Source of the DNA: Oceanicella actignis
GTDB lineage: Bacteria; Pseudomonadota; Alphaproteobacteria; Rhodobacterales; Rhodobacteraceae
Direction of reading: 5' to 3'
Assembly: GCF_008124525.1 (NCBI RefSeq)
Contig: NZ_VNHJ01000001.1
Location: forward strand, 496,001-560,000
Length of the DNA: 64,000 nucleotides
The notes beneath the pieces are model-generated. The model ran no database searches. It was not told the origin of the DNA and saw only the letters and a list, made by a program, of their open reading frames with translations. The stretch's first letter is position 1. Each line of letters opens with the position of its first letter. A program made the position numbers and the translations under genes. Of this stretch, positions 1 through 64,000 are shown one piece after another.

Positions 1-1
1 C

Positions 2-268
2 TGCCACGCCAATTCCGACATGGCCGACGAGCCCTTCCACGGCGAGATCGGCCCCCCGCTCGACGGCGTGGCCGATCGCTGGAGCGAGGCCGAACTGCGC
101 GGCATCCTGGTCAACTCGAAGAAGGCCTTCGAGGGCACGATCATGCCCGCCTTCTACAAGGACAGCGGCTTCAACCGGCCGCTCAGGAAATTCGCGGGCA
201 AGCCCATCCTCACCGCCCAGCAGGTCGAGGACGTGGTCGCCTATCTGCTCACGCTCAAGGAAGAATGA
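2..268 (+). CDS. soxX: SoxX, sulfur-oxidising cytochrome c subunit (5' end missing)
   Basis: C-terminal part of a small monoheme cytochrome c. The first two codons of the window read Cys-His, the end of the CXXCH heme site, so only the N-terminus and the first heme cysteine are lost. The segment GTIMPAFY supplies the likely axial methionine. SoxX pairs with SoxA to form SoxAX, which couples thiosulfate to the carrier cysteine of SoxYZ in the periplasm. It is first in the run soxXYZABCD on one strand, and soxY starts 52 bases downstream, which is the main support for the name. Confidence 0.85.
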   Translation, partial: CHANSDMADEPFHGEIGPPLDGVADRWSEAELRGILVNSKKAFEGTIMPAFYKDSGFNRPLRKFAGKPILTAQQVEDVVAYLLTLKEE

Positions 269-320
269 CGCGGATCCGGCGCCCGGCGCCGCTCCGCAGC
301 ACCATCAGGAGGAACACCGC

Positions 321-749
321 ATGAAACTCAACCGACGCGACGCGCTGCAGCTGGCGGCCGCAGGGGCCGCGCTTGCGGCCCTGCCCGCGGGGGCGCTTCG
401 GGCCGCCGAGCACGCCGACGTCGAGGCGGCCATCGCCGCCTTCGCCGGAGGCGCGCCGGTCAAGGAGGGCGGCGTCGAGGTCGAGGCCCCCGAGATCGCC
501 GAGAACGGCAACACGGTGCCGATCTCGGTCGCCGCCGAGGGCGCCGAGGCGATCCTCATCCTGGCGGCGGGCAACCCCAATCCCGACGTCGCGACCTTCC
601 ATTTCGGCAAGCTGGCCGTTCCCGCCGCCTCGACCCGCATCCGCCTGGCCGGCACGCAGGACGTGATCGCGGTGGCGAAATTCGCCGACGGCAGCTTCGG
701 GCGCGCCGCGCGCACGGTGAAGGTGACCATCGGCGGCTGCGGCGGCTGA
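321..749 (+). CDS. soxY: SoxY, sulfur carrier subunit of the Sox system
   Basis: A 142-residue periplasmic protein ending in the diagnostic GGCGG carboxyl terminus, whose cysteine (about residue 140) carries the sulfur intermediate through the Sox cycle. The N-terminus has a twin-arginine signal (NRRDALQL followed by an Ala/Leu-rich stretch) and a probable cleavage near LRAAEH, so it is exported folded, with SoxZ as partner. The start at 321 is preceded by an AGGAGG-like site (AGGAGGAAC). It lies between soxX and soxZ with short gaps, indicating one transcript. Confidence 0.95.
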   Translation: MKLNRRDALQLAAAGAALAALPAGALRAAEHADVEAAIAAFAGGAPVKEGGVEVEAPEIAENGNTVPISVAAEGAEAILILAAGNPNPDVATFHFGKLAVPAASTRIRLAGTQDVIAVAKFADGSFGRAARTVKVTIGGCGG

Positions 750-771
750 CCCAGGGATCAGGAGAGCACTC

Positions 772-1101
772 ATGGCCAAGATCAAACCCCGCGTGAAGGC
801 GCCCAAGAAGGCCGCCGTCGGCGAGATCATCGAGATCAAGACGCTCATCAGCCACCCGATGGAATCGGGCCAGCGCAAGGACAGCAAGACCGGCGAGCGC
901 ATTCCGCGCAAGATCATCAACAAGTTCGTCGCCACCTTCGAGGGCGAAGAGGTCGTCAGCGCCGATCTGCATCCGGCGGTCTCGGCCAACCCCTACATCC
1001 GCTTCGAGATGAAGGTGCCCGGCCCGGGCGAGCTGCGCTTCGCCTGGACCGACGACGACGGCTCGGTCTACGAGACCTCGAGCAAGATCGCCATCGCCTG
1101 A
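772..1101 (+). CDS. soxZ: SoxZ, partner of the SoxY sulfur carrier
   Basis: A 109-residue protein of usual SoxZ size with the family features IKTLISHPMESGQRKD near residue 25 and FAWTDDDGSVYE near the C-terminus. It has no signal peptide of its own. SoxZ is known to be carried out through the Tat pathway bound to SoxY, and the gene pair is adjacent here (22 bases apart) with a clear GGAGAG ribosome site before 772. SoxYZ is the scaffold on which SoxAX, SoxB and SoxCD act in turn. Confidence 0.95.
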   Translation: MAKIKPRVKAPKKAAVGEIIEIKTLISHPMESGQRKDSKTGERIPRKIINKFVATFEGEEVVSADLHPAVSANPYIRFEMKVPGPGELRFAWTDDDGSVYETSSKIAIA

Positions 1102-1107
1102 CGCGCG

Positions 1108-1129
1108 CCGGCCCCGTGCGCGGGGCCGG
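1108..1129 (+). other. GC-rich hairpin between soxZ and soxA
   Basis: Perfect 8-bp inverted repeat CCGGCCCC/GGGGCCGG with a 6-base loop, seven bases after the soxZ stop. There is no T tract, so it is more likely an mRNA-stabilising or partial-attenuation element that sets different levels of soxYZ and soxAB than a full stop to transcription. Function is inferred. Confidence 0.4.
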
Positions 1130-1180
1130 GCCGAAGAACGCCCCGCCAAAGGGGCGGCACATACGGGGAGGAACACCGAC

Positions 1181-2035
1181 ATGACGGCACGCATCATCAA
1201 GAGGGCGGCGGCCCTGGGCGTGATCGCGGCGATGGGCGCCGGCGCCGCCCTGGCCGATTACGACGATGACGAGCTGGTGATCGACGGCGTCAAGATCGCG
1301 ACCAAGGTGCCGGCGCCGCCGGGCCACCCGCTGCCCGAGATCGTGTCCGGCTGGCGCTTTCGCAGCGACGAGACCCAGGCGCTCGAGGCCGACGACTTCG
1401 AGAACCCGGCCATGGTCGCGGTCGATTACGGCCAGTCGCTGTGGGACGCGGTCGATGGCGAGGCGGGCAAGTCCTGCGCCTCGTGCCATGGCGACGTCGA
1501 GGAAAGCATGAAGGGCGTGCGCGCCGGCTATCCCAAGTGGAACGAGAAGGCCGGCCGCCCCTTCACGCTCGAGAACCAGATCAACGCCTGCCGCACCGAG
1601 AACATGAAGGCCGAGCCCTGGAAGTGGGAATCGCGCGAGATGCTGGCCATGACCGCGCTGGTCGGCAAGCAGGCGCGCGGCTACCCGATGAAGATCCGCA
1701 AGGACGGCCCCATGGCCGAGTGGATCGAGAAGGGCAAGGAGCTCTACTACACGCGCTTCGGCCAGCTCGACATGGCCTGCTCGAACTGCCACGAGGACAA
1801 TTACGGCAAGATGATCCGCGCCGACCATCTGAGCCAGGGGCAGATCAACGGCTTTCCGACCTACCGCTTCAAGTGGCAGGGGCTGGGCTCGCTGCATCGC
1901 CGCTTCTCGGGCTGCATGAAGAACATCCGCGCCGAACCCTTCAAGCGCGGCTCGGACGAGTTCGTCGCGCTCGAGGCCTATCTGGCCGTCCGCGGCGAGG
2001 GGCTGGGCATCGAGACCCCGGCCGTTCGCAACTGA
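1181..2035 (+). CDS. soxA: SoxA, diheme cytochrome c of SoxAX
   Basis: A 284-residue periplasmic cytochrome with a Sec signal (residues 1-25, cleavage near ALADYD). Two heme sites are visible: CASCH (99-103) and CSNCH (200-204). Each is followed by a cysteine in a related context: Cys137 in NACRTENMKAEP, matching the axial cysteine of heme 1, and Cys245 in SGCMKNIRAEP, matching the active-site cysteine that ligates heme 2 and carries persulfide. This is the classical diheme SoxA of Rhodovulum and Paracoccus, not the shorter monoheme form. Ribosome site GGGGAGG before 1181. It forms SoxAX with the first gene of the window. Confidence 0.95.
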   Translation: MTARIIKRAAALGVIAAMGAGAALADYDDDELVIDGVKIATKVPAPPGHPLPEIVSGWRFRSDETQALEADDFENPAMVAVDYGQSLWDAVDGEAGKSCASCHGDVEESMKGVRAGYPKWNEKAGRPFTLENQINACRTENMKAEPWKWESREMLAMTALVGKQARGYPMKIRKDGPMAEWIEKGKELYYTRFGQLDMACSNCHEDNYGKMIRADHLSQGQINGFPTYRFKWQGLGSLHRRFSGCMKNIRAEPFKRGSDEFVALEAYLAVRGEGLGIETPAVRN

Positions 2036-2121
2036 CCGGCGCGCGCCGCGCCTTGACGCGCGGCGCGCCCTCGCCCCTTTGCCAGGGGCGCGAAGAAGAC
2101 CTCATCACAGGAGAGCGACGC

Positions 2122-3816
2122 ATGATTTCCCGCCGGGATTTCCTCCAGGCCGCCGCGGCGGCGTCCGCCATCATCGGCGGCTCGGCCGCCGGAGGGTGGG
2201 GGCGGCTGATGGCCGCGCAGTCCCTGACCCAGGATCAGCTGCTGGAGTTCGAGACCACCGGGAACGTGACGCTCATCCACGTCACCGACATCCACGCGCA
2301 GCTCAAGCCGATCTGGTTCCGCGAGCCCGAAATCAACATCGGCGTCGGCGAGGCCGCGGGCCAGCCGCCGCACGTCACGGGCGCCGACTTCCTGCGGCTG
2401 TTCGGCTTCAGGCCCGGCACGCCCGAGGCCTACGCCTTCACCTATCTCGATTTCGTCGCCCTGGCGCGCAGCTACGGGCGCATGGGCGGGCTCGACCGCG
2501 TGGCCACGGTCGTCAACGCCATCCGCGCCGACCGGCCCGACGCGCTGCTTCTGGACGGGGGCGACACCTGGCAGGGCAGCTACACCGCCAACGCCACGCG
2601 CGGGCAGGACATGGTCAACGTCATGAACGCCCTGCGCCCCGACGCCATGACCTCGCATTGGGAATTCACCTACGGCGTCGATCGCGTCAACGAGATCGTC
2701 GAGACGCTGGACTTCCCCTTCCTCGGCGCCAACATCTTCGACGCCGAGTGGGAAGAGCCCGCCTACGAGCCCTACAGGATCTTCGAGCGCGGCGGCGTGC
2801 GCATCGCGGTCATCGGCCAGGCCTTTCCCTACCTGCCGGTGGCCAATCCGCGCTGGATGTTCCCCAATCTGAGCTTCGGCGTGCGCGAGGAGCGCATGCG
2901 CGAGGTCGTCGCCCAGGTGCGCGAAGAGGAAGGCGCCGATCTGGTGGTGCTGCTCTCGCACAACGGCTTCGACGTGGACCGCAAGATGGCCGCGCGCGTG
3001 CCCGGCATCGATGTGATCCTGACCGGCCACACCCATGACGCGCTGCCCGAGCCGCTCGTCGTCGGCAAGACGCTGCTGCTGGCCTCGGGCTCGAACGGCA
3101 AGTTCGTGGCGCGGCTGGATCTGGACGTGCGCGACGGCGCGCTGCGCGGCTGGCGGCACAAGCTGATCCCCGTCTTCTCGGACGTCATCGCGCCCGACCC
3201 CGAGGTGGCGGCGCTGATCGAGGCCGAGCGCGCGCCCTTCAAGGCGCAGCTCGAAGAGGTGCTGGGCACGACCGAAAGCCTGCTCTACCGGCGCGGCAAC
3301 TTCAACGGCTCGTGGGACGATCTGATCTGCAACGCCCTCATCGAAGAGCGCGAGGCCGACATCGCCCTGTCGCCCGGCTTCCGCTGGGGGCCCAGCCTTC
3401 TGCCCGGCGAGCCGATCACCCGCGAGGACCTGTTCAACGCCACGGCCATGACCTATCCGGCCGCCTACCGCACCGAGATGACGGGCGAGCAGCTCAAGGC
3501 CGTGCTCGAGGACGTGGCCGACAACCTGTTCAACCCCGACCCCTACTATCAGCAGGGCGGCGACATGGTGCGCGTGGGCGGCATGGGCTACGCCATCGAC
3601 CCGAACGCGCCCATGGGGCGGCGCATCTCGTCCATGACGCTGCTGCGCGACGGCAGCCCGATCGATCCGCAGCGCAGCTATGTGGTGGCGGGCTGGGCCT
3701 CGGTGAACGAGGGCACGGAAGGCCCCGCCATCTGGGACGTGGTCGAGAGCTTCGTCAAGCGCAAGGGCGTGGTGCGCATCGACCCCAACGCCACGGTGCG
3801 CGTGGCGGGCCGCTGA
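2122..3816 (+). CDS. soxB: SoxB, thiosulfohydrolase
   Basis: A 564-residue protein, the usual SoxB length. It begins with a twin-arginine signal (SRRDFLQ). The metallophosphoesterase fold motifs are all present: DIHAQLKP, GDTWQGS, LLSHNGFD and GHTHDALP, which bind the two manganese ions. SoxB hydrolyses the SoxY-bound sulfonate to release sulfate. The start is fixed by the Tat motif and by CAGGAG about 8 bases before 2122; upstream in-frame codons overlap soxA. The next gene, soxC, lies after a 109-base gap that may hold its own promoter. Confidence 0.95.
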   Translation: MISRRDFLQAAAAASAIIGGSAAGGWGRLMAAQSLTQDQLLEFETTGNVTLIHVTDIHAQLKPIWFREPEINIGVGEAAGQPPHVTGADFLRLFGFRPGTPEAYAFTYLDFVALARSYGRMGGLDRVATVVNAIRADRPDALLLDGGDTWQGSYTANATRGQDMVNVMNALRPDAMTSHWEFTYGVDRVNEIVETLDFPFLGANIFDAEWEEPAYEPYRIFERGGVRIAVIGQAFPYLPVANPRWMFPNLSFGVREERMREVVAQVREEEGADLVVLLSHNGFDVDRKMAARVPGIDVILTGHTHDALPEPLVVGKTLLLASGSNGKFVARLDLDVRDGALRGWRHKLIPVFSDVIAPDPEVAALIEAERAPFKAQLEEVLGTTESLLYRRGNFNGSWDDLICNALIEEREADIALSPGFRWGPSLLPGEPITREDLFNATAMTYPAAYRTEMTGEQLKAVLEDVADNLFNPDPYYQQGGDMVRVGGMGYAIDPNAPMGRRISSMTLLRDGSPIDPQRSYVVAGWASVNEGTEGPAIWDVVESFVKRKGVVRIDPNATVRVAGR

Positions 3817-3847
3817 GGGGTGCGGAGCGCGGGGCCGCGTCGCGGCA

Positions 3848-3876
3848 TTGATATGCGTAAAGTCGAATAAGAGAAT
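3848..3876 (+). promoter_or_regulatory. Candidate sigma-70 promoter for soxCD
   Basis: An AT-rich patch in the 109-base soxB-soxC gap contains TTGATA (3848-3853), 17 bases, then GAGAAT (3871-3876, four of six matches to TATAAT). Transcription would begin near 3883, about 43 bases before the soxC start. It would allow soxCD to be expressed apart from soxXYZAB. Sequence match only. Confidence 0.4.
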
Positions 3877-3925
3877 GCGAGATCGGAGCGAACCCCCGGG
3901 TTCCCACGACCATCGGAGGATGAAG

Positions 3926-5194
3926 ATGAGCGACGAGAGCAGGCAGCCCAAGGCGTCGCGGCGCGCCTTCCTGACCGGAAGCCTCGCCGCCGGCGGCGCG
4001 CTGGCGGCGGTGGGCGCGGCGCGGGCGGCGGGCGATCCGGCGATCCTCGAGCTGCCGGACTGGACGACGACCCTGGGCGAGGGCGTGGACGCCAACCCCT
4101 ATGGCATGCCCAGCGAATACGAGGCGCATGTGGTGCGCCGCAACGTGCCCTGGCTGACGGCCGATCCGGTCAGCTCGGTCAACTTCACGCCGCTGCACGA
4201 GCTGGACGGCATCATCACCCCCAACGGCCTGTGCTTCGAGCGCCACCACGGCGGCGTGGCGCAGGTGGACCCGGCGCAGTGGCGGCTGATGATCCACGGG
4301 CTGGTCGAGACGCCGCTGGTCTTCACCCTCGAGGACCTCAAGCGGTTCCCGCGCGTGAACAAGGTCTATTTCCTGGAATGCGCGGCCAATTCGGGCATGG
4401 AGTGGCGCGGCGCCCAGCTCAACGGCGTGCAGTTCACCCATGGCATGATCCACAACGTCATGTATACGGGCGTGCCGCTGCGCACGATCCTCGAGGAATG
4501 CGGCCTCAAGCCGGCGGGCAAGTGGATGCTGGCCGAAGGGGCCGACGCGGCGGCGATGACGCGCTCGATCCCGATCGAGAAGGCGCTGGACGACTGCATG
4601 GTCGCCTTCAAGATGAACGGCGAGGCGCTGCGCCCCGAACAGGGCTATCCCGCGCGGCTGGTCGTGCCCGGCTGGGAGGGCAACATGTGGGTCAAGTGGC
4701 TGCGCCGGCTCGAGATCGGCGACAAGCCCTGGCACCACCGCGAAGAGACCTCGAAATACACCGACCTTCTGCCCGACGGGACCGCGCGCCGCTTCACCTG
4801 GGAGATGGACGCCAAATCGGTCATCACCAGCCCCAGCCCGCAGGCCCCGATCACGCATGGCAAGGGCCGAACCGTCATCACCGGCATCGCCTGGTCGGGG
4901 CGCGGCACGATCCGGCGCGTGGACGTCTCGCTCGACGGCGGGCGCAACTGGCTTCCGGCGCGGCTCGACGGCCCCAGCTTCGACAAGTCGATCCACCGCT
5001 TCTATCACGAGTTCGACTGGGACGGCCGGCCGCTTTACCTGCAAAGCCGCGCCATCGACAGCACCGGCTACGTCCAGCCCACCAAGGACGCGCTGCGCTC
5101 GGTGCGGGGCGTGAACTCGATCTACCACAACAACGGCATCCAGACCTGGTATGTGAACGAGAACGGAGAGGCGGAAAATGTCGAGGTTTCCTGA
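3926..5194 (+). CDS. soxC: SoxC, molybdenum subunit of sulfane dehydrogenase
   Basis: A 422-residue sulfite-oxidase-family protein with a twin-arginine signal (SRRAFLTG). The molybdenum-binding cysteine is Cys152 in YFLECAANSG. The dimerisation-type C-terminal domain (about 300-410) follows. With SoxD it oxidises SoxY-bound sulfane sulfur, yielding six electrons per sulfur. Two ATGs (3920, 3926) sit together; GGAGG at 3915-3919 directly abuts the first and is six bases from the second, so 3926 is chosen. The end overlaps soxD by 17 bases, consistent with translational coupling of the two subunits. Confidence 0.95.
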   Translation: MSDESRQPKASRRAFLTGSLAAGGALAAVGAARAAGDPAILELPDWTTTLGEGVDANPYGMPSEYEAHVVRRNVPWLTADPVSSVNFTPLHELDGIITPNGLCFERHHGGVAQVDPAQWRLMIHGLVETPLVFTLEDLKRFPRVNKVYFLECAANSGMEWRGAQLNGVQFTHGMIHNVMYTGVPLRTILEECGLKPAGKWMLAEGADAAAMTRSIPIEKALDDCMVAFKMNGEALRPEQGYPARLVVPGWEGNMWVKWLRRLEIGDKPWHHREETSKYTDLLPDGTARRFTWEMDAKSVITSPSPQAPITHGKGRTVITGIAWSGRGTIRRVDVSLDGGRNWLPARLDGPSFDKSIHRFYHEFDWDGRPLYLQSRAIDSTGYVQPTKDALRSVRGVNSIYHNNGIQTWYVNENGEAENVEVS

Positions 5195-5834
5195 GCTTGG
5201 CCTGATCCTGGCCCTTGCCGCGGGCCTGCAGGCGGCCCCCGCATCGGCCGGCCCGCTGGGGCTGGGCCGCCCGGCGACGCCCGACGAGATCGCCGCCTGG
5301 GACATCGACGTGCGCCCCGACGGCGTCGGCCTGCCCGAGGGGCGGGGCGGCGTGGCCGAGGGCGAAGAGCTCTATTCCGACAACTGCGCCGTCTGCCATG
5401 GCGATTTCGGCGAGGCGGTCGGCCGTTGGCCCGTTCTGGCGGGCGGTCAGGGCACGCTGACCGCGGACCGGCCGATCAAGACGATCGGCTCCTACTGGCC
5501 CTATCTGTCGACGGTGTATGACTATGTGCACCGGGCCATGCCCTTCGGCGCGGCGCAGTCGCTGTCGAATGACGAGGTCTACGCCATCACCGCCTACCTG
5601 CTTTACCTCAACGACCTGGTGGACGAGGATTTCGTGCTCTCGCGCGAGAACTTCCTGTCGGTCCGGCTGCCCAACGAGCCGAACTTCAAGGATGACGACC
5701 GCCTGCAGACCGAAACCTTCGTGTTCGACGAGCCCTGCATGAAGGACTGCAAGCCGGGCGAGCCGACCATCACCATGCGCGCGGCGGTGCTGGACGTGAC
5801 CCCCGAGGGCGACGGCGAAGGCTCGCTGGAATGA
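5178..5834 (+). CDS. soxD: SoxD, monoheme cytochrome c of sulfane dehydrogenase (short form)
   Basis: A 218-residue secreted cytochrome (signal 1-24, ending ASAGP) with one heme site, CAVCH at residues 70-74, and a candidate axial methionine in HRAMPFGAA. It accepts electrons from SoxC and passes them to a small cytochrome. The classical Paracoccus SoxD is about 400 residues with two heme domains. Here the second domain is absent: the frame simply ends, and no further CXXCH is coded before the next gene. It resembles the single-heme cytochrome subunits of other SoxCD or SorAB-type enzymes. Last gene of the Sox run. Confidence 0.88.
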   Translation: MSRFPELGLILALAAGLQAAPASAGPLGLGRPATPDEIAAWDIDVRPDGVGLPEGRGGVAEGEELYSDNCAVCHGDFGEAVGRWPVLAGGQGTLTADRPIKTIGSYWPYLSTVYDYVHRAMPFGAAQSLSNDEVYAITAYLLYLNDLVDEDFVLSRENFLSVRLPNEPNFKDDDRLQTETFVFDEPCMKDCKPGEPTITMRAAVLDVTPEGDGEGSLE

Positions 5835-5842
5835 GGCGGCGC

Positions 5843-5872
5843 GCGCCCCGGACGTGCTCGCTTCCGGGGCGC
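5843..5872. terminator. Hairpin between convergent soxD and VPLPA-CTERM genes
   Basis: Perfect 10-bp inverted repeat GCGCCCCGGA/TCCGGGGCGC with a 10-base loop, starting nine bases after the soxD stop. It has no T run, as is common in very GC-rich genomes. Its place between two convergent genes supports a terminator serving either strand. Confidence 0.6.
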
Positions 5873-5911
5873 GGGGCGGCGGGCGCGGCCCCTCTGGCCG
5901 CGCGCCGCGGC

Positions 5912-6568
5912 TCAGGCCCGGGCGCGGCGGCGGCGCGCGGCGGCGCCCAGCGCCAGCAGACCCGCGCCCATCAAGAGGCCCGCGCCGGGCAGCGGCACGG
6001 CCGAGGCGCCCGAGGGCGTGCGCTCGAAGCTGATGGCGCTCAGATAGAACTCGTCATCCACATAGCGCAGCAGGATGTCGGTGAAGGCCGACACGCGCGC
6101 GGAAACCGGCAGATCTCCGGCCAGGGCGTATCTGCTGTAGTTGTCGCCGCCGTCCCACGAGATGTCCACGCTGCCCGAGAAGACCGGCCGGTGGACCGAG
6201 TTGCGGAAGGACAGCCCCGTGATCTCGAGATTTTCGAGGAAGGCGACGCTCAGGATCTCGCCCGTCGTCACGTTGTCGTCGCTCGAGGGGCTGCACTGCG
6301 CGCTCGCGGTCACGGTCTTGCAAACGCCCACGCCCGCGCCGCCGCGGTCGAAATAGGCATAGGCCGGATCGCCCCCGGCGGTTCCGCCCAGCACCATGCT
6401 CACGCCGCCGATGACGACGGGGTTGGCATGGCCGTTCGGCGCGCCCACGGCGGCTTCGCCGGCGACGTTGTCGATATGGTCGATGAAATCGATCACCGCC
6501 GCGCCCGCGGGCTGGGCGGCCGAGACGAGGCTTGCCGCGGCAAGCGAAAGAAGAGCGGTCCTGAACAT
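5912..6568 (-). CDS. VPLPA-CTERM sorting domain protein
   Basis: A 218-residue secreted protein. It has a Sec signal (cleavage near AGAAVIDF), a beta-rich middle with two cysteines (residues about 83 and 92), and a C-terminal anchor made of VPLPGAGLLMGAG, a hydrophobic helix and the basic tail AARRRRARA. That tripartite tail is the VPLPA variant of PEP-CTERM signals processed by exosortase/archaeosortase-like enzymes in Rhodobacterales. The middle part is not recognised, so the function is unknown, though such proteins are usually surface or matrix proteins. It has a good promoter of its own at 6664-6692 and converges with soxD. Confidence 0.85.
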   Translation of the reverse strand: MFRTALLSLAAASLVSAAQPAGAAVIDFIDHIDNVAGEAAVGAPNGHANPVVIGGVSMVLGGTAGGDPAYAYFDRGGAGVGVCKTVTASAQCSPSSDDNVTTGEILSVAFLENLEITGLSFRNSVHRPVFSGSVDISWDGGDNYSRYALAGDLPVSARVSAFTDILLRYVDDEFYLSAISFERTPSGASAVPLPGAGLLMGAGLLALGAAARRRRARA

Positions 6569-6663
6569 GGCGGTTCCTGGTTATCGACGTTTCGCGCGTT
6601 CCCCGATTGCGGAACGCGGGCGGAAATCACGACGCATGGTCTTCGAACGCGGACGATGAGAGG

Positions 6664-6692
6664 AATATCGGATGTGAACGGCGAATGATCAA
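6664..6692 (-). promoter_or_regulatory. Sigma-70-type promoter of the VPLPA-CTERM gene
   Basis: On the minus strand TTGATC (6687-6692), 17-base spacer, GATATT (6664-6669). Transcription would begin near 6657, about 90 bases before the start codon at 6568. Both hexamers are close to consensus and lie in the only AT-rich part of this gap. Confidence 0.5.
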
Positions 6693-6762
6693 GATGAACC
6701 AACCTTAACGCCGCCCCCCTGCGGCAAAGGCCGCATTGCCCCGCCCGCGCGTGGGGGGTAAC

Positions 6763-6776
6763 TTGATCGAAGTCAA
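6763..6776 (+). promoter_or_regulatory. FNR/FnrL-type box upstream of hemA
   Basis: TTGAT-CGAA-GTCAA, a 14-bp dyad that matches the FNR consensus TTGAT-N4-ATCAA except for one base. A candidate -10 element GATACA lies at 6800-6805, which puts the start site near 6812 and centres the box near -42, the class II activator position. FnrL control of hemA is known in Rhodobacter sphaeroides, where heme and tetrapyrrole supply rises when oxygen falls. The match and spacing are seen in the sequence. Binding is inferred. Confidence 0.65.
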
Positions 6777-6855
6777 TGCAGCCACGCAACCATTCGGGCG
6801 ATACAGCCGCCTGCGACCCACGCGCCGCGCCCCGCGCGGTCAGCCGGAGGACCTG

Positions 6856-8070
6856 ATGGATTACGAAGCTTTCTTCCAGAGCGAGCTGGATTCGCTGCGC
6901 CGCGAGGGGAACTACCGCATCTTCGCCAATCTCGAGCGCGAGGCCGGCGCCTTTCCGCGCGCGCGCCGCCGTGCCGACGGGCGCGAGCAGGAAGTGGTGG
7001 TCTGGTGCTCGAACGACTATCTGGGCATGGGGCAGCATCCCAAGGTGCGCCAGGCGATGAAGGACGCCATCGACCGCTGCGGCGCGGGGGCGGGCGGCAC
7101 GCGCAACATCTCGGGCACCAACGTGCATCACGTCGAGCTGGAGCGCGAGCTGGCGGATCTGCACGGCAAGGAGGCGGCGCTTCTGTTCACCTCGGGCTAC
7201 GTGTCGAACTGGGCGGCGCTGGGCACGCTGGCCGCGCGCCTGCCGGGCTGCGTGGTGCTGTCCGACGCGCTCAACCACGCCTCGATGATCGAGGGCATCC
7301 GCCATTCGCGCGCGCAAAAGCGCATCTGGAAGCACAACGACGTCGAGGATCTGGAACGCAAGCTGGCCGATCTGGACCCCGACGCGCCCAAGATCGTGGC
7401 CTTCGAATCCGTCTACTCGATGGATGGCGACATCGCCCCGATCAAGGAGATCTGCGACGTGGCCGAGCGCTACGGCGCCATGACCTATCTCGACGAGGTG
7501 CACGCCGTCGGGCTTTACGGCCAGCGCGGCGGCGGCGTGGCCGAGCGCGAGGGGCTGATGCACCGCCTGACCGTGATCGAGGGCACGCTGGGCAAGGCCT
7601 TCGGCGTGATGGGCGGCTACATCGCCGCCTCGGCGGCGCTGTGCGACTTCGTGCGCAGCTTCGCCTCGGGCTTCATCTTCACCACCTCGCTGCCGCCGGC
7701 GGTGGCGGCGGGCGCCTGCGCCTCGATCCGCCATCTCAAGACCAGCGACGTCGAGCGCAAGGCCCATCAGGAGGCCGTGCGCAAGCTGCGCCGGCGGCTC
7801 GATCAGCTGGGCATCCCGCACATGGACAACCCCAGCCACATCGTGCCCGTGATGGTGGGCGATCCGGTCAAGTGCAAGATGATCTCGGACATCCTGCTCG
7901 AGGATTACGGCATCTACGTCCAGCCCATCAACTACCCCACCGTGCCCAAGGGCACCGAGCGGCTGCGCTTCACGCCCTCGCCCTACCACACCGACGCCGA
8001 CATCGAGCATCTGGCGCAGGCGCTGCACGCGCTCTGGAGCCAGTGCGCCCTGTCGCGCGCCGTCGCCTGA
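6856..8070 (+). CDS. hemA: 5-aminolevulinate synthase (C4 pathway)
   Basis: A 404-residue pyridoxal-phosphate enzyme that condenses glycine with succinyl-CoA to give 5-aminolevulinate, the first step of heme and other tetrapyrroles. Family motifs: [10 protein letters not shown] near residue 50, [13 protein letters not shown] near 75, [12 protein letters not shown] near 215 and the Schiff-base lysine Lys247 in EGTLGKAFG. Length matches the family. The start at 6856 is set by CGGAGG (6845-6850) five bases upstream; earlier in-frame codons lie in the promoter. An FNR-type box precedes it. The heme demand of the neighbouring sox cytochromes fits this regulation. hemB is elsewhere in the window (38998-40005). 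Confidence 0.95.
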
Positions 8071-8224
8071 GCGCGGCGGCGCCCGCGCCCGGCCGGCGCG
8101 GCGGGCGGCGGCGCCGCCGGACGGCGCGGGGCGGCATGGCGCGCGGGGCGATGGCCGGGCGCGGGCTCTTGCGCGCCGCGCCGGGGCCGTGCGCAGGCGC
8201 GAAGGGCGGCCCCATGGGCGGCGC

Positions 8225-9150
8225 TCAGAGGGGATCTTCCTCGGCCTGGCGCAAAGCCTCGGCGCCGGTCAGGACATCCATCATTTCCTCGGTGATCTCG
8301 TCCTGACGCAGGATGAGCGACTGGCGCGTCAGCTCGGCAAGCTTCTCGCGGATGTTGCGGTCGGCGGCGCGCATGACCTCTAGGCGCGCGGCGTTCTCGG
8401 CGGCCATGGTTTCGACCAGCGCGGCGGCGATGCGCGAGAAGAGCAGCTCGTCGGCCAGGCCGGCCGCAAGCGCGTCCGGCGCAAGCTGGGCGAGCGGGGC
8501 GTCCAGCCCCGACGGGGGCCGCGCGGCGGCCGGATCGAGGCGGTGCGGCGCCTGGCGCGTCAGGACGGGCGCTTGCGGCCCGCCGCGCCCGCATGGCGCG
8601 TGGATCAGGCGCAGCGAAGGCGCGCGCGCCAGGCGCGCCGCCAGACGCGCGGCCAGTTCGGGGGCCGAGGCGATCCGCGCCGGCATGGGCAGCACGGCGT
8701 CCGGCGCGCGTCCGCTTTCCTGCGCAAGGGTCCGCGCAAGACGCGCGCCGACGACCTCGAGCGCCTCGCCGGGCGCCAGCGCCCTGACGGCGCGCGCAGC
8801 GAGGCGGGCGTTCATCGCGCCGACGAAGCCATGTTCCGAGCCCATGACCAGCAGCGTCGCGCGCGGCGCGGCCGCCGGTCCGGTCTCCGGCGCGTCGGCG
8901 CGCGCGCTTTGCGGCCCGAAGGCGGGCGCTTGCGGCGCGTCTTCGGCGGCGCCGGGCGCAAGATCGGCAAGCAGGCCGGGCGCGAAGGCCGCCAGCGCCT
9001 GGCGCGTCGCCGCGAGGTGGGCGCGCGCGGCCTCGAGCGCCGGGGCGGCGGCGCGCGACTGGGCCGCGGCCAGCGATTGCAGCGCCCGGACGATCTCGTG
9101 AAAGCTGCGCAGCGCGGCGATTCGCCCGCGGATATGGGGCAGCTTGTCGC

Positions 9151-9154
<4 letters not shown>
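8225..9154 (-). CDS. atpG: N-ATPase gamma subunit
   Basis: A 309-residue gamma subunit, the central stalk of F1. The N-terminal helix (IRGRIAALRSFHEIVRALQSLAAAQSRAA) and the C-terminal helix (NIREKLAELTRQSLILRQDEITEEMMDVLTG, broken here as in the family) form the coiled coil. The Ala/Pro-rich middle is long and divergent, as in N-ATPases. It starts with GTG at 9154, overlapping the atpA stop as GTGA. Last gene of the operon, converging with hemA; the 154 bases between contain only GC-rich inverted repeats. The reading frame is intact. Confidence 0.85.
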
Positions 9155-10807
<1,653 letters not shown>

Positions 10808-10818
<11 letters not shown>

Positions 10819-11566
10819 CGTCCATGCTCCTTGCAAGGCGCGCGCGGGCTTCGGACAGGAAATCGGCCCAGGCCAGCCGCAGCTCTGCGCCGCCCATGGT
10901 CAGGACGAAGCCGCCGAGCAGCGCGGGATCGACGCGGAAGGTCAGCCGCGGCGGCGCGCCGACAAGACGGCCAAGCGCCTCGCGCCACGCGGCGCGCGCG
11001 TCCTCGTCCAGCGCGCGGGCGGTGACGAGCGCGGCGTCCGCCCCGGGCGAGGCCAGCGCGGCGCGCTCGGCAGGTTCCATCTGCGCCAGCGCGCGCTCGA
11101 AGGCGGCGATCTGCGCGGGCGCGTCGTCCGCGCCGCAGGCCGCGCCGAAGCTTTGCAGCACGCGCCCGGCCAGCGTGGCGGCCAGGGCGGCGATGTCGGC
11201 CCGCGCGGCGTCGATGGCGCGCGCGCGGGTCTCTTGCGCCGCGCGCCGCGCGGCCTCGCGGATGGCCTCGGCTTCGGCCTCGGCCTTGGCGATGCGCTGC
11301 GCGCGCAACGCCTCGAGCTCGGCTTCGGCCTGCGCGGCGAGGGCGCGCTTGCGCTCCTCGAACTCGGCCAGCGCCCGCTCATGGCGGCGGCGCGCCTCCT
11401 CGGCGGCCGCCTCGCGCGCGCGCGCCGCGTCGAGCGCGGCGTTCACGCGGGCTTGACGCTCGGCGATCACCTGTCGCACCGGGCGGTAGAGAACGCGCGT
11501 CAACACCCAGACGAGGACCAGGAAGTTCGCGGCCTGCAGCCCCAGCGTCCACCAGTCGATGGTCAT
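10808..11566 (-). CDS. atpF: N-ATPase b subunit with a C-terminal delta-like domain
   Basis: A 252-residue peripheral-stalk protein. Residues 3-25 form one membrane helix (LGLQAANFLVLVWVLTRVL), followed by a long charged, Ala/Arg/Glu-rich coiled coil to about 140. The last part contains RVDPALLGGFVLTMGG, which resembles the conserved end of the delta subunit (VDPxLIGGxxxRIGD). N-ATPase operons have no separate delta gene, so this tail probably does the job of delta in attaching the stalk to F1. It starts four bases after the atpE stop and overlaps atpA. The frame is intact. Confidence 0.85.
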
Positions 11567-11569
11567 GCG

Positions 11570-11813
11570 TCAGCCGACGAAAGGGTTGGCGTAGAGCAGA
11601 AGCAGCGCGACCACGAGGCAGTAGATCGCCATCGTCTCGATCATCGCGAGCCCCACGAACAATGTGCGCGAGAGCACCCCCCGCCGCCTCGGGCTGGCGG
11701 GCGATCGCCTCCATCGCCGCGGCCACGGCGCGCCCTTCGGCCAGCGCGGGGGCGATGGCGCCGAAGCTGACCGCCAGCGCGGCGCAGATCACCGAGATCG
11801 TTTCGATCGTCAT
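11570..11813 (-). pseudogene. atpE: N-ATPase c-ring subunit, frameshifted
   Basis: From the ATG at 11813 (AGGAG eight bases upstream) the first 43 residues are a normal c subunit: helix 1 with SFGAIAPALAEG and the loop EAIARQPEAAG. At 11677-11682 a run of six C on the plus strand (six G in the gene) has one base too many. In the next frame the second helix continues, GLAMIETMAIYCLVVALLL, ending YANPFVG and a stop at 11570. The span is 244 bases, one more than 81 codons. Read straight, the product loses helix 2 and its ion-binding glutamate. Repaired, it is an 80-residue subunit with Glu in both helices. Could be real loss, phase-variable slippage or a base-calling error. Confidence 0.85.
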
Positions 11814-11827
11814 GCGAGAGGCTCCTT

Positions 11828-12496
11828 TCAGGTTTCGACGACGCCAAGACCGGCGCCGATGTAGACGGCGGCGAGAACGGCGAAGATGTAGGCCTGCACC
11901 AGGCCGATCAGCACGCCCAGCGCCATGAATGGCGTCGGCAGCAGAAAGCCCGCCAGCGACAGCAGGATCGCCACGACGAATTCGTGGCTCATCATGTTGC
12001 CGAACAGGCGGATCATCAGCGAGAAGGTGCGCGTGATCTCGCCCAGAAGGTTCAGCGGCAGCATCAACGCCGTGGGCTCGGCATAGCGCCGCAGATAGGC
12101 CCGCCAGCCGCGCGCGCGGACCCCGTGCCAGTGCACCGAGAAGAACACGATCAGCGCCAGCGCCGCGGGGGTTTCCAGATGGCCGGTGGGGGGCGCAAGG
12201 CCCGGAACCGCCGCGGACAGGTTGGCGCTGGCGATGAACAGGAAGAGCGTGCCCAGCAGGGGCATGAAGGGCCAGGGGTCCCGGCCCAGGATCTCTTCCG
12301 CCTGGCGCGCGATGGCCTCGACCACGATCTCGAGCGCGGCTTGCGCGCGGCCCGGCGCGATGCGCGGGCGCCGCATGATGGCGCCCGCGGTCAGCGTCAT
12401 CGCCGACATCAGCAGCCACGTCGTCGCCACCGCCGCCGAGACGGGAACCGGGCCGAGGTGGAACAGGATCTCGGGGGTCAGGGGATTGGTCGTCAT
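11828..12496 (-). CDS. atpB: N-ATPase a subunit
   Basis: A 222-residue membrane subunit that forms the ion half-channels beside the c ring. Five or so membrane segments are visible. The essential arginine is in SLMIRLFGNMMS (about residue 163), followed by the family stretch HEFVVAILLSLAG. It is shorter than housekeeping a subunits, as usual for N-ATPases. Start 12496 overlaps the atpR stop as ATGA. The frame is intact, in contrast to the ring gene next to it. Confidence 0.9.
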   Translation of the reverse strand: MTTNPLTPEILFHLGPVPVSAAVATTWLLMSAMTLTAGAIMRRPRIAPGRAQAALEIVVEAIARQAEEILGRDPWPFMPLLGTLFLFIASANLSAAVPGLAPPTGHLETPAALALIVFFSVHWHGVRARGWRAYLRRYAEPTALMLPLNLLGEITRTFSLMIRLFGNMMSHEFVVAILLSLAGFLLPTPFMALGVLIGLVQAYIFAVLAAVYIGAGLGVVET

Positions 12497-12852
12497 GGGC
12501 GTTTCCCGTCCTGGGGCGCGTCGCGGGCGCCGGGGTCCGCGCCGCGATGGGCGGGCGGGCGCGGGCCGGCGTCCAGCTCGCGCAGCGCGGCGCGCATGCG
12601 CAGGCGCCGCGCCAGCAGGAAGCCGGCGAACAGCGCCAGAAGCGGCCCCGCGCCCCGTTGCGCCGCCAGCCAGAACGCCGCGCCGGCCAGGGTCAGCCGG
12701 CCAAGCGCCAGCGCCGCGGCGCGCATGGGGCCGGCCGCGCCGGCGGCGGGGGTCGCGCGGCGCAGAAGCGCCAGATAGACCATGCCAAGCGCCGCGCCGG
12801 CCGCCGCGAACGCCGCCGCCTCAAGCGCAGGAGCAAGCGTCGGGGGCGTCAT
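12493..12852 (-). CDS. atpR: AtpR, N-ATPase-specific small membrane protein
   Basis: A 119-residue protein with three hydrophobic segments (about residues 8-30, 40-60 and 62-80) and a charged C-terminal tail rich in Arg, Pro and Asp. No enzyme motif. Its identity comes mainly from position: in the atpDCQRBEFAG order typical of N-ATPases, the gene before atpB is atpR, thought to help assemble or stabilise the c ring together with AtpQ. Start 12852 overlaps the atpQ stop as ATGA, and the stop overlaps the atpB start. Confidence 0.75.
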   Translation of the reverse strand: MTPPTLAPALEAAAFAAAGAALGMVYLALLRRATPAAGAAGPMRAAALALGRLTLAGAAFWLAAQRGAGPLLALFAGFLLARRLRMRAALRELDAGPRPPAHRGADPGARDAPQDGKRP

Positions 12853-13260
12853 GCGTCGTCCTCCTTCTTGCGCGCGGGGTCCGACCTGGCGTCGGGCGCG
12901 CGGTCGGCGCGCTGGGCCCGGCGCACGCGCCGCCACGCCAGCCAGCCGCCTAGCGATGCGCCCGGCATGATCACTCCGGCGCTGAAGGCCCCCCCTGGCC
13001 CAGCCGCAGGTCCAGCAAGCGCCCCAGCGCCGCCGCCGCCAGGGTCGGCGCGGCCACCAGCCACCCCAGCCCGCCCGTCACGGACAGATCGCGCCAGAAC
13101 GCGCCGGGCGCGTCGGCGGCCGCGCGCCGGCGCGCCTCGCGCTCAAGCGCCTCGGCCAGCGCCGCGCGCCCGCCCTCGTCGCGGGCGGCCGGGCCGGCGC
13201 CGTCGCCCGCGGCGGCGGCCTTGCCCTGCGGGCGGTCGGGGCCGTCGGCGCGGGCGGGGC

Positions 13261-13264
<4 letters not shown>
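12849..13264 (-). pseudogene. atpQ: AtpQ, N-ATPase-specific membrane protein, frameshifted
   Basis: Starts at 13264 (ATGA overlap with atpC). The first frame gives a charged N-terminus and a first membrane helix, FWRDLSVTGGLGWLVAAPTL, then ALGRLLDLRLGQGG and an early stop at 12971. The second helix, AGVIMPGASLGGWLAW, and a basic/acidic tail lie in another frame, ending at 12849. The break is at a run of seven C (plus strand 12989-12995). Adding one base joins both halves into 138 residues with the two-helix AtpQ layout. The span, 416 bases, is one short of 139 codons. Second of three frame breaks in this operon. Confidence 0.75.
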
Positions 13265-15260
<1,996 letters not shown>

Positions 15261-15267
15261 TCATTCC

Positions 15268-15281
15268 TTGATGCAGCGCAA
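15268..15281 (-). promoter_or_regulatory. FNR-like box upstream of the N-ATPase operon
   Basis: Plus-strand reading TTGAT-GCAG-CGCAA: a perfect left half site and a right half with two mismatches to TTGAT-N4-ATCAA. It lies 54 bases upstream of the atpD start codon, so it could sit near -41 of a promoter driving the operon. With the hemA box it would tie the operon to low oxygen. Match is partial; function inferred. Confidence 0.35.
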
Positions 15282-15733
15282 ATTCGCCGTCCACGGCGCG
15301 CGCCCGGTCGCAGCCCCTTGCGCGGAGCTGCGCGGCCGCCGGACCGACCGCCGCCGCCCCGTGGCTTGCCGCGCAGTCTGCCGGGGCCGCCGGATTCCCT
15401 CGAGGCCTGCCGGCGTCGGGCGGCGGCGGGCACAAGCCCCGCGCGGCGGCCCGCGGCGTCCGGGGCCCGGCGCGCGATCGGTCGGCGCCCGCGGCGGGGC
15501 GCCGCGCAGATCGCCCCGCGGCTTGCGCGTGCGTCGCTACGGCGCCTGCGATGCGAGGGCCGAGGCCAGACCCCTGCGCGCGGCGCGGCCCTGGGGCGGA
15601 CGCGCGGTCAGGCGCGGCGAGGCCCCTGACCGGCGCGATGAGGCGCCGCGCGCGGCTGCGCGGGCGGTCTTGCCGATGCGGCGGCCTGCGCGGCGTCGAA
15701 GCCCATCTGCGGGCCTGCGCCGCCGCCGGGGGC
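15282..15733. other. Gap of about 450 bases with no supported gene
   Basis: Between the N-ATPase promoter region and the DUF1491 gene. The sequence is extremely GC-rich, full of CGCG and GGCC repeats. Open frames here are Arg/Pro/Ala-rich on both strands with no recognisable motif or ribosome site. I see no RNA gene or mobile element. Confidence 0.6.
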
Positions 15734-16066
15734 TCATTCGAGCCCCGGCTCGTCGAGCAGCGCGCGCCCCTCGCGGTCCTCGACCTCGATGATCCACAAA
15801 TCCGGGTCGAAGGCGCGCTGGCGCGCCAGAGAGGCGTCCACCTCGGCCTCGTCGCCTTCGGCGAGAACGGTCCACACGCGCTCGCCCGACGGGCCGAGGC
15901 TGCGCGCATGGGCGCGCGCGCGCCCGTCCAGGGTGTTGACCTTGACGATCACCGCGCCGGCGTGGTCGTCGCCATGGGCGGTCACATAGGCGGGGATGTC
16001 GTTCAGACGCAGCCGCGCCAGATAGGCGTGCACCCAGAATTCGGCGCGCAGGCGCGGCGCGCTCAT
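15734..16066 (-). CDS. DUF1491 family protein
   Basis: A 110-residue soluble protein of unknown function. It begins PRLRAEFWVHAYLARLRLNDIPAYV (split family signature) and has a GDDHAGAVIVKVN core followed by WTVLAEGDEAEVD and DLWIIEVEDREGR near the end, as in DUF1491 proteins that are widespread in alphaproteobacteria. Start 16066 overlaps the era stop as ATGA, so it is probably translated with era. Size equals the family norm. Confidence 0.85.
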   Translation of the reverse strand: MSAPRLRAEFWVHAYLARLRLNDIPAYVTAHGDDHAGAVIVKVNTLDGRARAHARSLGPSGERVWTVLAEGDEAEVDASLARQRAFDPDLWIIEVEDREGRALLDEPGLE

Positions 16067-17004
16067 GACTTGCCGGCGTCGCGGAAGTCGAGCCCCATCT
16101 CCTGATAGCGCTCAGGCTCGTCCATCCAGCTGGGGCGGGCGCGCACGTCAAGGAACAGATGCGCCGGGCGCCCCAGCAGGCGGGTCAGCTCTTCCCGCGC
16201 CTGGGCGCCGATCTGCTTGATCGTCTCGCCCTTGCGGCCGAGCACGATGCCCTTGTGGCCGTCGCGCGCGACGTAGATCACCTGCTCGATGCGCACCGAG
16301 CCGTCCTTGCGCTCTTCCCAGCTCTCGGTCTCGACGGTCAGCTGGTAGGGCAGCTCCTGATGCAGGCGCAGGGTCAGCTTCTCGCGCGTGATCTCGGCGG
16401 CGATCATGCGCAGCGGCAGATCGGCGATCTGGTCCTCGGGATACAGCCACGGACCCTCGGGCATGCGTTGGGCCAGCCAGCGGCGCAGATCGGCGACGCC
16501 GTCGCCCTTCTCGGCCGAGATCATGAAGGTGGCCGCGAAGGGGTGGCGCTCGTTCATGCGGGCGGCCAGCTCGAGCAGCTTCTCGCGGCGCACGCGGTCG
16601 ATCTTGTTGATGACCAGGATGACGGTCTGCGCGGGGCGGGCGCGCTCTTCGAGGGCGCGCAGGATCTCTTCCACGCCCTCGGTCAGGCCGCGATGGGCCT
16701 CGATCATCAGCGCCACCACGTCGGCGTCCTCGGCGCCGCCCCAGGCGGCCGCGACCATGGCGCGGTCGAGGCGCCGGCGCGGGCGGAACAGGCCCGGCGT
16801 GTCCACGAACACGATCTGCGCCGGACCCTCGACGGCGATGCCGCGGATGCGCGCGCGCGTGGTCTGCACCTTGTGCGTGACGATCGACACCTTGGCGCCG
16901 ACCATGCGGTTGAGCAGGGTGGATTTTCCGGCGTTCGGCTCGCCGATCAGGGCGACGAAGCCGCAGCGCGTCGGCGCCGCGGCGGGGGCTTCGACGTCAG
17001 GCAT
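16063..17004 (-). CDS. era: GTPase Era
   Basis: A 313-residue GTPase that binds the 3' end of 16S rRNA and is needed for 30S subunit maturation. GTP-binding motifs: GEPNAGKST (G1), DTPGL (G3) and NKIDRV (G4). The C-terminal KH domain includes GHKGIVLGRKGETIKQIG. ATGs at 17007 and 17004 overlap the end of rnc. GGAG lies four and seven bases upstream respectively, so 17004 is preferred. Part of the minus-strand chain rpoZ to DUF1491, here directly coupled to rnc and DUF1491. Confidence 0.95.
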   Translation of the reverse strand: MPDVEAPAAAPTRCGFVALIGEPNAGKSTLLNRMVGAKVSIVTHKVQTTRARIRGIAVEGPAQIVFVDTPGLFRPRRRLDRAMVAAAWGGAEDADVVALMIEAHRGLTEGVEEILRALEERARPAQTVILVINKIDRVRREKLLELAARMNERHPFAATFMISAEKGDGVADLRRWLAQRMPEGPWLYPEDQIADLPLRMIAAEITREKLTLRLHQELPYQLTVETESWEERKDGSVRIEQVIYVARDGHKGIVLGRKGETIKQIGAQAREELTRLLGRPAHLFLDVRARPSWMDEPERYQEMGLDFRDAGKS

Positions 17005-17698
17005 CATCGGACTCCAGCTGATCGAGAAGGCGGGCGGCGGCGGCCTGCTGCGCGGCGCGCTTGGACGGGGCCGAGGCGGTGGCCTCGCGCCCGTCGGCAA
17101 GGCGCGCCGCGACGGTGAAGACGGGGGCGTGGTCGGCGCCCTCGCGCGAGATGGTGGCGTATCGCGGCGGCTCCATGCCGCGCGCCTGCGCCCATTTCTG
17201 CAAGGCGGACTTGGCGTCGGTGGGCGGCTCGTCCCCGGCCGCCTCGAGGCGCGGCCCCCACAGGCGCAGGATGGCGGCGCGCGCGGCGTCCAGCCCGTGT
17301 TCGAGATAGACCGCCGCGATCAGCGCCTCCATGGCGTCGCCCAGCATGGCCTGCTTGCGCCGCCCGCCGGTCAGCTTCTCGGAGCGGCCAAGGCGCATGG
17401 CCTCGCCCAGCCCGATCTCGGCGGCGATCTGCGCGCAGGTCTCCTTGCGCACCAGGGCGTTGTAGCGGGCGGCGATGCGGCCCTCGGGCTCGTCGGGGTG
17501 GCGGGCCAGCAAGGCCTCGGCCAGCACCAGGTTCAGAACGCGGTCGCCCAGGAATTCGAGGCGCTGATTGTCCGCGCGCGCCGGCGACGAGGCGGATGGG
17601 TGCGTCAGCGCCTCTTCCAGCAGGTCGCTGGGCTGCAGCGGCGCCCCCAGCGCCTGCGACAGGCGCCGCGCATGGGCGGCCAGCTCGCGCCGGCTCAT
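16997..17698 (-). CDS. rnc: Ribonuclease III
   Basis: A 233-residue double-strand-specific endoribonuclease for rRNA and mRNA processing. The RNase III signature NQRLEFLGDRVLNLVLAE is at residues 43-60, with the second acidic patch LGDAMEALIAAVYLEHG near 115. A double-stranded RNA-binding domain occupies the last 70 residues (DAKSALQKWAQARG to AAQQAAAARLL). It sits 16 bases after lepB and overlaps era, the widespread lepB-rnc-era arrangement. Confidence 0.95.
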   Translation of the reverse strand: MSRRELAAHARRLSQALGAPLQPSDLLEEALTHPSASSPARADNQRLEFLGDRVLNLVLAEALLARHPDEPEGRIAARYNALVRKETCAQIAAEIGLGEAMRLGRSEKLTGGRRKQAMLGDAMEALIAAVYLEHGLDAARAAILRLWGPRLEAAGDEPPTDAKSALQKWAQARGMEPPRYATISREGADHAPVFTVAARLADGREATASAPSKRAAQQAAAARLLDQLESDDA

Positions 17699-17714
17699 GC
17701 GCCCCCCGCCCGCG

Positions 17715-18473
17715 TCATCGGACCGCCACGAAGAAGCGGTCGGCGCGCCAGTTCCAGACCTCCCAGAAGCGGCCCGCGAAGCTGAGCGCGATCAGATCGG
17801 CGCGGCCGACCAGGTTCTCGAGCGGGACCATGCCCACGCCCTGGCGGCTGTCGTTGGAATTGTCGCGGTTGTCGCCCATGAAGAAGTAATGCCCCTCGGG
17901 CACCACGAATTCGCGGGTGTTGTCGGTGAATGGCTTGTCGTTGTCGTCGGCGTTCAGCACGATGTGCTCGCGCCCGCCGGGCAGGGTCTCGATGAAGCGC
18001 TCCTTGAGGCACATCACCTCGCCGTCGATGCGCGGATAGGCCTTGCAGGCCAGATTGGCGCCGGGGTCGATGGGCTCGATGAAGACGCCGTCGGGGCGCT
18101 GGGGCGCGGCCTGGCCGTTGATGTAGAGGATGCCCTTGCGCATCTGGATCCGGTCGCCGGGCAGGCCGATCAGGCGCTTGACGTAATCCTCGCCCGAGCG
18201 GGGATGCTTGAACACGATGACGTCGCCGCGCTCGGGCTGGCGGGCCAGGATGCGGCCGGGGATCGGCACGGCCGAGAAGGGGAAGGAGTGGCGCGAGTAG
18301 CCGTAGGCGTATTTCGACACGAACAGGAAATCGCCGATCAGCAGCGTCGACTTCATCGAGCCCGAGGGGATCCAGAAGGGCTGGAACAGAAAGCTGCGGA
18401 ACGCGCCCGCGATCAGCAGCGCGTAGACGACGGTCTTGAGCAGCTCGCCCAGACCTTCCTTCTTCTTGGCCAT
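17715..18473 (-). CDS. lepB: Signal peptidase I
   Basis: A 252-residue membrane protease that removes Sec and Tat signal peptides, needed here for the exported Sox proteins among others. One N-terminal membrane anchor (TVVYALLIAGAFRSFLF), the catalytic serine in IPSGSMKSTLLIGD, the catalytic lysine in SGEDYVKRLIGLPGD and the box GHYFFMGDNRDNSNDSR are all present. ATG at 18473 gives the usual MAKKK start; an alternative ATG lies two codons upstream. Followed by rnc. Confidence 0.95.
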   Translation of the reverse strand: MAKKKEGLGELLKTVVYALLIAGAFRSFLFQPFWIPSGSMKSTLLIGDFLFVSKYAYGYSRHSFPFSAVPIPGRILARQPERGDVIVFKHPRSGEDYVKRLIGLPGDRIQMRKGILYINGQAAPQRPDGVFIEPIDPGANLACKAYPRIDGEVMCLKERFIETLPGGREHIVLNADDNDKPFTDNTREFVVPEGHYFFMGDNRDNSNDSRQGVGMVPLENLVGRADLIALSFAGRFWEVWNWRADRFFVAVR

Positions 18474-18558
18474 GCGCATTCATCCATTCCCGCGGGCGCC
18501 TTCCCGCCGCCGCGTTGTCGCGCCTGGCCCCGGCCATGTCAAGCAAGGCCCTGACCGG

Positions 18559-18969
18559 TCAGCGGGCGGGCGCGGCGGGCCTTGCCTCGATCACCACGAA
18601 GGCCTGCGCCCATGGGTGATCGTCGGTGATCGTCAGGTGGATCACGGCCTCTCGCCCCGGCGGGGTCAGCGCCGCCAGCCGCGCCGCCGCGCCGCCGGTC
18701 AGGCGCATGGTGGGCTGGCCCGAGGGCAGGTTGACCACGCCCATCTCGCGCCAGGCCACGCCCATGCGCAGCCCCGTGCCCAGGGCCTTGGCGCAGGCCT
18801 CCTTGGCGGCCCAGCGCTTGGCGTAGGAGGCGGCGCGGGCGCGGCGGCGCTCGGATTTCGCCTGCTCGATCTCGGTGAAGACGCGCTGCACGAAGCGCTC
18901 GCCGAAGCGTTCGAGCGTGCGCTCGATGCGGCGGATGTCCGCCAGATCCGCGCCGACGCCCAGGATCAT
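18559..18969 (-). CDS. acpS: Holo-[acyl-carrier-protein] synthase
   Basis: A 136-residue phosphopantetheinyl transferase that activates acyl carrier protein. N-terminal [15 protein letters not shown] carries the metal-binding aspartate, and the second motif [16 protein letters not shown] appears here as [18 protein letters not shown]. Start 18969 overlaps the pdxJ stop as ATGA, an arrangement common across proteobacteria. Length is the family norm. Confidence 0.93.
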
Positions 18970-19736
18970 GCCGCCCCGCCTTGCGCGCGCGCCGCGTCCA
19001 TCAGCGCCCGCATGCGCGCGATCGAGGCCTCGAGCCCGACGAAGATGGCCTCTCCGATCAGGAAATGGCCGATGTTCAGCTCGACGATCTGGGGGATCTC
19101 GGCCACCGGGCCCACCGTGTCGTAGGTCAGGCCATGCCCGGCATGCACCTCGAGCCCCAGCGCCCCGGCCAGCGCCGCCATCTCGCGCAGGCGCGCCAGC
19201 TCGGCGTCGCGGTCGTCGAAGCGGCCCTCGTGATGGGCGTCGCAATAGGCGCCGGTGTGCAGCTCGACCACCTGCGCGCCGATGCGCGCGGCGGCCTCGA
19301 TCTGCGCGCGCTCGGCCGCGACGAAAAGCGACACCCGGCAGCCCGCCGCGCGCAGCGGGGCGATGAAGGCGGCCAGGCGCGCCTCGTCGCCGGCCACGTC
19401 GAGCCCGCCCTCGGTCGTGCGCTCCTGCCGCTTTTCGGGGACGATGCAGACGGCGTGCGGCTTGTGGCGCAGGGCGATGGCCTGCATCTCGTCGGTGGCC
19501 GCCATCTCGAGGTTCAGGGGCGCCGAGATCGCCGCCGCCAGCGCGGCGATGTCCGCATCGGTGATGTGGCGGCGATCCTCGCGCAGATGCGCGGTGATGC
19601 CGTCGGCGCCGGCGGCCTCGGCCATGCGCGCGGCGCGCAGCGGGTCGGGGTGCGGGCCGCCGCGCGCGTTGCGGATGGTGGCGACGTGGTCGATGTTGAC
19701 GCCAAGCCTGAGCTTGCGCGGTTGCGAGTGGCTCAT
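18966..19736 (-). CDS. pdxJ: Pyridoxine 5'-phosphate synthase
   Basis: A 256-residue TIM-barrel enzyme that joins 1-deoxyxylulose 5-phosphate and aminoacetone phosphate to make vitamin B6 phosphate. Family motifs: [17 protein letters not shown] at the N-terminus, [12 protein letters not shown] near 75, [19 protein letters not shown] near 95 and [11 protein letters not shown] near 195. The start at 19736 has AGGAG six bases upstream. Overlaps acpS. PLP made here serves, among others, HemA at 6.9 kb. Confidence 0.95.
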
Positions 19737-19833
19737 GGGCTGCTCCTGCCTGTGGTCGTCTGCCTGCGATCGGCGATCGCGCCGTGGGCGCATTTGGCCA
19801 GCGGCGCGGGCGCATGTCCAGCGGCGGAGGGGG

Positions 19834-20448
19834 TCAGGCGGCGTCGTCGGCGGCCTTGCCGTCGCCGTCGCGCCGGCGCGCCTTGCGCGCGCGCAGGCGG
19901 TTGGCGTGCTCGTGCACGCGCCGGCGCGCCGCCGCCATCAGCCGCTCGCGCCGGCGGCTCTGATACGCGGCCACGATCGGGCGCACCAGCGCATAGAACC
20001 CCCACGCGCAGATCAGGCCGGGGCCGAGACCGCCCAGCAGATAGGGCACGAGGATGCTTTCGAGGTTCGCCCACAGCCAGCCCAGCGAGAAGTCCTGCGG
20101 CGGCGGCACATGGACGCCGGTCAGGTGAAAGCCGATATAGAGCGCCGCGCCGGCGATGAAGGGAAAGGTCGCGGGATTGCCCACGAAGGTGCCCAGCGCC
20201 GAGGCCAGGATGTTGCCGCCCAAGAGCCAGGCCAGCGCCGCGGCCAGCACGAAATGCAGTCCGAAGAACGGGGTGAACGAGACGAACACGCCGCAGGCGA
20301 AGCCCAGCGCGATGCGGTGGGGGGTGTCGGGCAGGCGCTGCATGCGCTTGCCGATGTAGAGATAGCCGCGCCGCCACCCCTTGCGCGGGACCAGAAGCTC
20401 GCGCAGGCGAACCAGGACCGGGGCTTTGTCGCGCCTCTTGAAGATCAT
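19834..20448 (-). CDS. DUF2062 domain membrane protein
   Basis: A 204-residue inner-membrane protein of unknown function. After a basic N-terminus come the family stretch [24 protein letters not shown], a second membrane pair ([33 protein letters not shown]) and a third near residues 130-155. The last 45 residues are very rich in Arg and Lys and probably cytoplasmic. It lies between rel and pdxJ on the same strand, 12 bases after the rel stop, as in other Rhodobacterales. Confidence 0.85.
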
Positions 20449-20460
20449 GGCTTCGGCCTT

Positions 20461-23049
20461 TCAGCCCGATTCGGGTCCATGCGTGCGCAGCGGTCCGGTC
20501 TTGAACAGGCCCGCCATGTCGTTCTCCGCCTCCGCTCCGGAGGCGGGGCGCGCCTCGGCCGCGCCGGTTTCGGGCGCCGCGCCGCCCGCGCCGCCCCTGC
20601 GTTGCGCGCCGGGCGCGCGGTCCTCCGGCGCGGCGACGCCCTCTCCGCCGCCCTCGCCGCAGTCGTCGTCCGCGCCGCGCGCGCGGTCCGCCGCCGCGCC
20701 GGTTTCGGGCGCCGCGCCGCCCTTGCCGCCCGCGGCGGACGCACGGTCCGCGCCGCCCCTGCCTTCCGCACCGCCGTCGCCGCCATCCGCGCCGCCCGCG
20801 CCGTCCGCCCCGGCCGTGCGCTGCGCGCCGTTTTCGGCCGCGCCCCGGGGCGCCGCGTCGCGCGTTCGAGCGGCGGCGCCTTCGTCGGCCGCCGCCTCGG
20901 GCCCGGGGCCTTCGTCGGCGAAGCCGGCGGGGTCGAGCAGCGCCGGCATGATCCGGCGCACCTCGGTGACGATCGGCTGCGCGTCCAGCATGGTCACGAT
21001 CTGGCTCACATGCTTCACGTCCCGCACTTCAAGGTCTATCCGCGCCCGGTAAAAATCCGGTTTGCGGTCGTTGAACTCGAGCTGCACGATGTCGGCGTTC
21101 ATCTCGGCGATCACCGCGCAGACCCGGGCCAGGGCGCCGCGCTCATGCGCGAAGGTCAGGCTGATCGAGGTCTGATGCGCCTGCGCGGCGCGCTCGTCCC
21201 AGCGCAGATCCAGCCACAGCTCGGGCTTGTCTTCATACGCCGCCAGAATCGGGCAGTCGATGGCGTGAACCGTCACACCCTTGCCCTTGCGCGCGATGCC
21301 CACGATCCGGTCGCCGGGCACGGGCGCGCAGCAGGGGCCGAATCGCACCTTGTGCGCGCGGCTGACGCCGATCACCCCCGGCCCCTCGCCCTGCGCGGGC
21401 GCAGGCGGCGCCTGGCCGGCCGCGGCAGGGAACAGCGCGGCGACGACCTGCGCGCCGGTGACGTCGGCCGCGCCCAAAGCCTGCAGCAGGTCGTCGCGCG
21501 AGGCAAAGCCCATCAGGCGCGCGGCGGTGGACAGGGCCTTGTCGCTCAGCTCCTGGCCCGCGCGCTCGAAGGCCTGGCGGGCGATCTCGCGGCCCATGCG
21601 GATCTCGGCGGCGCGCTGCTCGGTGCGCAGGGCGCGGCGGATGGCCTGCTTGGCGCGGCCGGTGACCACCATCTGCTCCCAGACGGGCTGGGGGCGCTGG
21701 GCGTCGGCGCGGATGATCTCGACCGTCTGCCCGTTGCGCAGCTTGGTCCACAGCGGCGCGCGGCGCCCGTCGATCTTGGCGCCCACGCAGCTGTCGCCGA
21801 TGCGGGTGTGGATGGCGTAGGCGAAGTCGATGGGCGTCGCCCCGCGCGGCAGCTTGATGACCTTGCCCTTGGGCGTGAAGCAGAACACCTGGTCCTGGAA
21901 CATCTCGAGCTTCACATGCTCGAGAAACTCGTTCGGGTTCTCGGCCTGCTCGAAGCTTTCGGTCAGGTTGCGCAGCCACTGGAAGGGGTCGGCGGCGAAG
22001 GGATTGTCGACCCGCGCGCCGTCCTTGTAGGACCAGTGCGCGGCGATGCCGCTTTCGGCCACCTCGTGCATCTGGCGCGTGCGGATCTGCACCTCGACGC
22101 GCTTGGCGTCGCGGCCCGAGACGGTGGTGTGGATCGAGCGGTAGCCGTTCGACTTGGGCTGGCTGATGTAGTCCTTGAAGCGGCCGGGCACCGCGCGCCA
22201 GCGCCGGTGCACCGCGCCCAGCGCGCGGTAGCAGTCGCTTTCGGTCTCGGTGATGATGCGGAAGCCGTAGATGTCGGACAGGCGCGAGAATTCCTCGCCC
22301 TTCTCCTGCATCTTGCGCCAGATCGAATAGGGGCGCTTCTCGCGGCCGGTGACCTGGGCGCTGACGCCCTCGGCGGCCAGGGCGGCGCGGATGTCCTCGG
22401 TGATCTGCGGGATGAGGTCGCCCGTCTCCTTCTTCAGCTGCACGAAGCGGCGCATGATCGAGCGGCGCGCGTCGGGGTTGAGCACGCGGAAGGCCAGGTC
22501 CTCGAGCTCTTCGCGCATGGACTGCATGCCCATGCGCCCGGCCAGCGGCGCGTAGATCTCCATGGTCTCGCGCGCCTTCTGCTCCTGCTTGTGCGGGGGC
22601 ATGTGCGCGATGGTGCGCATGTTGTGCAGCCGGTCGGCCAGCTTGACCAGCAGCACGCGCACGTCCTTGGACATGGCCAGCAGCAGCTTGCGCAGGTTCT
22701 CGGCCTGCTCGGCCTCGGCCGAGCTGAGCTGCAGCTTGGTCAGCTTGGTCACGCCGTCGACGAGCTGGGCGATCTCTTCGCCGAACAGCTCGCGCAGCTC
22801 TTCATGGGTGGCGGGGGTGTCCTCGACCGTGTCGTGCAGCAGCGCGGTGACGATCGTGGCGTCGTCCAGATGCAGCTCGGCCAGGATGTTGGCCACCTCG
22901 ACCGGGTGGTTCCAGTAGGGCTCGCCCGACTTGCGGAACTGCCCGGCATGGGCGCGCGCCCCGAACACGTAGGCCGCGTTCAGGAGCGCTTCGTCCGTGT
23001 TGGGGTTGTAGGCCCGGATGCGCTCGACCAGCTCGTGCGGACGGATCAA
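20461..23049 (-). CDS. rel: Bifunctional (p)ppGpp synthetase/hydrolase with a long tail
   Basis: An 862-residue RelA/SpoT homologue. Order: HD hydrolase domain (ALLHDTVEDT near residue 70), synthetase domain with YGFRIITETE and GYRSIHTTV, TGS domain (GKVIKLPRGATPIDFAYAIH), helical part, and C-terminal ACT domain. It makes and degrades the stringent-response alarmone. Family members in this order are near 700-715 residues. Here about 155 extra residues follow the ACT domain, almost all Ala, Gly, Glu, Asp and Arg, with a 30-bp sequence present twice. The last residues (AGLFKTGPLRTHGPE) look less biased. Follows rpoZ with a 33-base gap. Confidence 0.93.
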   Translation of the reverse strand: MIRPHELVERIRAYNPNTDEALLNAAYVFGARAHAGQFRKSGEPYWNHPVEVANILAELHLDDATIVTALLHDTVEDTPATHEELRELFGEEIAQLVDGVTKLTKLQLSSAEAEQAENLRKLLLAMSKDVRVLLVKLADRLHNMRTIAHMPPHKQEQKARETMEIYAPLAGRMGMQSMREELEDLAFRVLNPDARRSIMRRFVQLKKETGDLIPQITEDIRAALAAEGVSAQVTGREKRPYSIWRKMQEKGEEFSRLSDIYGFRIITETESDCYRALGAVHRRWRAVPGRFKDYISQPKSNGYRSIHTTVSGRDAKRVEVQIRTRQMHEVAESGIAAHWSYKDGARVDNPFAADPFQWLRNLTESFEQAENPNEFLEHVKLEMFQDQVFCFTPKGKVIKLPRGATPIDFAYAIHTRIGDSCVGAKIDGRRAPLWTKLRNGQTVEIIRADAQRPQPVWEQMVVTGRAKQAIRRALRTEQRAAEIRMGREIARQAFERAGQELSDKALSTAARLMGFASRDDLLQALGAADVTGAQVVAALFPAAAGQAPPAPAQGEGPGVIGVSRAHKVRFGPCCAPVPGDRIVGIARKGKGVTVHAIDCPILAAYEDKPELWLDLRWDERAAQAHQTSISLTFAHERGALARVCAVIAEMNADIVQLEFNDRKPDFYRARIDLEVRDVKHVSQIVTMLDAQPIVTEVRRIMPALLDPAGFADEGPGPEAAADEGAAARTRDAAPRGAAENGAQRTAGADGAGGADGGDGGAEGRGGADRASAAGGKGGAAPETGAAADRARGADDDCGEGGGEGVAAPEDRAPGAQRRGGAGGAAPETGAAEARPASGAEAENDMAGLFKTGPLRTHGPESG
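20558..20722 (-). repeat. 30-bp direct repeat in the rel tail
   Basis: The same 30 bases occur at 20558-20587 and 20693-20722, exactly 135 bases apart (a multiple of three), coding GGAAPETGAA twice. It indicates that the low-complexity tail grew partly by in-frame duplication. Confidence 0.85.
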
Positions 23050-23082
23050 GGCGCGCTCCGGGTCACATGCGGCATGGCCGCG

Positions 23083-23439
23083 TCAGGCCTTGCCCTGCTC
23101 GGCCAGCAGGCGGCGCAGCATCTCTTCCTCGTTCAGCCCGTCGTCTTCGGGCTTGTCCTCTTCGAGGGCGCCCATCAGGCGCGGCATGTCGTCCTCTTCG
23201 GGCTCGTCCACCTCGATCTGGCGCTGGAAGTCGCGGATCGCCGACTCTTCCAGATCGCGGGGGTCGATCGTCTCTTCGGCGATCTCGCGCAGGGCGACGA
23301 CGGGGTTCTTGTCGTTGTCGCGCTCGACGGTGATCGGCGCGCCGGAAGAGATCTGCCGCGCGCGGTGGGCGGCCAGAACGACCAGGTCGAACCGGTTCGG
23401 GATCTTGTCCACGCAATCTTCTACGGTGACGCGGGCCAT
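23083..23439 (-). CDS. rpoZ: RNA polymerase omega subunit
   Basis: A 118-residue protein beginning [28 protein letters not shown], the omega signature, with the [14 protein letters not shown] motif near residue 45 and an acidic C-terminal extension typical of alphaproteobacteria. Omega helps fold beta-prime and mediates ppGpp action on RNA polymerase, which fits its place directly upstream of rel. A strong promoter (23476-23504) precedes it and probably drives rpoZ-rel. Confidence 0.95.
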
Positions 23440-23475
23440 GCGGGCGCTCCGGTGTTCTGTGAACGGGAAGTCGCT

Positions 23476-23504
23476 TATCTAGACCCCTTGAGGGCGAAAG
23501 GCAA
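23476..23504 (-). promoter_or_regulatory. Sigma-70 promoter of rpoZ-rel
   Basis: Minus strand: TTGCCT (23499-23504), 17-base spacer, TAGATA (23476-23481). Transcription would start near 23469, about 30 bases before the rpoZ ATG. An inverted repeat CCCCTTG/CAAGGGG (23484-23508) overlaps the spacer and -35 and may also end the folK transcript. Confidence 0.6.
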
Positions 23505-23536
23505 GGGGTGCGGGCCGGGGCGAAGGGCGGCGGCGC

Positions 23537-24106
23537 TCAGGGGCCGGCGGGCAGCGGCGACATGCCCGCCATCGCCCCCGGACCCAACGCCGCCAGCATC
23601 TGCGCCGCCGTCAAGCCCGAAACCGGGTGGCGCCAGGCGGGCGCGACCTCGGCCAGCGGCGCCAGGACGAAGGCGCGTTCATGCGCGCGCGGGTGCGGCA
23701 GGATCAGCCGGTCCGGGGCGGGCAGGGCGCCGGCCCGGTCGCTCAGCGCCATCCATCGGCGCAGCTCGTCCGCGTCGGGGGCGATGCGCCCGCCCCAGTC
23801 GATCAGGTCCAGATCGCAGCTGCGCGGCGCCCAGCGCGCCGGGCGCGCGCGCCCCAGCGCGTCTTCGACCCGGTGCAGGGCGGCCAGCACGCCCTCGGCC
23901 GGCAGGGCCGATTCGCACGCCGCCGCGCCGTTGACGAAATCGGGACCCGATCCGGGCGGATGGGCGGGGGTGCGCCACCACCGACTGACGCGGATGGGGC
24001 GCACCCCCTCTGCCGCAAGCCGCGCAAGCGCCTCGTCCAGCGTCTGCGCGGGCGCCCGCTCGCCCGCCGGAAGGTTGGCGCCCAGCGCGATCAGGCATAA
24101 AGTCAT
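23537..24106 (-). CDS. folK: HPPK, 6-hydroxymethyl-7,8-dihydropterin pyrophosphokinase
   Basis: A 189-residue folate-pathway enzyme that transfers pyrophosphate from ATP to hydroxymethyldihydropterin. Motifs: ALGANLP at the N-terminus, WWRTPAHPPGSGPDFVNGAA (substrate loop), RWAPRSCDLDLIDWGG (the RxxRxxDxDxL metal motif) and LPHPRAHERAFVLAPL. I choose 24106 because the homologous sequence begins MTLCLIALGAN. A longer frame from 24163 would run through the divergent promoter and adds Cys/Arg-rich residues not seen in the family. Divergent from the NYN gene. Confidence 0.9.
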   Translation of the reverse strand: MTLCLIALGANLPAGERAPAQTLDEALARLAAEGVRPIRVSRWWRTPAHPPGSGPDFVNGAAACESALPAEGVLAALHRVEDALGRARPARWAPRSCDLDLIDWGGRIAPDADELRRWMALSDRAGALPAPDRLILPHPRAHERAFVLAPLAEVAPAWRHPVSGLTAAQMLAALGPGAMAGMSPLPAGP

Positions 24107-24125
24107 CGTCCGCGTCCGCTTGCGA

Positions 24126-24153
24126 TTGCAACATTCAGCAGACGCGATATTTT
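24126..24153 (+). promoter_or_regulatory. Candidate promoter of the NYN gene
   Basis: TTGCAA (24126-24131), 16 bases, TATTTT (24148-24153) in the AT-richer gap between folK and the NYN gene. Predicted start near 24160, about 64 bases before the ATG. Sequence match only. Confidence 0.4.
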
Positions 24154-24223
24154 CCAGCGCCATGCGCTTGGCATCCCCACGGCTCGTGACGGCCGGCCCG
24201 GCGTCTCATTTTTAGGAGTGCTC

Positions 24224-24790
24224 ATGTTCTACCGTGACGAAAGACTGGCCCTCTTCATAGATGGGTCGAACCTCTACGCCGCAGCCAAGGCGCTGGGCTT
24301 CGACATCGACTACAAGCTGTTGCGCAGCGAGTTCATGCGGCGCGGCAAGCTGGTGCGGGCCTTCTACTACACCGCCCTGGTCGAGGATCAGGAATATTCG
24401 CCGATCCGACCCCTGGTGGATTGGCTGGACTACAACGGCTTCACCATGGTGACCAAGGCGGCCAAGGAATTCACCGATTCCATGGGCCGGCGCAAGGTCA
24501 AGGGCAACATGGACATCGAGCTGGCCGTTGACGCCATGGAGCTGGCGCCGCGCATCGATCACATGGTGCTGTTCTCGGGCGACGGCGATTTCCGCCCGCT
24601 GGTCAAGGGCATTCAGCGCAAGGGCGTGCGGGTGTCGGTGGTCTCGACCATCCGCTCGAACCCGCCCATGATCGCCGACGAGCTGCGCCGCCAGGCCGAC
24701 AACTTCATCGAGCTGGACGAGCTGCGCGACGTGATCGGCCGCCCGCCGCGCCCGCCGCGCGCCGAACCCGAGGAGGCCGGCGAGGACTGA
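24224..24790 (+). CDS. NYN domain (LabA/DUF88-type) putative ribonuclease
   Basis: A 188-residue PIN-like protein. Acidic residues expected at the metal site are in ALFIDGSNLY (residues 9-18), KGNMDIELAVDAM (about 98-110) and FSGDGDFRPLV (about 119-129). The family has roles in RNA turnover and circadian output, but the target here is unknown. AGGAG at 24214-24218 lies five bases before the ATG, which settles the start. The C-terminus is a short Pro/Arg-rich tail. Divergent from folK, convergent with pepF. Confidence 0.88.
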   Translation: MFYRDERLALFIDGSNLYAAAKALGFDIDYKLLRSEFMRRGKLVRAFYYTALVEDQEYSPIRPLVDWLDYNGFTMVTKAAKEFTDSMGRRKVKGNMDIELAVDAMELAPRIDHMVLFSGDGDFRPLVKGIQRKGVRVSVVSTIRSNPPMIADELRRQADNFIELDELRDVIGRPPRPPRAEPEEAGED

Positions 24791-24804
24791 GCCCCGCCGG
24801 CTCG

Positions 24805-24836
24805 GCGCCCCGCCGGCCGCGGCCATGGCGGGGCGC
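24805..24836. terminator. Hairpin between convergent NYN and pepF genes
   Basis: Perfect 10-bp inverted repeat GCGCCCCGCC/GGCGGGGCGC with a 12-base loop. It abuts the pepF stop and lies 15 bases after the NYN stop. No T run; position supports a two-way terminator. Confidence 0.55.
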
Positions 24837-26681
24837 TCAGCCTTCCATCGCCTCGAGCTCGTCGATCATCGAGGCGATCAGCCCCAGACCCTTGTCCCAG
24901 AAGCCCGGATCCGAGGCGTCCAGCCCGAAGGGGGCCAGAAGCTCGCGATACGACTTCGCGCCGCCCGCGGCGAGCAGGTCGAAATACTTGCGCTCGAAAT
25001 CCGGGTCGCCCTCCTCGTAGACGGCGTAGAGCGCGTTCACCAGCCCGTCGCCGAACGCATAGGCGTAGACGTAGAAGGGCGAGTGGATGAAGTGGGGCAC
25101 ATAGGTCCAGAAGTTCTCGTAGCCGGGGGCGAACTCGAAGGCCGGGCCCAGGCTTTCGCTCTGCACGTCCAGCCAGATGCGGCCGATGCGCTCGGCCGTC
25201 AGCTCGCCCTCGCGGCGCGCCTCGTGCACGCGCGACTCGAAGTCGTAAAAGGCGATCTGACGCACGACGGTGTTGATCATGTCCTCGACCTTGCCGGCCA
25301 GCAGCGCCTTGCGCCGACGCGGATCGGTCTGCGCGGCCAGAAGCTTGCGGAAGGTCAGCATCTCGCCGAAGACGCTGGCGGTCTCGGCCAGGGTCAGCGG
25401 CGTCGAGGACAGAAGCTCGCCCTGGGCGGCGGCCAGGCGCTGATGCACGCCATGGCCCAGCTCATGCGCCAGGGTCATCACGTCGCGCGTCTTGCCCAGA
25501 TAGTTGAGCATCACATAGGGATGCACGTCGGTCACGGTGGGGTGGGCGAAGGCGCCGGGCGCCTTGCCCGGCTTGACCGGCGCGTCGATCCAGCCCTTGT
25601 CGAAGAAGGGCTCGGCCAGCTCGGCCATCCGCGGCGAGAAGTCGGCGTAGGCCTCGAGCACGATGCGCCGCGCCTCGTCCCAAGGGATCTTGCGGTCCTC
25701 TTCCTCGGGCAGCGGGGCGTTGCGGTCCCAGTGCTGCAGCTTGTCCAGCCCCAGCCAACGGGCCTTGAGCGCGTAATAGCGGTGCGACAGCCGCGGATAG
25801 GCCGCCACCACCGCATCGCGCAGGGCCTGCACGACCTCGGGCTCGACCTGGTTGGACAGGTGGCGCGCCATCTGCGGCGTGGGCAGCTTGCGCCAGCGGT
25901 CCTCGATCTCCTTCTCCTTGACCAGCGTGTTGGTGATGCGCACGAACAGGGGCAGGTTCCGCGCGAAGACCTCGCTCAGCGCGGCGGCGGCGGCGGCGCG
26001 CTTGCCGCGGTCGGCGTCCGAAAGCAGCGTCAGCGTCGCCTCGAGGGGCAGCTCCTCGCCCTCGACCTCGAAGGTCAGCCGCGCCATGGTCTCGTCGAAC
26101 AGGCGGTTCCAGGCCGCGGCGCCGACCACCGACTGGTCGTGCAGGAACTTCTCCAGCTCGTCCGACAGCTGGTAGGGGCGGAAGGCGCGCAGCCGGTCGA
26201 GCCAGGGCTTGTAGCGCGCAAGCTCGGGGTCTGCCAGGGCGCGGGCCAGGGCCTCGTCGTCGATGCGGTTGAGCTCGAGCGTGAAGAACACCAGCGGCGT
26301 GGTGATGCGCGTCACCTCCTCCTGCATGTCGCCCATGAACTTGGCGCGCGCCGGGTCGGCGGTGTTCTGGTAATAGAGCAGGCCGGCATAGGACATGATG
26401 CGCCCCAGCACCTGCTGCAGCTTCTCGTAGCGGCGCACCGCCTCGGCCAGCCCCGCGCCGTCGAGCGCGGCCAGGCGTCCCTCGAGATCGGCGGCGAAGG
26501 CGGCGGCCTCGTTGCGCGCCCAGTCCAGGTCGCGGCGCAGCTCGGGGCTGTCCATGCCGGGGTAGAGGTCGTCCAGGTTCCACTCGGGCAGATCGCCCAG
26601 CGGCGCGCCGCCGCCCTCGCGCGCGGCCTCGCTGGCCGGGAATGTGCGGGGCAGGGGGGCGAGCGGTGGCGTCTGGCGCAT
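24837..26681 (-). CDS. pepF: Oligoendopeptidase F (M3 family)
   Basis: A 614-residue cytoplasmic zinc peptidase of the M3 family that breaks down oligopeptides. The zinc site is HELGHGVHQ at residues 406-414, with the further glutamate in PLTLAETASVFGEML. The N-terminal helical domain starts WNLDDLYPGMDSPELRRDL, a PepF signature. GGAGG lies six bases upstream of the start. Length fits the PepF/pz-peptidase group. Monocistronic; the upstream neighbour is a small secreted protein on the same strand. Confidence 0.93.
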   Translation of the reverse strand: MRQTPPLAPLPRTFPASEAAREGGGAPLGDLPEWNLDDLYPGMDSPELRRDLDWARNEAAAFAADLEGRLAALDGAGLAEAVRRYEKLQQVLGRIMSYAGLLYYQNTADPARAKFMGDMQEEVTRITTPLVFFTLELNRIDDEALARALADPELARYKPWLDRLRAFRPYQLSDELEKFLHDQSVVGAAAWNRLFDETMARLTFEVEGEELPLEATLTLLSDADRGKRAAAAAALSEVFARNLPLFVRITNTLVKEKEIEDRWRKLPTPQMARHLSNQVEPEVVQALRDAVVAAYPRLSHRYYALKARWLGLDKLQHWDRNAPLPEEEDRKIPWDEARRIVLEAYADFSPRMAELAEPFFDKGWIDAPVKPGKAPGAFAHPTVTDVHPYVMLNYLGKTRDVMTLAHELGHGVHQRLAAAQGELLSSTPLTLAETASVFGEMLTFRKLLAAQTDPRRRKALLAGKVEDMINTVVRQIAFYDFESRVHEARREGELTAERIGRIWLDVQSESLGPAFEFAPGYENFWTYVPHFIHSPFYVYAYAFGDGLVNALYAVYEEGDPDFERKYFDLLAAGGAKSYRELLAPFGLDASDPGFWDKGLGLIASMIDELEAMEG

Positions 26682-26756
26682 GTGGGGCCTCCGGATGGGA
26701 TGTGGTCGGTCGTTCCTGCGCTCAGGTAACGCCTTGGGCGGCGCAGGGGAAGGGGA

Positions 26757-27098
26757 TCAGAGCTCGAGCGTCTCGGGCGCGTCGGTGTCGGGCGCGTGCT
26801 CGGGCGCATCGGGGGGCGCGGGCGACGGGCGCTTGCGCGGGATCAGGATGTCGCCGTTGGGCAGGATCCGCGGCGCGTCGTAGTCGTCGAGCGCGCCCAG
26901 CGTTTCCTGAAGCCCGCGCAGCGCTGGGCCGAGCTGCCGCGTCAGGGATTCGAGCGCGTCGCGCGCGGCGCGCTCCAGCTCTTCGGCCAGCGGCCGTTCG
27001 GGCGGGGCGTCGGGGCCGGCGCCGGGGGGCTCGGCCGCCGCCGGCGCGGCCAGCGCAAGGACAAGCGCCGCGGCAAGATGCGTCCTGTGTCGGTTCAT
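26757..27098 (-). CDS. Small secreted protein with LPNGDIL motif
   Basis: A 113-residue protein with a Sec signal (LAAALVLALAAPAAAEPP, cleavage after AAA), a charged helical part (LAEELERAARDALESLTRQLGPALRGLQETL) and the motif DYDAPRILPNGDILIPRKRP, followed by a Pro/Asp-rich end. Small periplasmic proteins with the same ending occur in many Rhodobacterales, often mislabelled as ATPases although no nucleotide-binding motif is present. Function unknown. ATG 27098 is preferred to an upstream TTG. Confidence 0.65.
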   Translation of the reverse strand: MNRHRTHLAAALVLALAAPAAAEPPGAGPDAPPERPLAEELERAARDALESLTRQLGPALRGLQETLGALDDYDAPRILPNGDILIPRKRPSPAPPDAPEHAPDTDAPETLEL

Positions 27099-27145
27099 AG
27101 GCAAGAGATGGGGCGCGCCGCGCGCGATTCCAAGCCCCGCGCATG

Positions 27146-27179
27146 AAAACGCCCCGCGGCCCTGGGGGCGCGGGGCGTT
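27146..27179 (-). terminator. Intrinsic terminator of the OmpA-type lipoprotein gene
   Basis: Eleven-bp stem AACGCCCCGCG/CGCGGGGCGTT with a 10-base loop, followed on the minus strand by TTTT. It lies about 45 bases beyond the stop at 27222. A second GC hairpin (near 27188-27209) sits between. Classical form, so fairly sure. Confidence 0.75.
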
Positions 27180-27221
27180 GCAGGCGGGCGCCGGGTCGGA
27201 CCCGGCGCCGTCAAGCCCGGA

Positions 27222-28046
27222 TCACTCCGAGATCGCGATGGTGGCGCGACGGTTGCGCGGCTCGCGCACGTTGTCCGGGGTCGGCACGGCCAGCTCGGCC
27301 TCCGAACGGCCCGCGGTGGTCACGTTGCCCACCTTGACGTTCTGCGCGGCGGCGCGGGCCAGAAGGGCCTTCTTCACCGCTTCGGCGCGGCGCTCGGACA
27401 GCTTCTGGTTGTACTCGAAGGTGCCGACCGTGTCGGTGTGGCCGACGATCGAGACCAGCGGCTCGGCATAGGCGCGCATGGCCTCGACGACCTCGTTGAT
27501 CACCTCCTGCGCGGCCTTGGTGATGTCGTAACGGTCGAAGCCGAAATACACCACGTAGTCGGCCGACACGCCGGCGCAGGCCTTGAGGGCGTCGTCCAGC
27601 ATGGCCTTGGCGTCTTCGGCCGAGATGCAGGCCAGCGCGCCCTCGGCGAGCGACTCGAGATACTGATCCCAGTAGGCCTGCGCGCGGGCGCACTCGGCCG
27701 GGCGCGCGGCGGCGTTCTCGGTGATGGTCGCCACGGTCTTCTCGTAGCCGTCGGCGCTCACGCCCAGATCGGCGGGCGACCACGGAGCGACGCCGCCGTT
27801 GGCGGCCGCTTCGGACTTGGCGATGTAGGCGGTCGCGTCCATCCAGTTCACGTCCTGGGTGGCCGAACGGTTCGCCAGGCCCTGGTATTCGCGCGCCAGC
27901 GCGGCGTTGAAGTCGCCGCCCTCGATCGACGTGCCCAGATAGCTTTCGGCGGTGAACGTCCCGCCAAGATTGGCGCCCGGCAGCGACGAGCATCCGGCGA
28001 CCGCCAGAGCGGCGGCGGCCATGGTCATGCGGGAAATCATGTTCAT
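27222..28046 (-). CDS. OmpA family outer-membrane lipoprotein
   Basis: A 274-residue lipoprotein: the N-terminus ends in the lipobox LAVAGC (Cys19), then an unrecognised helical region with several cysteines, and a C-terminal OmpA domain (about 165-274) with YFGFDRYDITK, SIVGHTDTVGTFEYNQKLSERRAEAVKKAL and EPRNRRATI, the residues that clasp peptidoglycan. It probably links the outer membrane to the cell wall. The middle differs from Pal, so it is not simply named pal. Start 28046 has GGAGA upstream. It is divergent from the NtrC-like regulator and ends in a clear terminator. Confidence 0.85.
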   Translation of the reverse strand: MNMISRMTMAAAALAVAGCSSLPGANLGGTFTAESYLGTSIEGGDFNAALAREYQGLANRSATQDVNWMDATAYIAKSEAAANGGVAPWSPADLGVSADGYEKTVATITENAAARPAECARAQAYWDQYLESLAEGALACISAEDAKAMLDDALKACAGVSADYVVYFGFDRYDITKAAQEVINEVVEAMRAYAEPLVSIVGHTDTVGTFEYNQKLSERRAEAVKKALLARAAAQNVKVGNVTTAGRSEAELAVPTPDNVREPRNRRATIAISE

Positions 28047-28283
28047 CCCTCTCTCCGTCTCGTTTTCGCCGAGGGCGTTGTCCCCCGGCTGTGATTCTGA
28101 CGGATCGCGTCCTTGCGGCGCGATCTCGTCCCGACGCTTCGCACGAAGCGCCTGCGATTTCAATGCGTCCGGCGCGCGCGCGGCCCCGACGACACGCATA
28201 AATCGTTGCGCGTCGCGGATACACAACACTTTAACCCGCCCTCGCGCAAGCTGTCACCCGAGGAGGCGAGCAGGGGTGAGCGA

Positions 28284-29756
28284 ATGAAGGCGGATTCAAC
28301 CCGCGGCCAGGCCGCGCCGGTGCTGATCGCCGACGCGGACCCGGCGGTGCGGCGCTATCTGCGCGCGGTTCTGGAGACCGACGGACGCCGCGTCGAAGAG
28401 GCCTCCGACCTGGCCGCGGCGCTGCGTCGGCTGTCGGCGGCGCCGCGGCCGCGCCTGGCGCTGGCCGACATGGATCTGGACGGGGGCGGCGCGCTTGCGC
28501 TCTTGTCGCGGCTGCCGCCCGGCGCGCCGCCGGTGGTGGTGCTGAGCGTCGATCCGGCGCCTGCGCGCATCGTGCGGGCCGCGCGGGCGGGGGCGCGCGA
28601 CGTGCTGATCAAGCCGGTCGATCCGGCGGCCCTGCGCGCGGCCGTCGGCGCCCATGCCGAACGCCGCGCCGCCGCTCCCGCGGCCGCGGGCGGCCTTGAC
28701 GCGCTGATCGCCGTCAGCCCCGCGGCGCGCGCGGCCGCCGATCTGGCCCGGCGCTTCGCCCGCTCGGACGCGCCGCTGCTCATCGAGGGCGAGAGCGGCG
28801 CCGGCAAGGAGGCCTTCGCCCGCGCGATCCATGCCGAGGGCCCGCGCCGCGATGGGCCCTTCGTGGCGTTCGACTGCGCCGCCATGCCCCCCGATCTGGC
28901 CGAGGCGGCCCTGTTCGGCCGCGCGGGCGCGGACGTCTCGCTTGCGGGCAAGTTCGAGGAGGCCGAAGGGGGCGTCCTGTTCCTCGACGGGGTCTGCGAT
29001 CTGCCCGCGCGGGCACAGGCGCGGCTTGCGCGCATCGTCGCCACGGGCCGGATCGCGCGCCTTGGCGCCGGGCCGCCGCGGCGCGTGAACGCGCGGCTGA
29101 TCTCGGCCGCAGACCGCCCTCTTTCGGACGAGGCGGCCGCGGGGCGTTTCCGGCAGGAGCTTTTCCTTGGCCTGTCGGCGCTGTGCCTGCGCGTGCCGCC
29201 GCTGCGCGCGCGCCGCGAGGACATCGCCCCCCTGGCCGAGCTGTTCGCGCGCCGCGCCGCCGAGGCCGAGAGCGTCGCGCCGCCCCGGCCGACCCCCGAG
29301 GCGCTGGCCGCGCTCGAGGCGCATGACTGGCCGGGAAACCTGCGCGAGCTCGAGAACGTCATGCGGCGCCTCGCGGTGCTGCATCCGTCCGAGGCGGTCG
29401 AGGCCGAGGCCGCAAGGGCGGCCTTGCGGGCGCGGCCGACGCAGGGCGCCGGTCAGGGACCCGCCTGCGCGGGAGCCGAAGCGAGAGGGGCGCCGGCGCA
29501 GGCCTGCGACGCGGCGCGCCTTCGCGTCGACGGGCGCGGGGCCGAGGGCGCGCGCGGCGGCGGGCGGTCGGCGCCCGCCGGCGGCTTCTTCGACGCCGAG
29601 GGCGAGATCCGCCCGATCTGGGAAATCGAGGCCGCCGCCATCGCGGCCGCCCTTTCGCGCTATGGCGGGGACGTCGCCCTGGCGTCGCGCAAGCTGGGGA
29701 TGGGGCGCGCGACGCTCTATCGCAAGATGCGCGATCACGGCCTGACGTCGCGCTGA
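28284..29756 (+). CDS. NtrC-like response regulator with degenerate AAA+ domain
   Basis: A 490-residue protein: receiver domain (1-115, phospho-acceptor in LALADMDLDG, conserved LIKPVD), AAA+ domain (about 140-380) and a Fis-type helix-turn-helix at the end (YGGDVALASRKLGMGRATLYRKM). Walker A GESGAGKE is at 169-176. The GAFTGA loop is missing: where it should follow ALFG the text is RAGADVSLAGKFEEA. In Walker B, FLDG replaces FLDE (Gly236), removing the catalytic glutamate. So it probably cannot remodel sigma-54 polymerase and may act like the GAFTGA-less NtrC/HupR types or as a repressor. No partner kinase is adjacent. AGGGG seven bases before ATG sets the start. Confidence 0.85.
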   Translation: MKADSTRGQAAPVLIADADPAVRRYLRAVLETDGRRVEEASDLAAALRRLSAAPRPRLALADMDLDGGGALALLSRLPPGAPPVVVLSVDPAPARIVRAARAGARDVLIKPVDPAALRAAVGAHAERRAAAPAAAGGLDALIAVSPAARAAADLARRFARSDAPLLIEGESGAGKEAFARAIHAEGPRRDGPFVAFDCAAMPPDLAEAALFGRAGADVSLAGKFEEAEGGVLFLDGVCDLPARAQARLARIVATGRIARLGAGPPRRVNARLISAADRPLSDEAAAGRFRQELFLGLSALCLRVPPLRARREDIAPLAELFARRAAEAESVAPPRPTPEALAALEAHDWPGNLRELENVMRRLAVLHPSEAVEAEAARAALRARPTQGAGQGPACAGAEARGAPAQACDAARLRVDGRGAEGARGGGRSAPAGGFFDAEGEIRPIWEIEAAAIAAALSRYGGDVALASRKLGMGRATLYRKMRDHGLTSR

Positions 29757-30828
29757 AGGGGCCGGCGGCGGTCGGCCTGGCCGCCGCGCCCTTTGGGCGG
29801 CGCGCCCCGGGAACCCCGAGCCAGGCGACGCACGCGATGGCGGGCGCGGCCCCATGGTCGGTGCGGCCGGGGTGCGCCGGCGCGATCGCGCCGAGCCGAA
29901 GGCGGAGCCCGCCGCGCCGCCCCCTCGGCCGCCTGACGCGCGCGCTAGCGGGCCGAGACGTCCACCGTCGAGGACGATCGCAAGACCGTGGTCGCCGTCT
30001 GACGCGCGCGCGGGCCGAGACTGGAGAGCGAGGCGCGAGCGGGCGTGGAGATCGGGCTTCGGCTCGCTTGGCGCGCGGGGGGCTGGTCATCGGCCCAGGT
30101 CTCGCGCCCGAGCGCCGATTGCGCGCGGCGTCAGGGACGATCGCGGCGAAACAGCCCCGCCCGACGGGCCATTGCGGCGACGGGGCCGAACTCCGCCGAG
30201 ATCGGCGCCGCTCGGGCCTCCGGCTCCTCCCGAAGCGCCATTGCGCCGACGGGGCCGGGACTCTGCCCGACGCGGTCGGGGAACGCCGCGGGCGTCGAGC
30301 GATTCCGCCGCCTGCCGGTCGCCCCGCTCGGCGCGCTCGGGAAACGCCGACTTCGCCGCCGGCGCGCTCGACGTCCGCAGATCGCCCGCGCCGCTTCCGT
30401 CCGCGGAGCGATCCGTTCGGAGCGCGGCATTCCCGCCGGGCGCGGCGCGCGGGGCAGGATGCCTGACCTCCTGCACGCCTTGCGCGGCGCCCTCGGAAAA
30501 CCGCCGCTCGCCTTGCGCGCGGCGCGGGCCACGGGCCGCCTCACGGCGATCGGCGGCGGCCAGGACGGCCTCCGGCGCAGGCGCTGCCTTGACTGCGCTG
30601 CGGGGCGTGCGGTCACGGCCCGGCCTCCGGCGCGGGCGGACATGTCCCGAGGGGCGCGGCGCGGCTGCGAGCAAGCCCGGCGCATGCGCGCGCGCCTCCT
30701 GGCGCAGCCGGATCGAAAAGCGGCGCGCATCGCCCCTGGCCCGCGCCCGGGCCGGGCTTGGCGGCGCCGCGCAGGGGCCCCGCGCCCGCCCAGGGCGGCG
30801 CGCGGGTCCCATGCGCCCCGCGCGGGCG
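29757..30828. other. 1.07-kb region without a supported gene
   Basis: Between the NtrC-like gene and etfQO. Every frame is open for long stretches because of the base composition, but translations are Arg/Pro/Gly-rich with no motif, and no ribosome site or start fits. A 21-bp near-repeat (GCCATTGCGGCGACGGGGCC-type) occurs at 30166 and 30235, 69 bases apart. It may hold a decayed gene or a regulatory RNA, but nothing can be called. Confidence 0.5.
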
Positions 30829-32490
30829 TCACATGTTGGGATAGTTCGGCCCGTCGCCGCCCTGGGGCGTGGTCCATTCGATGTTCTGCGCGGGGTCCTT
30901 GATGTCGCAGGTCTTGCAGTGCACGCAGTTCTGGAAGTTGATGACGAAGCGCGGCTCGGCATCCGGCGCGTCTCGGACCACCTCGTAGACCCCGGCGGGG
31001 CAGTAGCGCTGGGCCGGCTCGTCGTATTTGGGCAGGTTCCAGCGGATCGGGATGTCGGGATCCTTGAGCTTCAGATGGCAGGGCTGGCTTTCCTCGTGAT
31101 TGGTGAACGAGTAGGCCACGTTGGTCAGCCGGTCGAAGCTGAGCTTGCCATCGGGCTTGGGGTATTCGATGCGCTCGAAGCGGTCGGCGCGGCCGGTGGC
31201 GGCGGCGTCGGTCTTGCCGTGGCGCAGCGTGCCGAACAGGGTGCGCCCGCGGGCAAGCGTCGCGAACCACATGTCCAGCCCGCCCAGGGCCAGCCCGCCC
31301 AGAAGGCCATAGCGCGACCACAGCGGCTTGACGTTGCGCACGGGCTTGAGGTCGCGGGCGATGGGGCCGGTGCGCACTTCCTCTTCATAGGCCGTCAGCT
31401 CGTCCGAGGCGCGGCCGGCGCGCAGCGCCTCGAAGGCCGCCTCGGCGGCCGCCTTGCCCGACAGCATGGCGTTGTGGTTGCCCTTGATGCGCGGCAGGTT
31501 GACCATGCCCGCCGAGCAGCCCAGCAGCGCGCCGCCCGGGAAGGTCAGCTTGGGCAGCGACTGCCAGCCGCCCTCGGAGATCGCGCGCGCGCCGTAGGCG
31601 ATGCGCTTGCCGCCCTCGAGCACCGAGGCGATGGCCGGATGGTGCTTGAAGCGCTGGAACTCCATGTAGGGGAACAGGTGCGGGTTCTCGTAGTTCAGAT
31701 GCACCACGAAGCCGATATACACCTGATTGTTCTCGGCGTGATACATGAACGAGCCGCCGCCCGCGTTCTTGCCCAGCGGCCAGCCCATGGTGTGCGTGAC
31801 CTGGCCCGGCTTGTGGTTCTCGGGGCGGATTTCCCAGATCTCCTTCATGCCGATGCCGTATTTCTGCACGTCCGAATTGGCGTCGAGGCCGTAGCGCGCG
31901 ATCACCTGCTTGGAAAGCGAGCCGCGCACGCCCTCGGCGAGGAAGACGTATTTGCCCAGCAGCTCCATGCCCGGCTCGTAATTGGGGCCCGGCGTGCCGT
32001 CGGACAGGCGCCCGAACTCGCCCGCGACCACGCCGCGCACCTCGCCGTTCTCGCCATAGACCAGCTCCGAGCAGGACATGCCCGGGAAGATCTCGACGCC
32101 CAGCGCCTCGGCCTGCTCGGCCATCCAGCGGCACACATTGCCCATCGAGACGATGTAGTTGCCGTGATTGTCCATGAGCGGCGGCATGGGCCAGTTGGGA
32201 ATGCGCAGCTCGCCATGCTCGCCCATCAGAAGGAAGCGGTCCTCGGTCACCGGGACGTTGAGCGGGGCGCCCTTTTCCTTCCAGTCGGGGATGAGGGCCG
32301 TCAGGCCCGAGGGATCGAGCACCGCGCCCGACAGGATGTGCGCGCCGACCTCGGCGCCCTTCTCCAGCACCACGACCGAGACGTCGTCGCCTCCCAGCTG
32401 CTTGAGCCGGATGGCGGCCGAAAGCCCGGCCGGGCCGGCGCCGACGATGACGACGTCGTATTCCATGGACTCGCGGGTGATCTCGGACAT
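30829..32490 (-). CDS. etfD: Electron-transfer flavoprotein-ubiquinone oxidoreductase
   Basis: A 553-residue membrane-associated FAD and 4Fe-4S enzyme that passes electrons from ETF (fatty-acid and amino-acid oxidation) to ubiquinone. FAD-binding VVIVGAGPAGLSAA is at residues 13-26. The iron-sulfur cysteines are RYCPAGVYEV and NCVHCKTCDIKDPAQN near the C-terminus, ending GGDGPNYPNM as in the family. Full length. AGGAG precedes the start at 32490. Divergent from the uracil-DNA glycosylase gene. Confidence 0.95.
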   Translation of the reverse strand: MSEITRESMEYDVVIVGAGPAGLSAAIRLKQLGGDDVSVVVLEKGAEVGAHILSGAVLDPSGLTALIPDWKEKGAPLNVPVTEDRFLLMGEHGELRIPNWPMPPLMDNHGNYIVSMGNVCRWMAEQAEALGVEIFPGMSCSELVYGENGEVRGVVAGEFGRLSDGTPGPNYEPGMELLGKYVFLAEGVRGSLSKQVIARYGLDANSDVQKYGIGMKEIWEIRPENHKPGQVTHTMGWPLGKNAGGGSFMYHAENNQVYIGFVVHLNYENPHLFPYMEFQRFKHHPAIASVLEGGKRIAYGARAISEGGWQSLPKLTFPGGALLGCSAGMVNLPRIKGNHNAMLSGKAAAEAAFEALRAGRASDELTAYEEEVRTGPIARDLKPVRNVKPLWSRYGLLGGLALGGLDMWFATLARGRTLFGTLRHGKTDAAATGRADRFERIEYPKPDGKLSFDRLTNVAYSFTNHEESQPCHLKLKDPDIPIRWNLPKYDEPAQRYCPAGVYEVVRDAPDAEPRFVINFQNCVHCKTCDIKDPAQNIEWTTPQGGDGPNYPNM

Positions 32491-32715
32491 GGCGGCTCCT
32501 CGAGCTTGGCCGCGCGCGCGCGCGGTGGCGTGGATGGCGGTCAGGCGAAGGCCTAGCCACAGCGCCCGGCGCCGTCAATGGCGACGTTGCGGCCCTTGGG
32601 TCACTGGCGGAACGCCGTTCCGCAAATGCGGCGCGCAAAACCCTCCCCGCGCGATCCGCGCCGCGGGGCGCATGCGCTCTCGACTGCGCCGCGCGGGGCG
32701 CTAAGGTTCCGGCGC

Positions 32716-33636
32716 ATGGACGACAGCGGACCCAGCGGCGATTCGCAGCGCCCGGCGCCGGATTCGCGCGCCGAGCTCCTGGCCATGCTCGCCTTGCAGA
32801 TCGACCTTGGCGCGGACGAGGCCATCCTGGACGCGCCGGTCGATCGCTTCGCCGAAAGCGCGGCGGCGCCCGCGCGCCGGCCGGCCGGCGCGCCCGCTTC
32901 GCCGCGCCCCGGCGCCGGGCGGGGCGCGGCCGCCGCGCCGGTCCGCGCCCCGCGGCCGGCGCCCGAGCCGCCCGCCGGCGAAGAGGCCGCGCGCATCGCC
33001 GCCGCCTGCGCCACGCTGGACGAGCTGCGCGCCGCGCTCGAGGCCTTCGAGCGTTGCGCGCTCAAGCGCGGGGCGCGCTCGACGGTGTTCGCCGACGGGC
33101 TGCCGGGGGCGCGGCTGATGGCGATCGGCGAGGCGCCCGGCCGCGACGAGGATCTGCAGGGCAAGCCCTTCGTCGGCCGCTCGGGGGCGCTGCTGGACCG
33201 GATGCTGGTGGCCATCGGGCTGGACCGGCGCGCCGAGGACCCGGACAAGGGGGTCTACATCTCGAACCTGATTCCCTGGCGCCCGCTCGAGAACCGCACC
33301 CCCTCGGAAGACGAGGCGGCGATGATGCTGCCCTTCCTCGAGCGGCACATCGAGCTGGCGCGCCCGCGCTTTCTGCTGCTGCTGGGCTCGACGCCCACGC
33401 GCGCGCTGCTGGGCCGAGGGGCGGGGGTGACGCGCATGCGCGGCAAATGGGCGCGTTGGCGCGACGTGCCGGCCATGGCCACCTTTCACCCCGCCTATCT
33501 GCTGCGCCGCCCCCTGATGAAGCGCGAGGCGTGGCGCGACCTGCGCGCGCTGCGCGCCGCGCTGGACGGCGCCCCGCCCGGCCAGGGCGCGGACGCCGCG
33601 AACCCGCCCGACCGATCCGCCGGAGATCCCGCATGA
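32716..33636 (+). CDS. Uracil-DNA glycosylase, family 4-like without an Fe-S cluster
   Basis: A 306-residue protein that should excise uracil from DNA. Catalytic-domain motifs: GEAPGRDEDLQGKPFVGRSG (about 137-156) and ATFHPAYLLRRP near residue 260. A Pro/Ala-rich linker (about 55-90) precedes the domain. Family 4 enzymes usually have four cysteines for a 4Fe-4S cluster; here the second pair is replaced (SNLIPWRPLENRTPSEDEAAM has none), so a cluster is unlikely, as in several alphaproteobacterial homologues. Stop overlaps moaB as ATGA. Confidence 0.85.
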   Translation: MDDSGPSGDSQRPAPDSRAELLAMLALQIDLGADEAILDAPVDRFAESAAAPARRPAGAPASPRPGAGRGAAAAPVRAPRPAPEPPAGEEAARIAAACATLDELRAALEAFERCALKRGARSTVFADGLPGARLMAIGEAPGRDEDLQGKPFVGRSGALLDRMLVAIGLDRRAEDPDKGVYISNLIPWRPLENRTPSEDEAAMMLPFLERHIELARPRFLLLLGSTPTRALLGRGAGVTRMRGKWARWRDVPAMATFHPAYLLRRPLMKREAWRDLRALRAALDGAPPGQGADAANPPDRSAGDPA

Positions 33637-34175
33637 GCCGCATCGACGAAAGCCTGCCCTTCATCCCCCTGCGCATCGCGGTGCTGACGGTGTCCGACAC
33701 GCGCGGGCTCGAGGACGACCGCTCGGGCGACACGCTGGTTCAGCGGCTGACCGACGCCGGGCATGTTCTGGCCGACCGGCGCATCCTGCCCGACGAGCGC
33801 GAGGCCATCGCCGCGCAGCTGCGCGCCTGGTGCGAGGATCCGCAGGTGGACGCGGTCATCACCACCGGCGGCACCGGGCTGACCGGGCGCGACGTGACCG
33901 TCGAGGCCCATCGCGACGTCTACGAGAAGGAGATCGAGGCCTTCGGCGTGATCTTCGCCATGATCTCGTTCCGCAAGATCGGCACCTCGGCGGTGCAGTC
34001 GCGCGCCTGCGCGGGAGTGGCCAGGGGCACCTATCTGTTCGCGCTGCCCGGCTCGCCGGGCGCGTGCCGCGACGGCTGGGACGAGATCCTGTCGCTGCAG
34101 CTCGACTACCGCCACCGGCCGTGCAACTTCGTCGAGATCATGCCCCGCCTCGAGGAGCATCTGCGCCGCAAGTGA
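33633..34175 (+). CDS. moaB: MoaB, molybdenum cofactor biosynthesis protein
   Basis: A 180-residue protein of the MoaB/MogA fold, acting in adenylylation of molybdopterin. Motifs: AVLTVSDTRGLEDDRSG near the N-terminus, VITTGGTGLTGRDVTVEA in the middle and FALPGSPGACRDGWDEIL near the end. Start 33633 overlaps the glycosylase stop. It would supply cofactor to molybdoenzymes such as SoxC at 4-5 kb. Convergent with the acylase gene. Confidence 0.93.
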   Translation: MSRIDESLPFIPLRIAVLTVSDTRGLEDDRSGDTLVQRLTDAGHVLADRRILPDEREAIAAQLRAWCEDPQVDAVITTGGTGLTGRDVTVEAHRDVYEKEIEAFGVIFAMISFRKIGTSAVQSRACAGVARGTYLFALPGSPGACRDGWDEILSLQLDYRHRPCNFVEIMPRLEEHLRRK

Positions 34176-34187
34176 GCGCGCCGCCGC

Positions 34188-36674
34188 TCAGCCCCTTTCG
34201 TCCGACCCCTCGGGCCCGAGGGGCGTGAGCAGCGTCACGCCCTGCGCGCCGGCCTCGGCATCGGCGAAGTCGAGCGACATGCGCAGCGCGTCGCCCCGCC
34301 GCCACAGCAGCGACTGGTCGTCGTAGAAGCGCGAGAGCGGATGCCCGCTCTGCCCGGTCGAGATCACGATCAGCGAGCTGTCGGGATCGGCGAAGTCCAC
34401 CACCATGCGCATCCCCGCCGCGGTGACCACCTTGTGCGGCTCGGGACCCGAGCCCGCGCCCTGCGCGCGCAGCAGCGTGAAGTCGCCGCCCGAGGCTTCG
34501 TGCGTGATGTTGACCAGCGGCGCCAGCAGCGCGAAGCGGCCCAGCGGCGTGTGCTCGTGCGTGGCGACATGGGCCTCGCCCCAGCGCCAGCCGCGCGGGT
34601 CGGGGCCGTAGCGCTCGGCCAGCGCGCCCAGCGCGTCGTCCAGCGCCAGCGCGGCCATCTCGGCGCAGGTCTCGACGCGGGTGGTCTTGTTCACGTCGCA
34701 CCACGCGCCCGCGCCGCCGATGTCGCGGAACACGCGCTCGACGAAGACCGGGCGCGGGCCGGCGACCAGCTCGACCGCGGGGCCCAGCTCGTCGGCCGCC
34801 AGGCGCAGGGTCAGGCGACGCATCCACTCGGCGAAGATCAGCGGCTCGGGGGCGTGCTGGGTCATCTCGCCGTTCCACTCGCCCAGCATCTCGAGCGCCT
34901 CGCGCCGGCGCGCCTCGACCGGGTCGGCGGGGGCGGCGGCGCCCGTCCACCACAGGTCGCGCGCGATCAGGGGCAGGACCGCGCGCGCCATCTCGGACAC
35001 GGCGTCGTTCTGCAGGGCGGCGGCGCCGTCGCGGCTGTGGAACTCGCGCGAGGCCAGCTCCTTGCGGATGCGGCGGATGCGGTAGGGATCGCCCCAATGG
35101 AAGCTGACATGGCGCGGATAGGGCGCCTGCGCGGTGCGGTTGTTGGCGTTGGCCACCGCCCCCGAGGCCGGGCGCATGACGCGCGGAAGGTCGGGCGTGC
35201 GCAGATAGCCCGTCCAGTCGTTCACCGCCACCCAGCCCGGCGCGGGCAGCCGCCCCTTGCCGGGGTTGAGCCGGTGGCGCAGCGGCAGGCGGCCGGCCAC
35301 GATCATGCCCACGTCGCGCTCGTCGGCCAGGGTGACGTTGAGCGGCGGCGCCACATGGTCGGCCATGGCGGCGGCGCCCTCGTCGATGTCGCGCGCCAGC
35401 ATCAGCTCGAAGGCGGCGGTGAACGAGCGGTCGTCCTCGGTCAGCGCCGTCCAGCTGAGCGCCGCGACATGGCCCGCGGGCGTCACCTGCGCCAGTCCCA
35501 GCTGGTCGGGCGGCAGCACCGGGCCGTGGCGCGTCCAGCGCAGCTCGACCTCCTCGGGCGGGCGGCCGGCGACCTGGATCAGCTCGCGGCGCACGCGAAA
35601 GGGCGCGTAGCCTTCGGGCGTCAGGTAGCGCGAGGGGTCTTCGGGGTCGAGCTTCTCGATGTAGATGTCGGCGTCGTCGCCGTAGCTGGCGGTCAGCCCC
35701 CAGGCGAGGCGCTCGTTGCGGCCGATCAGGATCAGCGGCAGCCCCGGCACGGCGGCGCCCATGATCCCGCCGACTCCCGGCAGCTCGAGCCGCGCCAGGT
35801 GCCAGATCGAGGGCGCCGACAGCCACAGATGCGGATCGTTCGCCAGAATGGGCTTGCCCGCGGCGGAGCGCGCGCCGCTCAGCGCCCAGGCGTTCGACGC
35901 GCCGCCCCGCCCGGCCGCCGGCAACGCCTGCGCCGTGCGCGGCGCGCCCGCCGCAGGGCGGGCGAAGCGCAGGCCGGGGAACAGCGCGGCGTAGTCGGGC
36001 AGGGCGATGGAGCCGTCTTCGGGGTAGTCGGGGTCGATGTCGCGCAGCCGTTCGGCGGGCAGCAGCAGCGACAGCGCGGCGCGGCGCACCTCGGCCGCGG
36101 CATGGTCGCTCAGGCGCAGCGCCAGCAGCTTGGCGATCGACAGGCTGTCGGCGGGCGTCCAGGGGGCGATGCTGCGCGAGAAGAACAGGAATTCGGGCGC
36201 GCCGCGCCCCAGCGCCTGGTCGGCCACCGCGCGCAGCCGCGCGTTGACCCCGCGCGCATAGGCCTCGAGCGCGGCGCGCGCGCGCGGGCTTTGCCGCGCC
36301 ACCGCCGCGCGCGCCAGGCGGTGCAGGTCCAGCGCGCGCATCATCCGGTCCACCGGCAGCAGCGCGGGGCCGAACAGCTCGGCCAGGCGGCCCTGGGCGG
36401 CGCGGCGGTTCAGCTCCATCTGCCACAGCCGGTCCTGCGCGTGGGCGAAGCCGAGGGCGAAGAACGCATCCTCTTCGGTCTCGGCGCGGATGTGGGGAAC
36501 GGCGTGCGCGTCGCGCAGGATCCGCGCCGGCGCGCCCAGCCCGCGCACGGCGAAGTCGCGGTCGTAGTCGGGCAGCGAGCCGGCCACCAGCAGATAGGCC
36601 GCCGCCAGCGCCAGCGCGCTCAGCGCCGCAAGCGCGCCCAGCGCGCGATAGAGCCATTTGAACGCCGTCGCCAT
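34188..36674 (-). CDS. Penicillin acylase family N-terminal-nucleophile hydrolase
   Basis: An 828-residue exported amidase. Near the N-terminus a hydrophobic segment (LGALAALSALALAAAYLLVAG) acts as signal or anchor. The self-processing site is GGASNAWALSG, where the serine becomes the N-terminal nucleophile of the beta chain (about residue 250). Further motifs: ANDPHLWLSAPSIWHLARLELPG and VANANNRTA with the catalytic-site asparagine. Substrates in the family include beta-lactams and acyl-homoserine lactones; none can be assigned here. ATG 36674 is preferred to an in-frame upstream start in the divergent promoter. Confidence 0.87.
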   Translation of the reverse strand: MATAFKWLYRALGALAALSALALAAAYLLVAGSLPDYDRDFAVRGLGAPARILRDAHAVPHIRAETEEDAFFALGFAHAQDRLWQMELNRRAAQGRLAELFGPALLPVDRMMRALDLHRLARAAVARQSPRARAALEAYARGVNARLRAVADQALGRGAPEFLFFSRSIAPWTPADSLSIAKLLALRLSDHAAAEVRRAALSLLLPAERLRDIDPDYPEDGSIALPDYAALFPGLRFARPAAGAPRTAQALPAAGRGGASNAWALSGARSAAGKPILANDPHLWLSAPSIWHLARLELPGVGGIMGAAVPGLPLILIGRNERLAWGLTASYGDDADIYIEKLDPEDPSRYLTPEGYAPFRVRRELIQVAGRPPEEVELRWTRHGPVLPPDQLGLAQVTPAGHVAALSWTALTEDDRSFTAAFELMLARDIDEGAAAMADHVAPPLNVTLADERDVGMIVAGRLPLRHRLNPGKGRLPAPGWVAVNDWTGYLRTPDLPRVMRPASGAVANANNRTAQAPYPRHVSFHWGDPYRIRRIRKELASREFHSRDGAAALQNDAVSEMARAVLPLIARDLWWTGAAAPADPVEARRREALEMLGEWNGEMTQHAPEPLIFAEWMRRLTLRLAADELGPAVELVAGPRPVFVERVFRDIGGAGAWCDVNKTTRVETCAEMAALALDDALGALAERYGPDPRGWRWGEAHVATHEHTPLGRFALLAPLVNITHEASGGDFTLLRAQGAGSGPEPHKVVTAAGMRMVVDFADPDSSLIVISTGQSGHPLSRFYDDQSLLWRRGDALRMSLDFADAEAGAQGVTLLTPLGPEGSDERG

Positions 36675-36805
36675 GCCCGCCCGCTTCCTCGGCCTGTCTT
36701 CCGTTCCGGCCGCGCGCCGCGATTCGGCCCGCGCGCTTGACCTGAACATCGCGGGCCGTCAGTTTCCAGACCCAAGCGCCGCATCGTCGCAAGGAGGGAA
36801 AGCGC

Positions 36806-37669
36806 ATGGCCAAGGTCGCCTTCATCGGTCTGGGCGTGATGGGATATCCGATGGCCGGACATCTGGTCGCGAACGGGCACGAGGTCACGGTCTACAACCG
36901 CACGCATCTCAAGGCCGAGAAATGGGTCGCCCAGCATGGCGGGCGCATGGCCGCCAGCCCCGCGGGCGCGGCCGAGGGGGCCGAGTTCGTCTTCGCCTGC
37001 GTGGGCGACGACGACGATCTGCGCTCGGTCACCACCGGCCCCGGCGGCGCCTTCGAGGCGCTCGAGCCCGGCATGATCTTCGTCGATCACACCACCGCCT
37101 CGGCCCGCGTCGCGCGCGAGCTGCACGCCCATGCCGCCGAGCACGGCGCCCATTTCATCGACGCGCCCGTCTCGGGCGGACAGTCGGGCGCCGAGAACGG
37201 CGTGCTGACGGTGATGTGCGGCGGCGAAGAGGGGCCCTACGCCCGCGCCGAGCCGCTCATCATGTCCTACGCGCGCTCGTGCCGGCTGATGGGGCCGTCC
37301 GGGGCGGGGCAGCTGACCAAGATGGTCAACCAGATCTGCATCGCCGGGCTGGTGCAGGGCCTGTCCGAGGGGCTGGCCTTCGCGATCAAGGCCGGGCTCG
37401 ACGCCAAGGCGGTGGTCGAGGTGATCTCGAAGGGGGCCGCCGGTTCGTGGCAGATGGAGAACCGCGGCCCGACCATGATCGACGACAAGTTCGACTTCGG
37501 CTTCGCCGTGGACTGGATGCGCAAGGATCTGAAGATCTGCCTCGAGGAGGCCGACGCCAACGGCGCGGCGCTGCCGGTCACGGCGCTGGTGGACCAGTTC
37601 TACAAGGACGTGCAGGCCATGGGCGGCGGCCGCTGGGACACCTCGAGCCTGATCCGCCGCCTGCGCTGA
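36806..37669 (+). CDS. 3-hydroxyisobutyrate dehydrogenase-like NAD(P)-dependent oxidoreductase
   Basis: A 287-residue beta-hydroxyacid dehydrogenase. Rossmann motif FIGLGVMGYPMAGHL at the N-terminus, substrate motif DAPVSGGQSGAENG at about 121-134, and catalytic lysine in GQLTKMVNQI (about 173). Related enzymes act on 3-hydroxyisobutyrate, tartronate semialdehyde or succinic semialdehyde; the sequence alone does not decide. AGGAGG lies upstream of the start. Divergent from the acylase and convergent with the SYLF gene. Confidence 0.88.
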   Translation: MAKVAFIGLGVMGYPMAGHLVANGHEVTVYNRTHLKAEKWVAQHGGRMAASPAGAAEGAEFVFACVGDDDDLRSVTTGPGGAFEALEPGMIFVDHTTASARVARELHAHAAEHGAHFIDAPVSGGQSGAENGVLTVMCGGEEGPYARAEPLIMSYARSCRLMGPSGAGQLTKMVNQICIAGLVQGLSEGLAFAIKAGLDAKAVVEVISKGAAGSWQMENRGPTMIDDKFDFGFAVDWMRKDLKICLEEADANGAALPVTALVDQFYKDVQAMGGGRWDTSSLIRRLR

Positions 37670-37676
37670 GCGAGCG

Positions 37677-37699
37677 GGCCGGCGCGCGTCGCGCCGGCC
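37677..37699. terminator. Hairpin between convergent dehydrogenase and SYLF genes
   Basis: Ten-bp inverted repeat GGCCGGCGCG/CGCGCCGGCC with a 3-base loop, eight bases after the dehydrogenase stop and ten before the SYLF stop. No T run. Confidence 0.55.
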
Positions 37700-37709
37700 G
37701 CCGGGCGCG

Positions 37710-38267
37710 TCAGCGCTTGATGCGGGTGTATTTCGCGCCCTCGAGCGACAGCCCCGCCATGATCCCGCGCTCGCCGAACACGACCTCGATCACCGGGTGG
37801 CGCGCGGTGGTGGTCGAGATGCCCGCCTGAAGCCCGTCCTCGGGGGTGACGACCTGCGCGTCGGCGCCCAGCTCCCATCCCTCCGAGCGGCGGAACTTCT
37901 CGAGCGCGGCGGTGGTCATGAACAGCAGCGCCTGCGACATGCGCTGCACGCCCGCCTGAAGGCCGAAGCTGGCGGCGGCGACGGCGTAGTAGTCCACCGT
38001 CACGCCGTTGACGCGCAGCGCGCCCTCGCCATAGGCGCCGCCGATCAGGAAGCCGGCCTTGGTGATTTCAGGCATCACCAGCACGCCGCGCGCCTTCTCG
38101 AGCAGCTCGCGCATCTCGGGCGACTGGGCGCGCAGCTCGGCCAGCGCCTTGTCCACCTTGTAGTCGATGACGGCCGCGTCCTCGGCCTGCGCCTGGCGCG
38201 CGGCGCCAAGCGCCAGCGGCAGGGCGGCCAGACCGGCCAGGAATTCGCGACGATGGGCGCCTCTCAT
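37710..38267 (-). CDS. SYLF (YSC84/Ysc84-like) lipid-binding domain protein
   Basis: A 185-residue exported protein. The signal contains a twin arginine (HRREFLAGLAALPLALGAA). The mature part matches SYLF proteins: ARGVLVMPEITKAGFLIGGAYGEGALRV, YYAVAAASFGLQAG and a final GLSLEGAKYTRIKR. SYLF domains bind phosphoinositides in eukaryotes; in bacteria the function is unknown, perhaps envelope lipid binding. AGGAG eight bases before the ATG at 38267. Confidence 0.87.
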   Translation of the reverse strand: MRGAHRREFLAGLAALPLALGAARQAQAEDAAVIDYKVDKALAELRAQSPEMRELLEKARGVLVMPEITKAGFLIGGAYGEGALRVNGVTVDYYAVAAASFGLQAGVQRMSQALLFMTTAALEKFRRSEGWELGADAQVVTPEDGLQAGISTTTARHPVIEVVFGERGIMAGLSLEGAKYTRIKR

Positions 38268-38350
38268 GGGCCTTCTCCTTGTGCTGCCCGGAACGATGCG
38301 TTCCGCCTCGGGCCGAGTCTGGCGCCGCTGCGCGGCCGGAGCAAGGCCGC

Positions 38351-39001
38351 TCAGCCTTCCAGCCGCGCCCGATCGGGAAGGCGCGCGTCCTTGCCCTCGG
38401 CCGCGGCGGCGCGAAAATGGGGCCGCTCGGCCAGGCGCGACATGTAGGCGGCGACCTCGGGCAGCAGCTCGACCCGGCCGATGCGCATCAGGTGCAGCGT
38501 GTAGCCCATGGCGATGTCCGCGGCCGAGAAGCCGCGCGCCAGAATGTGCCCGCCCGACGCCACCCGCGCGGCCAGCGCGCGCTGGGCGCGGGCGATCTGG
38601 TCCTCGAGATAGGCCGCATGCGCGTCCGAGACCTGGTATTGCGCCATGCCCGCGCGATGCCCGGCCAGCGTGGCGACATGCGTCGCCACGCCCGCCTCGG
38701 CGTAGTGCATCCATTGCAGCCAGTCGCCGTAATCGGGATCGGCCGGGCGCGGGGCGAGCGGGGTCGGGCCGTAGCGGCCGCACAGATACTCCATGGCCGC
38801 GATCGACTCGAACACGCGCGTCTGGCCGTCGATCAGCGCCGGCACCTTGCCCGCCGGATTGATCCGCGCCCATTCCTCCGAGGCCAGCCATTCGCGGTCG
38901 AGCGGCAGCGAGATCACCTCGCCCTCCAGCCCCATCTCGCGCATCAGCCACAGCACGCGGAACGAGCGCGAATGGCGCACATGGAAAAGACGCAAGCTCA
39001 T
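38351..39001 (-). CDS. Glutathione S-transferase family protein
   Basis: A 216-residue protein with an N-terminal thioredoxin-like domain (LRLFHVRHSRSFRVLWLMREMG, then NPAGKVPALIDG with the cis-proline and FESIAAMEYLCGRYG) and an all-helical C-terminal domain. It resembles the GSTs that use serine or tyrosine near the start for glutathione activation. Substrate unknown. Start overlaps the hemB stop as ATGA, so it is cotranscribed with hemB. Confidence 0.88.
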   Translation of the reverse strand: MSLRLFHVRHSRSFRVLWLMREMGLEGEVISLPLDREWLASEEWARINPAGKVPALIDGQTRVFESIAAMEYLCGRYGPTPLAPRPADPDYGDWLQWMHYAEAGVATHVATLAGHRAGMAQYQVSDAHAAYLEDQIARAQRALAARVASGGHILARGFSAADIAMGYTLHLMRIGRVELLPEVAAYMSRLAERPHFRAAAAEGKDARLPDRARLEG

Positions 39002-40005
39002 GCCGAACCCTCCAGCAGCTGCGCCGCGCGCGGCGCGAAATAGGTCAGGACGCCGTCGCAGCCCGCGCGCTTGAAGGCCAGCAGGCTTTCCATCATCGCC
39101 TGGTCGCCGTCCAGCCAGCCATTGGCGGCGGCGGCCTGGATCATGGCGTATTCGCCCGACACCTGGTAGGCGAAGGTGGGCGCGCCGAAGGTCTCGCGCG
39201 CGCGCCGGCACACGTCCAGATAGGGCATGCCGGGCTTGACCATGATCATGTCGGCGCCTTCCTCGAGGTCCGCGGCGATCTCGCGCAGGGCCTCGTCGGT
39301 GTTGCCGGGGTCCATCTGGTAGGTCTTCTTGTCGCCCTTGAGCGCGCCCTTGGCGCCCACCGCGTCGCGGAACGGGCCGTAGAAGGCGCTGGCGTATTTC
39401 GCCGCGTAGGACATGATCGCCACATGCTGGAAGTCGTGCGCCTCGAGCGCGCGGCGGATGACGCCGATGCGCCCGTCCATCATGTCCGAGGGGCCGAGGA
39501 TGTCGGCGCCCGCCTCGGCCTGCGCCAGGGCCTGCCGCTCGAGCGCCTCGAGCGTCTCGTCATTGGCCACGTCGCCGTCGCGCACGATGCCATCATGCCC
39601 GTCCGAGTTGTAGGGGTCGAGCGCGACGTCCAGCATGACGCCCATCTGCGGCACGGCGCGCTTGATGGCGCGGGTGGCCGTGTTGACCAGGTTGTCGGGG
39701 TTCCAGGCCTCTTCGGCGCCGGGGGTCTTGCGCGCGGGGTCCGTGCGCGGGAACAGCGCCATGCAGACGATGCCCAGATCCGCCGCGCGGCGCGCCGCCT
39801 CGACGGCGCGATCGACCGTCAGCCGCGAGACCCCGGGCATCGAGGGCACGGGCTCTTCGGCGTCGACGCCGTCGATCAGGAAGAGGGGCCAGATCAGGTC
39901 GCGCACGCTCAGCTCGTGCTCGCGCACAAGGTCGCGGATCCAGGGGGCGCGGCGCAGGCGGCGCGGGCGCGAAAGCGGAAACGGGGCGATGCGCGGCGAG
40001 GTCAT
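38998..40005 (-). CDS. hemB: Porphobilinogen synthase
   Basis: A 335-residue enzyme that joins two 5-aminolevulinates, the step after HemA. The two Schiff-base lysines are in SYAAKYASAFYGPFR and MIMVKPGMPYLD. The metal loop reads DVALDPYNSDGHDG, i.e. aspartates in place of the zinc-binding cysteines, so it is of the magnesium/potassium-dependent type known from Rhodobacter and plants. GGAG lies upstream of the ATG at 40005. Followed by the GST gene. Confidence 0.95.
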   Translation of the reverse strand: MTSPRIAPFPLSRPRRLRRAPWIRDLVREHELSVRDLIWPLFLIDGVDAEEPVPSMPGVSRLTVDRAVEAARRAADLGIVCMALFPRTDPARKTPGAEEAWNPDNLVNTATRAIKRAVPQMGVMLDVALDPYNSDGHDGIVRDGDVANDETLEALERQALAQAEAGADILGPSDMMDGRIGVIRRALEAHDFQHVAIMSYAAKYASAFYGPFRDAVGAKGALKGDKKTYQMDPGNTDEALREIAADLEEGADMIMVKPGMPYLDVCRRARETFGAPTFAYQVSGEYAMIQAAAANGWLDGDQAMMESLLAFKRAGCDGVLTYFAPRAAQLLEGSA

Positions 40006-40151
40006 GCGGGGGTCTCCGATGCGGCTGGCGTCGCCTTCGCAATGCCACGGGCGCGGCCGCGCGGCAAGGCTTGGGCTTCTCCTGGCCGGGGCGGGAAGGC
40101 TAAAAGGGGGCCGAGTCGGCCGCGGCGGCGCGGCGAGGCATGGGGCGGGGC

Positions 40152-40655
40152 ATGAGCGTCGAGACGACGGTGCACAGCATCTGGTATTGGGCGTTGCTGG
40201 CCGTTCTCTGGACCTGGGCCGGGGCCAGCGTGCACGGGGTGCCCCACCATGCCATCCGCCGCGCGGCGCTGCATGGCGGGCCGGATGCGGCGCTGTTCGA
40301 CGCGCTGGCGCGCCGCAGCCTGGCGTGGATCGATTTCCGCTTCCATCGCGAGGGGTTGTGGTGGGGGCTGACCGGCGGCTTCGCCCTGTCCTCGCTGACG
40401 GTGCTGGCGCTGGGCTTCGGATACGAACCCGCGCTGGGTCTGTGGGCCGTCGCCGCGCCGTGGAGCGCGTTGTCGGTTCTGGCGCTGCGCGAGGCGCTGG
40501 CGCTGCACCGCGCCCAGCCCGCGCCCGACGAGCTGCTGCGCCGCTTCGTGCGCCGGCGCCGGATTCACGTCGGGGTCGGCTATGCGGCGGTGATGCTCAC
40601 GGCCGCGGTCTTCGCGCTTGAAAGGGCTGGGGCGCTGGCTTTTCCGATGCGCTGA
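40152..40655 (+). CDS. Small integral membrane protein
   Basis: About 167 residues with four probable membrane helices (IWYWALLAVLWTWAG; LWWGLTGGFALSSLTVLALGF; LGLWAVAAPWSALSVLA; GVGYAAVMLTAAVFAL) and a basic loop before the last. It resembles a Rhodobacterales family sometimes labelled 'component of SufBCD complex' without evidence. Function unknown. An ATG at 40140 is also possible; 40152 is chosen because it starts MSVETTVHSIWYW. Divergent from hemB. Confidence 0.65.
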   Translation: MSVETTVHSIWYWALLAVLWTWAGASVHGVPHHAIRRAALHGGPDAALFDALARRSLAWIDFRFHREGLWWGLTGGFALSSLTVLALGFGYEPALGLWAVAAPWSALSVLALREALALHRAQPAPDELLRRFVRRRRIHVGVGYAAVMLTAAVFALERAGALAFPMR

Positions 40656-41188
40656 CGCGCCGCCGCGCGGCGGCGGGGATCGGGTCCGCCTTCGCGCCCG
40701 CCGCAAGGGCCGTCGCCCTGTCAGTCGCCGCCATTTTTTCGCTGGGTCCCTGGTCCGCCCCCGCCGCGCCGTCGCTTTCGAGGGTTCCTTGCGCCGACGT
40801 GCAAGCTTGCGCGCCCCGCGGGTCTGGGTCTGGGTCTGGGTCTGGGCCCGGGTTCCCGGATTTGGCCTTGGCGGCAAGGCGTCAATCGCCGCCGGCTTCG
40901 GCCGGGCGGAACGCGCGGCGCCGCCGCGCCGCGCGCCCGAGCGCACGCGCCCGAGGGGCCGGCGCGCATGCGCAGGCCCCCGCACGCCTCGCCCCCGCAC
41001 GCCTCGCCCCTGCGCGCCCCGGCCGGGCACCTCGTCCAATGGGGGCCGACCAGTCAGGCCGTCCAGGCCGCCCCCCCACCCGGCGCCCGCCTGTGCGGCC
41101 GCCCGCGCGCCCGCCTCCGCCCGTGGCCGCCCGCCTCGGCGGGCGCGCCGCGCTTGCGCGCTGGCGGCCGACGCGCTACCTCGCGCGC
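40656..41188. other. Gap of 530 bases before mfd, with a hexanucleotide repeat
   Basis: No supported gene. It contains a simple repeat (GGTCTG units, about 40821-40846, four copies) and near-duplicate GCACGCCTCGCCCC stretches near 40980-41010. Open frames are low-complexity. The mfd promoter must lie here but no clear element is seen. Confidence 0.6.
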
Positions 41189-44100
41189 ATGGCACGCGAT
41201 CCATCCAGCACCCCCGCCAGCCCCCCCGCCCGTTCCTCCGGCGCGTCGACGCCGCCGCTCGCGCCCGGCCAGCTGCGCGTGGGCGGCGCGCCCGAGGGCT
41301 ACGACGCCAAGCTGACCGCCGAGCTGGCGGCGCGCGCCGGCGGGCCGGTGCTGCATGTGGCGCGCGACGACGCCCGCCTGGCCGCCTTCGCCGAGGCGCT
41401 GGCCTTCTTCGCCCCGGATCTGCCCGTGCTGCGCTTTCCCGCCTGGGATTGCCTGCCCTATGACCGCATCTCGCCCAACCCCGAGATCGCCGCCGCGCGC
41501 ATGGCGACGCTGGCCGCGCTGGCCGACGGCTTCGACCGTCCCTCGGTGGTGCTGACCACCGTCGCCGCCGCCGCCCAGCGCCTGCCCGCGCGCGAGGTGG
41601 TGCGCGGCGCCAGCTTCGTGGCCGAGGTCGGCAAGCCGCTGGATCTGGACGCGCTGCGCGACTACCTGGCGCGCATGGGCTTCAACCGCGCCTCGACGGT
41701 GACCGAGCCGGGCGACTTCGCCATCCGCGGCGGCGTCATCGACATCTTCCCCCCCGGCGCGCGCGGACCCGTGCGGCTGGACCTGTTCGGCGACATACTG
41801 GACGGCGCGCGCCGCTTCGATCCCGAAACCCAGCGCGCCACCGCCCGCCTGCGCCGGGTCGAGCTGGCGCCCGTCAGCGAGGTCATCCTGGACGAACCCG
41901 CCATCGCCCGCTTTCGCCAGCGCTATCGCGAGCTGTTCGGCGCCGCGGGCATGGACGACCCGCTCTACGAGGCCGTCAGCGCCGGGCGCAAGCACCAGGG
42001 CATGGAGCATTGGGCGCCCCTGTTCCACGAGCGCATGGAGACCCTGTTCGACTACCTGCCCGGCGCGCCCGTCAGCCTCGACCACCAGGCCGAAGAGGCC
42101 CTGGCCGCCCGGCGCGAGATGGTGGCCGACCACTACGACAACCGCCGCGCGGCCATGAACGCCAAGCCCGCCGCCGGCCTTGCGGCCCCGGTCTACAAGC
42201 CGTGCCCGCCCGAGATGCTGCACCTGACCGAGGCCGACTGGAGCGAGGCGCTGTCGGGCCGCCACCTGCGCCGCCTGTCGCCGCTGCCCCAGCCGCCGGG
42301 GCCGGGCTGCATCGACGCGGGCGGGCGCGCGGGGCGCAGCTTCGCCCCCGAGCGCCAGGCGCGCGAGGGGCGGCTGTTCGAGGCGCTGGCCGGCCATGTG
42401 CGCGCCCTGCGCGCGGCGGGCAAGACGGTGATCTTCGCCACCTATTCAGAGGGCGCGCGCGAGCGCGTGGGCACGCTGCTGTCCGATGCCGGGGTCGAGG
42501 GGCTGCGCCCCGCCGCGCGCTTCTCGGACGTTGCGCCCGACGCGGTCAACCTGGCGATCTGGGCGCTCGAGGCCGGGTTCGAGACAGACCGCCTCGCCGT
42601 GATCTCCGAGCAGGACGTGCTGGGCGACCGGCTGGTGCGCGCCCCGCGCCGGCGCCGGCGCGCCGACGCCTTCCTGACCGAGGTTGCCGACCTGTCGCCG
42701 GGCGATCTGGTCGTGCATGCCGAGCATGGCGTGGGCCGCTATCTGGGCCTTCAGACCATCGAGGCCATGGGCGCGCCGCACGAATGCGCCGCGCTCGAAT
42801 ACGCGGGCGGCGACAAGCTGTATCTGCCGGTCGAGAACATCGAGCTGCTGAGCCGCTACGGCCAGGAGGCCGGCCTTCTGGACCGGCTCGGCGGCGGCGC
42901 CTGGCAGGCGCGCAAGGCGAAGATGAAGGAGCGCATCCGCGACATGGCGGAGAAGCTCATCCGCGTGGCGGCCGAACGGGCGCTGCGCTCGGCGCCGCGC
43001 TTCGTCCCGCCCCATGGCCTGTGGGAAGAGTTCTGCGCCCGCTTCCCCTATCAGGAGACCGAGGACCAGCTGGCCGCCATCGACGACGTGCTCGCCGATC
43101 TGGCGTCGGGCCGGCCCATGGACCGGCTCGTGTGCGGCGACGTCGGCTTCGGCAAGACCGAGGTCGCGCTGCGCGCCGCCTTCGTCGCCGCCATGGCCGG
43201 CGCGCAGGTGGCGGTGATCGCGCCGACCACGCTGCTGGCGCGCCAGCATGCGCGCAGCTTCGCCGAGCGCTTCCGCGGCCTGCCGGTGAACGTGCGCCAG
43301 CTGTCGCGCTTCGTCGCCGCGCGCGAGGCGGCGCAGACGCGCAAGGGCCTCGCCGACGGCACGGTGGACATCGTGGTCGGCACCCACGCGCTGCTGGGCA
43401 AGGACATCCGCTTTCGCGACCTCGGGCTGCTCATCATCGACGAAGAGCAGCATTTCGGCGTGCGCCACAAGGAACGGCTCAAGCAGCTGCGCTCGGACGT
43501 GCATGTGCTGACCATGACGGCGACGCCCATCCCGCGCACGCTTCAGCAGGCCATGACCGGCGTGCGCGAGCTGTCGGTCATCGCCACGCCGCCGGTCGAC
43601 CGGCTGGCCGTGCGCACCTATGTCGCGCCCTTCGATCCCGTCACCATCCGCGAGGCGCTGCTGCGCGAGCATTACCGCGGCGGGCAGTCCTTCGTGGTGT
43701 GCCCGCGCATCGCCGATCTGGATGAGATGGAGGCCTTCCTGCGCGAGCAGGTCCCCGAGGTCAGCTACGTCGTCGCCCATGGCCAGATGGCCGCGGGCGA
43801 GCTGGACGAGCGCATGAACGCCTTCTACGACGGGCGCTACGACGTGCTGCTGGCCACGACCATCGTCGAATCCGGGCTGGACATCCCCTCGGCCAACACG
43901 CTGGTGGTGCACAAGGCCGACATGTTCGGCCTGGCGCAGCTCTACCAGATCCGCGGGCGGGTGGGGCGCTCGAAGACGCGGGCCTACGCCTATCTGACCA
44001 CCGAGCCGCGCAAGCGCCTGACCCCCGCCGCCGAGAAGCGGCTGAAGGTGCTGGCGGGGCTCGACAGCCTGGGCGCGGGCTTCAACCTGGCCAGCCATGA

Positions 44101-44941
44101 CCTCGACATCCGCGGCGCGGGCAACCTTCTGGGCGAAGAGCAGTCGGGCCATGTGCGCGAGGTCGGCTTCGAGCTTTACCAGGACATGCTCGAAGAGGCG
44201 ATCGCGCGCATGAAGGCCGGCGAGCTCGAGGGGCTGAGCGACGCCGACGACGAGGGCTGGTCGCCGCAGATCAATCTGGGCCTGCCGGTGCTGATCCCCG
44301 AAAGCTACGTGCCCGATCTGGACGTGCGGCTGGGGCTTTACCGGCGCCTGTCGGCCCTCGAGACGCGCGAAGAGCTCGAAGGCTTCGCGGCCGAGCTGCA
44401 TGACCGCTTCGGCAAGCCCCCGCGCGAGGTCGAGACGCTGCTGCGGGTGGTTCGCGTCAAGGGCATGTGCAAGCGCGCGGGCATCGCGCGGCTGGACGGC
44501 GGGCCCAAGGGGGCGACCGTGCAGTTCCGCGGCGACCGCTTCGCCAACCCCGCCGGGCTGGCGGCCTGGCTGCAGGGGCAGAACGGGCTGGCCAAGATCC
44601 GCGACAACCGCATCGTCGTGCGCCGCGACTGGCGCGACGACGAGGACCGCCTGAAAGGCGCCTTCGCCATCGCCCGCGACCTGGCCGCCGCCGCCGGGGC
44701 GGGGGCCGCCAAGCCGGGCGCCGGGAAGGCGAAGGCGGAGGCCGGGAGCGCGGAGCGCAAGGGCGCAGAGCGCCAGGGCGCGGAGCGCAAGCGCGCGGGG
44801 CAAACGGGCGCGGGGCAAACGGGCGCGGGGCAGACGGGCGCAGGAAAAACGGGCGCGGAGAAAACGGGCGCGGTGGGGCAGGGCGCCAGGAAGCCGGCCG
44901 CCGCCCGGGCCTCGACCCCACGGGGCAAGCGCGGGGGCTGA
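41189..44941 (+). CDS. mfd: Transcription-repair coupling factor Mfd, with a repeat-rich tail
   Basis: A 1250-residue translocase that removes stalled RNA polymerase and recruits UvrA. UvrB-homology region near the N-terminus (FPAWDCLPYDRISPNPEI), RNA-polymerase interaction and hook (GDLVVHAEHGVGRYLGL), then RecG-like helicase motifs: GDVGFGKTEVALRA (Walker A), IIDEEQHFGVRHKE, TMTATPIPRTL and VESGLDIPSANTL. The usual length is about 1150. The extra C-terminal residues are Lys/Arg/Ala/Gly-rich and include nine 5-residue repeats (1188-1232). ATG 41189 fits the family start; upstream codons are in low-complexity sequence. Confidence 0.93.
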   Translation: MARDPSSTPASPPARSSGASTPPLAPGQLRVGGAPEGYDAKLTAELAARAGGPVLHVARDDARLAAFAEALAFFAPDLPVLRFPAWDCLPYDRISPNPEIAAARMATLAALADGFDRPSVVLTTVAAAAQRLPAREVVRGASFVAEVGKPLDLDALRDYLARMGFNRASTVTEPGDFAIRGGVIDIFPPGARGPVRLDLFGDILDGARRFDPETQRATARLRRVELAPVSEVILDEPAIARFRQRYRELFGAAGMDDPLYEAVSAGRKHQGMEHWAPLFHERMETLFDYLPGAPVSLDHQAEEALAARREMVADHYDNRRAAMNAKPAAGLAAPVYKPCPPEMLHLTEADWSEALSGRHLRRLSPLPQPPGPGCIDAGGRAGRSFAPERQAREGRLFEALAGHVRALRAAGKTVIFATYSEGARERVGTLLSDAGVEGLRPAARFSDVAPDAVNLAIWALEAGFETDRLAVISEQDVLGDRLVRAPRRRRRADAFLTEVADLSPGDLVVHAEHGVGRYLGLQTIEAMGAPHECAALEYAGGDKLYLPVENIELLSRYGQEAGLLDRLGGGAWQARKAKMKERIRDMAEKLIRVAAERALRSAPRFVPPHGLWEEFCARFPYQETEDQLAAIDDVLADLASGRPMDRLVCGDVGFGKTEVALRAAFVAAMAGAQVAVIAPTTLLARQHARSFAERFRGLPVNVRQLSRFVAAREAAQTRKGLADGTVDIVVGTHALLGKDIRFRDLGLLIIDEEQHFGVRHKERLKQLRSDVHVLTMTATPIPRTLQQAMTGVRELSVIATPPVDRLAVRTYVAPFDPVTIREALLREHYRGGQSFVVCPRIADLDEMEAFLREQVPEVSYVVAHGQMAAGELDERMNAFYDGRYDVLLATTIVESGLDIPSANTLVVHKADMFGLAQLYQIRGRVGRSKTRAYAYLTTEPRKRLTPAAEKRLKVLAGLDSLGAGFNLASHDLDIRGAGNLLGEEQSGHVREVGFELYQDMLEEAIARMKAGELEGLSDADDEGWSPQINLGLPVLIPESYVPDLDVRLGLYRRLSALETREELEGFAAELHDRFGKPPREVETLLRVVRVKGMCKRAGIARLDGGPKGATVQFRGDRFANPAGLAAWLQGQNGLAKIRDNRIVVRRDWRDDEDRLKGAFAIARDLAAAAGAGAAKPGAGKAKAEAGSAERKGAERQGAERKRAGQTGAGQTGAGQTGAGKTGAEKTGAVGQGARKPAAARASTPRGKRGG
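44750..44884 (+). repeat. 15-bp tandem repeats in the mfd tail (nine units)
   Basis: Nine in-frame 15-bp units coding AERKG, AERQG, AERKR, AGQTG three times, AGKTG, AEKTG and AVGQG. Two adjacent AGQTG units are identical at DNA level. Same unit length and same pentapeptide logic as the array in atpA, though the sequence differs. Confidence 0.92.
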
Positions 44942-45696
44942 GCGCCACGCGCCTTGGGCGCACGACCGCAGCCCCGCCCGCGCCCTTGGTGCGCCTTGCC
45001 GCCGCCTCCGGCGCCCTTGGCGCGCCTGACCGCCGAGCCCCGGCCCCCCGGCAGCCCCCTGCCGCGCGCGCCGGCCATTCGCCCAAGGGCGCCTTTCCCT
45101 TGCGGCGGAAGCCGCGGCCCAGCTCGTCAAACGCCTGGCCCGGATCGGCGCGCCTTCCCGCCCGCGGCGGGATCCGTGGGTTGAACATGTTCCCGTCCGG
45201 GCAGCGGCCTGCGCCTTCCCTTCGCGGCGCGCCGCCAAGGCCGCCGCCTTTTTCGCGGCGAGGTGGGCGACGGGAACGGCGCGCGCGGCGATCCGAGCGG
45301 GCCGCCTCGCCCGCCGCGTCGCTGGCTCAAGCCGGTTTCGGGCGCGACGACGCGGCAAGGGGGCGTGCGTCTTGGCCCGCCGAGGGCATGGCGCGCCTGC
45401 CGCGCGTCGCCCTCGCGCGCGCCCCTCGCCCGCATCCTTGCCGATCTGCGAAGGCGCGCGCCGCCTGCGGTCCGCGTGCGGCCTGCGCCCCGTGCGATCG
45501 GCGTTCGCTCGTCGAGCGGCTGGCGTGCGATCCGCGTGCGGCAGGGGCATGCCGATGCCGCCATGCGCGTGGGGCGGGCCGGGCGCGCCAGCCGCGCCCG
45601 GCTGGGCGAAGAAACGCCAAGGAGTCGCGACGATGCGGGGGCGTCAGGCCCGCCGTCCGCTCCCGCCTTCGTCCGATCGCTTCGCCGGCGGGGGCG
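44942..45696. other. Gap of 755 bases with no supported gene
   Basis: Downstream of mfd and of the convergent membrane-protein gene. Very GC-rich. Frames on both strands are Arg/Pro/Gly-rich with no motif. One minus-strand frame starting at 45188 (MFNPRIPPRAGRRADPG...) briefly looks protein-like but then runs into the mfd tail antisense. No RNA gene seen. Confidence 0.55.
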
Positions 45697-46203
45697 TCAG
45701 TGCGCGCCGCCCATCGCCAGGATCGCGACGCCCAGCAGCGCGGCGATGCCCACCTCGATGGCCACCAGCTTCACATGCGAATCGCGCAGGATCGCCGCCG
45801 CCACCTCGCGCCGTTCGGGCCCTTCGGCCGTCGCCGCCAGGTAGGCGCTCTCGGCGTCCTGGATCTGGCGGCGGGCGGGTTCGGTGGTGAACAGGTAGAC
45901 GCCCAGGATCAGCAGCAGCAGCGCGCCCGGCGCGTCGGCGCCGTTCTGCGCAAGGCGGAACAGCCCGCCCACCGCCAGCGCGATGCCCGTCAGCATCACC
46001 AGCAGAAAGCGCCAGGAATGGTCGAAGGCGCCCCGCCGCGCCGCGGCCGCCTCGGGCCCGAGGCGCGCCGCCTCGCCGCACAGCAGCGGGCAGCGGCGCC
46101 ACATGACGACGCTCCACACCGCGCGCAGCGCAAAGGCCAGCGCGATCCAGCGCGCCAGCGGCTCGTCGCCGATCGCCTTGAGGATGTTCATCAACCCGTC
46201 CAT
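45697..46203 (-). CDS. Integral membrane protein of unknown function
   Basis: A 168-residue protein with about four hydrophobic segments (ARWIALAFALRAVWSVVMW; FLLVMLTGIALAVGGLF; GALLLLILGVYLF; VKLVAIEVGIAALLGVAIL) and a charged loop between the third and fourth. No known motif. It starts 25 bases after the DsbA-like gene ends, on the same strand, and may share its transcript. Confidence 0.6.
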   Translation of the reverse strand: MDGLMNILKAIGDEPLARWIALAFALRAVWSVVMWRRCPLLCGEAARLGPEAAAARRGAFDHSWRFLLVMLTGIALAVGGLFRLAQNGADAPGALLLLILGVYLFTTEPARRQIQDAESAYLAATAEGPERREVAAAILRDSHVKLVAIEVGIAALLGVAILAMGGAH

Positions 46204-46228
46204 GGCGCCCTCGTTTCGCGCGGCGCGG

Positions 46229-46864
46229 TCAGACCCGCGCGGCCAGAAGCTCGTCGATCACCTGCGACCAGAGCCCGGTTTCCTGCGCGCCCTGAAGCAC
46301 ATGGCGGCCGGCGACGATGAAGGTGGGCACGCCGCTCACGCCCATCTCGCGCGCGGCGGCGTCCTGCCTGCGGATCTCGTCCTTGTCGGCGTCGCTGGCC
46401 AGAAGCCGCGCGACGACTTCGGGCTCCATCCCCGCGGCGCGGGCGGCGTCGATCAGCACCTCGTGATCCGAGATGTCCTGCCCCAGCTGGAAATAGCGCC
46501 GGAACAGCTGCGAGACGACCGCCGACTGGTTGCCCGTGGCGCGCGACCACAGGATCAGCCGGTGCGCGTCAAGCGTGTTGGGCGTGCGCGCGATGCGCGA
46601 GAAGTCGATGTCCAGCCCCGCGTCGCGCGCCGCCTGCGCGATGGCGGCGTAGACCTGCGCGGCGCGCTCGGGGCCGCCGAACTTGGCTTCGAGATAGGCG
46701 CGCCGGTCCATGCCCTCGGGCGGCATGTCGGGGTTGAGCTGAAAGGGCCGCCAGGTGATGTCGAAGGGGTTCTCGGCCGCGGCTTCCAGCGCGCGGTCGA
46801 GCTTGACCTTCCCGATGTAGCACCACGGGCAGATGGGGTCGGAGATGATGTCGAGCGTGATCAT
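46229..46864 (-). CDS. DsbA family oxidoreductase (FrnE-like)
   Basis: A 211-residue thioredoxin-fold protein without a signal peptide. The redox site CPWC is at residues 12-15 (DPICPWCYIG). The cis-proline segment MGVSGVPTFIVAGRHVLQGAQ lies near the end, both matching FrnE/2-hydroxychromene-isomerase-like DsbA proteins of the cytoplasm. It may act as a disulfide isomerase or GST-like enzyme. Start 46864 is ATG; an upstream GTG adds three residues only. Confidence 0.87.
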   Translation of the reverse strand: MITLDIISDPICPWCYIGKVKLDRALEAAAENPFDITWRPFQLNPDMPPEGMDRRAYLEAKFGGPERAAQVYAAIAQAARDAGLDIDFSRIARTPNTLDAHRLILWSRATGNQSAVVSQLFRRYFQLGQDISDHEVLIDAARAAGMEPEVVARLLASDADKDEIRRQDAAAREMGVSGVPTFIVAGRHVLQGAQETGLWSQVIDELLAARV

Positions 46865-46933
46865 GACGCGCACTCTAGCGCGGCTTTGCGCGCGGCGCCA
46901 ATCACGACAGGGCGATGGCGCGCCGGGCCGCGC

Positions 46934-48697
46934 TCAGCCCGCGCCGTCGCGCCGATGCGCCGCCGCAAGGGCGGCGCGGCGCACCTTGCCGTTGGCCGTG
47001 CGCGGCAGCTCGGGCACGAAGATCACCTCGCGCGGGCGCTTGTAGGGAGCCAGGCGCTCGGCGGCGGCGGCAAGGATGGCGTCCGCGTCGGGCGCGGCGC
47101 CGGGGCGCGGCACGACGAAGGCGGCGATGATCTCGAGATCGGCGCGCACGGGCAGCGCGGCGGCGGCGCATTCGGCCACGTCGGGATGGGCGCTCAGCGC
47201 CTCTTCGACCTCGGCGGGGCTGACGCGGTAGCCGAGCGCGTTCATCACCTCGTCGGCGCGGCCCAGATGCGTGACGTAGCCGTCGGCGTCCATGCGCGCC
47301 GCATCGCCGGTCAGGAACCACTCGCCGCGCCAGGGGGCGGGCGCGTTCCAGTAGCCCAGCATCAGCCCCGGATCGCGGCGCGAGACGGCCAGCATTCCGT
47401 CGCTTCCCACGGGAACGGGGGCGCCCGCCTCGTCCAGCACCGCCACGCGCCGGCCCGGCTGCGGGCGCCCCGCCGCGCCCGGGCGCGGCGGCGTGTCGGG
47501 CGAGGAGGAGATGTAGGTCGAGATCTCGCTCATCCCCAGCGCCTCGTAAAGCGCGGTCCCCGTGGCCGCGCGCCAGGCCTCGCGCAGCGCGTCGGGCGCG
47601 CGCTCGCCCGCCGTCAGGCCGTGGCGCAGCGCCGGCATGGCGCGCAGATCGGCGCCGGACTTGAGCAGCTGGCGGTGCACGCCGGGGGCGGCGGCGAAGA
47701 TGGTGGCGCGATGCGCGCGCATCAGCTCGGCCCAGACCGCGGGATTGCGGGGCGCGCCGGGCGCGGCGGCGCGCACCACCGTCGCCGCGCCCGCCGCCCA
47801 GGGGTCGGTCAGCCCGGCGCCCAGCGTGTAGGTCCAGTTGAAGGCGCCGGCATGCAGCATCACGTCGTCGGGGGTCAGCCCATACCAGCCCCGCCACATC
47901 ATGCGCCGCGCCCAGGCGCTGCGATGGGCGTGCAGCACGCCCTTGGGCGCGCCCGTGGCGCCCGAGGTGAAGATCATGAAGGCGGGGTCGTCGGCGGCGG
48001 TGTCGGCGAAATCGCCGACGGGCGCGCGCAGAAGGGCGGCCATCTCGGCATCGCCCAGCGCCGGCGGCGCCGCCCCCGCCAGCCCGGCGCAGGCCGCGTC
48101 CAGCTCGCCGCGCAGCGCATCGGCGCAGAGGATCGCCGCCGGCTCGGCCGCCGCGATCAGCCGCGCCAGCTCGGACGCGGTCAGCTGCTCGGATGTGGGC
48201 ACGGGAACCAGCCCCGCGCCCGCGGCGCCGAAGAACATCAGCGCAAAGCGCGGCTCGTTGCCCAGCCGCAAGAGCACCCGCGCGCCCGGCGCAAGGCCGA
48301 GGCGGCGCAGCCCCTCGGCCGCGCGGCGCACGCTCTCGCGCAGGCGCCCGTAGCTCCAGCGCTCGGCGCCGTCGGGGCCGATGGCGGTCAGCGCGATCTT
48401 GGCGTCGGGGGCGGGGCCGGCGCCGGGCAGGCCCGGCCCCTCGAGCGTGTGCCGCGCCATGTTGAAGCGCCCGGGGCAGGGGGGCGGCGGCCCCAGATCG
48501 AACAGCGAGACGCGCAGCGGCGGGCGCCCGGCGCCGGGCGGATCGCCGGACGCGGCGCGAGGCCCGGCATCGGGGCCGCCGGCGCGGGCGGGCTCGCGCC
48601 CCGCATCGGGGGGCGGGTCGGCGTCGGCTGCGGGACCGTTTTCGGGGCCGCCATCCGGGCCGGCTTGCGGGTGGGGGGGGATGGTTCGCGCGCTCAT
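46934..48697 (-). CDS. Acyl-CoA ligase of the ANL superfamily (benzoate/medium-chain type)
   Basis: A 587-residue AMP-forming ligase that activates a carboxylic acid as CoA thioester. Motifs: MIFTSGATGAPKGVLHAHRS (phosphate loop), ALGMSEIS, FLTGDAARMDADGYVTHLGRADEVMNALGYRVSP (hinge) and the catalytic lysine in RTANGKVRRAAL. An N-terminal stretch of about 60 Pro/Gly/Ala-rich residues, coded through eight consecutive G/C bases, precedes the enzyme domain and is unusual; the true start might be later. Divergent from the XRE-cupin regulator, which is a likely regulator. Confidence 0.85.
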   Translation of the reverse strand: MSARTIPPHPQAGPDGGPENGPAADADPPPDAGREPARAGGPDAGPRAASGDPPGAGRPPLRVSLFDLGPPPPCPGRFNMARHTLEGPGLPGAGPAPDAKIALTAIGPDGAERWSYGRLRESVRRAAEGLRRLGLAPGARVLLRLGNEPRFALMFFGAAGAGLVPVPTSEQLTASELARLIAAAEPAAILCADALRGELDAACAGLAGAAPPALGDAEMAALLRAPVGDFADTAADDPAFMIFTSGATGAPKGVLHAHRSAWARRMMWRGWYGLTPDDVMLHAGAFNWTYTLGAGLTDPWAAGAATVVRAAAPGAPRNPAVWAELMRAHRATIFAAAPGVHRQLLKSGADLRAMPALRHGLTAGERAPDALREAWRAATGTALYEALGMSEISTYISSSPDTPPRPGAAGRPQPGRRVAVLDEAGAPVPVGSDGMLAVSRRDPGLMLGYWNAPAPWRGEWFLTGDAARMDADGYVTHLGRADEVMNALGYRVSPAEVEEALSAHPDVAECAAAALPVRADLEIIAAFVVPRPGAAPDADAILAAAAERLAPYKRPREVIFVPELPRTANGKVRRAALAAAHRRDGAG

Positions 48698-48816
48698 GCC
48701 CCCTTGGTAGCGCGCCGGCGGCGCGCGCGAAAGACGGTCCGCGCAAGGGGCGCCTCATGCCCGGACTCGTCATCGCGCCCGGCATGGACTACAACGCGCG
48801 GCGAAGGAGCCGGACC

Positions 48817-49440
48817 ATGACCGATCGTCAACCCTCGCTCATCCAGATCGCCACGCGCCGCGCCGAGGCGTCGCCCCTTGCCCCGCTGCGTCTTGGCGAG
48901 CGCGTGCGCCAGATCCGCAAGGCGCATGGCTGGACGCTGGAAGAGGCCGCGCGGCGCGCGGGGCTGGCGCGCTCGACCCTGTCCAAGATCGAGAACGAGC
49001 AGATGTCGCCCACCTTCGACGCCGTGCAGAAGCTGGCGCGCGGGCTGGGCATCGACGTGCCGCAGCTGTTCGCCCCCGCGCCCGGCGACAGGGCGCTGGC
49101 GCGCCGCGCCGTCACGCGCGCCGGCGCGGGCGAGCCGCACCCCACCCGCACCTACGAGCATTTCCTGCTGGCGCCCGAGATCAGCCGCAAGAAGATGCTG
49201 CCCTATCGCGCCGTGGTGCGCGCCCGCTCGATCGAGGAATTCGACGGCTGGGTGCGCCATTCGGGCGAGGAGTTCCTGTTCGTGCTGTCGGGCGCGGTGC
49301 GCCTGTTCACCGAGTTCTACGAGCCCGTCGACCTGGGCGAGGGCGACAGCGTCTATTACGACGCCGGGATGGGGCACAACGTGGTGTCGATCTCGGAGGA
49401 GGACGCGCAGATCCTCTGGGTCACGTCCCTGACGGGCTGA
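48817..49440 (+). CDS. XRE-type regulator with C-terminal cupin domain
   Basis: A 207-residue transcription factor: helix-turn-helix at about 25-80 (LGERVRQIRKAHGWTLEEAARRAGLARSTLSKIE, split by helices) and a cupin at about 140-205 (HSGEEFLFVLSGAVRLF, GEGDSVYYDAGMGHNVVS) expected to bind a small ligand. AAGGAG at 48804-48809 lies seven bases before ATG 48817, which rules out upstream ATGs. It is divergent from the acyl-CoA ligase gene, 119 bases apart. Its last 20 bases overlap the convergent amidotransferase gene. Confidence 0.9.
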   Translation: MTDRQPSLIQIATRRAEASPLAPLRLGERVRQIRKAHGWTLEEAARRAGLARSTLSKIENEQMSPTFDAVQKLARGLGIDVPQLFAPAPGDRALARRAVTRAGAGEPHPTRTYEHFLLAPEISRKKMLPYRAVVRARSIEEFDGWVRHSGEEFLFVLSGAVRLFTEFYEPVDLGEGDSVYYDAGMGHNVVSISEEDAQILWVTSLTG

Positions 49441-50182
49441 CCGCCGGGCCTGACGGGCCGGGCGCCGGCGCGTGCGCGCGCAGGAACATGCGCTCGAGCA
49501 GCGCCCGCAGCCAGGCCTTGAGCGCGGGGTCGTGGCGCGCGAAATCGGCGTCGAGCCGCGCGGGGTCCGAGACGCCGGGGCGGCCGAAATAGTCGGCCAG
49601 CTCGCGCTTCCACGCCTCGAGAATGGCGGGCGTCACCTCGGGGTGGAACTGCAGCGCCAGCGCCGAGCCGATCGCGTAGGCCTGGTTGGGCCAGACCTCG
49701 CCGCGCGCCAGCAGCGTCGCGCCGGGCGGAAGCGCGAAGCCCTGCGCGTTGCCCGACAGCGCCATGAAGCCCGGCGGGAACAGCCCCGCGCCCTCGGCCG
49801 TCGGGACGACCGGATGAAAGCCCAGCGCCACGCGCCCCTCGGGATGCGGCCCGACCCTGGCGCCCAGCGCGTCGGCCAGCAGCTGCGCGCCCAGGCAGAT
49901 CGCCAGCAGCGGGCGCCCCAGCGCCAGCATCCCGCGCGCGAAGGCCTGCTCGTCGCGCATCCACGGCAGCGAGTCGGCGTCGGTGACCATCTGCGGCCCG
50001 CCCATGATCATGGCGCCGTCGAAGTCGCACGGATCGGGCGTCGGCTCGCCCCGCCAGGGCGAGACGACATGCAGCCGCGCCCCGCGCGCGCGCAGATGGG
50101 CGCGCGCGGCGTCCTCCTCGGGATCGTCGTGATGGGCGATGACGCAGATGCGCGGCCCGCCCGACGCGGCCGCCGCGCTCAT
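49421..50182 (-). CDS. Class I glutamine amidotransferase domain protein
   Basis: A 253-residue protein with the amidotransferase triad: nucleophile Cys in LLAICLGAQLLADALGARV, and His/Glu in ALQFHPEVTPAI. The oxyanion strand is MIMGGPQMVTD. It resembles stand-alone GMP-synthase-like amidotransferases of unknown substrate. Start 50182 overlaps the bdhA stop as ATGA, so the two are translated from one message. The 3' end overlaps the XRE-cupin gene by 20 bases. Confidence 0.87.
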   Translation of the reverse strand: MSAAAASGGPRICVIAHHDDPEEDAARAHLRARGARLHVVSPWRGEPTPDPCDFDGAMIMGGPQMVTDADSLPWMRDEQAFARGMLALGRPLLAICLGAQLLADALGARVGPHPEGRVALGFHPVVPTAEGAGLFPPGFMALSGNAQGFALPPGATLLARGEVWPNQAYAIGSALALQFHPEVTPAILEAWKRELADYFGRPGVSDPARLDADFARHDPALKAWLRALLERMFLRAHAPAPGPSGPAVSPSGT

Positions 50183-50964
50183 AGCGCCGTCCAGCCGCCG
50201 TCGACCGAGATGGTCGTGCCGGTGATCTGCTCGGCCGCGTCCGAGCACAGGAAGGCCGCGACGCCGCCGATCTGCTCGACCGTGGCGAAGCGCTTCGAGG
50301 GCTGACGCTCGAGCAGAACCTCGCGGATGACCGTCTCGCGGTCCATGCCGTATTTCTCCATCGTGTCGGGGATCTGCGCCTCGACCAGCGGGGTCAGCAC
50401 ATAGCCCGGGCAGATGGCGTTGGCGGTGATGGGCTCTTCGGCGGTCTCGAGCGCGGTCACCTTGGTCAGCCCCACCACGCCATGCTTGGCCGCCACATAG
50501 GCCGACTTGAAGGGCGAGGCCGTCAGCCCATGCGCCGAGGCGATGTTGATCACCCGCCCCCAGCCCGCCTTGCGCATCAGCGGCAGCGCCGCGGCGGTGG
50601 TGTGGAAGGCCGAGCTCAGATTGATCGCCAGGATGGCGTTCCACTTCTCGACCGGGAATTCCTCGATGCGGGCGACGTGCTGGATGCCGGCGTTGTTGAC
50701 CAGGATGTCGGCGCCGCCCAGCGCCTCGGCCGCGCGCGTCACCAGCGCGCGGCACTGCGCGGGGTCCGACATGTCGGCCTGGACGTAGATCACCCGTGCG
50801 CCCGTCTCCTCGGACAGCGCGCGCGCCAGGGCGTGGTCCTCTTCGCGGTCGGTGAACGAGTTGATCGCCACCTGCGCGCCCAGCTTCGCCAGCTCGCGCG
50901 CGACGCCAAGGCCGATGCCCGAATTCGATCCGGTCACGATCGCCGTCTTGCCCTTGAGATTCAT
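50179..50964 (-). CDS. bdhA: 3-hydroxybutyrate dehydrogenase
   Basis: A 261-residue short-chain dehydrogenase that interconverts 3-hydroxybutyrate and acetoacetate, usually in polyhydroxybutyrate turnover. Motifs: VTGSNSGIGLG (NAD), NNAGIQHVARIEEFPVEKW, catalytic SAHGL and YVAAKHGVVG. The sequence NNAGIQHV and the AYVAAKHG block are strongly characteristic of this enzyme among SDRs. GGAG eight bases before the ATG. First gene of a pair with the amidotransferase. Upstream lies a minus-strand terminator and small RNA. Confidence 0.92.
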   Translation of the reverse strand: MNLKGKTAIVTGSNSGIGLGVARELAKLGAQVAINSFTDREEDHALARALSEETGARVIYVQADMSDPAQCRALVTRAAEALGGADILVNNAGIQHVARIEEFPVEKWNAILAINLSSAFHTTAAALPLMRKAGWGRVINIASAHGLTASPFKSAYVAAKHGVVGLTKVTALETAEEPITANAICPGYVLTPLVEAQIPDTMEKYGMDRETVIREVLLERQPSKRFATVEQIGGVAAFLCSDAAEQITGTTISVDGGWTAL

Positions 50965-51080
50965 CCTCGCCGCTCCGATCTTGCCTTCGGGGCGCCCGCC
51001 CCGTTCGCGCCCGGCGCGCGCCGGGCCCCTGCGCCCATCTGGTAGCGCGGCGCGGCGCGGTTGACGAGGGGCGGCGCATC

Positions 51081-51107
51081 AAAAAAACGCCCTCCGAAGA
51101 GGGCGTT
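51081..51107 (-). terminator. Intrinsic terminator with T7 tract
   Basis: On the minus strand AACGCCCTC-TTCG-GAGGGCGTT, a 9-bp stem with a UUCG tetraloop, followed by seven T (51081-51087 read as A on the plus strand; the last two T pair in the stem). It is the only textbook terminator with a long T run in the window, and it terminates leftward transcription. Confidence 0.88.
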
Positions 51108-51154
51108 GAGTATTTGAGGCAGGTTTCATACAGGCAAGAAACCTATCGAGCAGT
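51081..51154 (-). ncRNA. Candidate small RNA with own promoter and terminator
   Basis: An AT-rich island inside very GC-rich sequence. On the minus strand a promoter (51161-51190) is followed by about 74 bases with two hairpins. The first is AGGTTTC/GAAACCT (7 bp, 10-base loop, 51121-51144). A short single-stranded CUCAAAUACUC comes next. The second is the terminator hairpin. No open frame of any size starts here, and no minus-strand protein gene lies close upstream to explain the terminator. It sits just upstream of bdhA. Not recognised as a known RNA family. 5' end is predicted only. Confidence 0.55.
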
Positions 51155-51160
51155 GATGAC

Positions 51161-51190
51161 AAGATACGTAAACAAGACCCTGCGGCGCAA
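51161..51190 (-). promoter_or_regulatory. Promoter of the candidate small RNA
   Basis: Minus strand TTGCGC (51185-51190), 18-base spacer, TATCTT (51161-51166), predicted start near 51154. Each hexamer keeps four of the six consensus bases. Confidence 0.4.
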
Positions 51191-51263
51191 GCCGAAAGTT
51201 TGCGCCCGCCCCCTGCGCGGGGTTAGGTTGCGCCCCGGCGCGGCGCACAGAGGCGAGGCGAGG

Positions 51264-53063
51264 ATGCAGGGAATGGGGTTCCTGGCGGCGGCGACGCTAG
51301 GTCTTGCGGCGCTGATCGGCGCGGCGGCGCAGGCGGCGCCCGCGCATGGCATCGCCATGCATGGCGCGCCGGCGCTCGAGCCGGGCTTTCGCGCCTTGCC
51401 CTACGCCAATCCCGAGGCGCCCAAGGGCGGGCGAATCGTGTTCGGCGAGGTGGGCGGATTCGATTCGCTCAACCCCTACATCGTCAAGGGCCGCGCGCCC
51501 TGGGCGGTGCGCACGCTGACGGTGGAATCGCTCATGGGCCGCAGCTGGGACGAACCCTTCTCGCTCTACGGCCTTCTGGCCGAAAGCGTCGAGACCCCGC
51601 CCGACCGCTCATGGGTCGCCTTCACCCTGCGCCCCGAGGCGCGCTTCTCGGACGGCAGCCCGGTGACGCTCGACGACGTGGTCTGGTCCATGCGCACGCT
51701 GGGCGAGCAGGGGCTGCCGGGGTTCCGGTCCTCGTGGCGCAAGGTCTCGGCGGTCGAGCGGCTGGGCCCGCGCACGGTGCGCTTCCGCTTCTCCGAGCCC
51801 GACCGCGAAATGCCCCTGATCCTGGGCCTGCGCCCGATCCTGAAGAAGGACCGCTTCGCCGGGCGCGACTTCGCCCAGACCACGCTCGAGCCGCTGATCG
51901 GCTCGGGGCCCTATGTGGTCGAGGCCTTCGAGCCGGGGCGCTTCATCTCGTTCCGCCGCAACCCGGACTATTGGGGCGCGCATCTGGGCCTGAACGCCGG
52001 CCGGCACAATTTCGACGAGGTGCGCTACGAGTATTTCAAGGACGACAACGCCCGCTTCGAGGCCTTCAAGGCCGGGCTGGTCACCATCTTCCGCGAAAGC
52101 GACCCGGTGCGCTGGGCGCAGGGCTACGACTTTGCGGCCGTGCGCGAGGGGCTGGTGGTGAAGGAAGAGATCCCCAACGGCCGCCCCAGCGGCATGACGG
52201 GCTTCGTCTTCAACACGCGCCGCCCGCCCTTCGACGATCGCCGGGTGCGCCAGGCGCTGGCGCTGGCCTTCGATTTCGAATGGATCAACCGCACCCTGCA
52301 TGGCGGCGCCTATGAGCGCATCCACAGCTTCTTCGGCAATTCCGAGCTGGGCTTTCGCGGCCCCCTCGGCGCGGACGAGGCGCGGATACTGGGGCCGCAC
52401 GCCGCCGCGCTGGCGCCCGAGGCGCGCAGCGGCGCCTTCGCCTGGCCGCGCAGCGACGGATCGGGGCGCAACCGGGCCAATCTGCGCCGCGCGCGCGACC
52501 TGCTGGCCGAAGCGGGCTGGCGCGTGCGCGACGGGGTTCTGCGCGACGCCGACGGGCGCCCGCTGCGTTTCGAGATCCTGCTCTCGGGGCCGCAATACGA
52601 GGCCGCCGCCGCCGTCTTCGCCGACGCGCTGCGGGTGCTGGGCGTCGAGGCGCGGCTGCGCGTGGTCGATCCGGCGCAGTATCAGCAGCGGCTGACGCAT
52701 TACGACTACGACATGATCGTGGCGGGTTGGGCCATGTCGCTCAGCCCCGGCAACGAGCAGCGCTTCTACTGGGGGCGCGAGGGGGTGCGCCAGCCGGGCA
52801 CGCGCAACTACATGGGCGTGGACGATCCGGCGGTCGAGGCGGCGGTGGACGCGCTTCTGGCCGCCGAGGATCGCCCGACCTTCGTCGCGGCCGCCCGGGC
52901 GCTCGACAGGGCGCTGACCACGGGGGTGTATGTGATCCCGCTGTGGCGCTCGCCGGTCTCGCGACTGGCGCACCGGGCCGATCTGCGCCACCCCGAGCGG
53001 CTGCCCCTTTACGGCGACTGGACCGGATTCCTGCCCGACGTCTGGTGGCAGGAGCCGCGCTGA
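51264..53063 (+). CDS. ABC transporter substrate-binding protein, family 5 (peptide/YejA-like)
   Basis: A 599-residue periplasmic binding protein. Sec signal at 1-27 (LAALIGAAAQAAPA). The mature part starts HGIAMHGAPALEPGFRALPYANPEAPKGGRI, matching YejA-type proteins, and the SBP-5 motif is present around LEPLIGSGPYVV and FRRNPDYWG. It should bind oligopeptides or microcin-like compounds for import. No permease or ATPase gene follows on this strand within the window, so it is an orphan or pairs with genes elsewhere. GAGG upstream of ATG 51264; the frame upstream is the AT-rich small-RNA region. Confidence 0.88.
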   Translation: MQGMGFLAAATLGLAALIGAAAQAAPAHGIAMHGAPALEPGFRALPYANPEAPKGGRIVFGEVGGFDSLNPYIVKGRAPWAVRTLTVESLMGRSWDEPFSLYGLLAESVETPPDRSWVAFTLRPEARFSDGSPVTLDDVVWSMRTLGEQGLPGFRSSWRKVSAVERLGPRTVRFRFSEPDREMPLILGLRPILKKDRFAGRDFAQTTLEPLIGSGPYVVEAFEPGRFISFRRNPDYWGAHLGLNAGRHNFDEVRYEYFKDDNARFEAFKAGLVTIFRESDPVRWAQGYDFAAVREGLVVKEEIPNGRPSGMTGFVFNTRRPPFDDRRVRQALALAFDFEWINRTLHGGAYERIHSFFGNSELGFRGPLGADEARILGPHAAALAPEARSGAFAWPRSDGSGRNRANLRRARDLLAEAGWRVRDGVLRDADGRPLRFEILLSGPQYEAAAAVFADALRVLGVEARLRVVDPAQYQQRLTHYDYDMIVAGWAMSLSPGNEQRFYWGREGVRQPGTRNYMGVDDPAVEAAVDALLAAEDRPTFVAAARALDRALTTGVYVIPLWRSPVSRLAHRADLRHPERLPLYGDWTGFLPDVWWQEPR

Positions 53064-53177
53064 GCGCCCGGCGCCGCTGGCGGGGGGCGTCGCCATCGCC
53101 CTTGCCGCGCCCGCGGCGGGCGGCGCATGATTGCAATGCGGAGATGAGGCGGTTCGGCGCCCGCCGCGCCCGCGCGG

Positions 53178-53801
53178 TCAGCTCGTCAGCAGCCCGATGG
53201 CCAGCGTCCACATCAGCGCGCCCACGCCCAGATCCAGCCAGCGCCAGGCCTGCGGGCGCGCGAAAAGCGGCGCCAGCGCCCGCGCCCCGTAGCCCAGCGC
53301 GAAGAAGAAGGCGAAGGACGCCGTCACCGCCCCCGCCCCGAAGGACAGCCGCTCGGCGCCCGCGTAGCGCGCGCCCACGGCGCCGATCAGCGCCAGCGTG
53401 TCCAGATACACATGCGGGTTGAGCCAGGTCAGCGCCAGCGTCGCCCCAAGCGCCGCGCGCAGCGGCATCGCCGCGCCCTGCGCCATCGCCAGCGCCGAGG
53501 GGCGCAGCGCCGCGCGCAGCCGCATGGCGCCGTAGGCCAGAAGGAAGGCCGCGCCGCCCAGCGTCATCGCCCGCTCGATCCACGGATGGGCCGCGGCCAG
53601 CGCCCCGAAGCCGCCGACCCCCGCCGCGATCAGGAGCGCGTCGGACAGCGCGCAGGTCAGGCAGATCCAGAACACATGCTCGCGCCGCAGGCCCTGGCGC
53701 AGGACGAAGGCGTTCTGCGCGCCGATCGCCAGGATCAGGCTGATGCCGACGCCAAAGCCCGTCGCCGCCGCCGCCAGGGCCGCCTCGGCCGCCGCGCCCA
53801 C
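53178..53801 (-). CDS. LysE/ArgO family amino-acid exporter
   Basis: A 207-residue membrane protein with about six helices. The family N-terminus ISLILAIGAQNAFVLRQGLRREHVFWI and the middle motif LTWLNPHVYLDTLALIG are diagnostic of ArgO/LysE exporters of basic amino acids. It begins with GTG at 53801, four bases before the end of the DUF502 gene's 3' side, same strand, so it is probably the second gene of that pair. Convergent with the binding-protein gene. Confidence 0.9.
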   Translation of the reverse strand: MGAAAEAALAAAATGFGVGISLILAIGAQNAFVLRQGLRREHVFWICLTCALSDALLIAAGVGGFGALAAAHPWIERAMTLGGAAFLLAYGAMRLRAALRPSALAMAQGAAMPLRAALGATLALTWLNPHVYLDTLALIGAVGARYAGAERLSFGAGAVTASFAFFFALGYGARALAPLFARPQAWRWLDLGVGALMWTLAIGLLTS

Positions 53802-53805
53802 GCGC

Positions 53806-54531
53806 TCAGCCCTTGCCGCCGCGGCGCGCGGCGGTCCGCGGCGCGGCGCGGCGCGCGGCGGCCGCGCGCTCCTGCGCGGTGGGCGGGCTGACGAGCCCGG
53901 CCGAGATGACCAGCTTGGCCGCCTCTTCGACCGTCATGTCCAGGATCACCACCTGGCTGCGCGGCACGAACAGCAGAAAGCCCGAGGTGGGGTTGGGCGT
54001 GGTGGGCAGGAACACGCTCAGCATCGGCTCGCCGGCGGGGGCGGCCTCGGCGATCTCGCCGCGCGTCTCGGTCGAGATGAAGGCGATCGCCCACAGGCCC
54101 TTGCGCGGATACTCGATCAGGCAGGCCTGCTTGAACGAGGTCTGCGACTGGCTCAGCACCGTTTCCACGATCTGCTTGAGCGCGTTGTAGATCGAACGCA
54201 CGATCGGCATGCGCTCGACCCAGTCCTCGGCCAGGTGCACCAGCTGGCGGCCGAACAGGTTCTTGGTCAGATAGCCGACCACGGCGGTGAACAGGATGAA
54301 CACCAGCACGCCGAAGCCGGGAATGTCGACGCCGATATAGGTCGAGGGGTTGTAGGCCGCGGGCACCCACGGCACGATCTTGCCGTCGACGAAGGTGATG
54401 ACCGTCCAGATCAGGTAGATGGTCAGCAGCGTGGGCGCCACCACCACCAGCCCGGTCAGGAAGTTGCCGCGCATGCGCTGCCAGAAGCCGCGCCGGGGCG
54501 CCTTGCGCCCTTTCGCGTTGCGTGCCGCCAT
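53806..54531 (-). CDS. DUF502 membrane protein
   Basis: A 241-residue inner-membrane protein: two helices near the N-terminus (FLTGLVVVAPTLLTIYLIWTVI and FGVLVFILFTAVVGYLT), then the family blocks RMPIVRSIYNALKQIVETV, YPRKGLWAIAFIST and FLPTTPNPTSGFLLFVP, and an Ala/Arg-rich end. Function unknown; related plant proteins (LCV/COV1) affect vesicle or cell-wall processes. GGAGAG lies before ATG 54531. LysE-type gene follows four bases later. Confidence 0.88.
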   Translation of the reverse strand: MAARNAKGRKAPRRGFWQRMRGNFLTGLVVVAPTLLTIYLIWTVITFVDGKIVPWVPAAYNPSTYIGVDIPGFGVLVFILFTAVVGYLTKNLFGRQLVHLAEDWVERMPIVRSIYNALKQIVETVLSQSQTSFKQACLIEYPRKGLWAIAFISTETRGEIAEAAPAGEPMLSVFLPTTPNPTSGFLLFVPRSQVVILDMTVEEAAKLVISAGLVSPPTAQERAAAARRAAPRTAARRGGKG

Positions 54532-54601
54532 TCGTCTCTCCGATGTCCGGCCGCGTTCGCACACGCGGCCCACGCGCGCCCGCCCTGGGCGCGTCCGCTA
54601 A

Positions 54602-55543
54602 CTAATAGCCCTGCGCGCGATCGACAACATGCAAGGGCGGCGCGCCGCGGGCGATGCGCCCGATCTGCGCGACCAGCGCCTCGGCGGCGGTGTCGGGCCG
54701 CGTGGCCGAGGCGATGTGCGGCGTCACCAGAACGCGCGGATGGGTCCAGTAGGGATGCTCGGGGGGCAGGGGCTCGTGGCGGAAGACGTCCAGCGTCGCA
54801 TGCGCCACATGCCCCGAATCGAGCGCGGCCAGAAGCGCGTCGTCGTCGATCAGCGCCCCGCGGCCCGGATTGACGATGGCCGCGCCGCGCGGCAGCAGCG
54901 CCAGGCGCCGCGCGTCCATGATGCCGGCGGTCGCCGGGGTCGCCGGCAGCAGCAGAACCGCGATCTGCGCCGCGCGCAAGGTCTCTTCCAGCCCCTCGGG
55001 GCCGGCGCGGCAGATCACGCCCGGCACGTCGCGCAGGCGCCGCGACCAGCCATGCACCACGAAGCGCAGCCGCGCCAGCGCCTCGGCCGCCGCCGCGCCC
55101 AGCTCGCCCAGCCCCAGCACGGCCACATGGCGCTGACGCGCCAGGGGCGGCGGGGTCGGGTCCCAGCGCCCGGGCGGGGCGAACAGGTGCGCGTCCATGC
55201 CCAGGTGGATCCGCATCACGTGACCGACGACGTATTCCGTCATGCCCTCGGTCATGCCGCGCTCGACCATGCGCGCAAGCGGCGCCTTGAGCGTCGGATT
55301 GGCCAGCAGCGCCTCGACCCCGGCCCACATGCTCAGCGCCGCGCGCAGGTTGACGTAGGGGCCGAAGTCGCGCACCGGCCCCTTGGGATCGACGATCATC
55401 ACGTCCACCGCCGCCGGATCGACGCGCGCGGGATCGGTCTCGAGCGCAAAGCGCTCGCCCGCGCGCTCGGCCGCCGCGCGCAGCGCCGCGCTCCAGACCT
55501 CGCGATCCTCGGGACGGCCGGCGAAAAGAACCCGAAGCGTCAT
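54602..55543 (-). CDS. ghrA: Glyoxylate/hydroxypyruvate reductase A-like dehydrogenase
   Basis: A 313-residue D-2-hydroxyacid dehydrogenase. NAD(P) motif VLGLGELGAAAAEAL is at about 142-156. Catalytic residues: Arg in NPGRGALIDD, Glu in DVFRHEPLPPEHPYW and His in VTPHIASATRP. It resembles GhrA, which reduces glyoxylate and hydroxypyruvate. It follows rodA by 15 bases on the same strand and may be the last gene of the mre operon. Confidence 0.87.
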   Translation of the reverse strand: MTLRVLFAGRPEDREVWSAALRAAAERAGERFALETDPARVDPAAVDVMIVDPKGPVRDFGPYVNLRAALSMWAGVEALLANPTLKAPLARMVERGMTEGMTEYVVGHVMRIHLGMDAHLFAPPGRWDPTPPPLARQRHVAVLGLGELGAAAAEALARLRFVVHGWSRRLRDVPGVICRAGPEGLEETLRAAQIAVLLLPATPATAGIMDARRLALLPRGAAIVNPGRGALIDDDALLAALDSGHVAHATLDVFRHEPLPPEHPYWTHPRVLVTPHIASATRPDTAAEALVAQIGRIARGAPPLHVVDRAQGY

Positions 55544-55558
55544 CGCATTCCCCCTTGC

Positions 55559-56707
55559 TCAGAGCCCGCGGCGCGGGCGATGCACATGCGCCGACTGGAT
55601 CAGCCCGAAGGCGATCATCAGCACAAGCATGGCCGAGCCGCCATAGCTGACCAGCGGCAAGGGCACGCCCACCACCGGCGCCAGCCCCATCACCATGGCC
55701 ATGTTCACGGCGAAGAAGAAGAAGAAGGTCGCCGTCAGCCCGCCCGTCATCAGCGCCCCGAAACGGTCGCGGTTCGACAGCATCGAGGCGGTGCAGAACA
55801 GCACGATCAGCGCGTATAGCCCCAGCAGCGCCAGCGAGCCGACATGGCCGAACTCCTCGGCCAGGGTGGTGAAGATGAAGTCGGTGTGCTTCTCGGGCAG
55901 GAAGTTGAGCCGCGCCTGCGTGCCCTGCATGAAGCCGCGCCCCGTCAGCCCGCCCGAGCCGAAGGCGATCTTGGACTGGGTGATGTGATAGCCCGCCCCG
56001 AGCGGATCGGAGGAGGGGTCGAGGAAGACCTCGATGCGGCGATACTGGTAGTCCTTGAGCAGCTGCCACTCGGTCCCGCGCGAGGCCATCACCGCCGCCA
56101 CCGCCCCCGCGCCCGCGGCCGCCGCGGCGATGAAATACCACCAGCTGACCCCGGCCAGGAACATCACCACCGCGCCCCCCGCGCCCAGCAGCAGCGCCGT
56201 GCCCAGATCGGGCTGCTTGAGCACCAGCGCCATGGGCAGCGCGATCATCGCCAGCGGCGGCAGCAGCCACAACGGGCGCGAGACCTTGTCGCGGTCGAGC
56301 CAGTCGTAATAGCGCGCCAGCGCCATCACCAGCGCGATCTTCATCGCCTCCGAGGGCTGAAGCTGCACGAACCCAAGGTCGATCCAGCGCTGCGCGCCCA
56401 TGCCCACCGAGCCGAACAGCTCGACCGCGGCCAGCAGCGCCAGCCCCCCCAGATAGGCCAGCGGCGCCATGGCGCGCCAGAAGCGCACATGGATCATGGC
56501 GATGGCCATCATCAGCGCCACGCCCATGGCGAAACGCACCATCTGCCGCGCGCTCCAGGGCTCGAGCCGCCCGCCCGCGACCGAATACAGCATCAGAAAG
56601 CCCACGCAGGCCACCGCCGTCACCAGGAGCAGCAGCGCCCAGTTGAAGCGCAGAAGCTTGGCGCCCAGCGTGGCGGGCTCGTCGCGGTCGAGGTCGCGGA
56701 AGGTCAT
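55559..56707 (-). CDS. rodA: RodA, peptidoglycan glycosyltransferase of the elongasome
   Basis: A 382-residue SEDS-family protein with about ten membrane helices. It polymerises lipid II during side-wall growth together with PBP2. Family motifs: QPSEAMKIALVMALARYY, LKQPDLGTALLL, FLPEKHTDFIFTTLAEEFG and PLVSYGGSAMLVLM. Start overlaps the mrdA stop as ATGA, coupling the two partners. Confidence 0.95.
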   Translation of the reverse strand: MTFRDLDRDEPATLGAKLLRFNWALLLLVTAVACVGFLMLYSVAGGRLEPWSARQMVRFAMGVALMMAIAMIHVRFWRAMAPLAYLGGLALLAAVELFGSVGMGAQRWIDLGFVQLQPSEAMKIALVMALARYYDWLDRDKVSRPLWLLPPLAMIALPMALVLKQPDLGTALLLGAGGAVVMFLAGVSWWYFIAAAAAGAGAVAAVMASRGTEWQLLKDYQYRRIEVFLDPSSDPLGAGYHITQSKIAFGSGGLTGRGFMQGTQARLNFLPEKHTDFIFTTLAEEFGHVGSLALLGLYALIVLFCTASMLSNRDRFGALMTGGLTATFFFFFAVNMAMVMGLAPVVGVPLPLVSYGGSAMLVLMIAFGLIQSAHVHRPRRGL

Positions 56708-58626
56708 GCGCGGTCGCTTTGCGGTCGTTCGGGTCGAGGGGCGGGCGGGCGCAGGCGTTCTTCCTCGATGCGCCGTCGCTCGTCGGGCGGATAGGCGGTG
56801 ATGGGCGGTTCGGGGCCGAACAGGGCGCGCATCATCAGGTCGCGCGCGATCGGCGCCGCCGCGGTCGAGCCGCCGCCGCCATGCTCGACCACCACCGACA
56901 CCGCATAGCGCGGCGCCCGGTAGGGGGCGAAGCAGACGAACAGCGCATGGTCGCGCCGCTCCCATGGCAGGTCGGCGTTGCGGATGACGCCGGCGGCGCG
57001 CTCGGCGGCGGTGATGCGGCGCACCTGGCTGGTGCCGGTCTTGCCCGCCATCTCCATGCCCTCCTGCGCGATGCGCGCCTTGCGCGCCGTGCCGCGCGCG
57101 TCGTTGACGACGCCGAACATGCCGCCCCGCACCAGCGCCAGATGCGCGGCCGAGACGCCCAGCGGCGCGAATTCGGGCGCCGGCAGCGGCAGCCCGGCGC
57201 GCGCGCGCACAAGGCGCGGCGTCACCTGCCGGCCCGTGGCGATGCGCGCCGTCATCACCGCCAGCTGGATCGGGGTCGCCAGCACATAGCCCTGGCCGAT
57301 GCCGGCGTTGAGCGTGTCGCCGATCTGCCAGGCGCGCTTGTGGGCGCGGCGCTTCCACGCCTTGTCGGGGATCAGCCCCGAGCGCACCGCCGGCAGCGGC
57401 AGGGGCGGCGCCTGCCCCAGGCCAAGGCGGCGCGCCATGTCGGCGATGGCCTCGACGCCCACGCGCCGCGCGATCTCGTAGTAGAACACGTCGCAGGACT
57501 GCGCCAGGCTCTGGTGCAGGTCCACATGCCCGTGCCCGCCGCGCCGCCAGCAATGGAACCAGGACGTGCCCAGCTTGTAGCGCCCGTTGCAGAAGACGCG
57601 CTCGGCCGGGTCCAGCGCCCCGGCCTCGAGCGCCGCCAGCGCCACCACCATCTTGAAGGTCGAGCCGGGCGGATACTGCCCCGAGACGGTCTTGTTCGAC
57701 AGCGGCCTATGGGGGTCGTCGAGCAGCGCCTTCCACTCCTTCGACGAGATGCCGAAGACGAACTTGTTCGGATCGAAGCCCGGCGCCGAAGCCAGCGCCG
57801 CGACATCGCCCGTCGTCAGGTCCAGCACGCAGGCGGCGGCGCTTTCGTCCTTCATGCGCTCCATGGCGTAGCGCTGAAGCTCGAGATCCACGGTCAGCTG
57901 CAGGTCGTCGCCGGGCTTGCCCTCTTCGCGCTCGAACTCGCGGATGACGCGGCCCAGCGCGTTGACCTCGATGCGGCTGACGCCCGCCTCGCCGCGCAGG
58001 ATCTCCTCGGCCTTGAGCTCGACGCCCGACTTGCCGATCTGGAAGTCGGGAATCTGGTAAAGCGGGGTGCGCCCGCCGTCTTCCTTGAGCTCGCGCTCGG
58101 AAACGCGGCCCACATAGCCCACCACATGCGCCGTCAGTTCGCCCTGCGGGTAGAAGCGCGTCAGCCCCGCCTCGACCTCGACGCCGGGCAGGGCGGGGGC
58201 GTTGGCGTTGACGCGGGCGAACTCCTCCCAGGTCAGGTGCTCGGCCACGGCCACGGGCACGAAGGCGGGCTTGGCGCGCAGCTCGCGCAGGGCCTTCTCG
58301 CGCGCGCGGGGCGGGATGTCGATCAGCCGGGCCAGGCGCGCCAGCGTCTCTTCGGGGTCGTCCGTTCCCTCGCGCACGATGGCGACGCGGTAGTTCTGCC
58401 GGTTGACCGCCAGGGGGCGGCCCTCGCGGTCGAAGATGCGCCCGCGCGCGGGCGGAATGAGGCGGATGTTGACGCGGTTCTCCTCGGCCATGAGGCGAAA
58501 GCGCTCGGCGTCGGCGATCTGGAGCTGGCGCATGCGCAGCGCCAGCACGCCCATCAGGGCGCCCTGCGCGCCCAGCAGCACCAGCCCCCGGCGCGTCAGC
58601 GCGCCCGCGTCGCGCCGGGCGCTCAT
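56704..58626 (-). CDS. mrdA: Penicillin-binding protein 2
   Basis: A 640-residue transpeptidase with one N-terminal membrane helix, a dimerisation (pedestal) domain and a C-terminal catalytic domain. Active-site motifs: PGSTFKMV (nucleophile serine), SCD in LAQSCDVFYYE and KTGTSQ. It crosslinks peptidoglycan made by RodA. The last 45 residues are Pro/Arg/Glu-rich. Overlaps mreD upstream and rodA downstream with ATGA junctions. Confidence 0.95.
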   Translation of the reverse strand: MSARRDAGALTRRGLVLLGAQGALMGVLALRMRQLQIADAERFRLMAEENRVNIRLIPPARGRIFDREGRPLAVNRQNYRVAIVREGTDDPEETLARLARLIDIPPRAREKALRELRAKPAFVPVAVAEHLTWEEFARVNANAPALPGVEVEAGLTRFYPQGELTAHVVGYVGRVSERELKEDGGRTPLYQIPDFQIGKSGVELKAEEILRGEAGVSRIEVNALGRVIREFEREEGKPGDDLQLTVDLELQRYAMERMKDESAAACVLDLTTGDVAALASAPGFDPNKFVFGISSKEWKALLDDPHRPLSNKTVSGQYPPGSTFKMVVALAALEAGALDPAERVFCNGRYKLGTSWFHCWRRGGHGHVDLHQSLAQSCDVFYYEIARRVGVEAIADMARRLGLGQAPPLPLPAVRSGLIPDKAWKRRAHKRAWQIGDTLNAGIGQGYVLATPIQLAVMTARIATGRQVTPRLVRARAGLPLPAPEFAPLGVSAAHLALVRGGMFGVVNDARGTARKARIAQEGMEMAGKTGTSQVRRITAAERAAGVIRNADLPWERRDHALFVCFAPYRAPRYAVSVVVEHGGGGSTAAAPIARDLMMRALFGPEPPITAYPPDERRRIEEERLRPPAPRPERPQSDRA

Positions 58627-59147
58627 GACGCGCTCCTGCGCGGGCGCAGCATCAGCCCGTAGCGCAGCGCCGCCGCCGCCAGCGGAAAGGCCGCCGTCGT
58701 CGCCGCCCAGCGCAGCGACAGATCCGACAGGGGCGGCGCGCCGGCGAACGAGACCAGCATCAGCAGCCACTGCCCCAGCAGCACCGCCGCCGATCCGGCC
58801 GAGGCCGCCGCCCAGTCGCGCCAGGGCTCGTGCGGGCGCGCGGCGGCGTCGGCCACGGCCGCGCGCGCCGACAGCGCCTGCGCGGTCAGGAACATGCACA
58901 GCGCCCCCGCGCCCGCCGGGCCGCCCAGCGCCAGATCGGCGAACAGCGCGGCCGCCGCCAGGGCCGGCGCGGGCAGCGCGTCGCGGCGGTTGAGCGCGAA
59001 CCACGCCAGCACGCACCACACCAGATCGGGCGAGGGCGCCGAGGCCGGCTGCAGCCCCAGCGGCGCCAGCTGCAGCAGCAGCGCGACGAACAACGCCGCC
59101 GCCAGGGCCGCGCCGCCATGCAGCAGCTCGATCCCGCGCGCGTTCAC
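58623..59147 (-). CDS. mreD: MreD, rod-shape membrane protein
   Basis: A 174-residue protein with five or six membrane helices, beginning GTG at 59147 in a GTGA overlap with mreC. The DLVWCVLAWFALNRRDALPAPALA stretch and LALGGPAGAGAL correspond to the conserved part of MreD. It links cytoplasmic MreB to MreC and the PBP2-RodA synthase. Recognition rests on both sequence and position between mreC and mrdA. Confidence 0.88.
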   Translation of the reverse strand: MNARGIELLHGGAALAAALFVALLLQLAPLGLQPASAPSPDLVWCVLAWFALNRRDALPAPALAAAALFADLALGGPAGAGALCMFLTAQALSARAAVADAAARPHEPWRDWAAASAGSAAVLLGQWLLMLVSFAGAPPLSDLSLRWAATTAAFPLAAAALRYGLMLRPRRSAS

Positions 59148-60139
59148 CGCCCCGCCCCCGAGACCGTCCCCGAATCCATCCCCGACGCCGCGCCCGCGCC
59201 AGGGGCCGGGTTCGGCCCGGCGCCCCCGGCGCCGCCGTCCGGCGCATCCTCGCTCGCGGCCGGCGGCGCGCCGGACGGCGCCGGGCGCAGGATCAGCCCG
59301 CCGGGCGCGTCGATGCGCGTGTCCGGCTCGTAGCGCAGCACGCGCACGAATTCGAGCCGCTTCATGTCCGCCGACAGCAGCGCCCGCGGCTTGCCCCGCG
59401 GACCGATCACCGCCAGCCCCACCGGCAGATCGGGCGGAAACACGCCGCCCGCGCCCGAGGTCACGATGCGCTCGCCCGCCACGGGCTGATCGGGGTTCTC
59501 CACATGCGCCAGCAGCGGGGCGGCGCCGGCGTCGCCGGCCATGATCGCCCGCCGCCCCGAGGGCAGCAGCGTGACCGGCACCCGGCTCGAGTGGTCCGTC
59601 ACGAACAACACCCGCGCCACGTGGCGGCCGACCCCGGTCACGCGACCGACCAGGCCCGAGCCGTCCATCACAGCCGCGCCGTCGCGCACGCCGTCGCGCG
59701 CGCCCACATTGACCAGCGCCGTCTGCAGGAAGGGGCCGCCGCCATCGGCGATGATCTCGCCCGTCGCGAAGCCCGCCGCCGGCGCAAGGCGCACGTTGTT
59801 GAGCGCGCGCAGACGCGCGTTCTCCTGCTCGAGCTGCCGGGCCGCCTCGCGCCAGGCGCGCAGGCGCTGGATCTCGCGCCGCAGCTCGGCGTTCTGGGCG
59901 TAGACGCGGGTGAAGCGCTGATAGTCGGCGATCATGTCCGAGACGAAGCGCGCCGGCGTCGCCGTCCATTCGAGCGAGGGGCGCAGCCACTCGGCCGCGG
60001 CCATGCGCAGGCGCTCGAGCCGCGGATTGTCGGCGCGCCACAGCACGAACACCCCGAACAGCGCCACCGCCAGCGCGGCCGCGACCGCGCGCCGGGCGGC
60101 GCGGGCCATGTCCTCGTGTCGGATGCGGGCGTCGCTCAT
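59144..60139 (-). CDS. mreC: MreC, rod-shape periplasmic protein
   Basis: A 331-residue protein with one membrane helix (VAAALAVALFGVFVLW), a coiled coil (AELRREIQRLRAWREAARQLEQENARLRALN, broken by design) and beta-barrel domains with IIADGGGPFLQTALVNVGARDGVRDGAAV and IVTSGAGGVFPPDLPVG. It activates PBP2. The last 50 residues are a Pro/Ala/Gly-rich tail without structure. Lies 94 bases after mreB. Confidence 0.93.
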   Translation of the reverse strand: MSDARIRHEDMARAARRAVAAALAVALFGVFVLWRADNPRLERLRMAAAEWLRPSLEWTATPARFVSDMIADYQRFTRVYAQNAELRREIQRLRAWREAARQLEQENARLRALNNVRLAPAAGFATGEIIADGGGPFLQTALVNVGARDGVRDGAAVMDGSGLVGRVTGVGRHVARVLFVTDHSSRVPVTLLPSGRRAIMAGDAGAAPLLAHVENPDQPVAGERIVTSGAGGVFPPDLPVGLAVIGPRGKPRALLSADMKRLEFVRVLRYEPDTRIDAPGGLILRPAPSGAPPAASEDAPDGGAGGAGPNPAPGAGAASGMDSGTVSGAGR

Positions 60140-60233
60140 CGCGCGGGTCTCCGTGCGTCGTCGCCCGGCGCGGGCGCCGCCGCGCGCGGCCCGCCTGGCG
60201 CGGGCGCCGGCGCGCGGCGGGGGCCGCGGGCGG

Positions 60234-61277
<1,044 letters not shown>

Positions 61278-61386
61278 CTATGATCCGTTCCTGTTGCGCG
61301 GCGCCTTGCGCGCGCGCCCGCTCCGGGCCGTCCCCGCGGCGCCTTGGGCGACGCTCTGGCAGGGTGCGCGGCGGCCTCGCCGCCCG

Positions 61387-61415
61387 TATATAGAGAGCCG
61401 CGGCGGGGGTCGCAA
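61387..61415 (-). promoter_or_regulatory. Sigma-70 promoter of the mre operon
   Basis: Minus strand TTGCGA (61410-61415), 17-base spacer, TATATA (61387-61392). Predicted start near 61380, leaving a leader of about 105 bases before mreB. Very good match in an otherwise GC-rich gap. Confidence 0.65.
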
Positions 61416-61458
61416 AAGGATTCTCGGGCGCGTGGCGTCCGCGGCGAAGGAGGCGCGC

Positions 61459-62484
61459 ATGTCGCGAACGGATCGGCCCTTGCGGCGCATCGCCGTCATC
61501 GGAGCGGGGGCGTGGGGCACGGCGCTGGCCATCGCGGCCGCGCGCGCGGGGTCCGAGGCGCTGCTCGTCCCGCGCTCGGCCGAGCATGCGCGGCGCATCG
61601 AGGCCGAGCGCCGCAACGAGGCGCGCCTGCCCGGCATCGTCCTGCCCGATGCGGTTCATGCCGAGGCCGACCCGGCCGCCGCGCTGGCCTGGGCCGACGC
61701 CGCCGCGCTGGCGACGCCCTCGCAGGCGATGCGCGCAAGCTGCGCGCGCCTTGCGCCGGTCTGCCCGCCCGACCTGCCGCTGGCGATCTGCGCCAAGGGC
61801 GTCGAGGCCGGTTCGGGCCTGCTCATGTCCGAGGTCGTCGCCGAGGCCCTGCCCGGGCGGCCGCTGGCGGCGCTGTCGGGGCCCAGCTTCGCCGACGAGG
61901 TGGCGCGCGATCTGCCCACCGCGGTCGTCGTCGCCGCGCGTTCGCGCGCCCTGGCCGAAAGCGTGGCGCGGGCCTTCGCCTCGGCCCGGTTCCGCCCCTA
62001 TGTCTCGACCGATCTTCTCGGCGTCGAGATCGGCGGCGCGGCCAAGAACGTGGTCGCCATCGCCTGCGGCGCCGCCCAGGGCCTGGGCTACGGGCTGAAC
62101 ACCCGCGCGGCGTTGATCACCCGCGGCCTCGCCGAGATCCGCGCGCTGGGGGCGGCGATGGGCGCCGATCCCGAGACGCTGACCGGGTTGTCGGGGCTGG
62201 GCGATCTGACGCTGACCTGCTCGTCCGAACAGTCGCGCAACTTCGCCTTCGGCGTCGCGCTGGCGCGCGCGGCGGCCGAGGGGCGCGCGGCCGCGCCCGC
62301 GCCGGGCGGGCCGGTGGTCGAGGGCGTGGTCAACGCGCGTTCGGTCACCGCCCTGGCCCGCCGCCACGGCGTCGAGATGCCCATCTGCGAGGCCGTGCGC
62401 GCGGTGGTCGAGGGGCGCGAAAGCCTCGACTCGGCGATCCTTGCCCTGCTGGCGCGCCCGCTCAAGGCCGAGACGGCGCGCTGA
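61459..62484 (+). CDS. gpsA: Glycerol-3-phosphate dehydrogenase [NAD(P)+]
   Basis: A 341-residue enzyme reducing dihydroxyacetone phosphate to sn-glycerol 3-phosphate for phospholipid synthesis. NAD motif IAVIGAGAWGTALA at about 11-24; LSGPSFADEVA and the catalytic lysine in EIGGAAKNVVAIACG; LTGLSGLGDLTLTCSS near the C-terminal domain. AAGGAGG lies five bases before ATG 61459. Divergent from mreB. Confidence 0.95.
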   Translation: MSRTDRPLRRIAVIGAGAWGTALAIAAARAGSEALLVPRSAEHARRIEAERRNEARLPGIVLPDAVHAEADPAAALAWADAAALATPSQAMRASCARLAPVCPPDLPLAICAKGVEAGSGLLMSEVVAEALPGRPLAALSGPSFADEVARDLPTAVVVAARSRALAESVARAFASARFRPYVSTDLLGVEIGGAAKNVVAIACGAAQGLGYGLNTRAALITRGLAEIRALGAAMGADPETLTGLSGLGDLTLTCSSEQSRNFAFGVALARAAAEGRAAAPAPGGPVVEGVVNARSVTALARRHGVEMPICEAVRAVVEGRESLDSAILALLARPLKAETAR

Positions 62485-62509
62485 CGCGCCGGCCCCTGTC
62501 CGGCGCGTC
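62483..62509. terminator. Hairpin after gpsA
   Basis: Ten-bp inverted repeat GACGCGCCGG/CCGGCGCGTC with a 7-base loop, beginning inside the gpsA stop codon and ending 15 bases before the stop of the convergent gene. No T run. Confidence 0.6.
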
Positions 62510-62523
62510 CCGGGCGGAGCCCG

Positions 62524-63453
62524 TCAGATGGCGCCCTGCGGCAGGCCGGCATAGCGGTCGGCCGCCGCGTCAAGCGCCGCCGCCAGCGCATCGCGCGCCG
62601 CGCTCAGCCCGTCCGCCCCCGCGCCGCTCGCGGCAAGCGCGCGCGCGGCGGCCTCGAAATCGGGCCACAGCTCTTCGGCGCGGGCCAGCGCGGCGCGCGC
62701 GCCCTCGGGCGGGGGGGCGATGCCCAGCATGGGCGCGCCCTCGCGCAGCGCCGCATGGCTGGCCGCGAAAAGCTGCGCATCCTGGTCGATGCCGCGGGCC
62801 GCTTCCTGCGCCTGGCGCAGTTCAAGCGCCGCAAGGGCCGCCTCGCGGGCGATTCGCTCGACCAGCAGGGACTGGCGCGTGACGACGTCCATCCGCACCG
62901 CCGCGCCGACCGAGCGCGCTGCGGCGCCATGCGCGTCGCGGATCGCGGCGAAGGCGGCGGCGGCGTGGGCCTCGAACGATTCGGCGTTTCGAAGGACGGC
63001 GTCGAACGCTTCGCCGGTCAGCGCCCCCGTCTCGGCGGCAAGCTCGGCCGCTTCGCCGCCGACGCGCCCGACGGCTTCGGCGGTGGCCAGCGCCTGGCGC
63101 GCGCGGAAATCCTTCTCGGCGGCGAAGCCGAGCGATTCGTCTCCGTCGCGCAGGCGCCGCGCGGCGCCGAGGAAGGCGGCCCAGCAGTCGCGCATGTGCG
63201 CCAAGGCCGGCGCATCCGCGCCCGACAGCCGCGCCATGCAGGCGGCGGCGGGCAGACGCGGCGCCAGCGCGCGCAGCTTCCCGGCCAGACGGATGCGCGC
63301 CAGCGCCGGATCCGCGGCGGCGGCGCCCCCCCGCGCGGGGGCGAGCAGGGCCGCGCCGGCAAGGGTCAGCAGCGCGCGGCGCGAAAGCGCCGCCGGGGCC
63401 TCGGCGGGGATGGCGCCGCGGATGATGGTGCGGGGTCGGGAAAGCTGGTTCAT
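62524..63453 (-). CDS. Tat-exported protein with PilJ-type sensor repeats
   Basis: A 309-residue Ala-rich, mainly helical protein. The N-terminus has a twin-arginine signal (LSRRALLTLAGAALL). Two stretches, RIRLAGKLRALAPRLPAAACM and VVTRQSLLVERIAREAALAAL, resemble the repeated 'AGRQRMLSQRIAK' helix of PilJ/NarX-type periplasmic sensor domains, but no membrane helix or signalling domain follows. It is probably a soluble periplasmic binding or sensing protein. The assignment is tentative. Convergent with gpsA. Confidence 0.55.
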   Translation of the reverse strand: MNQLSRPRTIIRGAIPAEAPAALSRRALLTLAGAALLAPARGGAAAADPALARIRLAGKLRALAPRLPAAACMARLSGADAPALAHMRDCWAAFLGAARRLRDGDESLGFAAEKDFRARQALATAEAVGRVGGEAAELAAETGALTGEAFDAVLRNAESFEAHAAAAFAAIRDAHGAAARSVGAAVRMDVVTRQSLLVERIAREAALAALELRQAQEAARGIDQDAQLFAASHAALREGAPMLGIAPPPEGARAALARAEELWPDFEAAARALAASGAGADGLSAARDALAAALDAAADRYAGLPQGAI

Positions 63454-63475
63454 GGCACGCGAACTCCGGTGTTCA

Positions 63476-64000
63476 TCACGATGCTTGGCCGCAGGAGGCG
63501 GCGGAGCCGGACCCTAGGAGGGCTTCTTGTGCGGTGCAAGATGGGCGCGAGCGCGATGCTCGGCCCGCCTGCGCGCGCGGGCGCAGCGGCCGCGTCGCGC
63601 GCCGCAGCGCCCGGGCCGCGCGCGGCGGCGCAAGGCCGAGCGGCCCGCCCGCGATCAGCATGGCCGCGTCCTTGAGCGCGCCCAGCGTCGAGCTGCGCGC
63701 CGGCATCGCCAGATAGCGCGGCCGCCAGTCCGTCGCGAACTTCGCCTTGAAGTTGCGCAGGCCGGCGAAGTTGTAGAACGCGCCGCCATGGCGGTAGATG
63801 ATCGCGCCGAGGCGGTTCCACAGATGCCCGCCGCGCCGGCCGTCGAGCCCGGCCAGCGGCGCCATGCCGAGGCTGAGCTCGCGCATGCCGCGGGCCTTGC
63901 AGGCCTCGATGAGCTCGACGAACAGCAGATCCATCACCCGCCGTCCGCAGGCGCGGTGGCGCATCAGGTCGACCGCCGCGCGCGCGCCCCCCGCCGGCGC
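63476..64000 (-). CDS. MprF-like (DUF2156) lysylphosphatidylglycerol synthetase-type protein, 5' end missing
   Basis: The last 175 or so codons of a gene that runs off the right edge. The text DLLFVELIEACKARGMREL, LGMAPLAGLDG, GHLWNRLGAIIYRHGGAFYNFAGLRNFK and FATDWRPRYLAMP is the C-terminal GNAT-like domain of MprF proteins, which transfer amino acids to phosphatidylglycerol. The membrane flippase part, if present, would be outside the window. The last 55 residues are Arg/Ala/Pro-rich. The frame stays open to base 64000. Confidence 0.8.
   Translation of the reverse strand, partial: APAGGARAAVDLMRHRACGRRVMDLLFVELIEACKARGMRELSLGMAPLAGLDGRRGGHLWNRLGAIIYRHGGAFYNFAGLRNFKAKFATDWRPRYLAMPARSSTLGALKDAAMLIAGGPLGLAPPRAARALRRATRPLRPRAQAGRASRSRPSCTAQEALLGSGSAASCGQAS

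Follow-up and report, generated by a model that had tools for sequence, protein, structure and literature searches.

How Alphaproteobacteria adjust cell division to growth conditions is understood only in part; RNA-based links are few, and the leader that yields UpsM is one of them. In Rhodobacter sphaeroides the mraZ leader was reported to be 268 nt long, with UpsM (RSs0682), the leader-derived sRNA of the dcw cluster, corresponding to its first 206 nt as a result of termination, and RNase E was reported to leave a 130-nt 3' part of UpsM. StsR (RSs0827) of the same organism was described as an sRNA of 72 nt (PMC8307010) that binds UpsM and the dcw leader and opens an RNase E site (PMC8307010, PMC8625941), and its expression was described as dependent on RpoHI/RpoHII (PMC8307010). 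For EcpR1, a trans-acting sRNA of Sinorhizobium meliloti, an effect on the cell cycle was reported (PMC4414408). Here we describe an AT-rich patch in the genome of Oceanicella actignis, a member of the large and ecologically important family Rhodobacteraceae, that judging from its sequence is very probably the gene of a regulatory RNA of about 74 nt. The complementarity of this RNA to the leader of a division-operon mRNA suggests that it helps to control cell division.

The small RNA gene

The window (the whole stretch of 64,000 nt that was analysed) contains the following features around the sRNA gene:

50179..50964, minus strand: bdhA (encoding 3-hydroxybutyrate dehydrogenase), the downstream neighbour (TIGR01963, 374.6 bits, cut-off 307.05)
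51081..51154, minus strand: small RNA gene of 74 nt (from the 60-copy alignment and a sequence check)
51081..51107, minus strand: intrinsic terminator, consisting of a stem-loop (51107-51086) and a T7 tract (51087-51081)
51115..51154, minus strand: core, nt 1-40 of the sRNA, identical in 55/60 copies
51119..51136, minus strand: nt 19-36 of the sRNA, complementary to GCAGGTTTCATACAGGCA of the mraZ leader
51121..51144, minus strand: hairpin 1, AGGTTTC (nt 11-17) with GAAACCT (nt 28-34)
51161..51166, minus strand: -10-like TATCTT (TA at -12 in 58/60 copies)
51185..51190, minus strand: -35-like TTGCGC (TTG near -35 in 59/60 copies)
51195..51202, minus strand: upstream element CAAACTTT (CAAAnTTT at -50 to -37 in 48/60 copies)
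51264..53063, plus strand: family-5 extracellular solute-binding protein, the divergent neighbour (PF00496, 244.3 bits; start codon chosen)

The original prediction had described positions 51081-51190 as an AT-rich island unlike its surroundings in composition, and this was borne out: the GC content is 0.482 against 0.73 window-wide, which makes this the stretch of 110 nt with the least GC in the window, and an equally low value was reached by only 8 of the 63,890 overlapping 110-nt segments, all within 51072-51190. Read on the minus strand from 51154 to 51081, the gene has the sequence ACTGCTCGATAGGTTTCTTGCCTGTATGAAACCTGCCTCAAATACTCAACGCCCTCTTCGGAGGGCGTTTTTTT, and the A at 51154 would be the 5' end, given the promoter and the start of the conserved stretch. 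The predicted perfect hairpin with a UUCG loop followed by a T7 tract is present at 51107-51081 of the minus strand (AACGCCCTC-TTCG-GAGGGCGTT), such that the sRNA has the intrinsic terminator with a U-run that one looks for in an orphan sRNA. In line with the remark that no protein gene explains this terminator, the list of open reading frames has none that ends there. As a scan found 2 terminator-like sites against 1.1 in shuffled sequence, the number of such sites alone is weak evidence.

The second predicted hairpin is likewise present (hairpin 1, 51144-51121); in the window copy it appears in the centroid and not in the minimum-energy fold, and it recurs in the RNAalifold consensus of 60 copies, which consists of hairpin 1 and the terminator. 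In the terminator stem, five pairs have copies in which both sides are changed and pairing is kept. The seven pairs of the hairpin 1 stem are near-invariant, with one broken pair in one copy, and because they hardly vary this hairpin is beyond the reach of a covariation test. For a minus-strand stretch of 93 nt the folding energy is -25.6 kcal/mol, whereas shuffled versions average -15.4 kcal/mol (sd 2.67, z -3.82), and none of 200 shuffles folded as well.

Of the promoter-like pair that had also been predicted, the two motifs stood, with a spacing of 18 nt and positions conserved in 58-59 of the 60 copies, whereas a strict sigma-70 scan returned 0 promoter sites. By comparison, the sRNA has a promoter of its own and no host gene. 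About 47 nt ahead of the sRNA start we observed CAAACTTTT (the element at 51195-51202), which many copies retain and which may serve as an UP-like element or as the binding site of a regulator.

Searching the window against Rfam 15 gave 0 matches at the gathering score. The sub-threshold matches isrB and sau-6072 (19.5 and 21.4 bits) track the terminator and fall far short of the respective gathering scores of 35 and 50. A short open reading frame within the sRNA was considered and rejected on inspection of the alignment by eye: its ATG at nt 26-28 is altered in three copies (L065, L067 and L068), and the frame past the ATG ends variably among the copies.

Conservation across the Rhodobacteraceae

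We searched 101 genomes, namely the own genome, 60 genomes of the same family (one per genus) and 40 genomes of other families of the class. Besides the own genome, 59 of the 60 family genomes carry the sRNA, with E values of 6e-13 or better, and in the other families 26 of the 40 genomes gave a match at E <= 1, the best being 0.010. The one family genome without the sRNA (G033) is an assembly that is 74% complete, and a covariance model likewise found no sRNA in it, although its mraZ leader contains TTTCATACAGGCA. The alignment of the window copy with the 59 others has 83 columns. The suggestion that this is a regulatory RNA of the Rhodobacterales is thereby supported, by its occurrence in 59/60 family genomes, by the identity of nt 1-40 in 55/60 copies and by the compensatory changes in the terminator; the hairpins, of which the absence from related genomes would have spoken against it, are conserved in 59/60 genomes of the family.

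Among 142 genomes of the class the covariance model gave a match in 15, with 95.1 bits for the own genome, 106.5 bits for one genome of the family, and 30 bits or less for the remaining 13. As candidate relatives outside the family these low scorers were rejected, three of them being, by eye, a terminator-like hairpin without the core. With respect to a viral origin, the 40-base core word had 0 exact matches in viral contigs. Sequence comparison places the orphan sRNA gene, as well as its conservation, on secure ground.

A search of named records with a 40-base word that represents one type of terminator retrieved at least 119 stretches. Most of the record titles are those of genera or bins that we take to belong to the Rhodobacteraceae (Roseovarius, Tabrizicola, Gemmobacter, Jannaschia, Pseudooceanicola, Cereibacter changlensis and others), and a few say Alphaproteobacteria or Rhodobacterales only. 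Among the 119 stretches listed, which are cut at arbitrary places, the solute-binding protein was recognisable in 106 and bdhA in 100. A record titled Maritalea mobilis (NZ_JAHVKE010000001.1), by its name one of the Devosiaceae, also carries the sRNA. Since it is flanked by the same two neighbours (54% and 76% identical to those in the window), it is probably a mislabelled member of the Rhodobacteraceae.

We examined 60 loci, with about 1.5 kb of flank to either side except where a contig ended sooner, as it did in a few; a solute-binding protein starts no more than 300 nt away on the divergent side in 56 of them. The island had been placed on the opposite strand to the next protein gene, which holds for the gene of the solute-binding protein, but bdhA shares the strand of the sRNA. 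As the bdhA start is found within 700 nt downstream in 43 of the 60 copies, the sRNA might be taken for a cis-acting leader or attenuator of bdhA. In 2 copies bdhA is farther off, however, and 15 of the stretches keep the sRNA without any bdhA; moreover, a strong terminator separates the two. The sRNA is thus not always directly upstream of bdhA among the 60 copies, and we rejected the leader explanation, to which we give hardly any credence.

A word search of the text of open papers with two 20-base and two 13-base stretches found no report of the sRNA. It may nonetheless figure under a number in supplementary coordinate lists, for instance as Intergenic 60 or 134 of Paracoccus denitrificans (PMC5107571), as a numbered sRNA of R. 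sphaeroides, or as one of Ruegeria pomeroyi (PMC4809877). An RNA as conserved as this one can be absent from Rfam.

Complementarity to the mraZ/dcw leader

BLAST with the sRNA gave a recurrent second short exact match in the family genomes. Of 20 such places examined, 17 were upstream of mraZ and three were not (L079, L082 and L088). The MraZ domain was confirmed in two of the downstream proteins, and the frame that follows mraZ resembles what we take to be rsmH. In O. actignis the complementary leader lies outside the window, near position 413920 of the contig (G000:C1), on which the window starts at 496001. The word AGGTTTCATACAGG, which occurs in the sRNA gene too, has 32 occurrences elsewhere in the 61 genomes, 29 of them in mraZ leaders; the reversed word had 0 places in the same 61 genomes and AGGTTTCATACAGG itself had 0 in the 40 genomes of other families. 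Of the three places that are not mraZ leaders, one belongs to G032 (L082/L289) and the other two to G039. The latter are exact copies at G039:C23:292239-292252 and G039:C56:116149-116162, away from the mraZ gene of that genome (on C63).

We located mraZ in 60 of the 61 genomes (not in G022) and took 60 leaders. As G033 has no sRNA, 59 pairs were left, and 58 once the leader of G017, which is cut by a contig end, was set aside. The longest perfect complement between nt 1-42 of each genome's own sRNA and its own leader was used as the measure, instead of RNAduplex, which gave long meaningless looped duplexes. A perfect complement of at least 10 nt was found in 54/58 leaders, and it amounts to 17-18 nt in 24/59 pairs. 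In 53 of the 58 genomes the run of at least 10 nt occupies the homologous place in the leader, with 150-270 nt between it and the MraZ homology downstream; the 10-nt run of G029 sits elsewhere and was not counted as a site. Among the controls, 11/1160 shuffled leaders and 5/1076 tiles of the sRNA loci reached 10 nt (neither exceeding 11), 60 shuffled cores reached it in at most 4/58 leaders (mean 0.57), and the sense core reached it in 0/58. The leaders are related by descent, so the 53/58 and the related counts are not independent trials. An orphan base-pairing sRNA is expected to be complementary, across genomes, to a transcript from another locus, and this is seen here in 53/58 leaders and with controls.

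The leaders without a homologous run of at least 10 nt are those of G008, G014, G029, G056 and G059. The leader of G056 keeps 18 positions when G-U pairs are counted and that of G014 matches 14/18, while G029 and G059 have changed sRNA loops together with leaders that lack the site, and G008 has an intact core and a leader without the site. With G-U pairs allowed, runs of at least 12 nt occur in 50/58 leaders, but such runs discriminate less, as they are also reached by 136/1160 shuffles (maximum 17); the leaders of G021, G056 and G060 form 18-19 pairs in this way. In the 49 leaders with an ungapped word match of at least 13/18, a selection that favours conservation, 812 of the 882 positions are Watson-Crick pairs, 14 are G-U pairs and 56 are mismatched, and the word is conspicuous against the variable flanks. 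As far as complementarity can tell, the predicted pairing of the sRNA with the dcw leader is well supported.

The site in the leader covers nt ~18-36 of the sRNA, so the invariance of nt 1-17 is unexplained by it. That the core is invariant well past the pairing segment, and that G008 has the core without the site, would fit a regulatory RNA whose function is unconnected with the dcw leader, with the word serving in both places as the site of a protein or DNA-factor. This we consider improbable, for the word is always complementary to the mraZ transcript, the sense core failed to reach 10 nt in any of the 58 leaders, and three changed leaders still pair via G-U.

In C. changlensis the leader site (GCAGGCTCATACAGGCAA) is found ~217-236 nt upstream of the likely GTG start, which would put it ~25 nt upstream of the RNase E cut position if the leader is colinear with that of R. 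sphaeroides. In the 49 leaders that were folded, the site is on average 0.57 unpaired, with an opening cost of 5.7 kcal/mol and a hybrid energy of -32.4 kcal/mol, values that stand without control windows. The linker next to the site goes from 0.39 to 0.40 predicted unpaired on binding, which is no change, and a simple fold therefore does not predict an effect of pairing on RNase E cleavage. A further observation is a leader element around CGAGCAGACATCCCCCCAGGTGG that is very strongly conserved; it precedes the MraZ homology by 110-215 nt, and CGAGCAG occurs there in 46/58 leaders. A second contact, between nt 2-8 of the sRNA (CTGCTCG) and CGAGCAG of the next leader hairpin, may turn the pairing into a two-point clamp; this is only a suggestion, since a 7-nt match to a 14-mer in a leader of 330 nt has an estimated chance of ~0.15 and the leaders are related.

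Possible roles and relation to described systems

We think it likely that the Rhodobacteraceae have here an orphan trans-acting sRNA, equipped with a promoter and a terminator of its own, that has as its main conserved partner the long mraZ/dcw leader, which yields UpsM in R. sphaeroides. Both the length of its invariant core and its partner would make it unusual among sRNAs. In the mechanism that we propose, nt ~18-36 of the sRNA (the loop and the 3' arm of hairpin 1) would pair with GCAGGTTTCATACAGGCA of the leader, which precedes the MraZ homology by about 170-250 nt, the loop making the contact and invasion of the hairpin following, probably with the involvement of Hfq. The stability of UpsM and the leader, or their processing by RNase E, would be altered in this way and with it the expression of the dcw genes. 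That the output of dcw would be lowered is a guess by analogy with StsR. As an sRNA that is near letter-for-letter the same across some 60 genera and has a conserved site in the leader, it would make division control directly accessible by mutations that are easy to introduce.

Altered processing of UpsM/dcw is our first choice on the basis of the complementarity, and a role of UpsM as a sponge would be the second. In the latter case the direction is reversed: UpsM would titrate the sRNA, of which the main regulon would consist of other mRNAs bound via other parts of the core. UpsM was described as the most abundant sRNA of R. sphaeroides, making up ~60% of the Hfq-bound sRNA (PMC8307010), and the invariant core exceeds the leader site in length, both of which agree with a sponge. 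So does the distribution of the word TGAGGCAGGTTT, which occurs 91 times in 61 genomes: sRNA genes account for 60 of these occurrences and mraZ leaders for 2, which leaves 29 others (L281-L309), against 6 for the reversed word; this excess may possibly reflect further targets of the sRNA. The 29 places share no recurring gene, however, as far as can be judged by eye and without clustering, and the leader is the only conserved complement found, so that we regard the sponge as unlikely, albeit less so than a shared protein or DNA-factor site. One genome, which also counts in favour of the sponge, has a perfect complement of 20 nt at G032:C17:169550-169569 (in L289, G032:C17:168800-170300), just upstream of a start codon; this was seen in 1/61 genomes. 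The gene that follows reads like motB, which we presume it to be.

With our preferred reading, of an sRNA that acts on the leader, the comparison with the described systems is as follows. UpsM would be the target or partner of the sRNA and not a relative, and a long mraZ leader was reported to be a feature of the Rhodobacteraceae, as is this sRNA. EcpR1 resembles it by description, as an alphaproteobacterial trans-acting sRNA with a reported role in the cell cycle; the covariance model had no match above 30 bits in the genomes of other families.

The closest parallel is StsR, also an orphan sRNA and nearly as long, for which binding to UpsM and to the dcw 5' UTR was reported; the sRNA described here would pair with the same UpsM/dcw leader, by complementarity alone and at a different place. 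With its 72 nt and these binding partners, StsR could be thought to be the same RNA under another sequence. Both sequence and locus differ, however: the StsR probe word as printed in PMC11354728 and PMC3688512 has no match in this sRNA, and G131 (C. changlensis) and G051 hold an exact match to the probe and this sRNA at separate loci. We therefore rejected identity with StsR, which has a negligible probability. The two also differ in range: of 394 family genomes, only 2 have an exact copy of the probe word, namely G131 and G051 (in shared StsR-like surroundings), whereas this sRNA is present in 59 of 60. With up to 2 mismatches the probe word matched 4/394 genomes, but the reversed control gave 14 matches, and hence only the 2 exact matches and that in G382 were taken as real StsR, StsR-like surroundings being common to these three.

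In the G131 leader there is no run longer than 8 nt complementary to StsR. The G051 leader has two stretches complementary to the StsR word, with runs of 11 and 12 nt, namely GGGACAGTGAA in its 5' portion and GGACAGTGAAGG beside the mraZ start, and the latter would suggest that StsR pairs directly at the mraZ ribosome-binding site in this genome (L136). As these stretches differ from the one complementary to our sRNA, the two sRNAs would meet the G051 leader at different places. A broader view, which we hold tentatively and a little short of an even judgement, is that this near-invariant, family-wide sRNA is a core riboregulator of the division operon of the Rhodobacteraceae with its own dedicated site in the UpsM/dcw leader, and that this leader integrates at least two sRNAs, the other being StsR in some members of the family.
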